A stretch of 64,000 bases of DNA, taken from contig CAJNDS010002087.1 in assembly GCA_905221605.1 (NCBI GenBank), forward strand, positions 5,001 through 69,000, given 5' to 3'. The stretch is from Symbiodinium natans. Its lineage: Eukaryota > Sar > Dinophyceae > Suessiales > Symbiodiniaceae. Shown here piece after piece: positions 1 to 64,000 of the stretch. Position numbers and translations under genes: made by a program. The notes under the pieces are model-generated. The model did no database searches, was not told the DNA's origin, and was given only the letters and a program-made list of their open reading frames with translations. Positions within the stretch are counted from its first letter, which is position 1. Each line of letters opens with the position of its first letter.

Positions 1-16
1 CTCTCTCTCTCTATCT

Positions 17-81
<65 letters not shown>

Positions 82-172
82 TCTCTCTCTCTCTCTCTCT
101 CTCTCTCCTCTCTCTCTTCTCTCTGTCTTCTCTCTATCTTCTCTCTCTCTCTGTCCCTGTCTCGCTCTCTCC
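1..172. repeat. CT dinucleotide microsatellite
   Basis: Nearly pure CT dinucleotides with scattered TT, AT and GT interruptions run from the window edge to about position 172. It probably continues outside the window. No coding signal. Confidence 0.95.
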
Positions 173-2680
173 CTTGTTGCAACTTGCCCGTCAGGACTTG
201 GGCTTTACGTTGTCGCAAGACCAACCTAAAGCACACTCGGGGCTCTGAAGGGCAGGTTGTCTGAAGCAGGTGCGAGTCTCGGTTTTTTCAGGTACTGGTT
301 GCAGCTAAGGGTTTGTCCGGGCAAGCACTCAGTGACCCTCTTTGTCACAGCTCGCTCAACATCCTGTTGCAGACAGGGCAGGTGAAAAGCACCCAGCATC
401 TGCAGCACCTACTTCCAAGCCCGACGGCGAAGGCACACAACACCTCCCACCGAAGACAGAAGAGTGTGCTTCTCAAGGCCCTGGATGCTGGCGCACAGTG
501 GTGCAGCCATCCGCACTTGCAAAGCAAGCGCTGTTCCCGAGTGGCTCGACCATGAGCCGTTGAGTTGCCTTGAAAAAACTCAAGAGCCCGGCTTTTGGAA
601 GCGATGCGAGGGTTAAGCAGGTAGGAAGGTAGGGAAAAAAGCTACTAAAGTAATACACTGAAAGGAAGGGCCTTGGGACATGGGGAACTCGCATGAAGTG
701 CGAGCATCCACTGTAGATCCATGTCTCCGCTTGTAAGAGAACCCAAGATGACCAAGATTCTCAAGATCAGATGTCGGAGAACCCGGAAGCCCTTTTGTCC
801 CTTTGTTCTCCGAAGAGTAGGCAGAGGCGGCTCAGGGCAGCTCAGGAGCATGTTTGGCGGCTGTCTACCTACAAGCATTTAGATGTATTCAGAAAACACC
901 CCCCCGAACTTTCTCAAAAAGTCGGCTCGCCCGGCGCTTGGAACTCATAAACAAAGAGGACCCCAGAAGGCCCAAAGTTGAATGCTACCGAAGAACCTCG
1001 GACAAAAACCTACCCTCGCCCTGACCCTGGTCAAGTGGCTCTGTGCTCAGCAGAAGACGTAGTCTGGCAACACAACCTTTCGTGTCCGAATCCGAGTATG
1101 CCTTCTTCCGCGCCCCACAGCTCGGCACCGAGAGAAGTGCTCAAAGTTCTAGGGATCATTGGGCCTTAGCCACAAGTATTCCAGGAGCTGAGGGCTGTTG
1201 GGGGATCCTGGGATCTCAAGTGTTCATTGCGTTCAGGGGCTGTGGGTCGTTGGACATGCAGCTTCGCAGAGCTTCTTCGCACAGCTGTTTGGTTTTGGGG
1301 TCTTCGGGAATCTGCGACATGCTCGCTGCATGGGTCTATTTTTGTGCCGTTTTGGTCAATATGGGCAGGTGCCACAAGTGGCCTCCTTGTTCGGCCCTTC
1401 ATTGGGCACGCCCCCCCCCTCCCTTGTGAACAACACGCACGGCGTGGGTCGCAGATTCCTTGTGCCTGAGGCGACTTCAGGCGTCTCGCGCTGATCGGCC
1501 TATCAGCGCTGCTTGCATCAGCCGCTCCGATTGATAGCCCCCCCGCGGAGGTTTGTTTTTTGCTTGCAAGTGGTCCACTGCCGGGGTGGTTTGGCATTCT
1601 CTTAAGGGTTGAGGGCGTGGGATGGCATTCCGCTTTCTTGGGGAAAGGTGTCGACAAGAGCTTATTCCCTCCTGCAGTGCTCCCACAGCAGTTCATGTTG
1701 GCGATAGGAACTTTAGCACAAACCCTGAAGCCCTGAGAGAGTGAGGGAGAAGTCAAAACAAGACAAGAGAAAGACAATCGCAACTTCCACTCTCCGGCAG
1801 ATGTTGTGCCGTCTTGCGCATTCGAACCGCCATCCCTACTGCCCACAGCTTCACTGCAATCCCCCCCCCCCCCCACTACCACGGGCCCTGGTTCCTGGAC
1901 CCTCCAAACCATCAATACCCCAACACCGAAAAGCACAAAAAGGCGGACCGGTTGGAGACTGCGGAGAGACGCTTGCAACTGGAAGCGGGCGTCGACGCGA
2001 CATCTGCAGCAGCTCCGAGTAATTATGCAGTTTGACATACGTTTAGACGCCTTGGTAAAATTCACGTCAGGAGTCCTTGGGCACTGCCTCTTCGTCGCGG
2101 CGATCGCAGACCCTCCCTGACTACTACCAGCTCTTGAGTGACCCAGCCTCAGTTGCGGAAATGCGCACCACAAGAGCTTCAAGAAAGCGTTCCTTGAAGG
2201 TGTATGACGAACAGGCCTTACAAAAGCTTTAAATGGGGTTTGGTGTTCAGTCTTGGTTCGGGCGGAAGGCTTGACGCGGTTCCAAGGCCGGAGTCCGTTC
2301 AGAGCTGCTTAGAGACTTGAAGCGTGGGTGGCCAGTGCATGAACGCTTTCAGGAACATAAAAGGTTCGCACCGCTGAAGGACTTCAGAGAGTAACCTTCC
2401 ACAGTTCCCGCCAGACCATCATGCAAAAACCGTTCAACTTCCTGCGACACCCCGTAGGACCTTTAGGAGCTTCAGAGCCTCGCAGCTTCAAGATGAGTCC
2501 TACATCTGGTCCCTGAGGGTGCGTGTGGATGCTCTCGGACTTTTCTGGGGTTCTGGGGATTGAGGGTTTGGGATGCTGTGAGGTTGCAAGCCACAGTTGT
2601 TCCCAACCGCTGTTCAGTTTAGCACCAAGAGGGTCTTGGACTGCAGCTCTCCTTTGCAGTTTAAAGTTTTGGGGTTTCTA
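173..2680. other. Gene-poor stretch, no convincing exon
   Basis: No exon-like segment with splice sites and protein-like composition was recognised. A 338-codon open frame on the minus strand (1166-2182) has no recognisable domain and low-complexity composition, and overlaps open frames on the other strand; I do not call it a gene. Short C tracts lie near 1410 and 1861. Confidence 0.5.
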
Positions 2681-2681
2681 G

Positions 2682-2768
2682 GTCCTGCCGCCGAAGGTCA
2701 GTAGGGGCGCGGAGCTGAAGGACATCAAGAAGTCCTACCACCAGCTGGCCAAGAAGTACCATCCGGAC
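2682..2768 (+). CDS. DnaJ J-domain exon (helix II with HPD), partial gene
   Basis: After a TTCTAG acceptor the frame reads VLPPKVSRGAELKDIKKSY and then HQLAKKYHPD, the end of helix I and helix II of a J domain with the invariant HPD tripeptide that stimulates Hsp70 ATPase. The frame then runs into a stop at 2784-2786, so the exon must end near the HPD codons. A donor is not obvious: an AC or GA-type site just inside the Asp codon would be needed. The continuation of this J domain, starting with LNPEAYARCQAKFQ, is found at 8623, about 5.8 kb downstream, so this is probably the upstream part of one split gene. It could also be an orphan pseudogene exon. The first exon, with the initiator, was not found. 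Confidence 0.6.
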
Positions 2769-2786
2769 ATCCAAAAAGAAAAATAG

Positions 2787-4225
2787 CCTCCGCTTAACAC
2801 CGCTAGACCCCCATCCATCCTAAATTTGTCCGGGCAGTGGACATCTTTGGTTACTCGCCCGAAGTTGCATCACTTGTCCAGAAGAAGGAGGGATGGATGC
2901 GGAGGGCTCCAGGCCAACCTTTGCTGGGGAGATGGTAAAACAGAACTCCACTCCCTGGCCTCAATGCACTTCTAGAAACTGGGGAATCTGAGCCCACTCG
3001 TGAGGACCGCAACTTCGGCAACGAAGGCGCTGCACAGGCATCCCCTTTAAAGCAGCTTTGAGGATGTGGTGTTTTGGGGCTTATAGAGCTCAGGATTTTG
3101 AATATTTTGATAGGGGTGTCAGGCCTCGCTCCACTCGCTCGTTGAAGGCTTGACTAGTTTGGAGCTTGCAAGGCCGTGGCTGGGAGTTTCGGAGACATGA
3201 TTTCCCGGACAGTCCAATGGAATTTTCGGGTGCAGTCCAAAGGCAAGGAACGCAAAAACTCGATCGCGCATGTTTTTCCTCAAACAGGGTTGCTTGCTGT
3301 TTCTTTCCAAGAATTCCGACCTAGCCGGATGCTCCGGCCGGGTCCCTGGGCTGCTTGTCCCACTTGACCCCCTTTGCGTCCCTTCATGTGGGTGGCCTCG
3401 GCTGGTGAGCGCTTTTCAACTTGGCCCGGTACGCTGGACCCTGTGCGGAGACGTTCCAAGTTTCAGTTTTCCGCCCATGCGAATATTGGCCTGGTGAGGT
3501 CAGTCATGCACAGGCTACATCTAACACGGAGGGAGGGGGAGGGAGGGGGAGTGACGATGCCGATGATGCCGATGCTCATGTTGCTTGCATCAAAAAACGG
3601 GCCTTTTTCGGCCCCTCCGCAGGGCACATATAGAGCCCTGTGATGCCTTCCTTGGCCTTTTTGCCCACGATGATTTTGATTATTCTAGAAATTGCCCTTG
3701 TGTGATTTTCCCTCCTGGTTAAGTTTTATATGTCGTTTTGAAGCGGGGCCCGTGGAAGGGTGTCGGGTCCCAATAGGGGCTCACACCTGGCCCTGGGGTT
3801 CCCCCTAGCCCAGGCCATCATGTTGCACTTGCGTTTTGCCACCTCGTAACTTCATCCAGAGTCCTTCATTCATCTAGTTCGGCCTGGGCAGCGGGGGCTC
3901 TTCTGTAACTAGCTATAGGATTTGTCCTCAACTCGATGCCGTAAGTCGTACAAAGTTGTTTTGTCAAAAACGGGTGGGCCCGGCCTGGTCAGGCCCTTGG
4001 CCACCCCCGGCATGCGGCACCGGGTGGCAAAAACGCGCTTGAGGTCTCTTATCATGTTAACTAGTCGGCATTGAGTTAGGACAGTTAGGACACCCAATTC
4101 CCCTAAGTAGAAAGTGTTTCTGATGCTCACTTTGCTCAAGGCGAGAAACATAATGACATGCCCGAGTGCTTGCAAGGGTTTAGGGTTTAAGGACTCTGGA
4201 CATCTCTGGACGGCCGTCACTCACG
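2787..4225. other. Non-coding stretch, probably DnaJ intron
   Basis: If the J-domain exons at 2682 and 8623 belong together, this is intron. One copy of the CGCAAAAACTCGAT-containing unit described at 4840-5325 lies at 3235-3270. No exon recognised. Confidence 0.4.
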
Positions 4226-4840
4226 AGCAGGCTGCAGTACGGACTCTGGGCCTTTTCTTTTCGCCGTCAACTCACAAGAACTCATCTGCAGTACGGATTG
4301 TGGGAGCCACCCAAAAACATCCTCAGCTGCAGTACGGTCTTTGGGCCTTTGCTTTTCGCCGCCAACCCGAGAAGTCCTCAGCTGTAGTGCAGAATCTGGG
4401 CTTTAGCTTTTCGCCGTCAGCCAAAAAAATCCTCGGTTGCAGTGCGGGCTGAGCTATTTTGATCCGATGGATTTCCCTGCTGAGCAACGTTGATCCTATG
4501 GATTTCCCTGCTGAGCAACGTTGATCCGATGGATTTCTTAGCTTGCCCCTCCTTGCTGGAAAAGCGAGAGCGAGCATGGCCCAGCTGTAGTACGGACTCC
4601 GCCGTCATCGCCAAATTCGCAGCCGTCACCGCAAAAGTCCCACGCTGCAGTACGGAATCTGGACCTTTGCCTCCGGCGTCAAGGAAAGTATCCTGAGCCC
4701 TCACTTTTCGCCGTCGCCCAAAAAAATCTTCAGCTGGGAATGTGGGCCATTGCTTCGCGCCGCACCCGGCAAAATCATCAGCTGCAATGCAGGCTCCGCC
4801 GTCACCGAAAACTCCTCAGCTGCAATACGGTCTGGGCCTT
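4226..4840. repeat. Degenerate tandem repeat, unit about 50-60 bp
   Basis: The phrase GCAGTACGG, followed by a TCTGGGCCTTTGCTTTTCGCCG-like segment and then AAATCCTCAGCTG, recurs about eight to ten times with substitutions and length changes. Nested at about 4455-4540 is a second tandem, about 37 bp and 2.3 copies, built on GATCCGATGGATTTC and CCTGCTGAGCAACGTT. Confidence 0.8.
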
Positions 4841-5325
4841 TGCTTCCAAGAAAATTTGTGTGATCATCAAGTATTGCAAGCATAGGGCACTCCCCAAGAC
4901 TTCATTCAAGCCAAGCTAGCCGACCTTACAGCAGTCCAAAAGGAATGAACGCAAAAACTCGACACTTGTAGTTAAAATTTGTCAAAAGGGACTTTCTGTG
5001 ATCATCAGTATGAAGGCATCCCCAAGGCAAGAAAAGCAAACTCGATAGCGCAAATATTTCAGAAGGAAACTTCTGCGATCATCGAGTTTCGCAAGCATAT
5101 CGGAAACTTGCTTTTATTCATGCGGGCGGCCGACCTCAAAACAATCCAAAAGCAAAAGAACGCAAAAACTCGATAGCTCAAATTCTCAGAAGGGAATTTC
5201 TGCGATCATCAAGTATCGCAAACATAGGGAACTCCCCAAGGAACCTCAAGCTCGATAGCTCAACATTTGACGGGGGACTCATGCGATCCTAAATTATCGC
5301 AAACGTGGGAATATCCCCAAGACAT
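4840..5325. repeat. Degenerate tandem repeat around CGCAAAAACTCGATAG
   Basis: Four to five units of roughly 80-110 bp share AACGCAAAAACTCGATAG, CAGAAGGGAATTTCTGCG, ATCATCAAGTATCGCAAACA and CTCCCCAAG. The last unit runs into the 53-bp minisatellite. An isolated copy lies near 3235. Confidence 0.75.
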
Positions 5326-8300
5326 CCGTCTCCTCAAGGAGGGTCGCAGCTGATGCTCATGATGTCCGCGCTTGGCGGGGCCGTCTTCTGAAGGGAGATC
5401 GCAGCTGATGCTCATGATGCTCGCTTTGGGGGCCTGTCTCCTGAACGAGGGTCGCAGCAGATGCTCAAGATGCTCACTTTCGGGGTTCGTCTCCTGAAGG
5501 AGGGTCACAGCTGATGCTCATGATGCTGGCTTTGGGGGCCCGTCTCCTGAAGGAGGGTCGCAGCTTATCCTCATGATGCTCGCTGTGGGGGCCCGTCTCC
5601 TAAAAAGGAAGGTCGCAGCTGATGCTCATGATGCTCGCTGTGAGGGCCCATCTCCTGAAGGTCTCCTGAAGGAGGGTCGCTGATGCTCATGATGGCTCGC
5701 TTTGCCGGGCCGTCTCCTGAAGAGGGTTGCAGCTGATGCTCATGATGCTCGCTGCTTTGCGGGCCCCTGAAGGAGGTCGCAGTTGATTCTCATGATGCTC
5801 GCTTTGTGCTTTGGGGGCCCGTCTCCTGCAGGACGGTCGCAGACCGTCTCCTGAACGAGGGCCGCAGCTGATGCTCATGATGCACACTTTTGGGCCCGTC
5901 TCCTGAAAGACGGTTGCAGCTGCTGCTCGTGATGCTCGCTTTGGGGGCCGACTGTTTTTCGAAGGAGGGCCACGCCTGATGCTCATGATGCTCGCTTTGT
6001 GGGCCCGTTTCTTGAAGGAGGGCCGCAGCTGATGCTCATGATGCTCGCTTTGGGGGCCGTCGCTTTGTGGGCCCATCTCCTGAAGGAGGATCGCAGCTGA
6101 TGCTCATGATGCTCGCTTTGAGGGCCTGTCTCCTGCAGGAGGGTCGGAGCTGATGCTCATGATGATCGCCTTGTGGGCCCGTCCTGAAGGAGGGTCGCAG
6201 CAGTGCTCATGATGCGCGCTTTGGGGCCCATCTCCTGAAAGACGGTCGCAGCTATTGCTCGTGATGCTCGCTTTGGGGGCCCGTCTCCTGAAGGAGGGTC
6301 GCAGCTGATGCTCAAGATGCTCGCTTTGGGGCCTGTCTCCTGAAGGAGGGTAGCAGCTGATGCTCATGATGCTCGCTTTGGGGGCCTGTCTCCTGAAGGA
6401 GGGTCGCAGCTGATGCTCATGATGCTCGCTTTGGGGGCCTGTCTCCTGAAGGAGGGTCGCAGCTGATGCTCATGATGCTCGCTTTGGGGGCCTGTCTCCT
6501 GAAGGAGGGTAGCAGCTGATGCTCATGATGCTCGCTTTGGGGGCCTGTCTGCTGAAGGAGGGTCGCAGCTGATGCTCATGATGCGCGCTTTGGGGCCCGT
6601 CTCCTGAAAGACGGTCGCAGCTATTGCTCGTGATGCTCGCTTTGTGGGCCCGTCTCCTGAAGGAGCGTCGCAGCTGATGCTCATGATGCGCGCTTTGGGG
6701 CCCGTCTCCTGAAAAAGGGTCGCAGCTGATGCTCATGATGCCCGCTTTGTGGGACGTCTCCTCAAGGAGGGTCAGCTGATGCTCATGATGCTCGCGTTGT
6801 GGGGCCCCGTCTCCTGAAGGAGCGTCGCAGCTGATGCTCGTGATGCGCGCTTTGGGGCCCGTCTCCTGAAGGAGGGTCGCAGCTAGCTCGTGATGCCCGC
6901 TTTGTGGGCCCGTCTCCTCAAGCATGATGCTCGCGTTGTGGGGCCCGTCTCCTGAAGGAGGGTCGCAGCTGATGCTCATGATGCCCGCTTTGGGGCCCGT
7001 CTCCTGGAGGGTCGCAGCTGATGCTCATGATGCCCGCTTTGTGGGCCCGTCTCCTCAAGGAGGGTCGCAGCTGATGCTCATGATGCTCGCGTTGTGGGGC
7101 CCGTCTCCTGAAGGAGCGTCGCAGCTGATGCTCATGAGGCGCGCTTTGAGGCCCGTCTCCTGAAGGAGGGTCGCAGCTGATGCTCATGATGCCCGCTTTG
7201 TGGGCCCGTCTCCTGAAGGAGGGTCGCAGCTGATGCTCATGATGCTCGCGTTGTGGGGCCCGTCTCCTGGAGGAGGGTCGCAGCTGATGCTCATGATGCG
7301 CGCTTTGGGGCCCGTCTCCTCAAGGAGGGTCGCAGCTGATGCTCATGATGCTCGCGTTGTGGGGCCCCGTCTCCTCAGGGAGCGTCGCAGCTGATGCTCG
7401 TGATGCTCGCTTTGGGGGCCCGTCTCCTGAAGGAGGGTCGCAGCTGATGCTCAAGATGCTTGCTTTGGGGGCCTGTCTCCTGAAGGAGGGTCGCAGCTGA
7501 TGCTCATGATGCTTGCTTTGGGGGCGTGTCTCCTGAAGGAGGGTCAGAGCTGATGCTCATGATGCCCGCTTTGGGGCCCGTCTCCTGAAGGAGGGTCGCA
7601 GCTGATGCTCATGATGCCCGCTTTGTGGGCCCGTCTCCTCAAGGAGGGTCGCAGCTGATGCTCAAGATGCTCGCGTTGTGGGGTCCCGTCTCCTGAAGGA
7701 GCGTCGCAGCTGATGCTCGTGATGCGCGCTTTGGGGCCCGTCTCCTGAAGGAGGGTCGCAGCTGATGCTCATGATGCCCGCTTTGTGGGCCCGTCTCCTC
7801 AAGGAGAGTCGCAGCTGATGCTCATGATGCTCGCGTTGTGGGGCCCGTCTCCTGAAGGAGGGTCGCAGCTGATGCTCATGATGCGCGCTTTGGGGCCCGT
7901 CTCCTGAAGGAGGGTCGCAGCTGATGCTCATGATGTCCGCTTTGTGGGCCCGTCTCCTGAAGGAGGGTCGCAGCTGATGCTCATGATGCCCGCTTTGTGG
8001 GCCCGTCTCCATGCTCGCGTTGTGGGGCCCGTCTCCTGAAGGAGGGTCGCAGCTGATGCTCATGATGGCCCGTCTCCTCAAGGAGGGTCGCAGCTGATGC
8101 TCATGATGCTCGCGTTGTGGGGCCCGTCTCCTGAAGGAGGGTCGCAGCTGATGCTCATGCCGTCTCCTCAAGGAGGGTCGCAACTGATGCTCATGAGGCT
8201 CGCGTTGTGGGGCCCCGTCTCCTCAAGGAGCGTCGCAGCTGATGCTCGTGATGCGCGCTTTGGGGCCCGTCTCCTGAAGGAGGGTCGCAGCTGATGCTCA

Positions 8301-8395
8301 TGATGCCCGCTTTGGGGGCCCGTCTCCTCCAGGAGGGTCGCAGCTGATGCTCATGAGGCTCGCGTTGTGGGGCCTGTCTCCTGAAGGAGGGTCGC
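5326..8395. repeat. 3-kb minisatellite, unit about 53 bp, over 50 copies
   Basis: The unit consists of CTCCTGAAGGAGGGTCGCAG, CTGATGCTCATGATGCTCGC and TTTGTGGGCCCGT. Copies vary by substitution (CGCGTTGTGGGG, GCCCGCTTTG, CTCAAGGAG) and by small deletions; copies become more uniform after about 6900. CTCCTGAAGGAG is close to self-complementary, so each unit could form a small hairpin. Minus-strand reading stays open over long stretches in all three frames because the unit is not a multiple of three; these open frames are repeat artefacts. It sits between exons of the probable DnaJ gene, hence probably inside an intron. Confidence 0.95.
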
Positions 8396-8492
8396 GTAGA
8401 GGCCTGGAGCGAGCACCCGTAGCGTCCCGCGCGTAGTCCGTTTTTGAGCTCGCAACAATCGCAAATATCACCTCACGCGCATGTGACTTTTC

Positions 8493-8533
8493 ATATATAT
8501 ATATATATATATAAGATGTATGTATGTATGTAT
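8493..8533. repeat. AT and TATG microsatellite
   Basis: An (AT)n run is followed by four ATGT units. Confidence 0.95.
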
Positions 8534-8622
8534 ACGCCAGGATTGATCAGAAGCGAACCTGAGAATCCCCTTGAACTTAGATGATGTGGCCGATGTTGAG
8601 CAAGAATCTATGCACAATTAAG

Positions 8623-8693
8623 ACCTGAATCCTGAAGCCTATGCACGCTGCCAGGCGAAGTTCCAAAGCCTCGAAAAAGCTTATGATGCTTTG
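8623..8693 (+). CDS. DnaJ J-domain exon (helices III-IV)
   Basis: From an AATTAAG acceptor the frame continues an HPD Asp codon and reads LNPEAYARCQAKFQSLEKAY, then DAL: the loop after HPD followed by helix III of a J domain, including the KAYDAL segment. The frame runs on open, but from about 8697 it turns into hydrophobic non-J sequence and ends in a stop, so the exon should end near the Leu codon. It fits between the helix II exon at 2682 and the helix IV exon at 8858. Confidence 0.6.
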
Positions 8694-8857
8694 GCTACAT
8701 TCTTGCTGTTTTTCATGCAAGTTTACTGTACCGGGAGTTTAGGCTTTAATTACAGGCTTCACTTTTCGTATCTTTTCGTTTTATCCCTGCTCGCTGCCAG
8801 AAGGCTGGACTTAGACCTATTGCGTAGGTTCTGGAGGCAAATCCCTCTCCTTCCGAG

Positions 8858-9025
8858 GCCATTCTAGGCGACGAGGAGAAGCGACGCACGTACGACTGGT
8901 CACATCCGGAGGCAGGCACTCAGCCATACGACCCCTGCCCCTGGGCTCAATCTGAGAATTCACCAGCTTTCAAGCCCAGAGCCAGTGAAAAACTGAACAA
9001 TCAATTGGGAGCTGCCCCTGAAAAG
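8858..9025 (+). CDS. DnaJ exon: end of J domain plus downstream linker
   Basis: After a TTCCGAG|G acceptor the frame reads AILGDEEKRRTYDWSHPEAG, the typical end of a J domain (compare LSDPEKRRxYD), then a Pro/Ser-rich linker containing PYDPCPWAQSENS. A canonical GTGCGT follows codon AAG at 9025, leaving phase 0. If not spliced there, the protein ends two codons later with EKVR. The neighbouring exons supply the earlier J-domain helices. No J-protein class marker (G/F region, zinc finger) is visible. Confidence 0.6.
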
Positions 9026-9052
9026 GTGCGTTGATAGATTTCAGGTTGGGAG

Positions 9053-9139
9053 GCACTGCCCAAAGCCACCCCCAAGGTGCTGATGTCCAATGCCAAGCTC
9101 ATTCGCGCTGCAAGCAGAATCAGTTGGACGAACCCTACT
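9053..9139 (+). CDS. Possible last recognisable exon of the DnaJ gene
   Basis: An open phase-0 frame reads ALPKATPKVLMSNAKLIRAA and ends at ACT with a canonical GTAAGT donor. Joining it to the exon ending at 9025 would need an intron of only 27 nt, which is implausibly short for a dinoflagellate. Either the boundary at 9025 is wrong or this exon belongs to another transcript. Composition and donor support coding; assignment is weak. Confidence 0.3.
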
Positions 9140-9715
9140 GTAAGTGAGCCTTGTCTTCAAGGTTGTTTAGGGGTGAAGGGTGAAGCTTGTGAAGGCCTTG
9201 GGGGCTTCAATTCCTGAACCGAAGAAGGCAGAGGACTTTGTGGGGTTGTTGGCCTTAGGCATGTTCGTTTCAGGGCATACAGGGCCTCGCTTTGTCTCAC
9301 ATCGGGGAACGTCCACAAGGCTCTGGGTTTGAGCTTCGCCATAGTAAATATAGTGGCATAAAAGGCTTGGACTTTGGGAGTTTGGATTTCTGAGCTGAAG
9401 CCAAGCCGGCGGGGACATCGAGAAAAGCGTGCGCGCTAACCAAGAACTGTATAGTATAGCCTCACAAGCTCTGCAGGCAGAAGCCGCTACACCCCGTCCA
9501 AGGGCGAGTGACGCTTGGCCTTGCGAAAGGTAGTGTGCATCTTGAATCACGATTTGCCATGCCTGCCGGTGTGCCGAGTGTGAGCGTCGAAACCCACGAG
9601 GCCCAAGGAGAAAAGATCTCCAAGCAAAGGCACAGATTGCAGTACAGATTGAAACCCATGAGCCCGGCACATTCGCACATTCAAGGCGATACCTGCTCTA
9701 AAGTGCTATAAGACA

Positions 9716-9736
9716 CAAAAGCCCAAATGGCTACGG
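9716..9736 (-). other. Relict dinoflagellate spliced-leader-like sequence
   Basis: The reverse complement begins CCGTAGCCATTTGGGCTTTT. It matches the dinoflagellate spliced leader (beginning CCGTAGCCATTTTGGCTC) at 17 of 21 positions, with 15 of the first 16 identical. No GT donor of an SL RNA gene follows, so it is not an SL gene. Relict leaders mark genes retroposed from trans-spliced mRNA; here the transcript would run leftward, but no gene is recognised on that strand. Confidence 0.5.
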
Positions 9737-9784
9737 CTCAGCTATAACTGAGAAGGCACAAAGCAGAGGCCCTCACATTTCGCC

Positions 9785-12700
9785 ATGTCCGGCGGCATGT
9801 TGCAGGCCCAGGCCCAAATGGCGCGCATGGCGGTGGCCGGCCCATCCTTTGACTGCAGCCTCCCCAAGGAATGCTTGAGTAGCGAGGTGGTCCTGGATGC
9901 TGAAGAGAATGAGGAGGGGGACTTTTCGAAAACAGAAAACCCCAAAACAGCGCCCCCCCCAAATGGATCCCCTTGTAATCAGGACCCCTAATCCCCCTAC
10001 TTTCGGAAGTTTTCAGGAGGAGGAGGCCCGGGTGCAAATGAACCTCCTGCGCGTCTGCCTCCACCACGGCAAGAGAATGGTCAGGGAGCCACTGTCTTTG
10101 GAAGTTGTGGTGAATGATGAGAAAGTTCTGGTCAGCGAGCCGGCTCCCCCCTGCTCATTCCCAGTGTGGAACTTCCTTGTCGAGCAGGAGGTCCTCGCAT
10201 CAAAAGTCGCGACTGTGAAGGTGCGGGTAATGTCTGGCAGCGGATTCTTTGCCAACGTGGTGGGCTCCTGCGCCTTTACCTGCAGCGTCAAGCCTTTCCA
10301 ACGTGAAGAGGTCCGGCTCCATGGTGGCAGCACCGGCATTTTTACCTGCAGCGCGGAGGCGGATGAGGGCCCAGTGCTGGTGATAGCTTATCAGCTTGGA
10401 GATCCAGAAGCTCGCAAGACGGACCTCGAATATGTCGCAGACCTGAATCTCCGGGACTTGAACCGGCGGGTCTACCACATCCATGCCGAGCCACGAACGA
10501 TGAGCTTCCACACACCCATGCCCAGTAGAGTTTCCATCAAGGTTGCCCTCGTGAAACTATCCAAGGATTCCGATGCCGCTCCGAGCGTCATCACCGCCAA
10601 GCAGACACGGGGCCTGAACAACATGCCTGGCAAGCTGGGCCAGAAGGTGGACCGGACCGGTGAGTTCTTCTTTGAGGAGAGTGCCGCCTTGGATTGGGAG
10701 CTTTACGAAAATGGCCTTGGGCTGGACGAGTATAAGCTGCAGTTGGAAGCGTTTCTGTCATCAGACGGTCACGAGAGGTGTCTTGGGAGGTGGCACGAGT
10801 CCTTGAAGCTCCTTCTGGACAGCATTGAAGAAAATGGCTTGAAGCTCAACTTCCGGGCCATCTTGCACGAAATCAAAGGGACCAAGACATCCGGGGAGGT
10901 GGAAATACTATTGGATATCAACGAAGCTGACATGCCCTCCAAACCGCCACCCTTACCGGTGGAGCACAAGTCGATGCTCACAGCGAAAAGGGGCAAGTTC
11001 TCTGCGGGCTTGACCGTGGACACCTTCTATGTGCATGTTGGGGCCACTGGACTGAACGCCTCCAGTCCCTTCCTGAAAGTGCGCTCTGATCGAGAATCCA
11101 GGAAGACGCACGAGTTCCAATGGAGTGAGGCTTATCCCAACATGGGCTACTTCAGTGGAGGGTTTGAAATTCGCACTTCCACCACCTCCTCGCGCACCAC
11201 CTTGGAGGTGTACAGTGACCATTCACAGACGCAGTTGCTGGGCAAGGTGGTCTTGCTCGAGACTTCTGCGGAGCGCCTGCCACTGTGGAGGCACATGTAC
11301 GGAGCTGCCAGGCATGCCACACTGGAGGAGGAGGCAGACGAGATGGCCCACAAGAGACGTACACCCAGCACTTACCAGGGCTCGCTCTACATCAGCTTTT
11401 CGCGATTTTCTGGGCACATCCGGGGCATGATTGGGAGCATGGTGGCGACGCGGAAGCATGTGCGGCTGAGGGCACGGCTTCTTCGAGGCATGTACCTGCT
11501 GCGCTACAAGAACACACGCGTCAAGGTGCTGATCCGGGTGCCCGGCTGCTATGCGCATGGCTCTGAGGATGTGCTGTGCTTCCCGGCTGAAGTAGATGAA
11601 GAAGGGCTGGCGAGCTTCCAAGATGAGGGCTCCGAGGGCTCAGAGGGCTCAGAGAAGTTCGTTGACATGGATATGACTGCAGATGCCGGCACAGCCTACG
11701 TCTATGTGGTGCGGGAGGGACAAGAAGGATGGCCTCCAGAAGTCTTTGGCCAGCTACCCATCCTCAAAGACCCCAAGACGTTCCATGAGGTCCACTGGGT
11801 GCGTCTTTCCTGCGACCGGTCTGTGGTCAGTGTCGGAGAGGACTGGCAGGAGTTCGCAGGCTTCTTCTCAGGAACAAGTACGTTGGAGCAGTTGGAGGCT
11901 CCGCTTTCTTCGAAGAAGGCTCCAGCCTCCGGCTGGGGCTGCTGTGCCCAACCGGAGGAAGTTGAAGAGTACCTGGAGGAGATCCCAGCTGATCCTGCCG
12001 CACCGCTCCCAGCTAAGCCAGCCCAGCTCGCCTCCACCCTCCCTGCCCTCACCGGCAAGTTCGCGCCTGTCTACTGCCACGTGGACGTCTTGGCCGCACG
12101 ATCCTTGCCCACGGCAGACCCGGACGGGCTGGCGGATCCCATCTTCGAGCTGCAGGTAGAAAACCTCGTAGCAAGATCTGTGGAAGGCGAGTCCGCTGAG
12201 ACACGCAAGACCCTGAATCCAACCTTTTTACAGCGAGTGGTTCTTGGGCCTCTGCAAATCGCCGTGGATGCCGATGGACAGCTGGAGGCGCAGCAGCTGC
12301 CCCCAATCGTACTTCGCATGCTGGACAAGGACGACGTTCGCAGCGGCGGTCTGATTCTGTTTTCTTCCTATGAGGTCATGGGACAGGCCGTGATCACTGA
12401 TGCCCAAATCCTTGAGGCCAAGCCTGGGGAGAAACAGGACCTAAATCACCTGCATGTCGCGAAATGGTATGGGCTTCGGTCGGATGTCCGGAAGGTCTTC
12501 GAGCCCGGCTCCCTGAACCCCACCTGGGCGAGAAGGCCACGTGTCCTCCTAGCTGCTGCCTTCTCTTTGTCTAGAGACGTGCAGTCTGTGGGCCCGGCTA
12601 GCCAAGAAGCAGTCCAAAGAATCTACACCCAGGAAGTCAAGAACTACAAGATCAAGTTGGATTTGCTCGGCATGCGAGCACTCCAGCATGCCGACGTGCA

Positions 12701-15700
12701 TGGCTTGGAGCTGTCCATGCCATCATTCTGCTCCGGCTATACAACGCCAACGCTTCTGCCGGTGACAGATAACTTCACTGGCAATTACGACCCAGCTCTG
12801 GTCCACGCTTTCGCATCGAAGGTGGGCGACTTCATTCCGGTGAGGGTCGAAAGCGAAGGCGAGTCTTTCGAGAACTTTGAGAACGCCGCTGACTTCACCA
12901 TCGAGAAGAATGAGCCCGTGGGCTGGTCAATCTCTGTGCCCTTCGAAGGCCCGGTGATCCCGTACCTTCAGCCTCGCAGGGGGGCATTGACCAGCCCAGC
13001 AGCTGCATGCCCCCCGGGGCCTCGAGGGCTTCGCGTGATCTATGAGAAGCCCTTCGTCTTGCTGCCGGACGTCGTTCTCATGCTGACAGCTCAGGGCACG
13101 GATGAGGGCTCTGCATCCGTGAGTTTGCCCATCACGTACGAGGGCCTCGATGGGCGCCACCAGATCGAAATTGCCAGGCCGCTGGAGCAGAGCTTGAGAG
13201 CTTGCAAGGTCCTTGAGCCTTGGGAGCCGAGTCAGGCTCAGACGACTTTCCCCCGAATGGCAGTCAAGAAGGGCGACATGGTGGAGGTCTTGCGGCGAGA
13301 GCCGACAGGCTGGACATACGGCACAAAGATGGAGAGCATGATGGAACGCAGACGGAGATTGGCTTCCGGTGCCCAGCATGACGAGGTGCAGGGTTGGTTT
13401 CCAGATTGGACAATCGAGTATGACCCCTCAAGCTGGACCGAGAAGTGCGTGAGCCAGTTTGCCGCCTTACCCCAGGACCTAAAGGGCCTAAGCCGGCTTG
13501 TGGAGCAAGGGAACTACGGCGAGGCAGTGTACCACTGCTACATAGACGTCTTTGCGGAGACATCGGGCCTTCTCACGTGGAACAAGGAGTTTGTCGTGGG
13601 CCGAAGCCTGACGACACAACATCTCTTCACCATCGAGGACAAGGATAGCAAACACACCAGCCAGTACTTCAATCAGGGTGACTGGATGCTGGATGCCCGG
13701 TCCTTGGATGAGCCCTTCGACTGGCGCGCCACACCCGTGCTACATGCCGAGCGTCGCAACCACGTGCCCCTTGGGCCGAAGAGGCTGCTTCGCAACCTGA
13801 AGCCCGTGAACTTTTCCGGGATGAGGACCCGCGAGCTGAAGCAGCATTGCAGAAAGCAAGGATACCGGCTCCTGTCCCACCAGCACATGCCCGAAGCACT
13901 GAACCCGGGGCACTTCACACACCACGATTACAGCGACAATCTGCACTCGTTTCTTCGGCCTGTGGGGCATCGAATCCGAGTTCGCCAGGACCGGGACTCG
14001 AAGTTCTTGGCCCGATTGCGACTTGGACTTCCGGCACACTTGTGTACCAGAAAGTTGGAGGTCTCCATAACCGACACGGAGAAGGAAAAGGTCATCTTCA
14101 AGCTGGAGCTAACAGGAGCCGTAACCGTGATCCGGAGTGACATCAAGCTGGTGTCCCTTCCGCCTGGCCACAAACCAAGCACCCACATGAAGAAGGACGG
14201 AAGCTGCATGCTGGCGTTGCCGCATGGCGAGCAGGTGACCCTCACTGCTGCGGAGGCCCGGCGATCCTTGAAGGCAATCGAGGAGATCTTTGAGCAGGCA
14301 AAGTTTGATCAGGAGTCGGAGGCGAAGGAGAATTACACGACCAACGTCCTTGTCATCCGCTTCGACAGAGACGGCCAGGTAGTGTGGGCTGCCCCAGAGC
14401 TCCTCTCCTCTTGGAGCGAGCCTGGAAAACTTCTCTTCGTGGTGAAGCTGGATTCTTCCGATACGCTGGTTCCTGTGCGGGTGCCCTGCTTCGACTTGCG
14501 CTTCGAACTGGAGACTGCGTGGTTCCCTTGCAAGACTTTGGCAGGCCTCCATGGCGTGAAGAGTGAGCAACTCAAGACAGTGGTATACGACTCGGCCACC
14601 CTGGAAGAAGGCGATGAGGACGCTGCCTCTGGCTCAGCCCTAGAGGGTCCGGATGGTTACTGGAAGCCCATACCCGTCTTGAAGCATGCCTTCTGCTGTC
14701 GGCTGATGAAGCTGAAGGGGACCGCCAAATACGACAGACCTCGAACCGACAGCTGGTTCCGGTCAGCTCTTGAGGACACCTTCCCAGAGATTGCCACGCT
14801 CCCGCTGCAGCAAGGTCCTCTCGGTGCAGACTACCATTTTGTCAAGCACTTCTTTCTGGACAAGTGCATGAACCTCAAGAAAGAGCTTGTGCTGGATGAC
14901 AAGAAAGTTGGCCTTGTGAAGGGGCATGTGGATATCGACGAGGTCGGGGAGCCAGTGCAGGCTCAGGTCGGGACGATCCCCATAGAACGGCTTTGGGTCA
15001 AGAAGTTCTATGTCGTGGACATTTGCCTCTTGACTGTCCGCGGCGTGACCGAAGCACTCCAGGATCCATATTTGGAAGTGGGCATTCGTGGCAACGAGGA
15101 GAGCTTCGTGAAGAAGCATGCCAGCTTGGTGCATCAAGACAACCCTGGCTGCGACTTCTACGCAAACCTCTCCTTCGAAATGATGCTGCCCAGCAGCTGT
15201 GAGTTCATCTTCCGTCTCTATTCGAGCGGCATCTTCGGGGACACGCTTGTCGGAGAGAACGTGCTGGACATCGAAGATCGGCATGTGGCACAGCTGAGCA
15301 AGAAGCTGCGCCAAGCATCCAATGAGCAGTGGCTCCGAGAGAACGTCTCCCCAGAATCGGACATTGAGGTCGTCTTCGAAGAGGGAGAGGATTCTGAGCG
15401 AGCCTGGCTCGAACCCACGCTGCCCAACTTTCGGCCATACAGCAAGAGGCAAAGCACAAGGCTTTTTGACCCGAACAGCAAGGAGGACGCCCAGGCCTTC
15501 CAGCGTCGCCTGGGCATGAGAGGACACAGCGCCATCGAGACATGGCCTCTACGTGGTCCAGAAGGTCTTCGCACTGGGGCCCTTAGGCTGTGGATGGATG
15601 TCTCTTCGCAAGAAGAAGTGGTACCGGATGTTGTCTTCAAGGAGCACAAGCACCTGACATTTCAACTGCGGGTGAAACTGGAGTCCGTCACCGGCATCTC

Positions 15701-16382
15701 ACTTTTCCGAGATAAAGGACAGAGGAACGATGCCTTTGTGAAGCTGGACTTCGTTGCGAAGTCTGTGGGCCAGGATCGGGTTCGCGAGTCCAAGCCAACA
15801 GAGGCACACAAGTGGGCCAGAAGCACAGCATCGTTCTGCCAACTCTTGATTTTCGAGGTGACAACTCCAGTTCAGTATTGCGGGCTCACGGTGACTTTGA
15901 TGGACCAGGACACAATCGCCGGCCCTGAGGAGATCTACGCATCCAAGAACGTGCCCCTCGAGATTCTTGCCGCGAATGCAGCACAAGGTGAAAGGACGTC
16001 TGTGGCCTACGACGTGGTTTTCGACAGGCACCCCCAGAAACACCAAATGGATCAAGGAAGAGGCTTCTGGTGCTGCCGCCGAGCTCCCAGACCCAAGCCG
16101 CCCCCAAAGCCTGCGACACTGCACATGGAGCTCCAGATGGTCACGCTGGAAGACGCAGCAAGCCAGGAGCTACCTCCGGAAGGTCGATACGCAACACCCC
16201 AGGACCGAATAGACTGGGCCTCTGCTGCCATCCACCCGGTTGAGTTCATGAAGATCTTTCTTGGGCCGAAGCGGGAGGCTCGTATCAAGTGCTACGGCCT
16301 AAGCTGCATACTCACAGTGATCTGTTTGGCCTTGCTTGGCATGACTTGGCTGATCATGCAAATCCTCAGTCCGATCGTCTGA
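9785..16382 (+). CDS. Ferlin-like multi-C2 membrane protein with SH3-like module
   Basis: Best model: exon 1 at 9785-9913 (starts MSGGMLQAQAQMARMAV), intron 9914-10016, exon 2 at 10017-16382, about 2,164 residues. A continuous frame from an ATG at 9897 would give 2,161 residues, but its first 40 codons lie in a sequence related to short inverted-repeat elements of this window and end at TTTTCAG|GAG, so I treat them as intron. Several C2-like beta-sandwich segments follow: near residues 45-150, about 180-330, 375-470, 725-880 (with Asp-rich TADPDGLADP and LDKDD, apparent calcium loops), 1700-1800 (DPYLEVGIRG) and 1920-2030. Residues about 1120-1175 resemble an SH3 fold (KKGDMVEVL, GWTYG, then GWFPDWTIEY) with an inserted loop. 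The C-terminus has HPVEFMKIF, a basic patch and a single membrane helix (LSCILTVICLALLGMTWL), the tail-anchored layout of ferlins. Ferlins drive calcium-triggered membrane fusion; in alveolates they act in organelle secretion. Such a role here is inferred. The family call rests on layout and motifs only. Confidence 0.85.
9914..10016 (+). mobile_element. Introner-like element forming ferlin intron 1
   Basis: The 103-bp interval begins GAGGGGGACTTTTCGAAAAC and ends CTACTTTCGGAAGTTTTCAG. Its ends are imperfect inverted repeats (GGGGG-TTTTCGAAAA against TTTCGGAAG). The right half resembles the element at 28172-28260, which has GGATTCCCTTGTACTAGGGA and then CTATTTTCGGAAACCCCC. Removing it joins two Glu-rich coding frames in phase 0 (GAG|GAG), implying a GA-AG intron or a GAG duplication at the insertion site. 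Confidence 0.6.
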
Positions 16383-16434
16383 GCTGCAGTCGGAGTTTGG
16401 GGGTCAAGTGTTCGGCATTGGCTCGACGTTTACC

Positions 16435-17038
16435 CGATGATTTTTTTGGTTGTGTCACATACAACCTGATTTATAAGCCTGATTATCCAAGTTATGAGCA
16501 TGCCAAGGGGTTTGAAACCGCACGACCTACTTGCCAAATACGAATGTTTGTGATCATTTAGAGCATTTGTATGTCCAATGATTTGACGCTTGTGTATAAA
16601 TCCTCGCTAAGTATTTATAAATACCCCACCCGCCCTTTTCGGAACTTCCACGTGGGCCATGTGTTGCTTGAATGTGCTTCCATTTGTGAACTCCGGTTTT
16701 CGAATCGCTTTTATATGCCCGTGTGGCTCGCCCTTTTTGTTTTTGAGGGTTTTGTGGTAAAGGGTATGTGTGTGTGATTTTTGTAGGCCTCACGGCCAGT
16801 ATGCAAGAAGAACAAAACGTCTCGCAGGAAGAAAGCGAAAATGACAACAAAAACACAGGTATTTTTCAACCAGGTATGTTGCTTTTGGACATACCCCGGT
16901 TCTCGCTACACTCACACATCGGGCCTTGCTGGGGGATTCTTTAAATGAAATATACATGCCCCATTAAATGACTTTCGCCGCCATGTGTATATGGATGTAG
17001 ATCTGGAGTTATATATGACACAACCAAAAAAATCGTCG
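16435..17038. repeat. 31-bp inverted repeats flanking a 542-bp AT-rich segment
   Basis: GATTTTTTTGGTTGTGTCA at 16438 recurs inverted at 17017-17035; the arms span 16435-16465 and 17008-17038 with about three mismatches in 31. The segment begins 53 bp after the ferlin stop codon. It may be a small non-autonomous transposon in the 3' flank, or arms of a hairpin in a 3' UTR. No target duplication and no transposase was seen. Confidence 0.55.
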
Positions 17039-20000
17039 CAGCTGTTCTCGAAGAACCTGGCTCCTCAACGGAGGAGCTGCGGAAATTTACGTGCAAATCT
17101 TCGAAGGAAAGGACAGAGACATGACGTTGGGCCATCGCCCCCTTGGCCCCTTTTGAAGTTTTGATGGTGCAGGGTACCTCGTGGCGACCACTGCCTTGTG
17201 CCAGGGCACGTCACGCTTAGCCGCTGTCCCGATGTGGATTTGGCGCCTGTGTGCTTGCAAAGCCTTCTTATCAGAATGATCCCTCAACCCTAAACCCTAA
17301 GCCGCAAAGAGCCTCCATAATTCTTAAGCCGGTTTGTTCATGGCACAAAGGCCCAGGCTGAAGTTCTCACTTGCGCTCGAACTTCATTCGTTTGAAGCCA
17401 GCTCTGCCTATCACCTAGACAGGCTAGTTGAGGCATCCCTGCGCTTTTGCCATCATGAGCCTTCACAAGCAAAGCACGGTGCGGTTCTCGTGCAGCTCTA
17501 TGGTATTTAAATATGGTCTCAGCAGGAAGGTCCAGTTGCAAAGAGATCCCTTCTCAGAGCGCTTGGGATCTCCTTGTCGGCTTCTTGGAAGCCATTGCGG
17601 AGCTCCACTCCCCTCTGAAGTTCACTGCGGAGCAAAGGCTCTGCTGTCGCAGGGTGTCGGCCATCGTTTGCGTTTAGTTGGGGTTCAAGCAAGAAGGACG
17701 TCTACACACACACAGCGGGGCGACAGTTTGGTTCATCCCATCTCCATCTTCGACACTCTGCTCCAAAGTGCGGCTGCAACAGCCGAGCCAGAACGAATCT
17801 ACAGGCTCGCACCTCGCATGATGCATCTTCGTACGTTGCTGAGTGTTTCTGCAGCAGCTCATGAACAGAATATTTTGTTTCCATCAATCCCATCATGGTT
17901 TGCGGGGTTTCGTGGGGTTTGCAGCAGCCCCGTCTTGGGCTTTATGAGGAGAGCCATCGTATCCTGCAGGGCCACTAGGTCACTAGATGTCTAGATTGCA
18001 GCACAAAACGAAGCAGCTTCATGAACATGCTTAAAGCCCAAGGCCCATACTTTTCTGTCACCCTGGTTTCCCATGGAAATGCAGGGGCAGGAATTGCAGA
18101 AGAACTGCGACAAAGAAATATCTCCACAGAAGGCTCCTGGTGCGCACTTCCTAAGCTCGCCGTTGCAGGGTCCAAGCTGCAAAGGGTTTGTGCAACCCTC
18201 CAGACCTCTGCCACTCTGCGGCTGTCATTGATGTTCAAAATTCCTTGACCCTGCGCAATGTGGCCAAGGCTTGTCAAGGCTGCAGCGGACACTTTCCACT
18301 GCGTGCTGCAAGGAGGACGGCTACGTTTAGGTGACCGCACCTAGGCTCATTGCTGCAAGCCCTGTACTCCCTATACTTCAATATTTATATCTGCTTGCCC
18401 TACATTGCGTATTCCCTTTGGGGTACAGGGCTGCATTACAACAATGGCTAACAACAAGGAGCCATGATGTAGCAAACAGACCACATGCGTTGTAGGCTTC
18501 AGGTTTGTAGCTGCTTTGGAGTCCCAAGCTGTCCGAGTACCCAGCTGAAGTCTTTAGAAGATATTTGTGTGTTTCTGGAGGGCCTACCTCCAGAGTATCC
18601 TGCGGAGAGAGCCACCCACCCCCAGAGAAGCCCGCAAGAGTCCCGAGTATCCAAAGAGCGCCCAAAGTCCAGCGACAGAAGCCCGCGACGAAGTGTCCGT
18701 AATCACCTGTCTGCAAGCGGGAGGATGGCACCCGCATCGGATAGCGGATAGCTGTTGGGCGGGGATGGTCGAAGTGAATATTGTGCGCTTCTCGTTTAGG
18801 AGCGAACCTTCTTTAAAACCTGGGCCGGGCAGAAGTACCCACCCCGAAGTGCTGTTCCTTCACTTGCGCATCGTGTTTCCTCACTCTTGTGCTACCAAAC
18901 ACAAGCATGAATCGTGAACCCCGAAACTAAACCCTAAAAAACCAACCCTAAACCCCAAGCACTAAACCCTAAACCCTGAACCCTTAACCAGAACAGGACG
19001 CCAAGTTTTGGCTCGTACCTCCAGCCACTGGGCCATTTTCGGGGTCAGGGACATGAGGCAACAAGTTTTGCACGTCGGGTTGGATTGTGCAACAGCAGCT
19101 GCTCCGGTGGCTATACTGACTCGCTATATTCCTACGCTCACTTTCTGGCAGTATTTCCTTTTGGCAACTTGACATGGACTTCGAGCGGCCAAAGGAACTC
19201 AACATCAGTCATAATGGTGTTTGAGCTTAACTGTAGGCCCCTGACAATTGAGGCTTCTGTTAAAACATATTCACTATACTTCAGGTTGCGACAGAAGGCC
19301 CAGAATTCTGATCAACCCCCCAAATCCAAACTTAATAGGTCGCGGGCACCAGGCAACGGGCATGGGGTTGTGAGAGGCTTCCATCCGAGAAATGTCTCAC
19401 CGATCAAGTTGAAGCTCACCACGATAGTCTGAGACTGTCATGATCTTTCGATGTAGTAGTGCTTGGTGTTTGCTTAAAGAAACCACAATTAGTTTTAGGA
19501 CGGGGTGAACTCTTGAGTATGGCCCTTGAGCACCTAAACTCGGCAAAGCAAGCCCCGAAACCTCAAAACCGGACCGAGGAGCATCTACCCGGCGACTCAA
19601 ACGAGATTGATTTGGAGAACGTGCACTGCCCAGGCCCAGCCTACTTGGCGCTTTGCGCTTCGGGCTTGTAGGGCATCGGGTTGGCGGACCAAAAATCTGG
19701 TAAACTATGGCAAACCTAACCCAGATATGTAGGATGTTCGGGACCTCTGCCCCGCAAATCCCCATAGCTCAGCCACCCTGAGTCCTCTACCTCCCTCAGC
19801 CCGAAGCGCGGGTCAACCCCAAAAGAGCCCGACTCACAATGCCGCAGTTGCAGAACTCACCGAGTCCAATTTTTGCATCGGCCTTTCAATAGGCCTCGTG
19901 TGTGAGACTGGTTGAAGTCAACCATAGCAGTCGTATTTGCACGAGTGTGAGTGAGTGCGGTGAGCGAGCAAGGCAACGAATCCGGTTTGAAGTCGTTGGC

Positions 20001-20636
20001 GTTCGAACTTGGGATATACTGCAGCACATGGTAAAACCTGGATGGTCAAAGTAATTGGTGATGGTCAAGGGTTTTGGTACCTTTAATGCTAAACTTTGAG
20101 GGAAGCAAAAGAAAGCCAAAAGAAAGCTTCAGCTAGGCCAGCTTAGCTTTAAAGCTTTCAAGCTTAGGGTCTGGTCTCGTGTTGGTCCTTGTGTCACAGA
20201 CAGGGTTTTGGAGGCGGGGGCACTGGGGATTTGAAAATTAGGGAAAGGGGTTGTTTCCTCACAGCAAACGCCTTAAGCATGGCAAACTGCGTCTTCAGCC
20301 TGCGCCCTGCTGCCATGGGACGCATGCGCAGGCAGCATGGTGAAGGTTGACAAGGGGGAATGCATGGAGAACCAGGCAGAAGAATACCCTGGACCAGCCG
20401 AGTGAGCCGGGCGCATGGCACACGGGTATTGATCCTTATCAAGAAGCGCTTCGTATCAATGCTGTACTTCAGACAAATGATGAATACGTTCAAGGGACAT
20501 TCGCCAGTAGGGGGGGCCGGGTCAATTCAACTCACTAAGGTTTCATTTCACTCATGAAGTTTCCAGATGGACAGGCTCTGACGATATGAAAATCAGAGTG
20601 CAAGACGTTGTTCAAGAATTCGGACCACAATCCCTT
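17039..20636. other. Gene-poor stretch
   Basis: Open frames up to 188 codons (17428-17994) and 116-codon frames near 18600 and 19100 show no recognisable domain or convincing splice sites. A CCCTAAA-like tract at 18918-18989 ends in CTTAACCAG, which could be an intron end before an exon at 18990, but I could not identify a product. Confidence 0.4.
18918..18989. repeat. C-rich telomere-like repeat tract
   Basis: About eight degenerate CCCTAAA units (CTAAACCCTAAAAAACC, CCCTAAACCCC, ACTAAACCCTAAACCCTG) end in TTAACCAG. Confidence 0.85.
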
Positions 20637-21072
20637 CTAGATAGCGATGCTTGATCCATTTTCCCTTAATTGCGGCGATACTATAGTCTCAGGAGTGTCT
20701 GGTTGAGGTGTAATGCTACGCGTGCACGCCAGCACTCGGACTGGTCGCCGGACTTCGGCGGCCGCGGCATCGCCCACATAGCGCTCTCGCTTGGGTCCCG
20801 TGCGCATTCTGTGGTCCGAATCGTTAAATTCTGCTCCCGCCTGGATCCCATGCGTGTTGTTTACGGAATGAATCGCTCCGTTAAAGCCCCAGCCGCCGGA
20901 ACTGCCGGAACTTTTGAGTCTTTGAATGCGTGGGAAGCATGTTGTTTCGGAGCCACTAAGACGACGGTGCGTCCAGCCCGCCCTCCCCACCCATGGTTGT
21001 CCCCCGATGGTGTGGTTGGGGGGTGGGGGTTAGAGTTTAAGGTTTAGGGTTCCGGGCTGCTGTCTTCTTCAA

Positions 21073-21480
21073 ATTCATTTCGGCTTCTCTTCTTTCTCAC
21101 ATCCAGATAATGCATTAGAAGCATGTGGATTACATATAGTACCTGAATGGTATTTCTTATGCCAATATGCTATGTTAAAAGCTGTACCAAATAAAAATGC
21201 AGGATTCATCATCTTATTTACTTCTATCTTCATCCTATTGTACTTTATGAGAAGTCTTTCAATGTCATTCTATTTTATAATTAAGAGTCCAGTAAATTAG
21301 TGGTTTTTATCTGTGCTTTTGGTTTCTTTCGATTTTTTGCTTTTATTTGGATAGGTGGTCAATTTCCTGCAGACAACTTTCTATCTTATGGTCGTATCTT
21401 GACATTACATTATTATCTTCGTATTTTCTGGTGTGTACTTCGTTGTGTTCTTTCGCTCAGTATATTCGCTCTTTCACACA
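21073..21480 (+). pseudogene. cob: Mitochondrial cytochrome b C-terminal fragment (NUMT)
   Basis: Frame 21100 reads [20 protein letters not shown], then [16 protein letters not shown], the C-terminal part of alveolate mitochondrial cytochrome b with the PEWY motif of the quinol-oxidation site. It hits a stop at 21298-21300; the homologous reading resumes in another frame with FIWIGGQFPADNFLSYGRIL followed by TLHYYLRIFW. The flanking sequence from about 21060 to 21660 is strikingly AT-rich against its GC-rich neighbours. Cytochrome b would be a complex III subunit in the inner mitochondrial membrane. This copy is truncated at the N-terminus, frameshifted and embedded in nuclear-type DNA with telomere-like repeats, so it should be an inactive insertion. 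Assembly chimerism with real mtDNA is the alternative. Confidence 0.85.
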
Positions 21481-21660
21481 CTTCGTACTATTATTCCATT
21501 ATCTGTACACGTGGCAATAAGTTTATTCGTGAAGCCGCGATAATAATGATATTGTAAGGGCTGTTAATGTAGTATGTTTTATAAGGATTACGCATGAAAA
21601 TGTACTAAATTACTAGCCCGTGTACTTCGTTCTCTCCATTATTGTATTTCGCGCGTCTTA
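21481..21660. other. AT-rich probable mitochondrial non-coding DNA
   Basis: Continuous with the cob fragment in composition. The phrase GTGTACTTCGTT occurs at about 21433 and again at about 21621, suggesting repeated mitochondrial spacer. It may include fragments of the broken mitochondrial rRNAs, which I could not identify. Confidence 0.4.
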
Positions 21661-22299
21661 AATTCCTTGCAAATGAGTTCACTTCGTAGTTCAGGGGCAC
21701 TAAGGACTCTCCTCTTTACGACTTCATGATTCAGGGGTTGAGGGACAAAGATTTGGGATCCCTCCCCTTCAAGGGCTTGGTGTTCAGGAGTATAGTGCGA
21801 GGTGAAGGGGAGGAGAGAAAAACTTTTCTTGTGGTTTGCGCAAAGATTTGGGGAGTACGATGAAGGGAATACGATTTAAACAAACAAGACTAGGGTCCCG
21901 CTCTTTAGGGTTTAGCGAAAGGGTTTAGGAAATAGGGTGTGTTTTTTGGATTTAGGGCTCTCCTCCTTCGGGATTTAGAGACTAAGGTTGGAATCCCTCA
22001 GGATTTAGGGAGAAAAGCTAAGGGAATAAGATAGGGATCCCGCTCAAACATATCCATCTGCAAGTCTCGCGGCAGAAAACCTAAACACGATTGATCAATT
22101 GGGGGAAGCATATATATACATATATATATATATATGTAGGGTTAGTATTAGAACAAACCTCCCCTCCGATTTAATGCTGTCATCGAGCTATAGAGCTTAA
22201 GACGCTAGACAAGACAGGTCGAATCCTGAGCCTTGTAGCGCTGTAGGGCTAGAGCGCATGGACGCAGCCGGGATGCCGTACACGCAACTTGTTCATATG

Positions 22300-22400
22300 G
22301 GCATTTCCCCCGATAGGGGTACCCTTCATTATCCCCAAAATAGCATAGTCCTTCCTACAGGCACCCCGCAAAAGCGTACCCCTATTTTCGTAAACCCCCG
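22300..22400. mobile_element. Introner-like inverted-repeat element, group A
   Basis: A 101-bp segment starts CATTTCCCCCGATAGGGGTA and ends GTACCCCTATTTTCGTAAAC plus CCCCCG. The inner ends are inverted repeats (GATAGGGGTAC against GTACCCCTATT). The same end signature, GGGGGTTTCCGAAAATAGGGG on one strand, occurs at 28172, 56105 and 56863. No transposase inside. No flanking exon recognised here. Confidence 0.6.
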
Positions 22401-22620
22401 TATGTTGAGTTTGGTGGCCTTGGGGCTGTCTGGCCCAAGCCGGTCCGCCTTCGGAATGCCTTTCCTGGAAGTCCAAGCTCCAAGTCCTGCCCGGCATATA
22501 CTAGGCGCAGAACCCAAGACGAAAAACATGGTTTTCTTGCATCCTCATATGCATAGGCGTAGGCAAGCCTGAACCAAGACCTGGCTAGGCTCAAAAGTGT
22601 TGCGATGCCATGTGTTTGCG

Positions 22621-23209
22621 ATGCCTCCGGCAAAGCGCAGCCACCTTTATGCGACACTGGGTATACACCGCGAATCCTCTGAGCTTGAGGTTCGCGCCGC
22701 CTACCGCCGCAGGGCTCTGGAGACCCATCCAGACAAAGGTGGCGACCACGAGGCCTTCCTCGGTGTGATCCACGCCTTTGAGATCTTGTCGGATCCGGCG
22801 GCGCGAAAGAAGTACGACCTTTGGCTCGAGAGCCGCCGGGATCGTGATGGACTGCAGGTGCGCGGGCGCCACTGTGCGGAGCTCTCGGAAGAGAGGAAGC
22901 CGGTGCTGCCGCCGAAGGAGCCGCGACCACCCGATCCCCAACTGCGCCGCCCGGAGGTGGGCCTGGGTTTTGAGGGGGTGAAGGGTCTGGAAGCTCAGAA
23001 GACTTCCAAAGAAGAGCAACTAAGGCCTAACTAGGGTCCTGAAGTCATCTGAAGCCTACTACAATGTGCAGGCAGGGACCAAGAGAGGGCGCCCCGCGAC
23101 TGGACCCTGCAGAGACATGAATGAGGCCATGTCGGATATCAGCTCAGAAGTTGCGGGAGTTGCTGCGATTGCTGGCATCCACAAGCCCCACAGCCTGCCT
23201 AACCCCTGA
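22621..23209 (+). CDS. J-domain (DnaJ-like) co-chaperone, two exons proposed
   Basis: Exon 1 (22621-22956; an earlier in-frame ATG lies at 22597) reads MPPAKRSHLYATLGIHRESS, then helix II with RRRALETHPDKGGDHEAF and helix IV FEILSDPAARKKYDLW. All J-domain hallmarks are present: the YATLGI start, HPD, a KGG turn and the closing YD. A basic, Pro-rich tail follows. A GAG|GTGGGC donor at 22957 and an acceptor TGTGCAG before 23072 join in phase 0 to an exon reading AGTKRGRPATG and MSDISSEVAGVAAIAGIHK, which stops at 23207-23209. Without splicing the frame ends at 23034. J proteins recruit and activate Hsp70; the client and compartment cannot be told. The zinc finger and C-terminal substrate domains of full-length DnaJ are absent, so this is a class C type. 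Further exons downstream may belong to the same gene. Confidence 0.8.
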
Positions 23210-23226
23210 AGCGAAATTTAATTTAC

Positions 23227-23241
23227 AAAAAAAAAAAAAAA
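23227..23241 (+). repeat. A15 tract behind the J-domain gene
   Basis: A run of 15 A residues starts about 18 bases after the proposed stop codon. It could be the trace of a retroposed poly(A) tail or a simple homopolymer. Confidence 0.7.
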
Positions 23242-23304
23242 GTGCGGCACTAAACCCCAAACCCTCCTAAACCCTTCTAAACCCTACACCCTCCCCCCCT
23301 TCAG

Positions 23305-24060
23305 GGATCGAGGCCAGAGCGCCCCGAAGAGACCCAGCGGGCTCAGTGTACCTGGGCAGAGCTCCTCGATGCTGCCGCTTGCATATGCTTGGATTTTCAG
23401 TTTTTTTAAAGCTCTTGCGGCTTTTAGCATTCAGGGCTCTAGGGCGTTCAGGCTTATGATCTGATAGGGTCCAGCCCGATGGGAATTAGCGACAAGAACT
23501 GCAGCATCCAGCAAGGAAAAGGATGAGTGGCCTGCCCTTCTGAAGGCTCGGAATTGTGAATTGTGGTGAATTGTGTGCTGGTGTCTTTCGGCTAGCTGGA
23601 AACAGTCATTCCGAGCTTCTGTCATCTCCAGCCCTGGGCCCTCGATCCTGAGCCCACAAATCCTCACCCTGCAAGCCGCGCGCGAGGGCAGAAGCTGGAG
23701 GTTTCTCTCCCAAGTTCTTTACCAAGGCCGGGAGTACATGAAGAGGCAGAGGGGCCGCATGCTTCACAGGATGTTCAGCTGGTGCAACTGCAAGTGCCGA
23801 AATATCCAGCCGCGCAGAAGTCGTAAGCTTATGCAGGGCTCAGGGACCTTGAGCGTGCTCGCGGTAACGAACTAGTTTTTGCCCTAAACCCAAAACCCTA
23901 AACGCGCGCCCCTGCCAGGAAGGGCTGGTACCAGAAGCTGCCCCAGCCGCCCAGGAAGAGTACTCTTAGGGCGAAGAAGCCTCGGGAGAGAAAAACGGCC
24001 AGGCAAGCCGGAGGCAGATGCTCGGCCTTTAAGCCTTCCCTTCTTTCAATCCCTATGTAA
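23305..24060 (+). CDS. Three hypothetical exons downstream of the J-domain gene
   Basis: Three protein-like segments follow good acceptors. (1) 23305-23409, after a C-rich telomere-like tract and CCCTTCAG, reads SRPERPEETQRAQCTWAELL and stops at 23407. (2) 23715-23822, after CTCCCAAG, reads YQGREYMKRQRGRMLHRMFS then WCNCKCRN and has a GTAAGC donor. (3) About 23930-24060, after CCCTGCCAG, reads KGWYQKLPQPPRKSTLRAKK and ends in a TAA near 24060. Exons 2 and 3 are very basic. Spacing and strand suggest they continue the J-domain gene or form a small separate gene, but phases were not fully reconciled. No domain recognised. Confidence 0.4.
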
Positions 24061-24114
24061 TCCTCATAAAACCATCAAAATTTAGTTTTTTATGGAGCAG
24101 TTTCGGATTTTTTG

Positions 24115-24139
24115 GGGTTTAGGGTTTAGGGTTTAGGGT
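24115..24139. repeat. G-rich telomere-like array
   Basis: Three exact TTTAGGG units with partial flanks. It lies just after the basic exon ending near 24060. Confidence 0.9.
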
Positions 24140-24768
24140 GCGAGTATATGATATGACATCAAAAGCAATCCTTTGGAATCCTTTCTCTCTTTCTTCGTAA
24201 CAGCCCGCATTCGAGGAAAGGTTGGCCTTCAATCGCTCATGGATGCGTCCCAGGAGGCGCCCCGGTGCATTCTCGCGTCCGTTTAGGTGGGACCTTAGGG
24301 CCTGAAGGGTTTAGGGAGGCTGTTCGGGGGCATGAGAAGCTCGTTGCCAGAGCTTCACAAATCGGGGCCATCGCTGCCCCGAGGAGATCGGCCCCGTTAT
24401 TTTAAGATTCTGCTTGTACACCCTTGTGATGAACAAGTCTTACGCTTACATTCCCAGGCCAGCAAGAAGGCTTGCCAGCACATGCAGAAGCACATTCGAA
24501 AGGCTGGGCTTACGGCAGCGATTTCTGTGGCTCTTCCGGAAGTTTCCACGCTGCATGCTCAAAACTCGGCCCTACCCTGCAAACTTAAAAGCTGGCCGAA
24601 GAGTGCAGACCAGAGACTTCTTGCACTTGTTTGGCTCATCCAGTCTACAGGTTGGGCAGCAATCTTTCTGCTTGCTCATGTGCTTCTTGCCTAAAAAAGT
24701 TTGCAGCAAGGAACATCTGTAAGGGCGGAGCGGGGGTCGGGCAGCTTGAGAGCTGAGGTTTTGATTGG

Positions 24769-25711
24769 TTGGAAGTGGCCAGCTCATCAACGCATCTGTC
24801 AGAGGCTATTGATTGGCACATCATACTCATGAAGTTCCAGCAGCTAGCCAAGAAAATCCTCAGTCAAAACAACGCAGATGACTACCCCCTCGTGTCCGAG
24901 ATGCTTCAATCCCTTCTCAACGAGCATGTCCAAGCGGGAGGGCGCGCTCCCACGTTGACGTTTTCGCTGCGCATGTACTTCAAAAGTGGTGGGAAGCACA
25001 AGCTCTTCCGCTTCTTCCGAACAGCAGATCTTCGCTGGGTGCTGCATTGCCGCACACGAGACTTGTTCTCATCAGAGGTTCTGGATTCTAGATCATGCAA
25101 TGTCTCTGTTCTCTCTGTCTGTGATGTATGTTTCTTCCTGCCCTTCCGTTCTCCTCTTTGGGTGATGTCTATGGGTAACCCACACAGGAATCAAGCAGAT
25201 GACGACAAGCCATGATGATGCATCTCTTCTCCATGAAGTCGGTATCATGTGCCGAGAATCCATGAAGATGGCTGGAGACGCGCAGCAGCTGCGGTACACA
25301 TCCATCCGTGCCGCCCGTGCCGCCTCGAAGGCCGCAAAGCAACTGCACAAAAAGAGGAACATCCAGCTCCATGCAAAAGCACGGGCTGCGTTGCAATCCG
25401 TGGTGCAGCAAGAGCAAAGTTTTCACGTGTCACCTGCATTCCACGGCCTCAACGAGCTTGATGCCGCCTTCTGCGACTTCGGCAATGGACCGGAGCTTTG
25501 TCACTTGGATTCTTTTGGCACATCTGGGCAGTTGGCTTTCCTTGTTGCGGTTATGGCAAGCATTGGCAACACTTCAGGCTACTACGCACTGGTGCACGAA
25601 ACGAATGGGCATCAACATGCCGGCCCACTTCGCACCACACCACGGACACTCTTCTGCATCAGAAGTTCTACTCAAAGGGTGCGGGTTTCTGTTGGCATGA
25701 ACTCTGCGTGA
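24769..25711 (+). CDS. Hypothetical protein, two overlapping open frames
   Basis: Frame 1 (24769-25215) includes HIILMKFQQLAKKILSQNNA and SLLNEHVQAGGRAPTLTFSL; frame 2 (25199-25711) includes SIRAARAASKAAKQLHKKRN. Both read like protein rather than repeat, but they overlap in different frames, so either an intron near 25090-25200 (GTATGTTTC is a candidate donor at 25126) or a frameshift separates them. No homologous family recognised. A decayed transposon gene is possible. Confidence 0.3.
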
Positions 25712-25904
25712 CAACAGTTACAGAGGCTCAGCACCAACCTCAAAGCCGAAAACCTTCTCGTGCGAACGTGAGCGACGAAACCAGACAGCCCAGGCAGCAA
25801 CGTAGGTGTTGTTTGCCTTGTTTTCCCTCAAGCATGTAACTTCTCGGCAACTGAAATTTTTGGGCCATACACCATACCACACCCGAAGCTCGTCATTTAA
25901 GCCC

Positions 25905-25932
25905 CGATCCCCTCCCCCCCCCCCCCCTCCCC
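25905..25932. repeat. C-rich homopolymer tract
   Basis: C-rich run (CCCCTCC and C12-C14) about 25 bp upstream of a CTGCAG acceptor; it could serve as a pyrimidine tract. Confidence 0.8.
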
Positions 25933-25958
25933 CGCGTCAGCGTAACTCAGGGCTGCAG

Positions 25959-26460
25959 TGGAGGATCTGCGGGCTCTGCAGAAGATTCAGAAGTCCAAAG
26001 GCCCGGCGTTAATGAATCAGGGAAGGTTTGAATGTAGGTTTCTGTGCGGCCTTGGGAGACACTTCGAGTTTAAAGTCGGGTTAGGGTCATTTGCATGGCT
26101 CTGGCGGGCTGTAGGTCTATTCAGCAGCAGGCTCTTATGACTCCTGGCCCTTTCTTGCCATCGCGCATATCGCGCACGCTGCCAGAACAGGAGAACCGGC
26201 AGAATGCGAGCATCTAGCAAAGATTCGACGCCGTGTTCCGCCTTTTGAGCATTCTGCGCCGTTTCGAAATGTGGCTTCAGGATCGCCTTCTAAGACTTGA
26301 TGTGTCTGCTTCCCGAAATCCAAAAGCACAGCGTATCGCGCCCCTGCTCATTGAATCCGTCACACCTTCGGATATCCCTGCAGATTTTGCGCAGGGCGTG
26401 AGGCTGCGCTGGCTGAAGCTGTGCGACTTGATGAGGATGCCATGTTCCAGCGCTTCCTGA
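25959..26460 (+). CDS. Two hypothetical exons of an unknown gene
   Basis: After GGGCTGCAG, an exon from 25959 reads EDLRALQKIQKSKGPALMNQ. After GCATCTAG, a second open frame (26218-26460) reads QRFDAVFRLLSILRRFEMWL then QDRLLRLDVSAS. An alternative frame near 26400 reads AEAVRLDEDAMFQRFLRVQK and stops, so the 3' end may splice differently. Leu- and Arg-rich helical character suggests helices. Function not recognised. Confidence 0.35.
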
Positions 26461-28061
26461 GAGTGCAAAAGAGGATGCTGTGAATGTTGTCATTGGGGGG
26501 ATCCTACAACGAGGGTTGCAGTTTTTTTGGGAGGTAAATACTGTTTTTCGGAGATACCCATTCAGCCCACAGCTGAAACGAAGTGGAAAACACCCATGTT
26601 GGTCTGGTTCATTAGAGTTTTTTGGCCAGACGAAATGGGAAACTGCAAGCAATCCTCATCTGGATCTGGGTAGCCTCTTCAAGAACTCTATTGTGTACCC
26701 TAGCACCCTGCAGCCAGAGAAACCTTTAAACTGTGCAAAGCACGGTCGCTGTGTGCCTGTAGCAGGTGCTTCAGTGAGTAGACAAGGACCGACTGTGCAG
26801 GGTGTTGTAGAACGAGGTAACGAACATGCCCAGATCTGACTTTGGGCCAAGGGTCCGAGAGTGGTTGTGGCTCTCTGGCTATGGTCTAGGGGTTTTGAAT
26901 GAACCTAACGGTTCAGGGTTTGCGATGTAGGTGGCATTGAGAACTACGGCAGCGTTTCTTTGGCTCACTTGAGCACGTGACCTTATAAAGTGTTTTTACT
27001 GCCCCTTGGCTGCTATAAGCAGGTTTAGGGTCTAGGGAGTCCGAAGCGATCTTGTTCGTTGATTCCCTGGGCTCGCGGTCTGATTAGTGGCCGTTCCAGT
27101 TCAGGGTTCACAGTGGTAGATTGGTTTAATGTTGTTTGGAGTGGGTGTGGGGCGTTGCCTAAACCTAAATCCAGAAGACACTACAGATTCCAAATCCTCC
27201 AAATGGTACAGACACGGCTAGCTTCAGTTCGCAGCAACATCAGTAAGAACCCCTTCTTTTCAGAGAACCCTGCTTGCACTGAAACGTCTTGCAAGCGTGA
27301 ACATATGAGGTAGGCGACAACAAAGTCGGTACAGCACGGAAGGTGTTGGCCGCCTGCGATGACGGCCATCTTCATTGCAATTCTCTTGATGCCCGTTGCC
27401 TTGACGGCATCAGATGCCGAAGGCACTTGGCAAAAGCTGTGCAGGAATGGTCCTAGTTAGCCAAGCCCTACATGCCCAACGCCCAAGACACTAAACTTCC
27501 GTGGTTCTCTAGCTGCCCCTGGCAGCCGGCTGTCGTTTCTGAGAGCTGCCCACCCTGAGATGATCCCGGGAGTTCCCATCCCCAGATGAGTTCGGAGCAA
27601 CCCGCAGATTTTCCCAGCACTCGCACTGGCTTCGTCAAGCTTATGAGTTCTCATCTTGACACAAGTACCCAAACACGCAGCAACACTGCATGCCTGAACC
27701 TGCTCTGAAGAGGTGAATGCCTGGGAAATGCACGGGCAACAAGCCTCCTGCCCCGCGGCTTGCAAAAAAAGGGCCCCTGCAGTCGGCTTGAGGGCGCATT
27801 AAACTCATTACACAGCCCGGCGCCAACTACCACCCCACCATCACCCGCAAGACCTCACAGTACTTGCATTTAAGTGGGGAGGGGAGCAGGGGCGCTGGAG
27901 TAAGCTGGCCCAGGCAAGCTATGCGCAACAAAGAGCAAGCAACGAAGGCCATGAAGGAGGGATGATGGGGCTCAGGGATGGGAGTGTTTATGGTTTCGTG
28001 GAATTACCGTTGAGACAGATTCCCGAGCTCTTGACTGGTTTGACTTGTGGGTCTTTGGCAG
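26461..28061. other. No convincing gene
   Basis: A 119-codon frame at 26480-26839 and a 102-codon minus-strand frame at 27457-27765 lack recognisable domains. Isolated TTTAGGG-like words occur near 27025. Confidence 0.4.
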
Positions 28062-28382
28062 ATTGCCCCTGCCTAAAAAAGCTGTCCCGGACGAGGCAAC
28101 TCTAGAGGACAATGTGCGGAGCGTCCTCAACGTCATGGAGAGACTGGAGGTGCCTGAGTCCAGTAGCACTTGGTGGTTTATGGAAAACAGGGGACTCCCA
28201 AAATAGATACCCAAATAGTAGGATTCCCTTGTACTAGGGACACTATTTTCGGAAACCCCCACTTAAGACTCAACTCGTGTGGGCTTGTGCTTTTGCACCC
28301 CTGCGCGCTCGACCCTCAGGCCACAGTCGCCAAGCTGGAGCAGCGCGATTCCACCTTGCAGCAAGAGCCCTTAGGCTTCTAA
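28062..28382 (+). CDS. C-terminal exons of a coiled-coil protein
   Basis: Exon at 28062-28149, after TTTGGCAG, reads PKKAVPDEATLEDNVRSVLN then VMERLE. A phase-0 donor GTGCCT follows. After CCCTCAG, exon 28320-28382 reads ATVAKLEQRDSTLQQEPLGF and stops. Joined, the sequence keeps heptad spacing of hydrophobic residues across the junction (V, L, V, M, L, V, L), supporting the splice. A short coiled coil would mediate oligomerisation or partner binding. The N-terminal part was not found. The 170-bp intron holds an introner-like element. Confidence 0.5.
28172..28260. mobile_element. Introner-like element, group A, within an intron
   Basis: An 89-bp segment from GGTGGTTTATGGAAAACAGG to CTATTTTCGGAAACCCCC. 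The ends are imperfect inverted repeats sharing the GGTTT-(C/A)GAAAA signature. It lies inside the inferred intron between the two coiled-coil exons. Confidence 0.55.
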
Positions 28383-30990
28383 TGAGGCTTCCATTTGATG
28401 TTTCTACTCTTGGCCCTGGAAGCGTTTTATGTTGTGGGCTCTCTGCTTGATCTACTGTAGTCAGGCTTTCAGAAGGTTTTCGCAGGCATGTCATATATTC
28501 ATACTGACTGGGGCCGAACCCCGAGCCTTAGGCCGTGAGCCCGGCCGTAAAATGCACCAGCCGGAGAATGGAGGGACAAAATGTGTTCAGCTTTTCGGAC
28601 TTCTGCAAACTGCTCGGGACACGGTCGGCTTACTGAAAATTCAGGACATGTCAAGTGTCTATTGTCGACCTTTGTTTTGTTATTCACTTCTTGCGCAGTG
28701 CTACCGTTCGTGTTGTTGGCACTTTCAGATTTTGGGGTCGCTGGGGGTCATACAACTGCCGACCCCCTCTCCCCGATCATGGTCTGTAAGGGCGGAGTGT
28801 GGGCTCGAAGCTGTTCACCGGGGCTTGCCTCAGCCGTTCGAGCTCGCCCTGATCTGTCAGTTCCGCAAGAACTTGGTTTACTCAGTGGCTGCAGTTTGGC
28901 TCACCTAGGTTTCGCGCTTTTCCCCCGACTCCGGAGTCACAGGGTTTTTCGGCTTGTAGTTCCCAGGCTGGCACAAGTCCAGAAGCAGGATGCAAATTTG
29001 CGTGAGGAGGATGCAGGCTCCTGGGCTTTTTCATTTTCAGTTGGGGGCCTTCCTAGGGCGTAGGTTTCAGACCATAGCAAGAGAGCCCACCTGATAGCCA
29101 TCAACAGGTCCCTAAGATAAGGGCCATGCTGTAGCTACCTACAGATTTCGTTTCGTTGCAAGCCCAAGACGTGACGGGGTTTAGGGTTTAGGGTCTAGGG
29201 TTCCGGGGACACCCCCCCAGAGGCTTGCGACGGGAAGTGGCGAGGATGCAGCAAGAAGACTCCGGCCTCAAAGAGGCGCCCCTAGCAGCCTAGCAGTTGA
29301 GGGCTGATAAGGGTCCCACAAGGAACTGTATGAAACAGGGCGACAGAGCTGGCATCGACCCAGCACAAGGTGGCCTCAGAGAATGGGTCTTAGATCTACT
29401 ATCTATCTTTAAAAGTAGAATGTATATGAGTGAGTGTGTGTATATATATAGTTGTTTAATCACGGCTGGGGAACTTTGAGCAAACTCAGTCTTGATCCGT
29501 GAAACTTCAGACGCTAGTTAGCTTCAGCAGGGGAGTGTGCCAGGACGAGATCACGGCATGAGAAAAATTTTAAAAAGTGCGTGTCATGCATGCGTGTCAT
29601 GCAGCTCAAAACTTTCAACGGGGTGTGTGCCAGTGATGCATTAAACTCCCCAGCGGGGTCAGCAATCATGTGACAGACTCAATGGGACGGATAAGGCCTT
29701 TTGTCGAAAGCCCATCTGGTGAACATCACCAAGACTAAAGTCTTGTTGCCAATACCCATGTGGCCCATCTTAGCTGCAAGCGGAGGACATGCAAAACAGA
29801 GGTGTTGCAGGGAGGTTGGTGCACGTGTGCGCGAAGTGACAATGATAGCACTCGCTACATTCTTTCTTCGCTTGTTGGTGTTTAGCGCTGTCCACCAGCA
29901 AAGCCGACATGTGCACAAGTCCAGAACTTGTCACTGCCTTCTCACCCATCGAGAAAAACACCCGGGGCCCTGAAAGAGCTTTGAAGCACCGGTTTAGCCG
30001 TTCCCAGAGCGAACCTGGCCAGCCTGGGGCACTGTAAATTCCTCGGTGCTGGCAGGCAACTTGCCAGTTGCCGAAATCCCCGGGGCTAGGATCGTTTCCG
30101 TTACAGCGGTTCCTTATGAACTACACGCTTCAAATTTTCCAGGGAACCAGGCACTTTCTTCTGCGCCGGCACTCGTGCGAGGAGTGTGGTGAGCTTTGAG
30201 CCTTAAACGAAAAGCCTCGAGCCTCCACACAAGACAAAGAGGAGCTCCTGCGGGCCGAGTCCTTGTGGGATGGTGCGGGCCTGGAAGCTGATCTTGTCTC
30301 AGAAATCTTGTGGCAGAGTTGTGTTCTTTCTTTTTTTGTGCAGCTTGGCTAGCGTGTGGCAAAAGACCTCCAAGCAATCGTAAGTCCTCAGCCCTGCCAT
30401 CGTACCCCGAGGGCTCTAAGCACTCACATGGCACATAAGCTCCCTTTTGCAAGAAGCTACCCGGCCCTCTTGGAGCCTCAGGTAAAGGGCCCTCTCCCTG
30501 GTTTGGAGCATGACCTCAAACCAAGCTTCGACGCGGCGCAGTTCAGCTCCCAGGATCTCAACCCTGCCCCTTGGGCTCTATTCACTGAATCATGGGTTGA
30601 AGACTCAGGGTTTCGCTCCTACAGATATCTACCGTAGGCTTGGCAGGATGCCTGTATGCTAGCACGTAAATGTGTGCATGTCATGTATGTATGTCAACGA
30701 CGTTGATGGCAGGAACGGTAGAGGCTTTGCTAGGCCTGCAGGGATGTTAAACTCGTGCAACATGGTGGCACGAAGCGCCAAGAGGCTGCAAGCCAAGTCC
30801 GCCATGTCCTCAGTGGAGGCATGGGAGAAGAAGAGCTTGGGCTTCCGCACACTCTTTTCTCCACAAGAACGCCCCGAAATATAGCTCGTAGAAACAAAGG
30901 CATCACCAAGCTCTAGCCACAACTCTCAGCCCTCAGCGAGTAGGCAACGGCGAAAGGAACGCTGCATGCGCCCTTTGTGTTTGTTTCAGC
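28383..30990. other. No convincing gene; telomere-like tract at 29177-29200
   Basis: Overlapping 160-codon frames at 28429-29063 and short frames near 29700-29970 on both strands cannot be distinguished from chance. At 29177-29200 are three G-rich TTTAGGG-like units followed by a C-rich run ending in CCAG. An exon may lie at about 30750-30884 (reads VARSAKRLQAKSAMSSVEAW), but the opposite strand is also open there. Confidence 0.35.
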
Positions 30991-30992
30991 CA

Positions 30993-31503
30993 CCTTGCGG
31001 GCCGAGGCCTGCAAGCGCATGCCCGTGCCGCCGGTGGGAGTTGCGAAAGTACCTGTGCGTAGGCCACGAAGTAACATGTAAGCTTTCCTTCGGTCAAACC
31101 GTTATGTTGCAGCTAAGTTTGTGGCTAAGTCTAATTATTAGTTGAGGATCTAGGGGGGGTGGACGTATGTCATGCTTTGGACGACCATGCATACCAGGCC
31201 GGAACCCGAAGCACCTTTCATACACCAAAAACAACACCCTAACATGTATGTGTATATATATATAAACACAGACACTATGTACTATATACATATACTTTTT
31301 TTATTTACTTCAATTTCTGCATACATATATACATCTTTACAGTCCCTCATGTGCATGGGAAGGCTGCGCCCTCGCACACCACGCACGTGACGAGCGAGGC
31401 CCAGGCTCTGGCTCGGCGGCACTCGGCCAACAGCACCGCCAGCTGTTCCAGCTCGCAACTGAACCCAGGACAAAGTGTTGAGGGTGTAGGGTTTAGAGTT
31501 TAA
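30993..31503 (+). CDS. Two hypothetical exons
   Basis: After TTTGTTTCAG (acceptor about 30990), a short frame reads ATLRAEACKRMPVPPVGVAK. After ATGGGAAG, an exon from 31363 reads AAPSHTTHVTSEAQALARRH then SANSTASCSSSQLN before telomere-like GGTGTAGGGTTTAGAG. Ser/Thr-rich composition suggests a linker or glycosylated region. A poly-AT and T-rich microsatellite region (31250-31330) separates them. The product is unknown. Confidence 0.3.
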
Positions 31504-31730
31504 GCCTGTTGCAAAGGGTTTCTAGGGTTTTGGGTTTAGAGTGACAAAGTTGAGCCCAAAAATGTTTTAGTGTAATGTTGGCCTGCAGGCGTCTGGGTTC
31601 AAAAAATGTTGGCCTTCCATTGACACCCCCCCCCCCCCCCTCCCCCCGATTGATTCGATCTCCTCGGGAGAAGTCTGATAATTTCAAGTTGTAGAGGCCT
31701 TTTGTAGCAGGAGCCCGCCGCCCCGCTTCT

Positions 31731-32024
31731 TTGCTCCCGCGGCTTTGGGTTCTGTTACTTGTGGAGAGGGGGGGAGTATATCTGAGTTCCGGGACTTCCT
31801 CTGTTTTGCACGGAAATTCAAGTCAGCATCAGGGTTGTGATTGCGGGTGTAACATGGGCAGAGGGCATCCGAGGAAACTGATGGACTTCCAGCCCAGTGG
31901 TGTCGTTCAAACGTGCTGCCCAAAGGGGAGTACGAAATGTGCCGGCTGTGCCTCCTACGCTGGCAGCTCCTGCACCAGCTGCATGGGCGGCTTCATCAAG
32001 CGCAGCAGCGTGTGCCTTGCTTGA
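31731..32024 (+). CDS. Cys-rich C-terminal exon, probably secreted or surface protein
   Basis: Only the last 40 or so codons are convincing: VVQTCCPKGSTKCAGCASYA, then SSCTSCMGGF and a terminal Cys before the stop. The spacing of C-x2-C pairs resembles EGF/furin-like cysteine-rich repeats common in alveolate surface proteins. The upstream half of the open frame is ambiguous, and the exon may begin at CAGCCCAG near 31899. It may be the terminal exon of the gene whose fragments lie at 30993-31503. Confidence 0.4.
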   Translation: MLPRLWVLLLVERGGVYLSSGTSSVLHGNSSQHQGCDCGCNMGRGHPRKLMDFQPSGVVQTCCPKGSTKCAGCASYAGSSCTSCMGGFIKRSSVCLA

Positions 32025-32970
32025 CACAGTCTTGACATTCTGTTTTGCAGAGGGATAGCACGGAGCACGGACCCGAATCGGATCTGGGATGAACTGCTGA
32101 TGCCGGGTTTCAGAGCTGCAGAGCTGGAAGCCCCAAGCCGACCAAAGACTTCCCAAGACCCAACCTCAAGTTCCTGAAGCTTTTCCAGAGAAAGTGGCTT
32201 AAATAATATTTAAATATGCATCCGGTGGTAAATATGTCGAAGCTCCCGAAGGTGCACCGCCTGCACGGACTCTGCCGGTTGGCTCAGCGAGGACGGGGTC
32301 TCCTGCTCCTTCGCCTTGATGAGGAGACGGGCGTTTTCCGATTACCTCGAAGAGTGCTAGGGCCTCTGCTAGGGCATGCGGAGGCTAGACTGGAGGACAA
32401 ATAACGACGAGAGAGCCTACAGTTTTTCAGACTACTTACGCCTCAGCCATACATTTGTTCCGGTACCTGAAGGTACCGCTGTTGCATGTACAATGTGTGT
32501 TTGTGTTTTACGGTTCCGTTTTCATTCGGATATGTATAGGCTTGTATATACATACACAAACCTGTGCATACTCACATGCCACATATCCTACATATGCATG
32601 TGCTTGCTTATGAAGGCATTCCCTCGTATATACATACAGCAATATGTTCGGCTAGCCTTGGCAGTTGACAGGTCCCCTATCTTGTTGGAGAGAGGCCCCG
32701 GCTTCGGCAATACACACACAGCACTCGAAGCGCTCTCGCCCAGGCTCACAGCTGCAGGCCTCGGAGTGCAGTGACGTGAAGGTGCGGGGCCAGTCCAGCA
32801 ACGAGGCGCCCGTGGCCCCAAAGCAAGGAAGCCACGCCCTAAACCCGATCGTACACCTCGGCGAAGCCGTATTCGGAAACCCTGGTGAACCTACTGAATC
32901 TTCAATCCCTTCAAAAAAATCCGAAGTTTCCATGGAGTTGGTTGAGGTCTAGGGCGGATTCGGGGCTTTC

Positions 32971-33511
32971 ATGCTCAAAAACCCATTATTCTCCTACTGC
33001 AACGCGAGCAATACCCCTGAGGCATGCTGCCAGTGCGGTGGGGGAGTCGTGACGCCCACACCCTTCTCTTATCCGAGCCTCCGGTGGTCCCTGGATGCCG
33101 ACATCGAGCTGAGGCGCGAGTCACGGCGTGCGGTAGGTTGCTGGGTTTAGGGTTTAAGGGTTTAGGGGTATTCTGAGTCCTGGGCTAAAAAGGGGTATTC
33201 TAAGTTTTTGGGCTTTGCAAACCTTTGCTGTTTGAGGTTTCGGTCATTTCGCTGAGGCCCGAGCCCCGCACAGCGGACCGCTACACCGTTGACGCGCAGT
33301 GCGAGGTGCTGATCAACCCAGATCCCTGGGTATAAACCTCAAAGAAAACCTTGTGGACAGAAGTGGATAGAGCCTCATCCCTAAACCCATGAACTCTGGC
33401 TCCGAAAGTTTAGGGAAGGCATTTAGGGTAGGGCTCCTTGCCCCCCCAGCTGGCGGCGCACAACCTGACCATGGACAGCACCACGGGGAGGATTTTCTAC
33501 CTGCAAGGCAG
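32971..33511 (+). CDS. Secreted-type protein with CCxCGGG motif and Ig-like repeat, three exons
   Basis: Exon a (about 32971-33132) reads YCNASNTPEACCQCGGGVVT then PTPFSYPSLRWSLDADIEL, ending GCG|GTAGGT in phase 0. Exon b (33264-33329, phase 0 to 0) reads PRTADRYTVDAQCEVLINPD and ends TGG|GTATAA. Exon c (33450-33511), after CCCCCCCAG, reads LAAHNLTMDSTTGRIFYLQG and ends AG|GTGAGT. The order CCxCGGG, TPFxY, PRTAxxYTVDxxC, LxLDxxTGxI is, from my memory of dinoflagellate proteomes, a recurrent secreted architecture with putative Ig-like repeats. Phases of the first two introns agree. Upstream and downstream exons are missing. Both GT donors are followed within 20 bp by G-rich telomere-like repeats. 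Confidence 0.6.
33147..33168. repeat. G-rich telomere-like tract after a splice donor
   Basis: GGGTTTAGGGTTTAAGGGTT directly follows the GTAGGT donor at 33133. A second tract lies at 33519-33536 after the GTGAGT donor at 33512. Confidence 0.85.
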
Positions 33512-33539
33512 GTGAGTGGGTTTAGGGTTTAGGGTTGAG

Positions 33540-35598
33540 GGTTCGCAGGGTTTCCGCTTGTTCCAGGAAGTTTCACTCGGTTCGACCCTTCAAGGAGAGT
33601 AGGGTGATGATGCGGAGTGGGTGAGAGTCAACCATAGCATAGTGGATGTGCAGGGGAAGGGCCGGCAGGTGCAGTGAACCCAAGTGGACGAGATCTGCGA
33701 AGTAGGTGCCTTAGAACCTGTCAACCGGAGCCCTGCTTCTCCAGAATCTGGCATTATCTTACATTCCAACCAACTGTGCCAGGAAAGAGCCTGCTAGGGC
33801 ATTCGGCCACTGAGAGACCCTGAAAAGCGATAGTTTTTTGGGTAGAGGGATTCTTGGGAACACGGACGGACTCTAGGACTTCTGTTTCAAGGGGGCATGG
33901 TGGCTTGTGCTGTTTCAAAAGTGTGTCGCCCTTGTATTGTATAGCTGTTCAGGTTCAGCACGCCCACAAACAGCAGAGACTGGAGAGTCGCGGACCCTGA
34001 ACTTCGAGCCCCCAAGTGAATGAACTGTCCTGAACAGGGTTTGGGGCCTTGTAAGCTCGGATTCGTCCTCGCATCTCCCAAGCAGGCCGGCAGAGGCCGA
34101 CGGAAGCCTTTGTCTTGGAGTGCGAGGTTACGGCTCACCAGGCGGCGGGCATAAGCATGACGCTCGGAGACGATGCTTGGGGGTCAGAGTTTAGGAGAGG
34201 TGGGAAAAGGTAAGGTTTTTCGAGGGAGCATAGGAGGCAGAAGCCGTGAGGTGGCATCACAGACCTTCTGAAGGTTCCGGCATGTGTTCTTGCTTGGTCA
34301 CAAGCTCTCCGTAGCCCAGAAGCCCCAAATTCCCGAGAGTCAAACTCTATCGGACTCTGTGAAAAGGGGAGGGTCTCGCACTGAATGCGCCGTGCACCCT
34401 GCGAAATGGACTTCAATTCAGCGAAGGCCGGAGGCAAGAAAATAGGAACCTCGGGACTGTCGGGAACCGCCCCAGGATCGCTACGGTCACCGTTGCTGCC
34501 GACGTGCTGACTTATGGTTCCTCCACGCTGTTCCTCTGCTAGGGGAGGGTCCAGGTTCTGGGCCTGAAAGCCTCCTCACGACAAAAAACGCACAGGAGCA
34601 GCATCAGCAGTCTTGTGATTCTGCTGAGTTTCACTTGCCTAGGAACGTAACCTGCCCCAAGCCCTACAGTTCGCCAAGAGGCCAACCCTTTACAACGATG
34701 CCCAAGTCTAGATGCCCTGGAATCTAGAAGCGTGAAAAGATGTTGCGACGAGACCTGCGCAGCAGCCATACGCACATGACCTCGCGTGCCCTTCCTGAAT
34801 GAGAGCCGAGGCTCTTTCACACCGATTCATCAGAGGCGCCCAAGACGACAGGTTCCGGGTGGTCCAACTTCGAGCTACCTGGCTGGAAGCTCCACCTCGA
34901 ATCCCTTTGCTGTAAGTTGCTGCGCTCAGAAAGCTGCAATGAGTGTCTGCTCTTTGCGCGCAGCGTTTCTTGTTGAAATTGTTTGAGGCATGGAGCTAGT
35001 TTAATGACAGGCCTGTTCCCCCCCTGGGCTGTTCCCCCCAGTAGCCTTTGTGCAAGGCTGGGCTGCGCCCCAGAGGTCAGCTGGCTGGCCATCAGCTCCC
35101 AGAACCTGGTACCATGTTCAGGGGATCGCGTTGAGTTGTGCGGCTAAGGGCGCACCAAGGTCTACACGTCACAGGTGTTGATGTTTTTCTTCAAGCTGCC
35201 TTATGAATTGAGGGTGTGGAGTGGGTGTGGGGTTGACTACTTACTCACTGCTGCGATTTTTCGCTTGAGTCGGAGAAGATTCAGGACGTTGTCCCTCGCG
35301 CGTTGTACCAAGCACGCATGACACGAGCGGCCACGTATCTGTCCCTGATGGTGTTCATTTGGAGCCTGTCTCCGCCCCTGCGAAACCGCGATACAAAGAG
35401 CAAGGACAAGGGAGATTAAATCCGGCTGATGGCCATCGACTGACGACACGCTGGCGGGCGTGTCCTACTTCGAGCCACCAACCGTTGAAATGTTGAAACA
35501 TACGCGAAAGCTGTCGACATGCTTTCCAAAAAGCAGAACCCGGTTGCCAATGATCTCTCTCTTGGCTTTGGAGCTTGCCGGCGCGGACATGCCAGTAG
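33540..35598. other. No firm gene
   Basis: A possible exon at about 34825-34910 ends in a GTAAGT-like donor, but two frames are equally open there and I cannot choose. Otherwise nothing recognised. Confidence 0.35.
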
Positions 35599-35937
35599 GG
35601 CTCATCTGGCACAGCCTATGCGCTCAAGATTGGAGACATCAAGTTCACGCTCAACGCAACACTGGCAACCACTCTGGCAATCAAGTGGCCAAAATCTGAG
35701 CCTAATTCAACACTTCGAACGAGATTCGCGCTCATGGTCTGCGACGTGGTGAAGTCACCTGGGAACTTCCCCTCCCCACCAGTCAATGAGCAGCGCTTGA
35801 GGCATGCAAGTTTGTGTTCTCTGTGGCCTACATGACAGAATCCCTGGCGCGGCGGACAGAGACAACGGATCTGAGCAACATGTTGGTTGATGTTGTGCGC
35901 AACGCCAGCAGGAAGGTGATCACAAAGTCAAGCATGA
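35599..35937 (+). CDS. Hypothetical exon, probably frameshifted near its end
   Basis: After GCCAGTAG the frame reads GSSGTAYALKIGDIKFTLNA, then TLATTLAIKWPKS, ALMVCDVVKSPG and a stop at 35833-35835. Near 35808 the protein-like reading switches to another frame (FVFSVAYMTESLARRTETTD, SNMLVDVVRNASRKVITK), so an indel or an unseen splice lies there. The regular alternation suggests beta strands. Family unknown; pseudogene possible. Confidence 0.35.
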
Positions 35938-36069
35938 AAATAGGCCCTCAAGCCCCAACCCTAAACCCTAAGCCGCAAAACCAAGGAACGGCCATCTCCA
36001 CTTCACGGGGCAAACTGCAGACAGCGGCGGCGTTTCCGTTGCGGAGGAGAGGCGCGAGCCGCCATTGAG

Positions 36070-37910
36070 TTTTACAGATGAGTTGTTGGGGGCTCAGGAC
36101 CTTTTGAGAAGGCGTTTCAGGGTTACGTTATTAAAGCAATATTTTCCTGTTCTTATCATACTTGATTTGTTTCGTTTTTTGATTGTTACTATTACTATAC
36201 TACCATCTCAAGTTGACTTTGAGGCGGGAGCGGGACTCCCTTGAATTTCCGTTGTGGTTGGAATTTCCTGCACAGCTTGCTCAACATAGGGCTCAGGGCA
36301 GTTCATTCTCATTCATACGCCCTCAGGTTCTATGGCCAGGATGGGGCAGTGTGCGCAGTGTCTGCGTGGAAGGCCAACAAGAGGCGCCTTTGGCACACGA
36401 GACGTTAGATGGCACGATGTTCTTCCCCCCCCCCCCCCCCCCGACCCCAGAAATGCCGCGCTGCCTGTTTCGCCCGCAAACTTCTTTCCTCACCACCCTT
36501 AAGGCTTTAGAGTCATTGTCGGGCCCCCTTGGTGAAAGCCTACGGTCAGACTCCCCGGACCCAAGCCGCCAACGCTGCTTGCCAGATTGGGCGAATGGTA
36601 AGGCCTCTACTTTCACATCCAATCCGGGCCGGATCGACATGTACTACCCAACCCCAAAAGCAATGTGCAGACCTTCATTCAGATAGCTGCCTGTGCAATG
36701 CCCCTCACACTACCCACAACATACCGATGCCCCTTGCAAGACGCCACGAAGCGGCCCATCCGCACTCGAAGCCGCACATGCCACGAGCACAGAACCCGAC
36801 AGAGTTTGGGGGTCCACGTTCTTGCAAGGGGCCTCCCGTGTTGTGAGATCCTGTCAACTAGGGTAAGATGCGGGACTCTTTGAAGTAGTTGCATATTTCT
36901 GCTCAAGCCACCGCAGCCAAAAAAACACGATACCCACCCGGTTCTTGGTGGTCCACAAAGCCCAAGTAAGTCAACCCTACTCGTAAGCGCTGGTGCAGGC
37001 ATTCGAACTGCAAGACAGCCCTTTTTGGCACTGCAGGGCAAATCACCACATCTCGGTTGATTTCATGACGCACGGATTCGGGATGGTCTTCGTCGATATA
37101 GTAGGCATGAAGGCATACTCTGGGGATCGCTTGCACAGTGTTAGACACAGGGGTACGCGAGGTATCAGACGACCTTTGTTGCCATTCGACCTCGTCCTTG
37201 GTCCACCCTGGAGCAGCCAGGACGAATCAGAGGATGCACATAGGGGGGCCTCACTAAGTAGGCATTCACGAAAATGCGATCATCCTGCCCTCAAGTTCTA
37301 GGTGCGCTAAGCAGAGGCGGAGAACACAAGAGCGGACTTGATGTCGCACTGTGAACATGTTCCTTCGTTAGGTGGGCTTTTTGAACTAAAAACAGGTCAG
37401 TGGAGCAGCAGGCGGCCATCCGTGACTGCTTCTGTGCACACAAACTGAAAGAAGCAGGATGTGTGCACAAATAAACTGTTTGTTGAAAACATGCCTAGCC
37501 ACCCAGCATCACACAAAATCTACATAGTCTCATGGTTCAAGCACCCGGTAGTCATGTTCGCGGTCCATGGCCTTCTTGGGACGTCCAAAAGGATGTGCAA
37601 GTAAAGTAGTCGGGGGTTAGGGTTTAGGGTTTGCCAGCACCCACGGGAGTCCGGATGCAAAAAAGGGTTTAGGGTTTAGGGTTTGGGGAGTCAGTGCGCA
37701 TCTGAGAAGTCTCTGAATAGTAGTCCGTAAAACGGCTTTCCATGTGTCAGCCACAAGCCAGCAACCACATGGTACCATTGCAGGAGACATAGCAGCAGCA
37801 ACCTTCTAATCTGAGCCGCTGTCCACAAATTGAGAGAACACCACCTACAACGTCCTTGCCAAAAAGTCGCCGTTCAATCAGCTAGTTGAAGGGCTGCGAT
37901 CTTAGCGCAG
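36070..37910. other. No convincing gene; two telomere-like tracts
   Basis: Frames at 36183-36686 and 36993-37301 are open but unrecognised, and the opposite strand is open over 36903-37148. TTTAGGG-like tracts lie at 37617-37632 and 37664-37684. A C18 tract lies at 36425-36442. Confidence 0.4.
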
Positions 37911-38189
37911 ATTTTTCGGAAAGACCGTTCCCGTGAGGTACCACCTGAGCGGGGTTTCGACGAGCATTGGCGAGGAGCTGCATCCCCTTGTGCCGCAGAA
38001 GCCTGCGGAGCAGGGCCTCATGAAGCCGTGGAAACTGGTCAAACATTCTGGGGCCGAAAGGATGGGAAGCTGAGTCTGACGACAACTGAAGTGATGGTTG
38101 TGGCAGTAGCCATCGTAGTCGTAGCTGCAGCAGAGGCAGCAGCAGTGTTGGCCGTGGCTGGTGGGATGCTTTTCCATCTGAAGAAGTGA
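37911..38189 (+). CDS. Terminal exon of a single-pass membrane protein, hypothetical
   Basis: After an AGCGCAG acceptor, one frame runs without stop to 38189. It reads DRSREVPPERGFDEHW, later KLSLTTTEVM, then a hydrophobic stretch (VVAVAIVVVAAAEAAAVLAV) followed by GGMLFHLKK and the stop. One transmembrane helix with a short basic cytoplasmic tail is the simplest reading. The Val/Ala-rich stretch derives from GTAGCN-like codons, so a composition artefact is possible; a minus-strand frame is also open here. Confidence 0.35.
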   Translation: MFRKDRSREVPPERGFDEHWRGAASPCAAEACGAGPHEAVETGQTFWGRKDGKLSLTTTEVMVVAVAIVVVAAAEAAAVLAVAGGMLFHLKK

Positions 38190-41097
38190 TCAGGAGCAGC
38201 AAGCTGACGTTTTGGCAGTTCTGAGATTTGACGTGTGTCAGCTAACCTGAAAAGCAGCTCAGGACCTACACCATGGCGTGCGACGTCAGCGGCGCGGGCT
38301 CGGCGGCGACGTTCTCCTTTGATCGCATCTTGAGCATGGGACGCTTGGCAAGCGCTCTGTAGCCTCCAAACTCCTGACAAAAGGGATTTCGTTCCTGCAA
38401 GAATGCCGGCGTACTCCAACTGCACGAAAAAAGACATGCAAAAACGTGGGGCCCACAGCGTACCTGTCCGAAGCCCTAAACCCGGCCTGGCCTTATTGAA
38501 CCTTGAGCTCTGACCCGAAAGCCTAAGGGTCTACTGGGCATGCGCACGTAAGACCTGTGCGTTCCGCCGAATGTCACATTGGCAGAATGTTCAAGTCTTG
38601 ACACGAATCTGTGTAGAAGAGCTTAGTTGTAGAGTAGGGCGCGGGTTAACCTTTTTGGGGCAATGTAATCCCATTATAATCCCGAAGGTTACCCTTTAGT
38701 TCCCCTAGGTACTGGCCAACTAGGGGAGGTCATAGTACACATCCAGGATTACACTCCATGCCTCGATATACCGCACTCAAGCCCTTCCAGGATTTCTGGC
38801 AGGGCATTCCGTTTTGGAGATCGGTGCAGAAGGAGAGAGCCTCGCTCTTGCTTTGGCTCATAAAGCATCTCGAGATTCGGGACTTGGTTCCAGGTTCAGG
38901 TTGCGAAGTGCAGGATTCGGAGATTGGTCCAACCGGGAGGGCCTTCATATACCGAGGAGGCGTTCATCACAACAGCAGCAATAGATGCGCCTGGCCTCTC
39001 TTGACTGCATTGTCTTGACTGATTGTGTCTCTCGGCGGACAACCCTGCACAGTGCCTCCATAAACTCACTGTGGCCTTAGCCCCACGGCCTCCTGCAAGG
39101 CTCTGCACGATCTCTGCAAGCCCTGCAAGCCTCAACTGAGGATCACCGTGGCACCTTCCAGCTCTCTGAGTGTCTCGGCACATTTGCTGGGGAGACACGC
39201 AGGTTCCCCTCAGAACCCTGTATTCTTCCAAGATAGGCTACCCAAAGCAGTCACCCGTCCTAGCAGAAAAGGCCCCTAGAGGTGCGTAAGGGTAGAGCAT
39301 GGATCACGGCCTGGATGTTGCCGAAGAGCAGTCCACCCTCGGAAAGGTGCTACAGTAGACCTCTTTTCCTACCAAAACAAGGAACCATACTAGCCAGTAG
39401 GCTTCTCCTGTAGGATGGGACTTCAGGTGAGTTTGAGACACGTCGCTCAAGTCATACCTCTGTGTGTGGTTCAGAAGGCAAGCTCGGTTGTGACTGAACC
39501 CCAAGCCCCAAGCTGCAACGACCGGAGTTGTAAGATAGACTCCAAACTCTGTCGCGGGTGGAACTAGTGAAAGATATCTTGCTTTCGATGGTAGGCTTGT
39601 GCCGAGCATTGGACTTGATACAAATCCAAGGGTTCCATGGACTCCAAGCAAAGAGGGGCCGGTGCACACCCACTTGCATTTCAAACGGTGCATTGAATCA
39701 GCTGCCATGTGCCCTGCCTGCGGTACCGACCTGGAGATCTCCTTTCGTAGCCAAGAACCGCCGAATTTCCTTCCCCGAGTCTCTTGTTCGCAAACCACAG
39801 GGAGGACAGAGCTGAGGCGCGCTCTTTGACACACTGGATACCTCCGGCTCCTCCAGGAAGGCAGGCCGCTCACGTACGCAATGTTGGATCAGAGCAAATG
39901 ATCGCATAAGCGGGGTGCAGCGGAAGCCCTAAGTGTGAGTGATGTTGGTGTCAATACCCCAAGCAGGGTGATAATTTGGGCAACAAACAACCTTGAAACT
40001 AGGCATGTCGCTGGACCCAAAGTCTGTAGCGTAGGCCATCACCCTGGACTGCCGGGTGTTCGGCGTCTTCCCAGATCCTTCGCTACCACCTGTGGCTCGG
40101 AAGCCCATGCTATCAGGCTTTCGGTGCTTTGTAGGAAGTTTGGGGCTGAGGGTGTAAGGTTAAGGCACTCGGGGCACGGGGTCTATACTTCAAAGATCTG
40201 GTCTTAGAGGCCGTGTGCGTTTTTGGGATGCTAGTGACGGATACCACCTCATGGCGGGATCTGCCAGGTTCTGTTGCCACATGTTTTTGGTAGGACACAC
40301 TCTCGTGCGCCCTGCGTTTTTTGGGGTTTTCTTGGAGGGGGGAGTTGGGAATATCCATGTTGGGAATATCCATGACACTTTTTGGGGCGGGGGGGGGGGG
40401 GGGGGGCAGTCCAAGCCCAAACATTCCCCAAATCCTCTCTTGCCTAAAACTTTAAAGCCCAAGCATCCCCAAAGCAGTCCACGCCCAAACATTCCCAAAA
40501 ACCCTTAACCCCAAACCCTGAATCTTGCCGTGGCTAGTCGGGTGGCAAAAAAACCCTGAATCCTCTGCCCTTTTCACTTCTGCTAATGTTGGCATTCCGC
40601 CTGGTGCCAATGTCTTCAGCAAACTTTGGCTTTCAGAAAAGATGTTCTGAGATGTGTGCTTCGGTTCTGAACTCTGAGGTTTGGGGCCCGACACATGCAA
40701 GCCCAACAAGGACCCCATAAACATAAACCTTAAAATAGTATACACAACTTTTGAGTTTTCGTCCCTTTCAAAACAAGGCTCCCGCCTAGGCGAAACACTC
40801 CAAATCACTAAAAGCGCCCGCCCTTCGAGGAATCTGTGCTGTGTCTTCCTGGTTCCCAAAACAGGAATGAGTCTAAAACCTAAGTCTTTTTGCACTTTCA
40901 AACTTGAGCACATCCAACGCGTGCCAAAAAAACGCAGGGCACACCAGAGCGCGTCCTACCATGTTTTTTGCGACCAGTGCTGTAGAGTTTGGAAGCCTAG
41001 TTATTGAATGTGCCTTTTGTCTGCAGCCTGTGGAATGCCAACCAAGCTGCCGCAAGCCCCCCCCCATAAGAGTCCCTAAACCCTCAACCCCGAAAAG
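38190..41097. other. No convincing gene
   Basis: A 189-codon minus-strand frame (39304-39873) and a plus-strand frame at 38758-39018 have no recognisable features. A G19 tract lies at about 40388-40406. Degenerate C-rich telomere-like words occur at 40420-40520 and 41070-41095. Confidence 0.4.
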
Positions 41098-41181
41098 GTG
41101 CACACGGCACTGTCCATCGAAGTGCAAGACACCATGTGCTGGGTGCCGCAGACCGTCAAGGCATGGCCCTATAGAAAACTT
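41098..41181 (+). CDS. Internal exon of an unknown gene
   Basis: A C-rich telomere-like stretch ending in CCCCGAAAAG precedes GTG CAC. The exon reads VHTALSIEVQDTMCWVPQTV then KAWPYRKL and ends CTT|GTATGT in phase 0. The following intron would begin with an AT run and the long TG microsatellite. Long open frames running through the microsatellite are artefacts. Confidence 0.45.
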
Positions 41182-41192
41182 GTATGTAAAAG

Positions 41193-42031
<839 letters not shown>

Positions 42032-42440
42032 CATGTGTAAAAGTATTGTTCATCTATATGTATATCATACAATTGTTCTGCATGTTTAGACTACAAGATA
42101 TATATATATATGCATATCTATATATGTGCCAGATACCATATGGTATATCTTGTATGTTACGTGTTTCAAGTTATGTATCATGCATGTTATTGTGTAGATA
42201 TGCATCTACTTCTTGCTTATTTGTCGTATAGTCTACAATATATACATGTTCTGTTTTATGCTCTACTTTGTATCCTATTTTGAGAGAGACATAATTTCTA
42301 TTCTGCCGTGCCGAGCTTCGTGACTTCGTGTAGATGGGCATATGTCTTTGTATGGAAGCCCGGACCTTGATTCCAGACACTCAGGTCAGGCCAGGGAGCT
42401 AGGCTTGGACACGGGTGGAGGAGCATGATTATTTGTTGGT

Positions 42441-43460
42441 GAGTCTTCTCGATTTGCGTTTGCCGAGTTTGTGCCTTCGCGGAAGCCGCAGCCCCCACGA
42501 AGGAAGCGTCTTCTTATGGAAGAGGTTTGGAAGGATCTACCGGAATCTACCGCAGTCTTGAAGCGAAGCACCCAGCACCCAAAGAATCTAAACTAATGCT
42601 CAAGGCCCACTCTGAATCCTGACGCGGGAGTTGCTTAAAACCTCTCCTCCTTTCCAGGCGGTGGCTGTGCCAGACATCACCGCAACCTCTGAGGCGCCAT
42701 CTGTTCAGGGTAGTGGTCGTCGTCCGGTCCTTGGGCTGATGATGGCGTTGGGAAGTGGGTGTAGGACACACCTATGAACCCCGAGCCTTGCACCCCAAAA
42801 AACTAAAGATTCAAAGAATCAATCCCTTGAACTCTTTGAGTCCCTCAAGTCGGCGGGCTGAGACCTGCGTTGCGAGGCACAGTGTCGCTCGCGATGCCGG
42901 GCAGATGCGACGTGCGCGAATTATCACTTCAACGGCCAATGCAGGAGGCCGGATTGTAATGTTTCAGGATTTAGGGTTTGGGGGGGGGGGGGGGGGGGGG
43001 GAAGGGTTGCTCTGAGGGGCGTCGAGGCGTATCGGGAACGTTGCTTACATCCATGACGACTTTCTTGGCAGTTTTTGGTTCATTAACCTGGGAACAGTAA
43101 GCAGGGTTCTCGTGGGCCAAGGGAGTGTGCAGGTTTTGGTGCACTTTGTTTGGGGGCCTCCTGCCTGACGGCTGGCTACATCTGGTATGGATCCACCGCA
43201 TAGAGCAGGGAACCCCAAAGGACTCACGGTATCTCGCCACAAGAACTCAGCAAGATGAGTGTTGCGGCCATGGGTGCTCACGGCCAAAAAAGCTGCCTTT
43301 GATACGGCACATAAGTTTGGCGAGCCTCAGCTAAGTCCCAACTCCTGAAATCCCTGGCAGGTACGATGTTCGTTCCGATGGGCAGTCAGTGACTGTCAAT
43401 GCCAAAGTAACGAATTGCACCAATGACGGCACCTGCAACCCTCCCGCATCGGTGGGCTGA
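42441..43460 (+). CDS. Exons of a secreted Cys-rich protein with PAN/Apple-like segment
   Basis: Four protein-like segments lie in order. (1) 42441-42596 reads SSRFAFAEFVPSRKPQPPRR and MEEVWKDLPESTAVLKRS. (2) From 42658, after TCCTTTCCAG, AVAVPDITATSEAPSVQGSG. (3) 42863-42960 reads LRCEAQCRSRCRADATCANY then HFNGQCRRPDCN, a PAN/Apple-like cysteine pattern, followed by a phase-0 GTTTCA donor and G-rich telomere-like sequence. (4) 43361-43460, after CCCTGGCAG, YDVRSDGQSVTVNAKVTNCT and a stop. PAN modules bind protein or carbohydrate outside the cell. Segments 1 and 2 run to stops without a clear donor, so whether all four form one transcript is open. Confidence 0.45.
42978..43002. repeat. G homopolymer after telomere-like word
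   Basis: GGATTTAGGGTTTG then more than 20 G residues, directly after the PAN-like exon. Length is unreliable in sequencing. Confidence 0.8.
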
Positions 43461-44187
43461 GTGTGTACGGAAAATATCTCAAGCAGTCTAGTTGCCAAGA
43501 TAGGCTCTGTGAATTCTCCTTGTTGGGGGGCACACGGGCGCGGACACCAGCTTCAACTCACAGGGTGTGAGAAGCATCCGAAAGAGGGTCCCAGGACAGT
43601 TCTATTCAGACTTGCTAGGGGTCGTTTAAGGGGACGGCCACCCATCCAGGCGGCGAATTACTCGGGACATCTCAGGACTCATGCTCTTGTAGCCCCGAAG
43701 CAGGGCAGGCGGCACTTGGGGTTTGTGGATCTTAGCCGTTAATTGAATCGGAAAAGCAAGGAGGTTTGCAAACATCTGGAAGTCTTACAGCTTACAGACA
43801 ACTTGGGCAAGAAAGAAGGCTGGGTTTCAGTATTCTTTTGCCCCGAAACCTTGGATTTTGCCAAGCTTTCTTGAAGCCTGAACCTCGAATCCGAATCTCA
43901 AGGCATGAGCGTGACCCATTCCCATTGGTTCCTCTCCGGCATCTACTGTCCGCTTGGCCGGTCGGTCGCGACGGGCCACATCGTGTACTTGAGGGAGCAC
44001 ATCACCTCACAGGAGAGCCAAAAGCACCCCAAAGCATGCCCTGAGTTGGCTTGGTGTAAGGATTTAAGGGGGATGGTAGGACCACTTTAGGGGTCTGGGT
44101 ACAGTACAGACCCGACTCAAAGTACATTTGCGCACAGGGCACGCTTCGGTTCGTGTTGAAGTCGTGTCTAGGACGTATAGATAGGGT

Positions 44188-44409
44188 TTGAATTCAACGG
44201 ATGTCACGCCGACGCACGGCGGCGCAGCTGTGGATCAGCGTAAGACCGGTTTTAGACACTCATCCCGCCTCCAGACTCCACTGGTCGCAAAGAAAGTTCA
44301 ATCGTACAAACCACGCACGCCCAAGCGCGAAGCTTCAAGCGCTTCGAACTCCGGTGTTAGGACCGGAAGTATCTTCGCCGCAAGCAACCTGGAGATGGTT
44401 GCGATGCTG
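44188..44409 (+). CDS. Hypothetical exon
   Basis: The open frame ends ATG CTG|GTGAGT, a strong donor. The readable 3' half is SSASNSGVRTGSIFAASNLE then MVAML. The 5' boundary is unclear; a donor-like GTAAGA at 44239 may split it. An adjacent frame at 43905-44010 (SHWFLSGIYCPLGRSVATGH) may be a preceding exon. Confidence 0.35.
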
Positions 44410-44604
44410 GTGAGTGGGCTTTGCTCGCCACGTCGCCTGGTGACTACGTGAACAAGGTGTTCGGAGGGCTAGGGGCAGGGCTAGGGGCATCCAGTGGTAG
44501 GAGTTTCCAAGAGTGGCAGATCGTGTCCAAGCACTTTCAGTCCCAAACATGAGAAGTAGTAGAATTTATCGTAGCCGTAGAACCCTAAACACTAAACCGT
44601 GTAG

Positions 44605-44741
44605 GACTCTGTGAGTTGGTCGGGTGGTACTGCAACCTTGGGCAGGCCTTGGGCATCTACGAGCTTCGCGGCACGGTGCTCGCGTGCATCGCGAGCTCTG
44701 CCATGGACCGCGCCCTCATGCAGTGCTCCACGAAGGCCGAA
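44605..44741 (+). CDS. Internal exon of an unknown gene
   Basis: A CCCTAAACACTAAACC tract precedes GTGTAG|GA. The exon reads CELVGWYCNLGQALGIYELR then GTVLACIASSAMDRALMQCS. It ends GAA|GCAAAC, a GC donor, in phase 0. Four cysteines and a helical profile are visible. The flanks are telomere-like, as for most exons in this half of the window. Family not recognised; it may continue the exon at 44188. Confidence 0.55.
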
Positions 44742-44778
44742 GCAAACCAAAACCCTATAGGGTGTTGGGTTTAAGGCT

Positions 44779-44817
44779 CGGGGGGGGGGGGGGGGGGGGG
44801 GGGGGGGTGGGGGGGGG
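44779..44817. repeat. G homopolymer tract
   Basis: About 28 G, a T, then 7-8 G, in the intron following the exon at 44605. Confidence 0.85.
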
Positions 44818-45588
44818 TGAAGATGTGAATCCGAAACACGAGGCGCTGTCGTTCATGGAAGAGCAGGCCGGCGCGGGGCTGGGATTCGGCAGACTTGGGG
44901 CCCCCTGACTCTTCACGAAGTCTACAGGTAGTGCCAGTAGTGCTGTGGAAGTTGGAAGGGCCAGGAGATAGTGGGCTTTTGCTGTCAAATCCGGAGGGGT
45001 CTCTACTTCATTGTAACGTAAGCACAGGAACCGCAACTTCCTTGGCTGAATCCTGATCATGTTTTGGCAGAGTTCAATCCAGAAGCATGTGCAGACAGCC
45101 CCAAAAGGAAGGCTAAAGCTCGAAGGGCAAGAAGGCAAGAGACGAGATTGCATTAAAACCAAGTACACGAAAGCACGAAAGACAGCTGAAAATAAGCTCA
45201 AGCTCAGCTCAGCTGTAAGAGCGGAGAACTCGGCAAGGGGCTTGATGCTAAGACCCATTCTTGGGAGTGCTTGCTGTAGACTTTCAAGTATGACGTCAGC
45301 ATCCCAGCTGTATGTGACCTTCGCCAAATGTCTCGTTGGGCTGAGTCGCCAAGCGGTGTTATGCTCAGTCGATGCCATAAGTAGCGATGCTTTGTTCATC
45401 ATACGTCATATGCCTGACAAGAGGTGCTGAGGTGCTCATTGAGTAGTTTTGTGTATCTGCCTAGTCTCCAAGCGACTGGTTTCTGACAGCCTTGCGTGAG
45501 CGGCATTGTGTCTGAAATCTGAAGCCCCTACACCAGGGCCATGCCCTGAGAGTTTACCAGGCCCTGGGTTTAAGCGCTGTTTTTGCAG

Positions 45589-45714
45589 GAGGCGGACGAG
45601 GGAGGCTTGCCGTCTTTGGTCCTGGACGACCCAGGGACACTTGAGCCGGCGGACTTTTGGCTTCACCCATGCGACTGCACCCTCAGCTGCACTTTTGTCA
45701 GCTCCAGGGTTTAG
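45589..45714 (+). CDS. Exon of an unknown gene, acidic then Cys-rich
   Basis: After GTTTTTGCAG the frame reads EADEGGLPSLVLDDPGTLEP then ADFWLHPCDCTLSCTFVSS. It runs into AG|GGTTTAGGG, where the telomere-like repeat itself begins at the exon edge; the stop at 45712 is encoded inside this TTTAGGG word. It is either a terminal exon ending in SSRV, or an internal exon with an unclear donor at the repeat. Confidence 0.5.
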   Translation, partial: EADEGGLPSLVLDDPGTLEPADFWLHPCDCTLSCTFVSSRV

Positions 45715-46426
45715 GGTTAAGGGTTAAGGCTTAGGGATAAGCATCCCCCTAAAATACGAACCCCCGTGCCAAGGCTGTTAAAGTGAGCTGACGCCCTCGA
45801 CAGACGACGATTTTTTCAGAAGGTTTGTGTTGTATCGTTCGCTTAGCTGCTCCATCTCCAACCCGGCTGTGAAAAGTCAGCCACAAGGCCTGAATAAGCT
45901 CCAAGCTTAGGAACTTAGCGTTTTGTGATTTAAGGTGTGGTGATTGGTGTAATAACTTATCATACCAGCGTAGCCCTCACTTCCCTTAGTACCAATAGCT
46001 CGGATTCACTAAGCGACCATAACCAGCCCGGCATAAACCGCCCCAAACCCCCATACACACCGAAACCTGACCACATCCCAGAAGAAGTTCCGGAACCTTT
46101 CTGGATTCCGGTCTCTGTTAAGCTCCCTGAGACAACCGGAACTTGCCCTGGACTAGGTGCCCCGACAGCATGGGGACCCGAGCTGCCCGTGGACCCGCAA
46201 ATGTTTGAGCATTTGCCGGTAGCCTGGCTGCACAATGCTGTGCGGATGGCAAAGGCCATAAGGACTAAGCACTCCAAGTTCAAGATCTCTCGCAAGCTGG
46301 GTCCCACTACATTCGAGAATCCCAGTGAATGCTCTGCAGTGTGCTCATCGAGTGTTTTCAGACTTGAGACCAAACTACGGCGCACGTGCTGAACGGTTGC
46401 CTACACCGCTACCCTGAACCTGAAAG

Positions 46427-47630
46427 CCTTGGAAGCTCGCCTCCGAAATAACAAGGCAAACAGCAGCAATAAGTTCATCCCGGTACCTTTCGTCATCGTC
46501 TCGGGCCAGTTGACATGCCCATCAAGACAGCTTCTGGGAGGCTGTCGGTTGGAATTTGCATTCGCTTTGAGGTTGCGGCTTGCTCATCAGGGTAGGATAT
46601 GGGGGCTGAGGCTTGGGACTACCCCCCTCGCAGCAAATACAAGTTGGCTGGGCTCTGCCCAATCATCCAGATTGAAAACCAAGAGCCAAGGTTAATAGGG
46701 CGATTTGCATATCTCCTTGAAGGCACGTGTGGGGCCTGAAGCGGGGTAGTGGGTAGCACAACACGCCATTCTTCGTACTTCGAACTGGAACTTGCAGATG
46801 GCAGCCTCAAGGGCCTCAAGGCAACCAAACCCCGGCGCGCTTGTCAGGCGACTTGGGCGTCCACTACCAGACAGAGGAGGAGGCCACTCCTCGGGAGAAG
46901 GGTAAAGGGTGTGAAGTTGGGTAAGCACAGACCGGCTTCTGGGCTGCTTGTCTTGAAGTGTACCTGAAGAACAACCCAATGTTTACAGAGTTCACAGTAG
47001 GCAGTAGGGATTGTGAGCACTAGGTCCTGGAGCCTGGCGATTGCGAAGCTCGCTGCCGCGAGCAGGCGAAATGCACTTTCTTCTGGCCTCTTGGCAAGGG
47101 TCATAATGGGCATACCTGCCGCGCGCGAAGTATATCTCTAGCCATCGCTAGCAACGCGATGCCACTTGCCTACAACTACAAGAACTGCGTGCGCCGTGCC
47201 AGAAGCGTGGAAGGCTTCTTTCGATGCATACGAGTAGGATGCCAATCCAGTGGAAGAGGCATGCAATCTGCTGCGAGGCCAGCGCCTCCAGCCTTCCCCC
47301 ATACCTGACGACTGGGAAGACGTCGAAGAAGCTCCAGAACTTGAACCCCGACACAAAAACCCCGAAGTTCTAAACCCTGAACCCACCCTGAACCCTAGAC
47401 CACCTGAACCCAGGCATGGCTCGCAGCATGGAGCTTCCACCTGCCGACTCTTTCACGGCTGCGACAACCTGGTTCGGGAGTTTGGCCTCGAAGGGGACCT
47501 CAAGGTTCCCAGGTTCTTAGCAGGGAATGAGGCCATTAAGGCCCTTTCTATACCCTTTAAGGGGTTGTCTAGGGCCCTAACTCCCCCATTCCCTGCTAAG
47601 AACCAGCCAGTCAAGGTTCCCAGGTTCTAG
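46427..47630 (+). CDS. Multi-exon Cys-rich protein with PAN/Apple-like domain
   Basis: Exons: 46427-46482 (LEARLRNNKANSSNKFIP, GTACCT donor); 46848-46901 (DLGVHYQTEEEATPREK, ends G|GTAAAG); 46959-46996 (VYLKNNPMFTEFT, ends ACA|GTAGGC); 47024-47233 (VLEPGDCEARCREQAKCTFF, then YNYKNCVRRARSVEGFFRC, ends CGA|GTAGGA); about 47251-47340 (EEACNLLRGQRLQPSPIPDD, WEDVEEAPELE); and about 47405-47630 (ASTCRLFHGCDNLVREFGLE). Phases agree from the second to the fourth exon. The cysteine pattern of exon four is PAN/Apple-like, suggesting an extracellular adhesive protein. An upstream frame (reads DPQMFEHLPVAWLHNAVRMA near 46200) may contribute. The step from 47233 to 47251 is too short for an intron, so a frameshift or wrong boundary exists there. 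The final exon carries an inserted inverted-repeat element. Confidence 0.5.
47341..47405. repeat. Degenerate C-rich telomere-like tract before an exon
   Basis: CTAAACCCTGAACCC, CCCTGAACCCTAGACC and similar words end in CTGAACCCAG immediately before the exon reading ASTCRLFHGC. Confidence 0.75.
47512..47604. mobile_element. Introner-like element with perfect 18-bp inverted repeats
   Basis: GGTTCTTAGCAGGGAATG at 47512-47529 is exactly inverted at 47587-47604. The element is bracketed by an 18-bp direct repeat, TCAAGGTTCCCAGGTTCT, at 47500-47517 and 47611-47628 (the left copy overlaps the inverted repeat). The direct repeat holds CAG|GTTCT, so the left copy offers a GT donor and the right copy a TTCCCAG acceptor; removing the 111 bp between them restores the uninterrupted coding frame. 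Confidence 0.75.
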
Positions 47631-47871
47631 ATGAAGTTACACAAATGATAAGGGTCCTTGTTCGTGTTTGTGTCTGAGTCATATCTCAAGAGCAGCCTGA
47701 GCGTTTGAGACATCTGGCATGGCACGAGCTGCAGGGGCTTCGATGTGTTCGTTCGGTCTACGACAAAGGAAAGGAACTTGGAGCGGTTCCATGTCGAGGT
47801 ATCAGCCTGGGGCCTGTGTTTCACATGAACCACTCCGAAGACAAGCCCCTAAACTCCTGTAATCGCCCCCC

Positions 47872-47894
47872 CCCCCCCAAAAAAAAAAAAAAAA
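47872..47894. repeat. C14 then A16 homopolymers
   Basis: A C run directly followed by an A run. About 35 bp further, 47929-47958 carries AACCCCCCTATTTTGGG, a group-A element end. Confidence 0.85.
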
Positions 47895-48229
47895 TCCGTA
47901 TTGTTGTAGGGAACCAGCTCCAAAAAGATGGGTAACCCCCCTATTTTGGGAAAAGCCCCTTGTTGAGGCCATGCCCAGGGGCCTCAGCTGCGCCGTAGCA
48001 GACGCTGCGCAGTGCTGGGCCACGTCCCTGCGCAGGAGCGTGATGAGGGGATTTAAGGGTTGGAAGACTTCGAAGGTTGAGAGCGGGTTCGCTCTCGCAG
48101 TTACGGCTGCAATCCTGGTGGCTGAGTGCGTGGCCCTCAGCACAGCCTTTTCAAGCGACGGCGTGGAACTGTCTCAATTCCGACTCAGCAGTGGGGTAAG
48201 CGAGTTGGGGCCCAGCCTCCTGTAGGCCT

Positions 48230-49376
48230 CTCAAGCCCAAACTCTCATCGCTGAAAGCCCTGGCCTCAAACCTCAAACGTATCTCAAACGTCCCAAGCCT
48301 AAAGTCCTAGTTTCCCCGACGGCCTGCGATGGAGCTGAATCTTGAAAGCAAACCAAGGGGTTTCAATCAAGTGCCGGAGGGGGTTTCAAAAACTTCCATA
48401 AAGGCCAAACTCTTCACCCCTTGGCCTTGAACCTGACCTGAAGACCCGAGTCGAAACAGGAACTTCTTGTCCATGGCTTTCGATCCAGACGGAGGCCATC
48501 AGATCACCAAGCAGGGATTTAAAATAAGAAATGGTGAGAGGAAGTGGTTGTAATCTTGAGCTTGCGCTCTAGAGCCTAGAGCTGTAGGACGTCGCCACTA
48601 CGTTTGTGAAACGAGCTAGGCCTCAGATACGACAAAGACCTGATAGACCTGCTGAATCAGCACTTCAGATCCTCTTCCCTCCCAATTGAAGGGTGGAATG
48701 GTCGGAGGTGCAGCTGAGGTTCGGACCAAACCATGCAACGACCCGCAACAGTTTTGACTCCATGGCGGGGAATGTTAGGCTCAACCGTGTCAAGATGCTT
48801 GCTGATGACTCACATGGGGTTCTGTTGAACCGAAGTCCAACCTGGGCGATGAGAAACTGAGAGGACTTTCTGCTACAAGCCCGAGTCCTGACTGCCAGGT
48901 AGTTTAGCGACCACCCATTCGAGCCATGATGTTGCTAGCCAGGCCCAACCTTTTTTGAGGTGAAGACATCTGACCTCTGGCTCAGCGGCTCAAGAACAGG
49001 ATCTGGAGGGCAAAAATCCGTGGAACACTTTCACTTCAGATATCATTTGAGTTTGCTGCATTTTTCCGTCAAAGAATTCAAGATTTTCCGTCAAAGAATT
49101 CAAGATCCTCGTTTCAGCTTTTCAGCTTCTCGAGTCATGTCTCGACCCCACAGATATGTCCAGGCGCGGCCGACACTTCCGCGCCGGGCCTGGTCTTGCC
49201 GCCGAAGCCCGCAGACCCGCCCACACAGGGCATGGTGGCTTAGGGCTTATGTGCGGTTTACCACGGGTTTGAGTTTGGGTTTCAAAATCAGAATCCAGCG
49301 GACTTGAGTCTGGAGATGCCCGTTCTGTTGTGTCCCCACCTAGAGGCTCCCCCACCCCCAGAGCGTGGCTGTGCAG
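48230..49376. other. No recognised exon; small tandem at 49062-49106
   Basis: TTTTCCGTCAAAGAATTCAA occurs twice in tandem at about 49063-49106. Otherwise nothing gene-like was found before the LamG-type exon. Confidence 0.45.
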
Positions 49377-50289
49377 GTGGCTTGGTTCAAGAGCGAGAAT
49401 GCTGGTGAGGTTTGGTCCAGCTCTGTGGGAAATTTCGAGGGGCGAAACACCGGGTACCATGCAGAACGGAAAGTCGGAGCTGAGTTCGGTGCGGACCGTC
49501 CAGTTACGTACGTGCAAGGAACAACTTCAGGAGGTTACAAGTTCGGCAAAGTCTTGGCTCCGACCTTCACGATTTGTGCCTAGTTTCAAAGTAGCGGAAC
49601 TTTGCTCTTTTTTTGTTGGGGGGGGGGGAGGGATTGTATCCTTCTGCCTCATACTAGTACCATAGACGGTGCAACCCTATGGACTAAAGAACTAAGCACC
49701 TGAGGCCCTGAAACATGTATTTCCCCCGATTCCACAATGCGATATCCAGGTTCAGTCACGAGCTACGCTGGAACTACACGAAAGCGCATCCTGCAGACGC
49801 CAGGCTGAAAAGCAAAATGCTTCAGGATGCTGGGCAGGGCTTGGAAAAAGAACATAAGGGGAAGAGACGTAGGGAAACAAATCTGCAGGCAAAATGACAT
49901 GTCTGTCTTCCCTTCAGTGAGCTGGTCACCTAGGACATCTCAAGTGATCAGTGTCCTGCCCAGCCACTGTGTGTGGGAATGAGGGCTTCAAAACAAAGGC
50001 CCAGGACAATCATGGGTTGAAGTTGCCCCCGCTGTGCTCCGACTTGCACACTTCGAAACCTGATACCAAAGCCCCAAACCCCTCGCACGAACTTAGGACG
50101 GAGTCGGTGAACTGGTTGCATGGCCACTTGGCTCTCTATGGCCGTGTGAGTGAAGGGTTTTAGGATGTTGTAGTTGGGATGTTCCCTGATACTAACACGG
50201 TCATTTATTGGGGATTATTTAATGGCTACCGCCAGTGCCGCCGACCCCCTCCAAGGGGGGCCAAGGCACTGTGGGCTCCGGCCGCGGAT

Positions 50290-50329
<40 letters not shown>

Positions 50330-53300
50330 TTCGCGTGGACAAGACCATGCTGGACAAATGGCCGCGGACTCAGTGGGATACCAACTCCATGTGCGACTAT
50401 CATCAGCGGCAGTGCGTGCGCCGCATGTAGGGAGCGGCTGTGCGTGCGCCGCGTCAAGTTGTATGGCCTTATAAGTCCTCTAAATGTAGGGTATCAGTAC
50501 AGTTAACCCAAAATCTTGAACCCCTAAACCCGAAACCCTAAAACCTAAACTTAAACCCCACCTTAGGCCAACTCCGTCGACTTTGTGGACAAGGCCAAGC
50601 CCGCGCAGTGGGAGACACCCCAGAGGCCCCCCAGGGGTCCGGGGTTTTTGGGGCTTAGGGTTTTTGGGTAGCTTCCCATTCAAGCAGGATAGCCTTCAGC
50701 TGGGGCTTGGGGCTTACTGGGTGCGCGGTCTTGGAACGCGCGTGAACCCGCAGCCCATTTAAAGCCCCAAACCTCACAGTCCTCGAGAGGCCTCGAAACT
50801 ATGCAGCACAGCCCTAGGCCCTGTAAACCGAGAAAACTCGCGTTCAATGCACTTAGGCGCCCTAGAGCTCGACACACCACACTTGCACAAGCCCTGAGGC
50901 TTAAAGCATCCAAGCCTTAAACTTTCCTTAAACCTCGAAAACGCGCAAAGCCTTGGAGCCCGAAAACCCTTTAGGGTTTAGGGTTTAGGGTCTAGGGGTG
51001 GCTCAGGACAAGGTTTAGGGTTTAGGCTAGGGTTTAGGGATTAGGGTTTAGGGTTTACGGTTTAGGGTTTAGGGTTTAGGATTTAGGGTTTAGGGTTTGG
51101 GGTTTGTGGGCAAGATGACAGACGAGGCCGAGATCGCAGGGAGTTCTTGGGTTATGCGAGGTTCCTGGGAGCGCGTGCTTTGCCCCGTCCAGATTTTGGA
51201 AGCGGGGGGGGGGGACGGGGGTTCAAGAACAGCGGACTTCCAAGAAGCCAGGCTACACCCCCACTAAAACCCCGAAGCCTAAGCCCGAAACCGTTCATAA
51301 TCCCTACCCGATGCACGCGCGGCCTGTAAAGCCCAAACGCTCAAGCCTCGAAACTCAGAACCCTGAAAACCCTAAACCCTCAATTTCCCTTGACCCTATG
51401 TGTGTGAGTGAGCCAGATACCAGTCTTTCGGTCAGCCAATGTAGGTCAAGTGTCGGGGAAGTTGGCAGCCTACGAGGGTTCCGGGTGTTCAGAGTTCATA
51501 GTTTGTTTCACTTCTTTTTGCATTGTTCTCGCCATGGACGACGCCCAGTACCTGCCTATTTTGCAAGCCGCCGAGCAGGCATGGGGCGAAAACTGGCACC
51601 AAAATCTGGATTACACTTGGGTTTACCAGCAGTTGGGAATGGACAGAGGGCGGAGGATCAACGCGACTGCCCGGCGCTTGCACGACCGCCTCTGGTCCGA
51701 TTTGAACGCCAAGTTTCCGGCCCCTGCGGAAGAAGAACCGCCTGCAGGAAAGAAGCGGAAGAAGGGCCAGCAGGGCGAAAAGACCGAGGTGAAGGTGCAT
51801 GAAAAGTTCGCTGCGGTGCCTGCCCACAGACACCTGGGAGGCCGCTATGGCTTGGCTTCGGCTGTGCAGGATAAGAGCATGCTGGAACCTGGTGTCGCTA
51901 TCGTCAACGCTGGAATCTGGGGCATGCTGGAGGAGGACGTCGCTCCGTACGTTGCTGCGGCAGGGGCTGGTCCCAATGCTCTAATGGCAGCTTCAGGCGG
52001 GCAGGAACGAAAGCACATTGCACTGTATGTAGGTAGCCTGAGACCTGGTGAAGCCGCCGGTGGTCTTAGTGCTAGCTGTTAACCAACAGCAGGCGTTGCT
52101 TTTTGGTGGAAAATAAATGGACAGTAAAGTTTACTTTAGCTGAGACCTGGTGAAGCCGCCGGTGGTCATCAGCTGTACAGACTTGGCGAGCATGTAAGCG
52201 CAGACCTAGTGAAGCCTCTGGTGGACATCAGCTAACATAGGGAGGTTTCTGTTTTACAGTCGGAGCATGTAAAGGCTTAGTAAGCATGTAAGCTGACACC
52301 TGGTGAAGCCGCCGGTGGTCTCAGTGCTAGCTGCCAAACCACAACAGGCGTTGCTTTTTGGTGGAAACAGATGGAATGTAAAGCTCTGTAGCTGTGAGAC
52401 CTGGTGAAGCCGCCGGTGGTCATCAGCTGTACCTAGGGAGCTTTGTCTTTTACTGTAGGAGCAAGTAAAGGCTTCGTAAGCATGCAAGCTGAGACCTAGT
52501 GAAGCCTCTGGTGGTCGTCAGCTAACATAGGGAGGTTTCTCTTCTACTGTAGGAGCTTGTAAACAGAGACCTGGTGAAGCCGCCGATGGTCTCGGTCGTA
52601 GTGCTAGCTGCTAGCTGTCAACCCACAGCAGGCGTTGCTTTTTGTTGGAAATAAATGGAAATTAAAACTCTTTAGCTGAGGCCTGGTGAAGCCGCCGGTG
52701 GTCATCAGCTGTACAGTACATAGGAAGGCTTCTCTGTTACTGTAGGAGCACGTAAAGGCTTAGCAAGCAGCATGTAAGCTGAGACCTGGCGAAGCCGCCG
52801 GTGGTCATCATCTCCCTGTTCAGGTTCGGCTGCTTCCAGCAGCACCGATGCTGGACCTGCCACTGCAGCCACTGTCTGCAAATGCATCCTGGCCGAGCAC
52901 GTGCAGGACGGCGGCGCCAAGGTGGTGATTGTGACGAATCGCTGCAATCTGTTGTTGACCCGCCAGAAAGGATGCAGGCATGGGGACGACTGCAGGTGTT
53001 GCCACCTCCATCCTGTATCCAAGAAGGAGAACCAGGCGCGGCCCTCGAAGGGCTACGACAAGAACGAGCGCCTTTCCAAGTTGGAGGGGGTCACTGCACA
53101 GCAGCGAGAGGAGAAGAACCGCAAGCTGGCGACGACGTCTGCTGTCAGCAAGGACTTCTGCGGCATCGCACGGGCAGGGCAGCTGCAGGACGACGTGGCG
53201 GTATCCGTCTTGACCATAGGCCGAAACCTCGACCGAGGCTTCGCGTGTGCGAAGCATGTGGAGGACGCCCTTGGCTTGCCACCTGGCGTCGTCTTCGTGC

Positions 53301-56300
53301 TGGCTGGCTTGGATTTTCGCAACGGGGGGTGGGGGTAGGGGTTGGAAGTGTGGGTGGGTGGGGGTGGGGGTTGGGGGTTGGGGGTGGCAGGATGCGTACG
53401 GTATGGGGGTGGGGGTTGGGGGTTGGGTTGGAGCAGGGGCCATAATAGGACCAGCGTTGGCAGCCATGCAGGTCGAGGGATGAAGAATGTGACCAACACC
53501 AATGGGGCCAGGAGCCATGGGTCCAGTGGGGGGGCGGGGTGCGTGGGTGGTGGGGGTGGGGGTTAGAAGTGTGGAAAGGGTGGGGTATTGGGGGTGGGGG
53601 TTGGGGGCGGGGGTGGAGCCATGACGCCAGGAGCAAGGGGCCCATGTCAAGCACGGGCAGCGGGGCAGGGTGCGTGCGGGGTGGGGGTGGGGGTTGCGGG
53701 TGGGGGTGGAGCAGCTCAAGGGATGAAGAATAGGACCAGGAGCCATGGGTCCATGAAAAGCATGGCGGGGTGCGTGGGGGGCTTGGGCAAGGGGAATGTA
53801 TGCGGAGCGGGAAGGGCGGATGGGCGGGGAGCGGGTGCGTGGGTGGTGGGGGTAAGGGCGGAGGGGAGCCGTGGGGCCAGAACCCATTGGGTCCATGAGG
53901 GGCATGGGCGGCGGGGCAGGGTGCGTGAGGGGTGTGAGGGGTAAGGGGTAGGGAGCTGGGTCCATGAGGGGTAGGTGAAGGGGATGGAGAGTGGGAGCAT
54001 GGGCCAGAGGAGAGTGGGCGGATGACGCCAGGAGCAAGGGGGGCCCATGACAAGCACGGGCGGGGAGCGGGTGCGTGGGTGGTGGGGGTAAGGGCGGAGG
54101 GGAGCCGTGGGGCCAGAACCCATGGGTCCATGAGGGGTAGGTCAAGGGGATGGAGAGTGGGAGCATGGGCCAGAGGAGAGTGGGCGGAGCTGGAAGGGCG
54201 GAGGGCGGAGCGGGCGGAGGGCCCGGGCATGCACTGGGGCCCTTTAAAGTCAGCTGAAAAGCCACGGGCCAGGAGCCATGGGTTCAGTGGGGGGCGGGGT
54301 GCGTGGGGGGTGGGGGTAGGGGTTGGAAGTGTGGGTGGGTGGGGGTGGGGGTTGGGGGTTGGGGGTGGCAGGATGCGTACGGTATGGGGGTGGGGGTTGG
54401 GGGTTGGGGTGGAGCAGGGGCCATACATAGGACCAGCGTTGGCAGCCATGCAGGTCGAGGGATGAAGAATGTGACCAACACCAATGGGGCCAGGAGCCAT
54501 GGGTCCAGTGGGGGGGCGGGGTGCGTGGGTGGTGGGGGTGGGGGTTGGAAGTGTGGAAAGGGTGGGGTGTTGGGGGTGGGGGTTGGGGGTGGGGGTGGAG
54601 CCATGACGCCAGGAGCAAGGGGCCCATGACAAGCACGGGCGGCGGGGCAGGGTGCGTGCGGGGTGGGGGTGGGGGTTGCGGGTGGGGGTGGAGCAGCTCA
54701 AGGGATGAAGAATAGGACCAGGAGCCATAGGTCCATGAAAAGCATGGCGGGGTGCGTGGGGGGCTTGGGCAAGGGGAATGTATGCGGAGCGGGAAGGGCG
54801 GATGGGCGGGGAGCGGGTGCGTGGGTGGTGGAGGTAAGGGCGGAGGGGAGCCGTGGGGCCAGAACCCATGGGTCCATGAGGGGCATGGGCGGCGGGGCAG
54901 GGTGCGTGAGGGGTAAGGGGTAGGGAGCTGGGTCCATGAGGGGTAGGTCAAGGGGATGGAGAGTGGGAGCATGGGCCAGAGCTTTGGATGGGGTGGAGTA
55001 GGTGGTAGGGGCAATGGGTCTTCACTGACGCCGCCCCCGGCTGGGGTCGGCGGATAGTTCCCCCTATTATAATCCCTATCAAGAACTGTTAGCAGAAGGG
55101 GAACATCCCAACGTTGGTAGGTTGAAGTGTCTTGGGGCTGTCTTTGAGGGTCCAGGGACTCTCCTGGGGTGGACCCAGGTCACTACAACGGTTATTCTGG
55201 CGTCGCCTTTTACCAGAAGTGGGTCACCGCCCAAAACACAAATCCCAATGCCAATGAATGGGTGGTGCTATGTGGGACCAACGGCGCACAGCGAGTCTAC
55301 AGTGGGATGTCCGGCAGCATTGTCAACGTTGCTACAGCTCAAGGAAGCGCATTTTCAGAATACACTGGCTTGAGCATCAATCATGACGAGAACGACAAGT
55401 CAGACTTTGCCGTTATGGAAGTCATCACCTGGGATAGGGTGTTGACAGACGAGGAAATGAAGGCAAGCGTTCAGTATTTGATGTGGAAGCTAAGGGTAGG
55501 GGCCGTCCTGGAGGTGTCTGAGCACTTGGCCACACAATACCAGAGCAGTTTCTACAAGCAGGGAAGCAGGAGAGTGGACGGTGAAACGGTGCACGCTGAC
55601 TTAGCAAATGGCTACCGGGCCGACACTCGGATGCGGTTGAAAACTCCGATTTTTTGCGGTTGCTCTCAAAAGCATCCTACCAACCAAATTAGAAGAGGCT
55701 GCTTTCGCTCCGGGGGGCGGGCTAAGGAAATGTCAGGGTGGAATGCCGTTCGAAACTACGCCTTGGGCTTCGTCAGGTGGCAGGCTGGCGTCGCAGTGGC
55801 AGTCGTCAAAGGTTTAACGCCAGGTGCACAGTACGTGTACCAATTGCACCTAGGCCCAAGGCCCCCAGGCTCCTGCACAGCCTGAGCCCCTGGTTTTTTG
55901 CTGGCCCCAGGGCGAGGCACATGATGCATTCATCCGAATGTCAGACTCTTCTTTTTGCCACGAGGAGGCCTCGATACCCCACATGCTGAGACCAAGGTAC
56001 ATGACCCACCGGGACACGAGCATGGACACCTATGGCAACGCTGTGTCGGTGCGTGTGCAGCAAGGACAGGATGGCCGAGCCCAGCTGCGCGATTGGGTTG
56101 AGATGGGGGTTTCCGAAATTAGGGGTACCTCATTTTCCCTTATATTCGTACACCCCCAAACGCCCCAAAAAAGGAATCCTTACTGGAGGCAACATCGAAG
56201 AAGGGGTACCCTGAGCAACTGAACATTTTCATGAAATAGCTACTTCCTACTGGTTCATCGATGTTCTTCAGATCAACTCGCGTGCAGCCCAGGCGAAGAC

Positions 56301-56420
56301 TCCAACCCAAGATTCGCAGGAGTGGCGGTAGCGACACCTGCTGGCGAGATCCGATTTGATTTTGAACCGATCCACGTTGCTGTCCACCTCTCTGGCAGCT
56401 TTGTTGAAAGGCTCTTCTTA
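49377..56420 (+). CDS. LamG/concanavalin-like protein, paralogue 1 (multi-exon)
   Basis: E1 49377-49575 after GTGCAG reads VAWFKSENAGEVWSSSVGNF and GADRPVTYVQGTTSGGYKFG, ends T|GTGCCT. E2 from 49750 (SVTSYAGTTRKRILQTPG) has a GC donor at 49804. E3 about 50101-50143 (NWLHGHLALYG) ends C|GTGTGA. E4 from 55179 (HYNGYSGVAFYQKW, WVVLCGTNGAQRVYSGMSGS, FAVMEVITWDRVLTDEEMKA). E5 near 55720-55850 (AKEMSGWNAVRNYALGFVRW). E6 near 55913-56095. E7 from 56272 (DSNPRFAGVAVATPAGEI, FDFEPIHVAVHLSGSF). E1-E4 form one jelly-roll of the LamG/concanavalin type; WDRxLTDEEM is its typical last strand. The later part is a second beta-rich module. A cell-surface or carbohydrate-binding role is inferred. The E3-E4 intron is 5.0 kb and contains an entire zinc-finger gene. 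No initiator exon found. Confidence 0.7.
50511..50570. repeat. C-rich telomere-like tract ending in a splice acceptor
   Basis: CCCTAAACCCGAAACCCTAA then AACCTAAACTTAAACCCC ends CACCTTAG directly before the exon at 50571. Confidence 0.8.
50571..50634 (+). CDS. Short internal exon of an unknown gene
   Basis: The exon reads ANSVDFVDKAKPAQWETPQR and is flanked by C-rich telomere-like sequence before and GGGGTTTTTGGGGCTTAGGG after. It lies inside the long intron of LamG paralogue 1 and may be an alternative exon, or part of a gene nested there. Confidence 0.4.
50969..51105. repeat. Interstitial telomere-like array
   Basis: About 15 TTTAGGG units with variants (TCTAGGG, TTTACGG, ATTAGGG), interrupted near 51000-51013. 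Probably intronic. Confidence 0.95.
51534..53338 (+). CDS. CCCH zinc-finger protein, two exons, nested in LamG intron
   Basis: Exon 1 (51534-52032) starts MDDAQYLPILQAAEQAWGEN; it holds a Trp-rich helical N-terminus (DYTWVYQQLGM), a basic patch (KKRKKGQQGEK, possible nuclear signal) and an Ala/Gly-rich end. Donor G|GTAGCC. Exon 2 (52824-53338), after CTGTTCAG, joins in phase (G + GT) and reads SAASSSTDAGPATAATVCKC, ILAEHVQDGGAKVVIVTNRC, then GCRHGDDCRCCHLHP. The cysteines fit C-x9-C-x5-C-x3-H, a CCCH finger with one extra residue in the first loop; such fingers usually bind RNA. A charged helical tail follows, and the frame ends in the G-rich repeat at 53336. The 791-bp intron consists almost wholly of a nine-copy hairpin repeat. 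If exon 1 is not spliced it ends in the first repeat copy (stop at 52080). Confidence 0.7.
52018..52815. repeat. Hairpin repeat array, nine copies in three-unit order
   Basis: The core AGACCTGGTGAAGCCGCCGG plus TGGTC occurs nine times (near 52020, 52141, 52201, 52290, 52397, 52493, 52567, 52680, 52782). Linkers cycle A-B-C: A has GTGCTAGCTG and GGCGTTGCTTTTTGGTGGAA, B has CATCAGCTGTAC, C has a CCTCTGGTGG variant and AACATAGGGAGGTTTCT. The higher-order period is about 270-275 bp. AGCTGAGACC pairs with GGTCATCAGCT, so each core can form a stem. It fills the intron of the CCCH gene. Confidence 0.85.
53322..54990. repeat. G-rich duplicated block, period about 978 bp
   Basis: The segment from about 53330 (GGTAGGGGTTGGAAGTGTGG) recurs from about 54310 nearly unchanged through the words GTTGGCAGCCATGCAGGTCG and GTATGCGGAGCGGGAAGGGC. 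A shorter module (GGTCCATGAGGGGTAGGT, GATGGAGAGTGGGAGCATGG) occurs three times (about 53960, 54125, 54935). Very G-rich on the plus strand, with many GGGGGT runs able to form G-quadruplexes. Proline-rich minus-strand open frames up to 574 codons arise from composition. Confidence 0.9.
55051..55112. mobile_element. Introner-like element, group B, shortened copy
   Basis: Begins CGGATAGTTCCCCCTATTAT and ends AACTGTTAGCAGAAGGGGAA plus CATCCCAA. It shares ATAATCCC, AAGxACTGTTAG and GAACATCCCAA with the complete copy at 57525-57625. It lies 66 bp before exon E4 of LamG paralogue 1, inside the intron. Confidence 0.6.
56105..56213. mobile_element. Introner-like element, group A, in LamG paralogue 1 intron
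   Basis: Begins GGGGGTTTCCGAAATTAGGG plus GTACC and ends AAGGGGTACCCTG. It lies between exons E6 and E7 of paralogue 1. Paralogue 2 has no intron at the equivalent position: its coding sequence (GRARLWATTRPIFQGVATAN) is continuous. Confidence 0.65.
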
Positions 56421-56694
56421 GGATGGTCGGGCTGCAGTTCTTCATGCGGAACCCGACGTCAAGACCCAAATGCTTCCTTTAAGAAGCTCCTTCGGTTTCT
56501 GCTTGCCAGCGATGAAGCTCACACGATAAGCCACAAAGTTGGTTTCGGGAACGCTACTCAGCAATCGGGCCAGTATGTCGAGGTAGGATTCTGACCCTTC
56601 GTTTCGTTTGCCATCTTCGGTGTCGGAAGAGCATGCCGCTCAGAGACGGGCAATCATCACATTTCCGAGTGCCCCAAACCTCAAACCCCAAAAC

Positions 56695-56765
56695 CAACCA
56701 AGCCCCCTAAACCCCAAACCCCAAACCCTAAAACCCTAAACCCTAAACCCTAAAACCAACCAAGG
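56695..56765. repeat. C-rich telomere-like tract
   Basis: CCCTAAACCCCAAACCCC, CCCTAAAACCCTAAACCC and related words, ending ACCAACCAAG. Confidence 0.9.
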
Positions 56766-56862
56766 TATATCCATTGCAGCGGTGGGGCCAAGAAGTGACC
56801 CGCCGCAGCCGAGCGATCCGCCAAGGTCTGGCATGGTCACGCGGCTCAATCATCAGATAAAG

Positions 56863-56959
56863 TGGGGGTATTTCCCGAAATTGGGGGGGGTACCCCGTTT
56901 AGACCCCCAATAGAATAGAATCCCCGGAAAGGGGACCCCCAACATAGGGGTAACCCCCG
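56863..56959. mobile_element. Introner-like element, group A
   Basis: Begins GGGGGTATTTCCCGAAATTG and ends ACATAGGGGTAACCCCCG. Internal inverted words GACCCCCAAT and GGGGACCCCC. About 97 bp. No flanking exon identified. Confidence 0.5.
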
Positions 56960-57026
56960 AGTTTCGTTCGGAAGCCCTCCCAGTTCTTGGGGCCTCATGA
57001 TGAGATCTCAGGATGTCTCAGAGGTT

Positions 57027-57073
57027 CAGGGTTTAGGGCTTTGGGTTTAAGGTTTAGGGTTTGGGGTGTAGGG
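57027..57073. repeat. G-rich telomere-like tract
   Basis: CAGGGTTTAGGGCTTTGGGT then TTAAGGTTTAGGGTTTGG. Confidence 0.9.
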
Positions 57074-57524
57074 CTTCCAGGACTCCATACTGGATGTTAG
57101 AAAATGGTGGTTAAGGCCAGGTTTCGGATGGTTTCGGGGTTCTGCTGGTTGGCCTGTGCACAACGGCTACATGCGAAGCTACGGCGACAGTGTTTGCCAT
57201 CTTCGACCTCGTTTAGTCGCTTTGGTCCTTCCGGAGCTCTTGCCAAGAGGTCCTCCTCAGAAGATGAGCAGACAGCTTTTTAACACGAACTTGTTCTCAA
57301 GCCTTGCGTGTCGGATGGAATGGACGGGACGCAAGCCTTTCTCAGAAGTTGACGCCATGTGTCGGAGCCAAAACATCCCCAGACATCCCAAGTCTTCGCG
57401 ACGCCCTGCCGAGCATCCCTAGTAGCAGAGCCTCATTTAACTGATTTGGGCAGCGCACGGAGAGGGAACGTCGAGACGCCAGACCTCGAGTCCCTATCTT
57501 CAAGTTGAAAACCTGACCCATCAC

Positions 57525-57625
57525 TTGGGATGTTCCCCCGTTCTTCCAACAGTCCCTAATAGGGAGTATAATAGGGGTACGATAATCCCGATGAAGGACT
57601 GTTAGTATTAGGGCGAACATCCCAA
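57525..57625. mobile_element. Introner-like element, group B, complete copy
   Basis: A 101-bp segment with perfect 11-bp ends, TTGGGATGTTC (57525-57535) and GAACATCCCAA (57615-57625), and inner inverted words AACAGTCC (57548-57555) and GGACTGTT (57596-57603). Its right end is 15 bp before exon E1 of LamG paralogue 2, at the 3' end of the inferred intron. A shortened relative sits in paralogue 1 at 55051. Confidence 0.75.
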
Positions 57626-57640
57626 CCTACACTGGTTGAG

Positions 57641-59858
57641 GTGGCTTGGTTCAAGAGCGAGAATGCCGGTGGGGTTTGGTCCAGCTCCGTGGGAAATTTC
57701 GAGGCACGAAACACGGAGGTCCTCTATCGAAGCTGGACTGAAAGTTGTGACTTTTTGTGGTTGCACCATGTTGCACTTTGCTCAAAGGCTTCGGGCAGAA
57801 TTCGGCTCTGGGTTGGGCTTGGTTACACAAAACCCACCAGCCCAGAAGGCATGTGTGTATACCCTCAGAGTCCAAAGCAGGCCAGCGCGTAGGCCGTACT
57901 GCAGGGCTTGAGAATCTACACCCCCCCCCCCCCCCCGACAGTGTGGTACGGAGGAAGAGTCCAAGCCGGCAATGGAGCAGACCGCCCAGTGACGTATATT
58001 GAAGGGCCAGCATCATCAGGCCCGGGGTTGCATCCCCATGTCTATTTCAGGGCTGAAGGCTTAGGATTCGGGTGGCGTTTTTTTTTAACGCTGACATGTG
58101 ATGTATATATGTAGTATATTATACTACATATTAGATTAGACATTATCTTCAGGTTTCCTTCTGCAGGTTTTTCAAAGTTGCCAAGGGGGTGCACGCTAAG
58201 CAGGCATCCGCTTCGGCGCAATCCTTGCTCCGACCTTCACGATCTGTTTCTGGGCTCCAAGCGGTTGAGGTAAGGGATGCTTACAGGATCCGTGCGCATG
58301 TACGTGGATCCCTTGATGGTTCCTTGCTCTGCAAACTTTCAAGAACCAGATAGAGACCCAAGAAGGAGCCCAGGTCCTTCAGCCGTCAGAGAGTCAAAGA
58401 GGACTTGGACACTGCTGCCAAGGTTCAGTCACACGTTACACCGGCAACAAGCGCAAGCGAATTCTCCAGATGCCCGGCTTTGAGATCGCCTGAGAGGCTT
58501 GGGTACAGGGGGTCTCGGATTTGGGCCCTGAAAAGAGGCAACTCCCAGCAGGGCCCGGTGACACTTTTTGTCTATTGAAGCTCACGCTAAGCAGGTGTCA
58601 CATCTTATCCATTCATCGTCAGGGTCCCCAAAAAAACGAAACCCAGGACAGCATCGCCGCTGAACTGGTTGCACGGCCGCTGGACTCTTCAAGGGCAGCC
58701 TGCGTTTTTCGTTTTTCGTTAGGAAGCATTCGGGCTTGCACCGCTTCTGGATCGAGTCGCCAGATGCTTTGGTTCGTATGGCTGCTGGCGTGGGCATGCT
58801 TGTTTTTTTTAGCAATGACTGGACCGAGGCCACCATGATGGACATTCTGGCGTCGCCTTTTACAAGAAGTGGGTCACCCCGTCAACCACCAACCCCAATT
58901 CCTTCGACTGGGTGGTGCTATGTGGGACCAACGGCGCTCAAAGAGTTTACAGCGGGATGTCCGACAGGGTTGTCAATGTTGCAACTGATCAGGGAAGCAC
59001 ACTTTCAGAGTACACCCACTTGTACATCAATTCATACGGCCAGTACACTAGCGAATTTTCAGACTTCGCCATCATGGAACTGATCACGTGGGACAGGGCG
59101 TTGACGGACGAGGAAATGAGGGCAAGCACTGAGTACTTGAAGTGGAAGCTGAGGGTAGGTGCCGTCCTGGAGGTGACAGAACACCTTTCTACGCAGTACC
59201 AGAGCAATTTCGCAGACTTGGGGGCCGAGGAGAAAAGCGTAAATGGTGAAACAGTGAAAGCCGACTTGGCAAACGGCTACACCGCTGACATTGGGCTGCA
59301 GCTGAAAGCATGTTCTCGAGAGTTTTGATTCCAGACCTTAGTCCTAAGAAGTGAAAGCCGGGAGTTTTCTGCTAGGGTTTCCAGATATGGCCAAGGAGAT
59401 GTCAGGCTGGAGTGCCCTCCGAAACTATGCCAGAGGCTTTGTCAGCTGGAGCAACCCTGCCACCGCCGTGGCCGTTGTTAAGGGCCTGATACCAGGTGCA
59501 CAACATATCTACTCGCTGTACCCAGGCCAGTACTGGTAGCCTTTCGCACTCTACTCTGTGTTCGAATGTTTCGAGAAATTGAGGTGAGCCGGCTTGCGAC
59601 GTGCGCATATTTGAAGAACCAAGGTTCATGGTGAGCACGGACAAATCCGTAAGCTTCCATGACGACGCCGTCAAAGTGTCGGTAAACGGAGGGCTAAGTG
59701 GCAGAGCCCGGCTGTGGGCTACCACCAGACCTATCTTCCAGGGAGTGGCAACCGCCAACCCCAGGGGAGAGATCAACTTTGAGTTCCAGCCCATCCACGC
59801 TGGGATCTACCTCTCCGGAATCTCCATTGCCAAGGCCTCGTTAAACACAGGTTCCTGA
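57641..59858 (+). CDS. LamG/concanavalin-like protein, paralogue 2 (multi-exon)
   Basis: E1a from 57641 (VAWFKSENAGGVWSSSVGNF); E1b 57942-58019 (VQAGNGADRPVTYIEGPASS, GC donor at 58020); E1c 58204-58245 (IRFGAILAPTFTI, ends T|GTTTCT); E2 58423-58476 (SVTRYTGNKRKRILQMP, GC donor); E3 about 58652-58700 (LNWLHGRWTLQG, donor degenerate); E4 from 58829 (HHDGHSGVAFYKKW, WVVLCGTNGAQRVYSGMSDR, FAIMELITWDRALTDEEMRA) to about 59300; E5 from 59385 (MAKEMSGWSALRNYARGFVS, VKGLIPGAQHIYSLYPGQYW); E6 about 59600-59858 (DVRIFEEPRFMVSTDK, GEINFEFQPIHAGIYLSGIS). Same two-module layout as paralogue 1. Its E1 is split by two introns that paralogue 1 lacks, and its E6 is unsplit where paralogue 1 has one. Some junction phases could not be reconciled (E1a-E1b, E3-E4), so decay is possible. 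Confidence 0.65.
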
Positions 59859-62603
59859 AAGATAACAAAAAGGTTCATGTCTCGTCAAGGCTCAAGGCTC
59901 GTCAAGTCCTATCATTCTGGCAGTAGGTCCCAGTGTGGCCCTTGCCACAGATCTCTCTCTCAACCAGTCCTGACGATTGACTCTGAAAAGTGTCTTGGTG
60001 CCTATGATGGAGGCCAGATCCGATACCAAGGTCACCAACTCCACAGCCACAACATGTCCCAGCATACCCCATCTTAGAGAAGCCGACGTCAAGTTTAATG
60101 ACCCCAGCTTCCTTGAACCCCCGACCCCTACCTAGGACCTAGGAACAGCTCTGAGACCGCAAGCCCTAAGCATTGCTAAAGCCCTTTCGGAGCCCAGACA
60201 TCTTGTGCAGTCAACAATCTCGTTCATCTGGGGCCCCAAATGCCGAGTTTTGCAGGGTTCTTAAGGGAGGGGGGGGTATGTCAACCGAGGTTCCCTAATC
60301 CTCCCTACTACTCCCCAAGGCTCCCTAACCTTCCCCCTCCCGTAAGAACCCTATAACAGGTGGGCAGTCCCTCCGTGCTCCTGGAGGAAACCTCCACGAA
60401 GTCTGCAGCAGGTGCAATGACGGACGGCTTCGTTCATTTGCACCTTTACCGGCAGTGTGGCTGGCTGGCACTTCAGGTTAAAAGGCCTCGGCGCATCCAT
60501 TTGCTTCAGGGTTTGGACTGCAATTGAGCACACACGCACACACAGTTCCTTGCTCCGAAACATGAAGACTTGTCTATACATTTCGAACACCGGGCGATTT
60601 GTTTCTTGTTGGGGTTGTGACAGTTTGCACGGCGAGGAATTAGCCGTCAGCATGGCCTTCAAGACTCTTATCCCAAATCTCTGTCTCAGATCACACGAAA
60701 ATCCCAGTGGTCAGCAGGCAACCTTGAATGTTGGGATCCCTCCCGGCTCCTGGCCGACCGCCTGGTGTAGCGGCGCGCTCTGTCGACGCGGGTCTATGGG
60801 TACTGATCACGTGTGATGGCATTGTCCTGCGACCGGGAGGTTCTGCAAGAAGGTGGCAAGGCTTCTGGGCAACCCAGAAGAGCTTTGCTCAACTCAAGCG
60901 ATGCACGCAGACCACTCCGGAGAGTCACATGGAGTTGTCTTGTTCCTTTCTCGACGACTCGATGGCAGGGCGACCGATGCCCGCTCACGGGCCGAATCTA
61001 TGCATCCCTCGAAGTTGTCACTTACACATCAAGCCAGCCAAGGCAGTAAACAATGACTTTTAAGCGGGTTCGACAAAGAGAACACAGTAAGACTACACGT
61101 TTAGTGAGTGCTGCTGGTGCAGGCACGAACACCACTCAAACCTCAGATCTGGCCGCTTCAAGTCTTGAAGCATCTGAATCCGGTGCGCTTCTCGAACCCT
61201 AACCCACTAAGTCTGCAAGCCCTGCTCTCGAGGTGATGCGGTGCTTCTTCTCGGTGGCATGGGTGTCCAGCAGTGTGGGAGGCCTGGGCACAGCACCTCG
61301 GCTTTCTCTCTCTTTGACATCCCGTTTCGGAACATAATTTGAAGGGGCGAGACGGCAAATGTGTGTGTGCGTGTCAGTGTACTCATGCATCTATGCGCCT
61401 GTGTTTGTGTGAAGCAGCACTCTACCAATCAGTTCGTTTCAGAGTACTTGGGTTGGGCCCTCCAAACCGCCAGGGGCGACATGATCCGCCACCATGACCG
61501 ACCCCCCTAGCCGAGCTTGAGCAGCACTGCCCTTCCTCAAGATCCCGCCAAAATGGTAATACCCCTGGCCTCTGTGGGCCAACTCTCAAACTGCCAAAGC
61601 CACATCTCAAGCTTTAGGAACGCTGCACTCGCATTCCTGGCAACACAAGAGGCCCACGCGTGACTACAGAGTCCAATGGCATTTCCGGGGCTATATACAT
61701 TGGTGCAGGAAGGCTGTACGTGTAGCGGTAGTGATGGACAGCTTCGTAACCTGAGCTCCTTACACTAACTAAGCCTTACTGGGAAGTCGGTGAATAGGAA
61801 GGTAGGTTAAGTGAAAATGCAGGGGCTCTGGGTTTTGTTAGGAGTCACGGCTGACGTGACGCACAGGAGGGCTCCAGACCGTCAAAAACTAAGCATGCCA
61901 CGAAAGCGGTCCTGGCCGTGAAGATGAGGACTTGAGGTTTCGAGCTGTGTTGTAAAGAGGCCGGGTGTACAGGTTTCAGGTGGATGAAAGGGCATCGCCG
62001 AGCAAGCCTGCCAATACACGTTTAACTTGAAGGCCTGGGGGCGTGGAGCAGCCTCTGCATCACTTTACCAATCAATCAGCAGCTAATGAGATGCCCTGCT
62101 GCAAAGATTGAAACTTGAAACGCTCGCACACCGTTGTTGTTGTCTCAGGTTTATACCTACAAGCTATTGGGTGCTGTGTTCGAAGAGCGGCTCAGCGGTT
62201 TTGCATGTAGAAGATCGTAGAGCCGAGCCGGTGCAATGGTGGCAATGCATTCGATGCATCTCTAATTGGGGACTTCAGATGTTTAGTGATTTCACTTAAA
62301 CTTAAACCCCAAACTCTGACCGGTGAACTAGCAGCATCCGTGAAATCGAGGTCTCAGTCTAAAGTTTCATGGTTCGATTACAGCATGCCAGCAGTATCTC
62401 TATACCTGAAGGCCAGGCCTAGAACAACAACATACAAGTACCACAAGTCTATACACTACACCCCTTAGGTTACCTAGTATGTGCAGATGTCTAGACATGA
62501 ATCACCAAGCGCCGAGCTGCGGGAGGCTTCTTCCGCAGGTCTTCGATCACGGCGCACTACTGTTGCTGGGCGGCACAGAGGGTTCAAGGTTTTTGGGCCT
62601 TGT
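59859..62603. other. No convincing gene
   Basis: Open frames up to 119 codons (60457-60816) lack recognisable domains. No tRNA or other RNA gene was recognised. Apart from the inverted-repeat element at 60254-60352 nothing notable. Confidence 0.4.
60254..60352. mobile_element. Introner-like element, group C, 20-bp inverted repeats
   Basis: AGGGTTCTTAAGGGAGGGGG (60254-60273) is inverted at 60333-60352 with one mismatch. The ends share GGTTCTTA with the element at 47512. Length 99 bp. The left flank reads TTTTGCAG, the right flank ATAACAGGTGGG; no clear target duplication. Confidence 0.65.
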
Positions 62604-62645
62604 CTTACTGTTGGTGAGCAGAGAATTAGGGCCCTATGTATGGTT

Positions 62646-62760
62646 CGGCCCCGGCGGCCCCCCCCCCCCTACCCCCCCCCCCCCCCCCTACCCCCCCCCC
62701 CCCCCCCCCCCCCTACCCCCCCCCCCCCCCCCCCAATGGTATCCCCCCCCCCCCCCCCTG
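62646..62760. repeat. Poly-C tracts
   Basis: C runs of up to about 20 separated by TA, and GTGGTGTGG at the end; a second TACCCCCCCC...GTGGTGTGG copy lies at 62943-62968. Confidence 0.9.
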
Positions 62761-62778
62761 TGGTGTGGTTGGGGGTTG

Positions 62779-63118
62779 TTTTAGGGTTTTAGGGTTTAGG
62801 GTTTAGGGTTTAGGGTTTTAGGGTTTTAGGGTTTAGGTTTTAGGGTTTAGGGTTTTAGGGTTTTAGGGTTTTAGGGTTTTAGGGTTTAGGGTTTTAGGGT
62901 TTAGGGTTTAGGGTTTTCCCCGCGGATGGGGTACTAAGATGATACCCCCCCCCCCCCCTGTGGTGTGGTTGGGGGTTGGTTTTAGGGTTAGGGTTTAGGG
63001 TTCAGGGTTTTAGGGTTTAGGGTTTAAGGTTTAAGACTTCAGGTTTAGGGTTTAGGGTTAGGGTTTAGGTTTTAGGGTTTAGGGTTTAGGGTTTAGTTTA
63101 GGGTTTAGGGTTTAGGGA
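62779..63118. repeat. Interstitial telomere-like arrays, two blocks
   Basis: About 18 TTTAGGG/TTTTAGGG units at 62779-62920 and about 16 at 62979-63118, separated by CCCCGCGGATGGGGTACTAA and the second poly-C/GTGGTGTGG copy. Mixed 7- and 8-bp units. Confidence 0.95.
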
Positions 63119-63259
63119 CCGTAGAGTAGACTTGGGGGGGGGGGGATACCATGGGGGGGGGGGGGGGGGGGGCCCAGGACGCTCAACGCTGAACCATATA
63201 TACCCTCGCAGGGATTATATGATACCTCATTCCCCCATTCCCTACTAACCAACAGTAAG

Positions 63260-64000
63260 TTGTGGCACAGTCTCGTCAAAAATGCCGCAACTGTCCAGAT
63301 TGACAGAGGAACTCTTCCCAAAAAGACAAAGAGTCTAAGAAGTTGGCCCCAGGCTGGCTTCCTGCTGGAGTGAGAGGTACCAACTGCTGCGACAGGACTT
63401 CTGCAAAACGCCCTGAGCCCGAAGTTGTGGAGGGAAGGATGGAATTAGGGCCTTTGCTGTTTACAACGATGCGTTGCAGACAATCCCCAGCACCTAGTTG
63501 GGCTCAGTGAGTCAGTTCGAGAATGCCACCCGACAGCCTTCAACCCTGCTAGGACTCCAAATCTTCGGCTCCGGAACAACTGCGATGCGTCAATGGCAAC
63601 TGGTACAACAGCTCCTCGCGGCTGATTTTGAAGCATGAGACCTTTAAGGGTTTAGGGTAGTTTGGGGTAGTTGAAATGTGTGTTCACAGGTCGTCTCTGG
63701 TGGTTTGGCCGAGTCTGGCCACGCAAGTTGCTTCCGTACTTCTGCTTAATGACTAGAAGACATGAAGCAGATAACTCCAGATACCACCCGAAGCGACTTG
63801 AGAAGGGTCTCAGCACGAAACGCAGCTCTGAACAGCACACTCAGACGACGAAGCCCGCATGCAGGGGTCGGAAACCGCGAGTCCATAGGTGCTGTCTAAG
63901 CCTAAGCCGTACAAACTACCCCTTAGCCCTTAGCCCCATGGAACATGGGTAATGTAAAGGTTCGATGATCCTCTCTGTCATCTCCTGGTACCCTACAATG
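63260..64000. other. No convincing gene
   Basis: One short frame reads KMPQLSRLTEELFPKRQR from about 63280, just after the inverted-repeat block, and may be an exon. A frame at 63671-63952 is open but unrecognised. Confidence 0.35.

Follow-up and report, generated by a model that had tools for sequence, protein, structure and literature searches.

A MITE copy with an unusual 18-bp repeat at its left junction in Symbiodinium natans: a candidate intron in principle

Within a 64,000-nucleotide stretch of a Symbiodinium natans contig (the window, to which all coordinates below refer), positions 47500 to 47628 raise the question of whether a transposon can be seen here in the process of becoming an intron. 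The original prediction held that an element with perfect 18-bp inverted repeats had duplicated 18 bp of its target upon insertion, that the duplicated sequence provides both splice sites, and that splicing removes exactly the inserted length and restores the exon that existed before. The repeats themselves, the family to which the element belongs, the junction at which the long repeat arose and the coding context of the site each bear on this question, and they are taken in that order.

Repeats and hairpin at the locus

The direct repeat, TCAAGGTTCCCAGGTTCT, lies on the + strand at 47500-47517 and 47611-47628, its two copies being identical at 18/18 positions and 111 bp apart. The inverted repeat, GGTTCTTAGCAGGGAATG, has its left arm at 47512-47529 (+ strand) and its right arm at 47587-47604 (- strand), again with 18/18 matches, and the perfect inverted repeats of the original prediction are therefore real. 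Pairing between the arms extends to 34 nt at 85% complementarity, and the 129-nt stretch forms a hairpin on folding, with z values of -5.75 as DNA and -6.12 as RNA. Each of the two repeat words has 2 occurrences in the window when up to 3 mismatches are allowed, compared with an expected 0.07-0.08. When the whole window was scanned for direct repeats of 11 bp or more that enclose an inverted repeat of 10 bp or more, 3 places were returned, while the same type of scan returned 0 places in 10 first-order Markov sequences. The inverted-repeat word has no match in IMG/VR viral contigs, and a scan of the window for known RNA families at gathering score found none.

Although the direct repeat is as perfect as predicted, it does not simply flank the inverted repeats. 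The left arm, which starts with the motif GGTTCTTAG of the family described below, shares its first 6 bases (47512-47517) with the left direct repeat, and the right arm ends 6 bases (AGCCAG) before the right direct repeat; given this overlap on one side and this gap on the other, the two kinds of repeat are not cleanly nested.

Elsewhere in the window, at 21746-21852, a 12-bp direct repeat (CAAAGATTTGGG, copies 95 bp apart) has an 11-bp inverted repeat inside it, and most of this stretch is matched by two other places in the genome, at 77% and 74%.

A dispersed family and its direct repeats

The 759-Mb assembly was searched with a query of 181 bases around the element, and 40 of 1,168 first-look candidates were scored. 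At these 40 places, the window itself excepted, the best match was 79-86% identical over approximately 95-125 bp, and matches mostly spanned query bases ~29 to 132, the part of the query taken up by the element rather than by flanking DNA. The 24-base right end, CATTCCCTACTAAGAACCAGCCAG, has 544 exact matches in the genome, compared with 0 for its reversed control, and those among the 100 listed of 544 are spread over many contigs. Copies were read at the 40 first-search places (window included) and at 90 of the 100 listed right-end places, resulting in 129 distinct places; of the ten listed places left out, two were already in the set and eight were unread at this point. Both ends were recognised in 97 rows corresponding to 96 distinct places (L021 and L065 are the same), with one copy per locus. 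The consensus computed from 76 copies is 105 bp long and a nearly perfect palindrome, and terminal inverted repeats are thus present in the family. The window copy, at 47508-47610 on the + strand, aligns to consensus positions 3-105 of 105 with 85% identity. Its divergence from the consensus is 16.2%, compared with a median of 10.5%, and places it 60th of 76 when the copies are ordered from least to most divergent. These values do not amount to a census because copies entered the sample either through their resemblance to the window copy or through having an intact right end. A decayed half copy of the same family is found on the + strand at 63196-63255 (82% over 61 aligned consensus positions).

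Judged by its sequence, the element in the window is one copy of a Symbiodiniaceae-like dinoflagellate MITE. That a transposon inserted here, as originally proposed, is supported by its membership of a near-palindromic family that is dispersed in the genome and whose ends carry short direct repeats. Like MITEs, i.e. non-autonomous DNA transposons with terminal inverted repeats, the family is short, non-coding, near-palindromic and dispersed in hundreds of copies, and the direct repeats at the element ends are short; unlike MITEs in general, one junction here carries a direct repeat of 18 bp. A literature search on Symbiodiniaceae and miniature inverted-repeat elements, judged by titles, found no such family.

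Several other features were observed in the course of this survey. The half copy at 63196-63255 adjoins a G-run and telomere-like TTTAGGG repeats, and telomere-like interstitial arrays (TTTAGGG, CCCCAAA-type) occur in the window at 62780-63117, 50970-51105 and 56672-56754. Several family copies also have their flanks within telomere-like repeats. In L085, L099, L129, L132 and L137, the interior seems to be expanded, with palindromic units like CCCTTTAAGGG / GGGTATAT occurring repeatedly. The window also includes a long tandem array with a period of ~53 bp (5326-8395) and a 2,167-aa ORF at 9879-16379 that contains a C2 domain. The relatives of this ORF that have an assigned organism are Symbiodinium proteins 30-40% identical to it, and one further protein, from ENA, is 84% identical over 98% of its length.

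The search for direct repeats was confined to the interval 5-13 bases ahead of the left motif. Among the 96 distinct copies, their length is 0-3 bp in 44, 4 bp in 34, 5 bp in 10, 6 bp in one, 7 bp in three and 8 bp in one, with single copies at 11, 14 and 18 bp. Four base pairs is thus the mode, though not a universal length since 44/96 copies have 3 bp or less; 18/96 copies exceed 4 bp, and just three exceed 8 bp, namely the window copy (18), L089 (14) and L038 (11). In 30 of the 46 rows with repeats of 4-6 bp, the repeat starts 10 bases before GGTTCTTAG, directly before CCCCCT. For the 31 copies outside this main comparison, no direct repeat longer than 6 was found within 160 bases. When the left end of each copy was paired with the right flank of another (9,312 pairings, one place being counted twice), none of the matches exceeded 9, from which we conclude that the 18-bp repeat is not due to chance. 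It is, however, an exception within its family. Moreover, most of the left 18-mer occupies the place where the left end of the element itself is expected: the family consensus can be aligned to its final 10 bases (47508-47517), and the TCAA with which it begins is taken to be the short target duplication typical of the family. The right 18-mer directly follows the family right end and is read as target DNA. Being both exceptional in length and largely positioned over the element's own left end, the repeat is not simply a target duplication, and the 18-bp target duplication of the original prediction is accordingly doubtful. With a family mode of 4 bp, the 18-bp repeat reports an unusual junction and not the size of the target duplication.

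The left junction

The right end of the window copy is canonical, with CCAGCCAG followed by TCAA of the target. At the left end, target-like bases run through the motif GGTTCT where CCCCCT is expected. All three copies with long repeats share this feature, i.e. the repeat enters the place of the left end and target-like bases are found instead of CCCCCT. L089 and L038 have their repeat start at the modal position (exactly 10 bases before GG); the start in the window copy lies 2 bases further out. The left end was also compared with the right flank base by base in the 34 distinct copies whose repeat lies at the modal offset and is 4 bp or longer, a set that does not include the window copy. Deviating left-end bases were identical to the right-flank base in 14/23 cases, with 6.0 expected and 2/5,000 shuffles reaching that number; when L089 and L038 are left out, the effect is weaker (9/18 vs 4.7 expected; 111/5,000 shuffles).

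These observations suggest a scheme in which a transposase would have acted on the ends CCCCCTGGTTCTTAG and CTGGCTGGTTCTTAG to move the element, and target DNA would have been joined to the left end, or would later have converted it, by way of the shared GGTTCT. Such joining or conversion would lengthen the direct repeat from ~4 to 18 bp. The scheme draws on three long cases among 96, one of which, L038, sits in low-complexity CT-rich DNA, and the modal repeat start in L089 and L038 fits later conversion better than end joining. Taken as a whole, we think it probable that 47508-47610 is a copy of the 105-bp MITE family with a left end altered by joining to, or conversion by, target DNA, that it lies in likely non-coding DNA, and that it constitutes no established intron.

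One copy counts against replacement of the left end. The left junction of L011 (G000:C1734), TCAAGTTTCCCAGGTTCTTAG, is the same as that of the window copy at 20/21 bases, and its right flank contains no matching repeat; we offer no explanation for it. By eye, the flanks of L011 around the shared junction look unrelated to those of the window copy. A subfamily carrying the window's left end was considered and rejected: TTCCCAGGTTCTTAG is found in 3 places (the window copy, L011 and a third that lacks the element) compared with 6 for the reversed control, and the longer junction, with up to 3 mismatches, in 46 places compared with 39. Also rejected, as a rule for the family, was targeting of sequence that resembles an element end, for GGTTCT at 8-14 bases after a right end is found in 4 places, the window among them, and scrambled TCTTGG in 4; at the other three GGTTCT places the right flank matches over no more than 3, 5 and 6 bases, and the 6-base match falls within the element.

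Alternatively, all 18 bp (12 plus the 6 of the overlap) could be a true target duplication, produced by an insertion with a longer stagger or by a replication-based one. The complete identity of the two repeats and the 14- and 11-bp repeats of two other copies would agree with this, but 93/96 copies have repeats of 8 bp or less, and independent template jumps would not require the repeats of L089 and L038 to start at the modal place. We consider such an origin unlikely.

Splicing, coding context and known introners

Is the window copy nevertheless a working introner, i.e. did it insert into an exon, with the duplicated target providing GT and AG and 111 nt leaving the mRNA? In favour of this, a GT-AG pair that exactly restores the sequence does exist at the window copy. 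Removal of the hypothetical intron at 47513-47623 (+ strand; GT...AG, 111 bases) leaves precisely one repeat copy, and the equivalent register 47505-47615 is equally good and yields an identical product. The splicing arithmetic of the original prediction was thus correct, and the hypothetical continuous exon across the site would read TCAAGGTTCCCAGGTTCTAGATG. Exact splicing is possible on paper because the long repeat happens to hold AGGT twice.

The rest of the family argues against an introner. Repeats of 4 bp or more occur in 52 copies, of which just 5, the window copy included, have a G[TCA]-AG pair that restores the sequence exactly, and the target duplication does not therefore match splice sites family-wide. 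Two of these five, L084 and L095, owe the pair to a repeat that begins with GT beside a terminal CAG, and a repeat beginning with the donor dinucleotide is seen in 0/34 distinct modal-offset copies and 2/52 overall. Also unfavourable is the reading frame across the insertion: the 111 bp correspond to 37 codons without a stop in the one open frame and, being a multiple of three and stop-free, would not break that frame if retained.

Introduction into an exon would predict coding sequence around the site. A 130-aa ORF runs through the element, but it has no Pfam match, and among 5.8 billion proteins a word-based search matched only the window's own predicted protein. An empty paralogue was sought from either flank and none was found, the other matches being low-complexity or short and partial. 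In the left flank, the codon score is 0.05-0.18 (windows starting 47161-47461), for the most part in the frame that the 130-aa ORF uses; this is weak but counts for an introner, the values lying mostly between the 75th percentile (0.09) and the 90th (0.23) of the whole window, whose median is -0.03. Over the element itself the score is negative. As the model was trained on one ORF, the codon score says little in either direction. Junction-crossing frames of 100 aa or more are not clearly commoner than at controls (6/52 exactly joined copies vs 10/104 control points), which does not favour an introner. The median frame across the insertion point is 61.5 aa vs 57 aa at control points (one-sided Mann-Whitney p 0.05, the points not being independent), so there may be a small excess of crossing frames. 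A PAN-like coding piece suspected by eye at 47028-47095 had no Pfam match and was dropped.

With no exon demonstrable at the site and no paralogous empty site found from the flanks, neither the restoration of a pre-insertion exon nor the view that the element is becoming an intron was borne out. The copy most likely lies in non-coding DNA, with no established intron, and a working introner appears improbable. In our view the window copy is a MITE of the ordinary sort that is odd at one junction, and it could count as a candidate intron in principle only. We see only a slim chance that, in a few insertions, overwriting of the left end via a shared GGTT creates direct repeats of 11-18 bp that, where they contain AG|GT as in the window copy, supply the splice pair and open a route from MITE to introner; this pair is absent from most normal family copies. 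Finally, we find it very hard to credit that an older copy next to this site left its left end behind as the right repeat, and that the window copy inserted beside it or formed a tandem with it, for although the right repeat and the bases after it (CCCAGGTTCTAG) resemble the family left end (CCCTGGTTCTTAG), the consensus has no match at E 0.01 between 47610 and 63196 in the window, and GGTTCT is no commoner after right ends than its scrambled form.

How does the locus compare with known introners? Passages of Gozashti et al. 2022 (PMC9860276) describe Symbiodinium microadriaticum introners that have terminal inverted repeats and 4-bp target duplications, take their donor from the target duplication and contribute the AG from the element; their existence is a further point in favour of an introner here. 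The elements described here resemble them in their dinoflagellate host, terminal inverted repeats, 4-bp target duplication and AG at the right end, and differ, in a comparison made by description only, in that the repeat starts with the donor dinucleotide in so few copies. Those copies that do have GT there, L084 and L095, share the S. microadriaticum arrangement. According to the same passages, introner families in Florenciella sp. take donor and acceptor alike from the insertion site, as would also be the case at 47513-47623; this again lends an introner some plausibility. Unlike in those families, the arrangement here is that of a single aberrant copy with hypothetical splicing. The hairpin introners of Amoebophrya, as described by Farhat et al. 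2021 (PMC7789003), have inverted repeats of 8-20 nt and direct repeats of 3-5 nt. They are similar to the window copy in that their inverted repeats form hairpins and their direct repeats overlap the edges, but they differ in the shortness of those direct repeats and in having been defined among non-canonical introns of annotated genes. In general, direct repeats of 4-30 bp occur near intron borders, according to Rogers and Bendich 2025 (PMC11782384). Since the transposon-to-intron idea has already been described for introners, the window locus is a candidate for a known idea.

If spliced, the locus would represent a clean birth of an intron from a MITE, with both splice sites derived from duplicated target DNA. 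Intron birth with both sites taken from the insertion target has already been described as a class among introners, in the passages cited above (PMC9860276). More generally, a single locus as striking as this one needs to be read against the repeat family to which it belongs.
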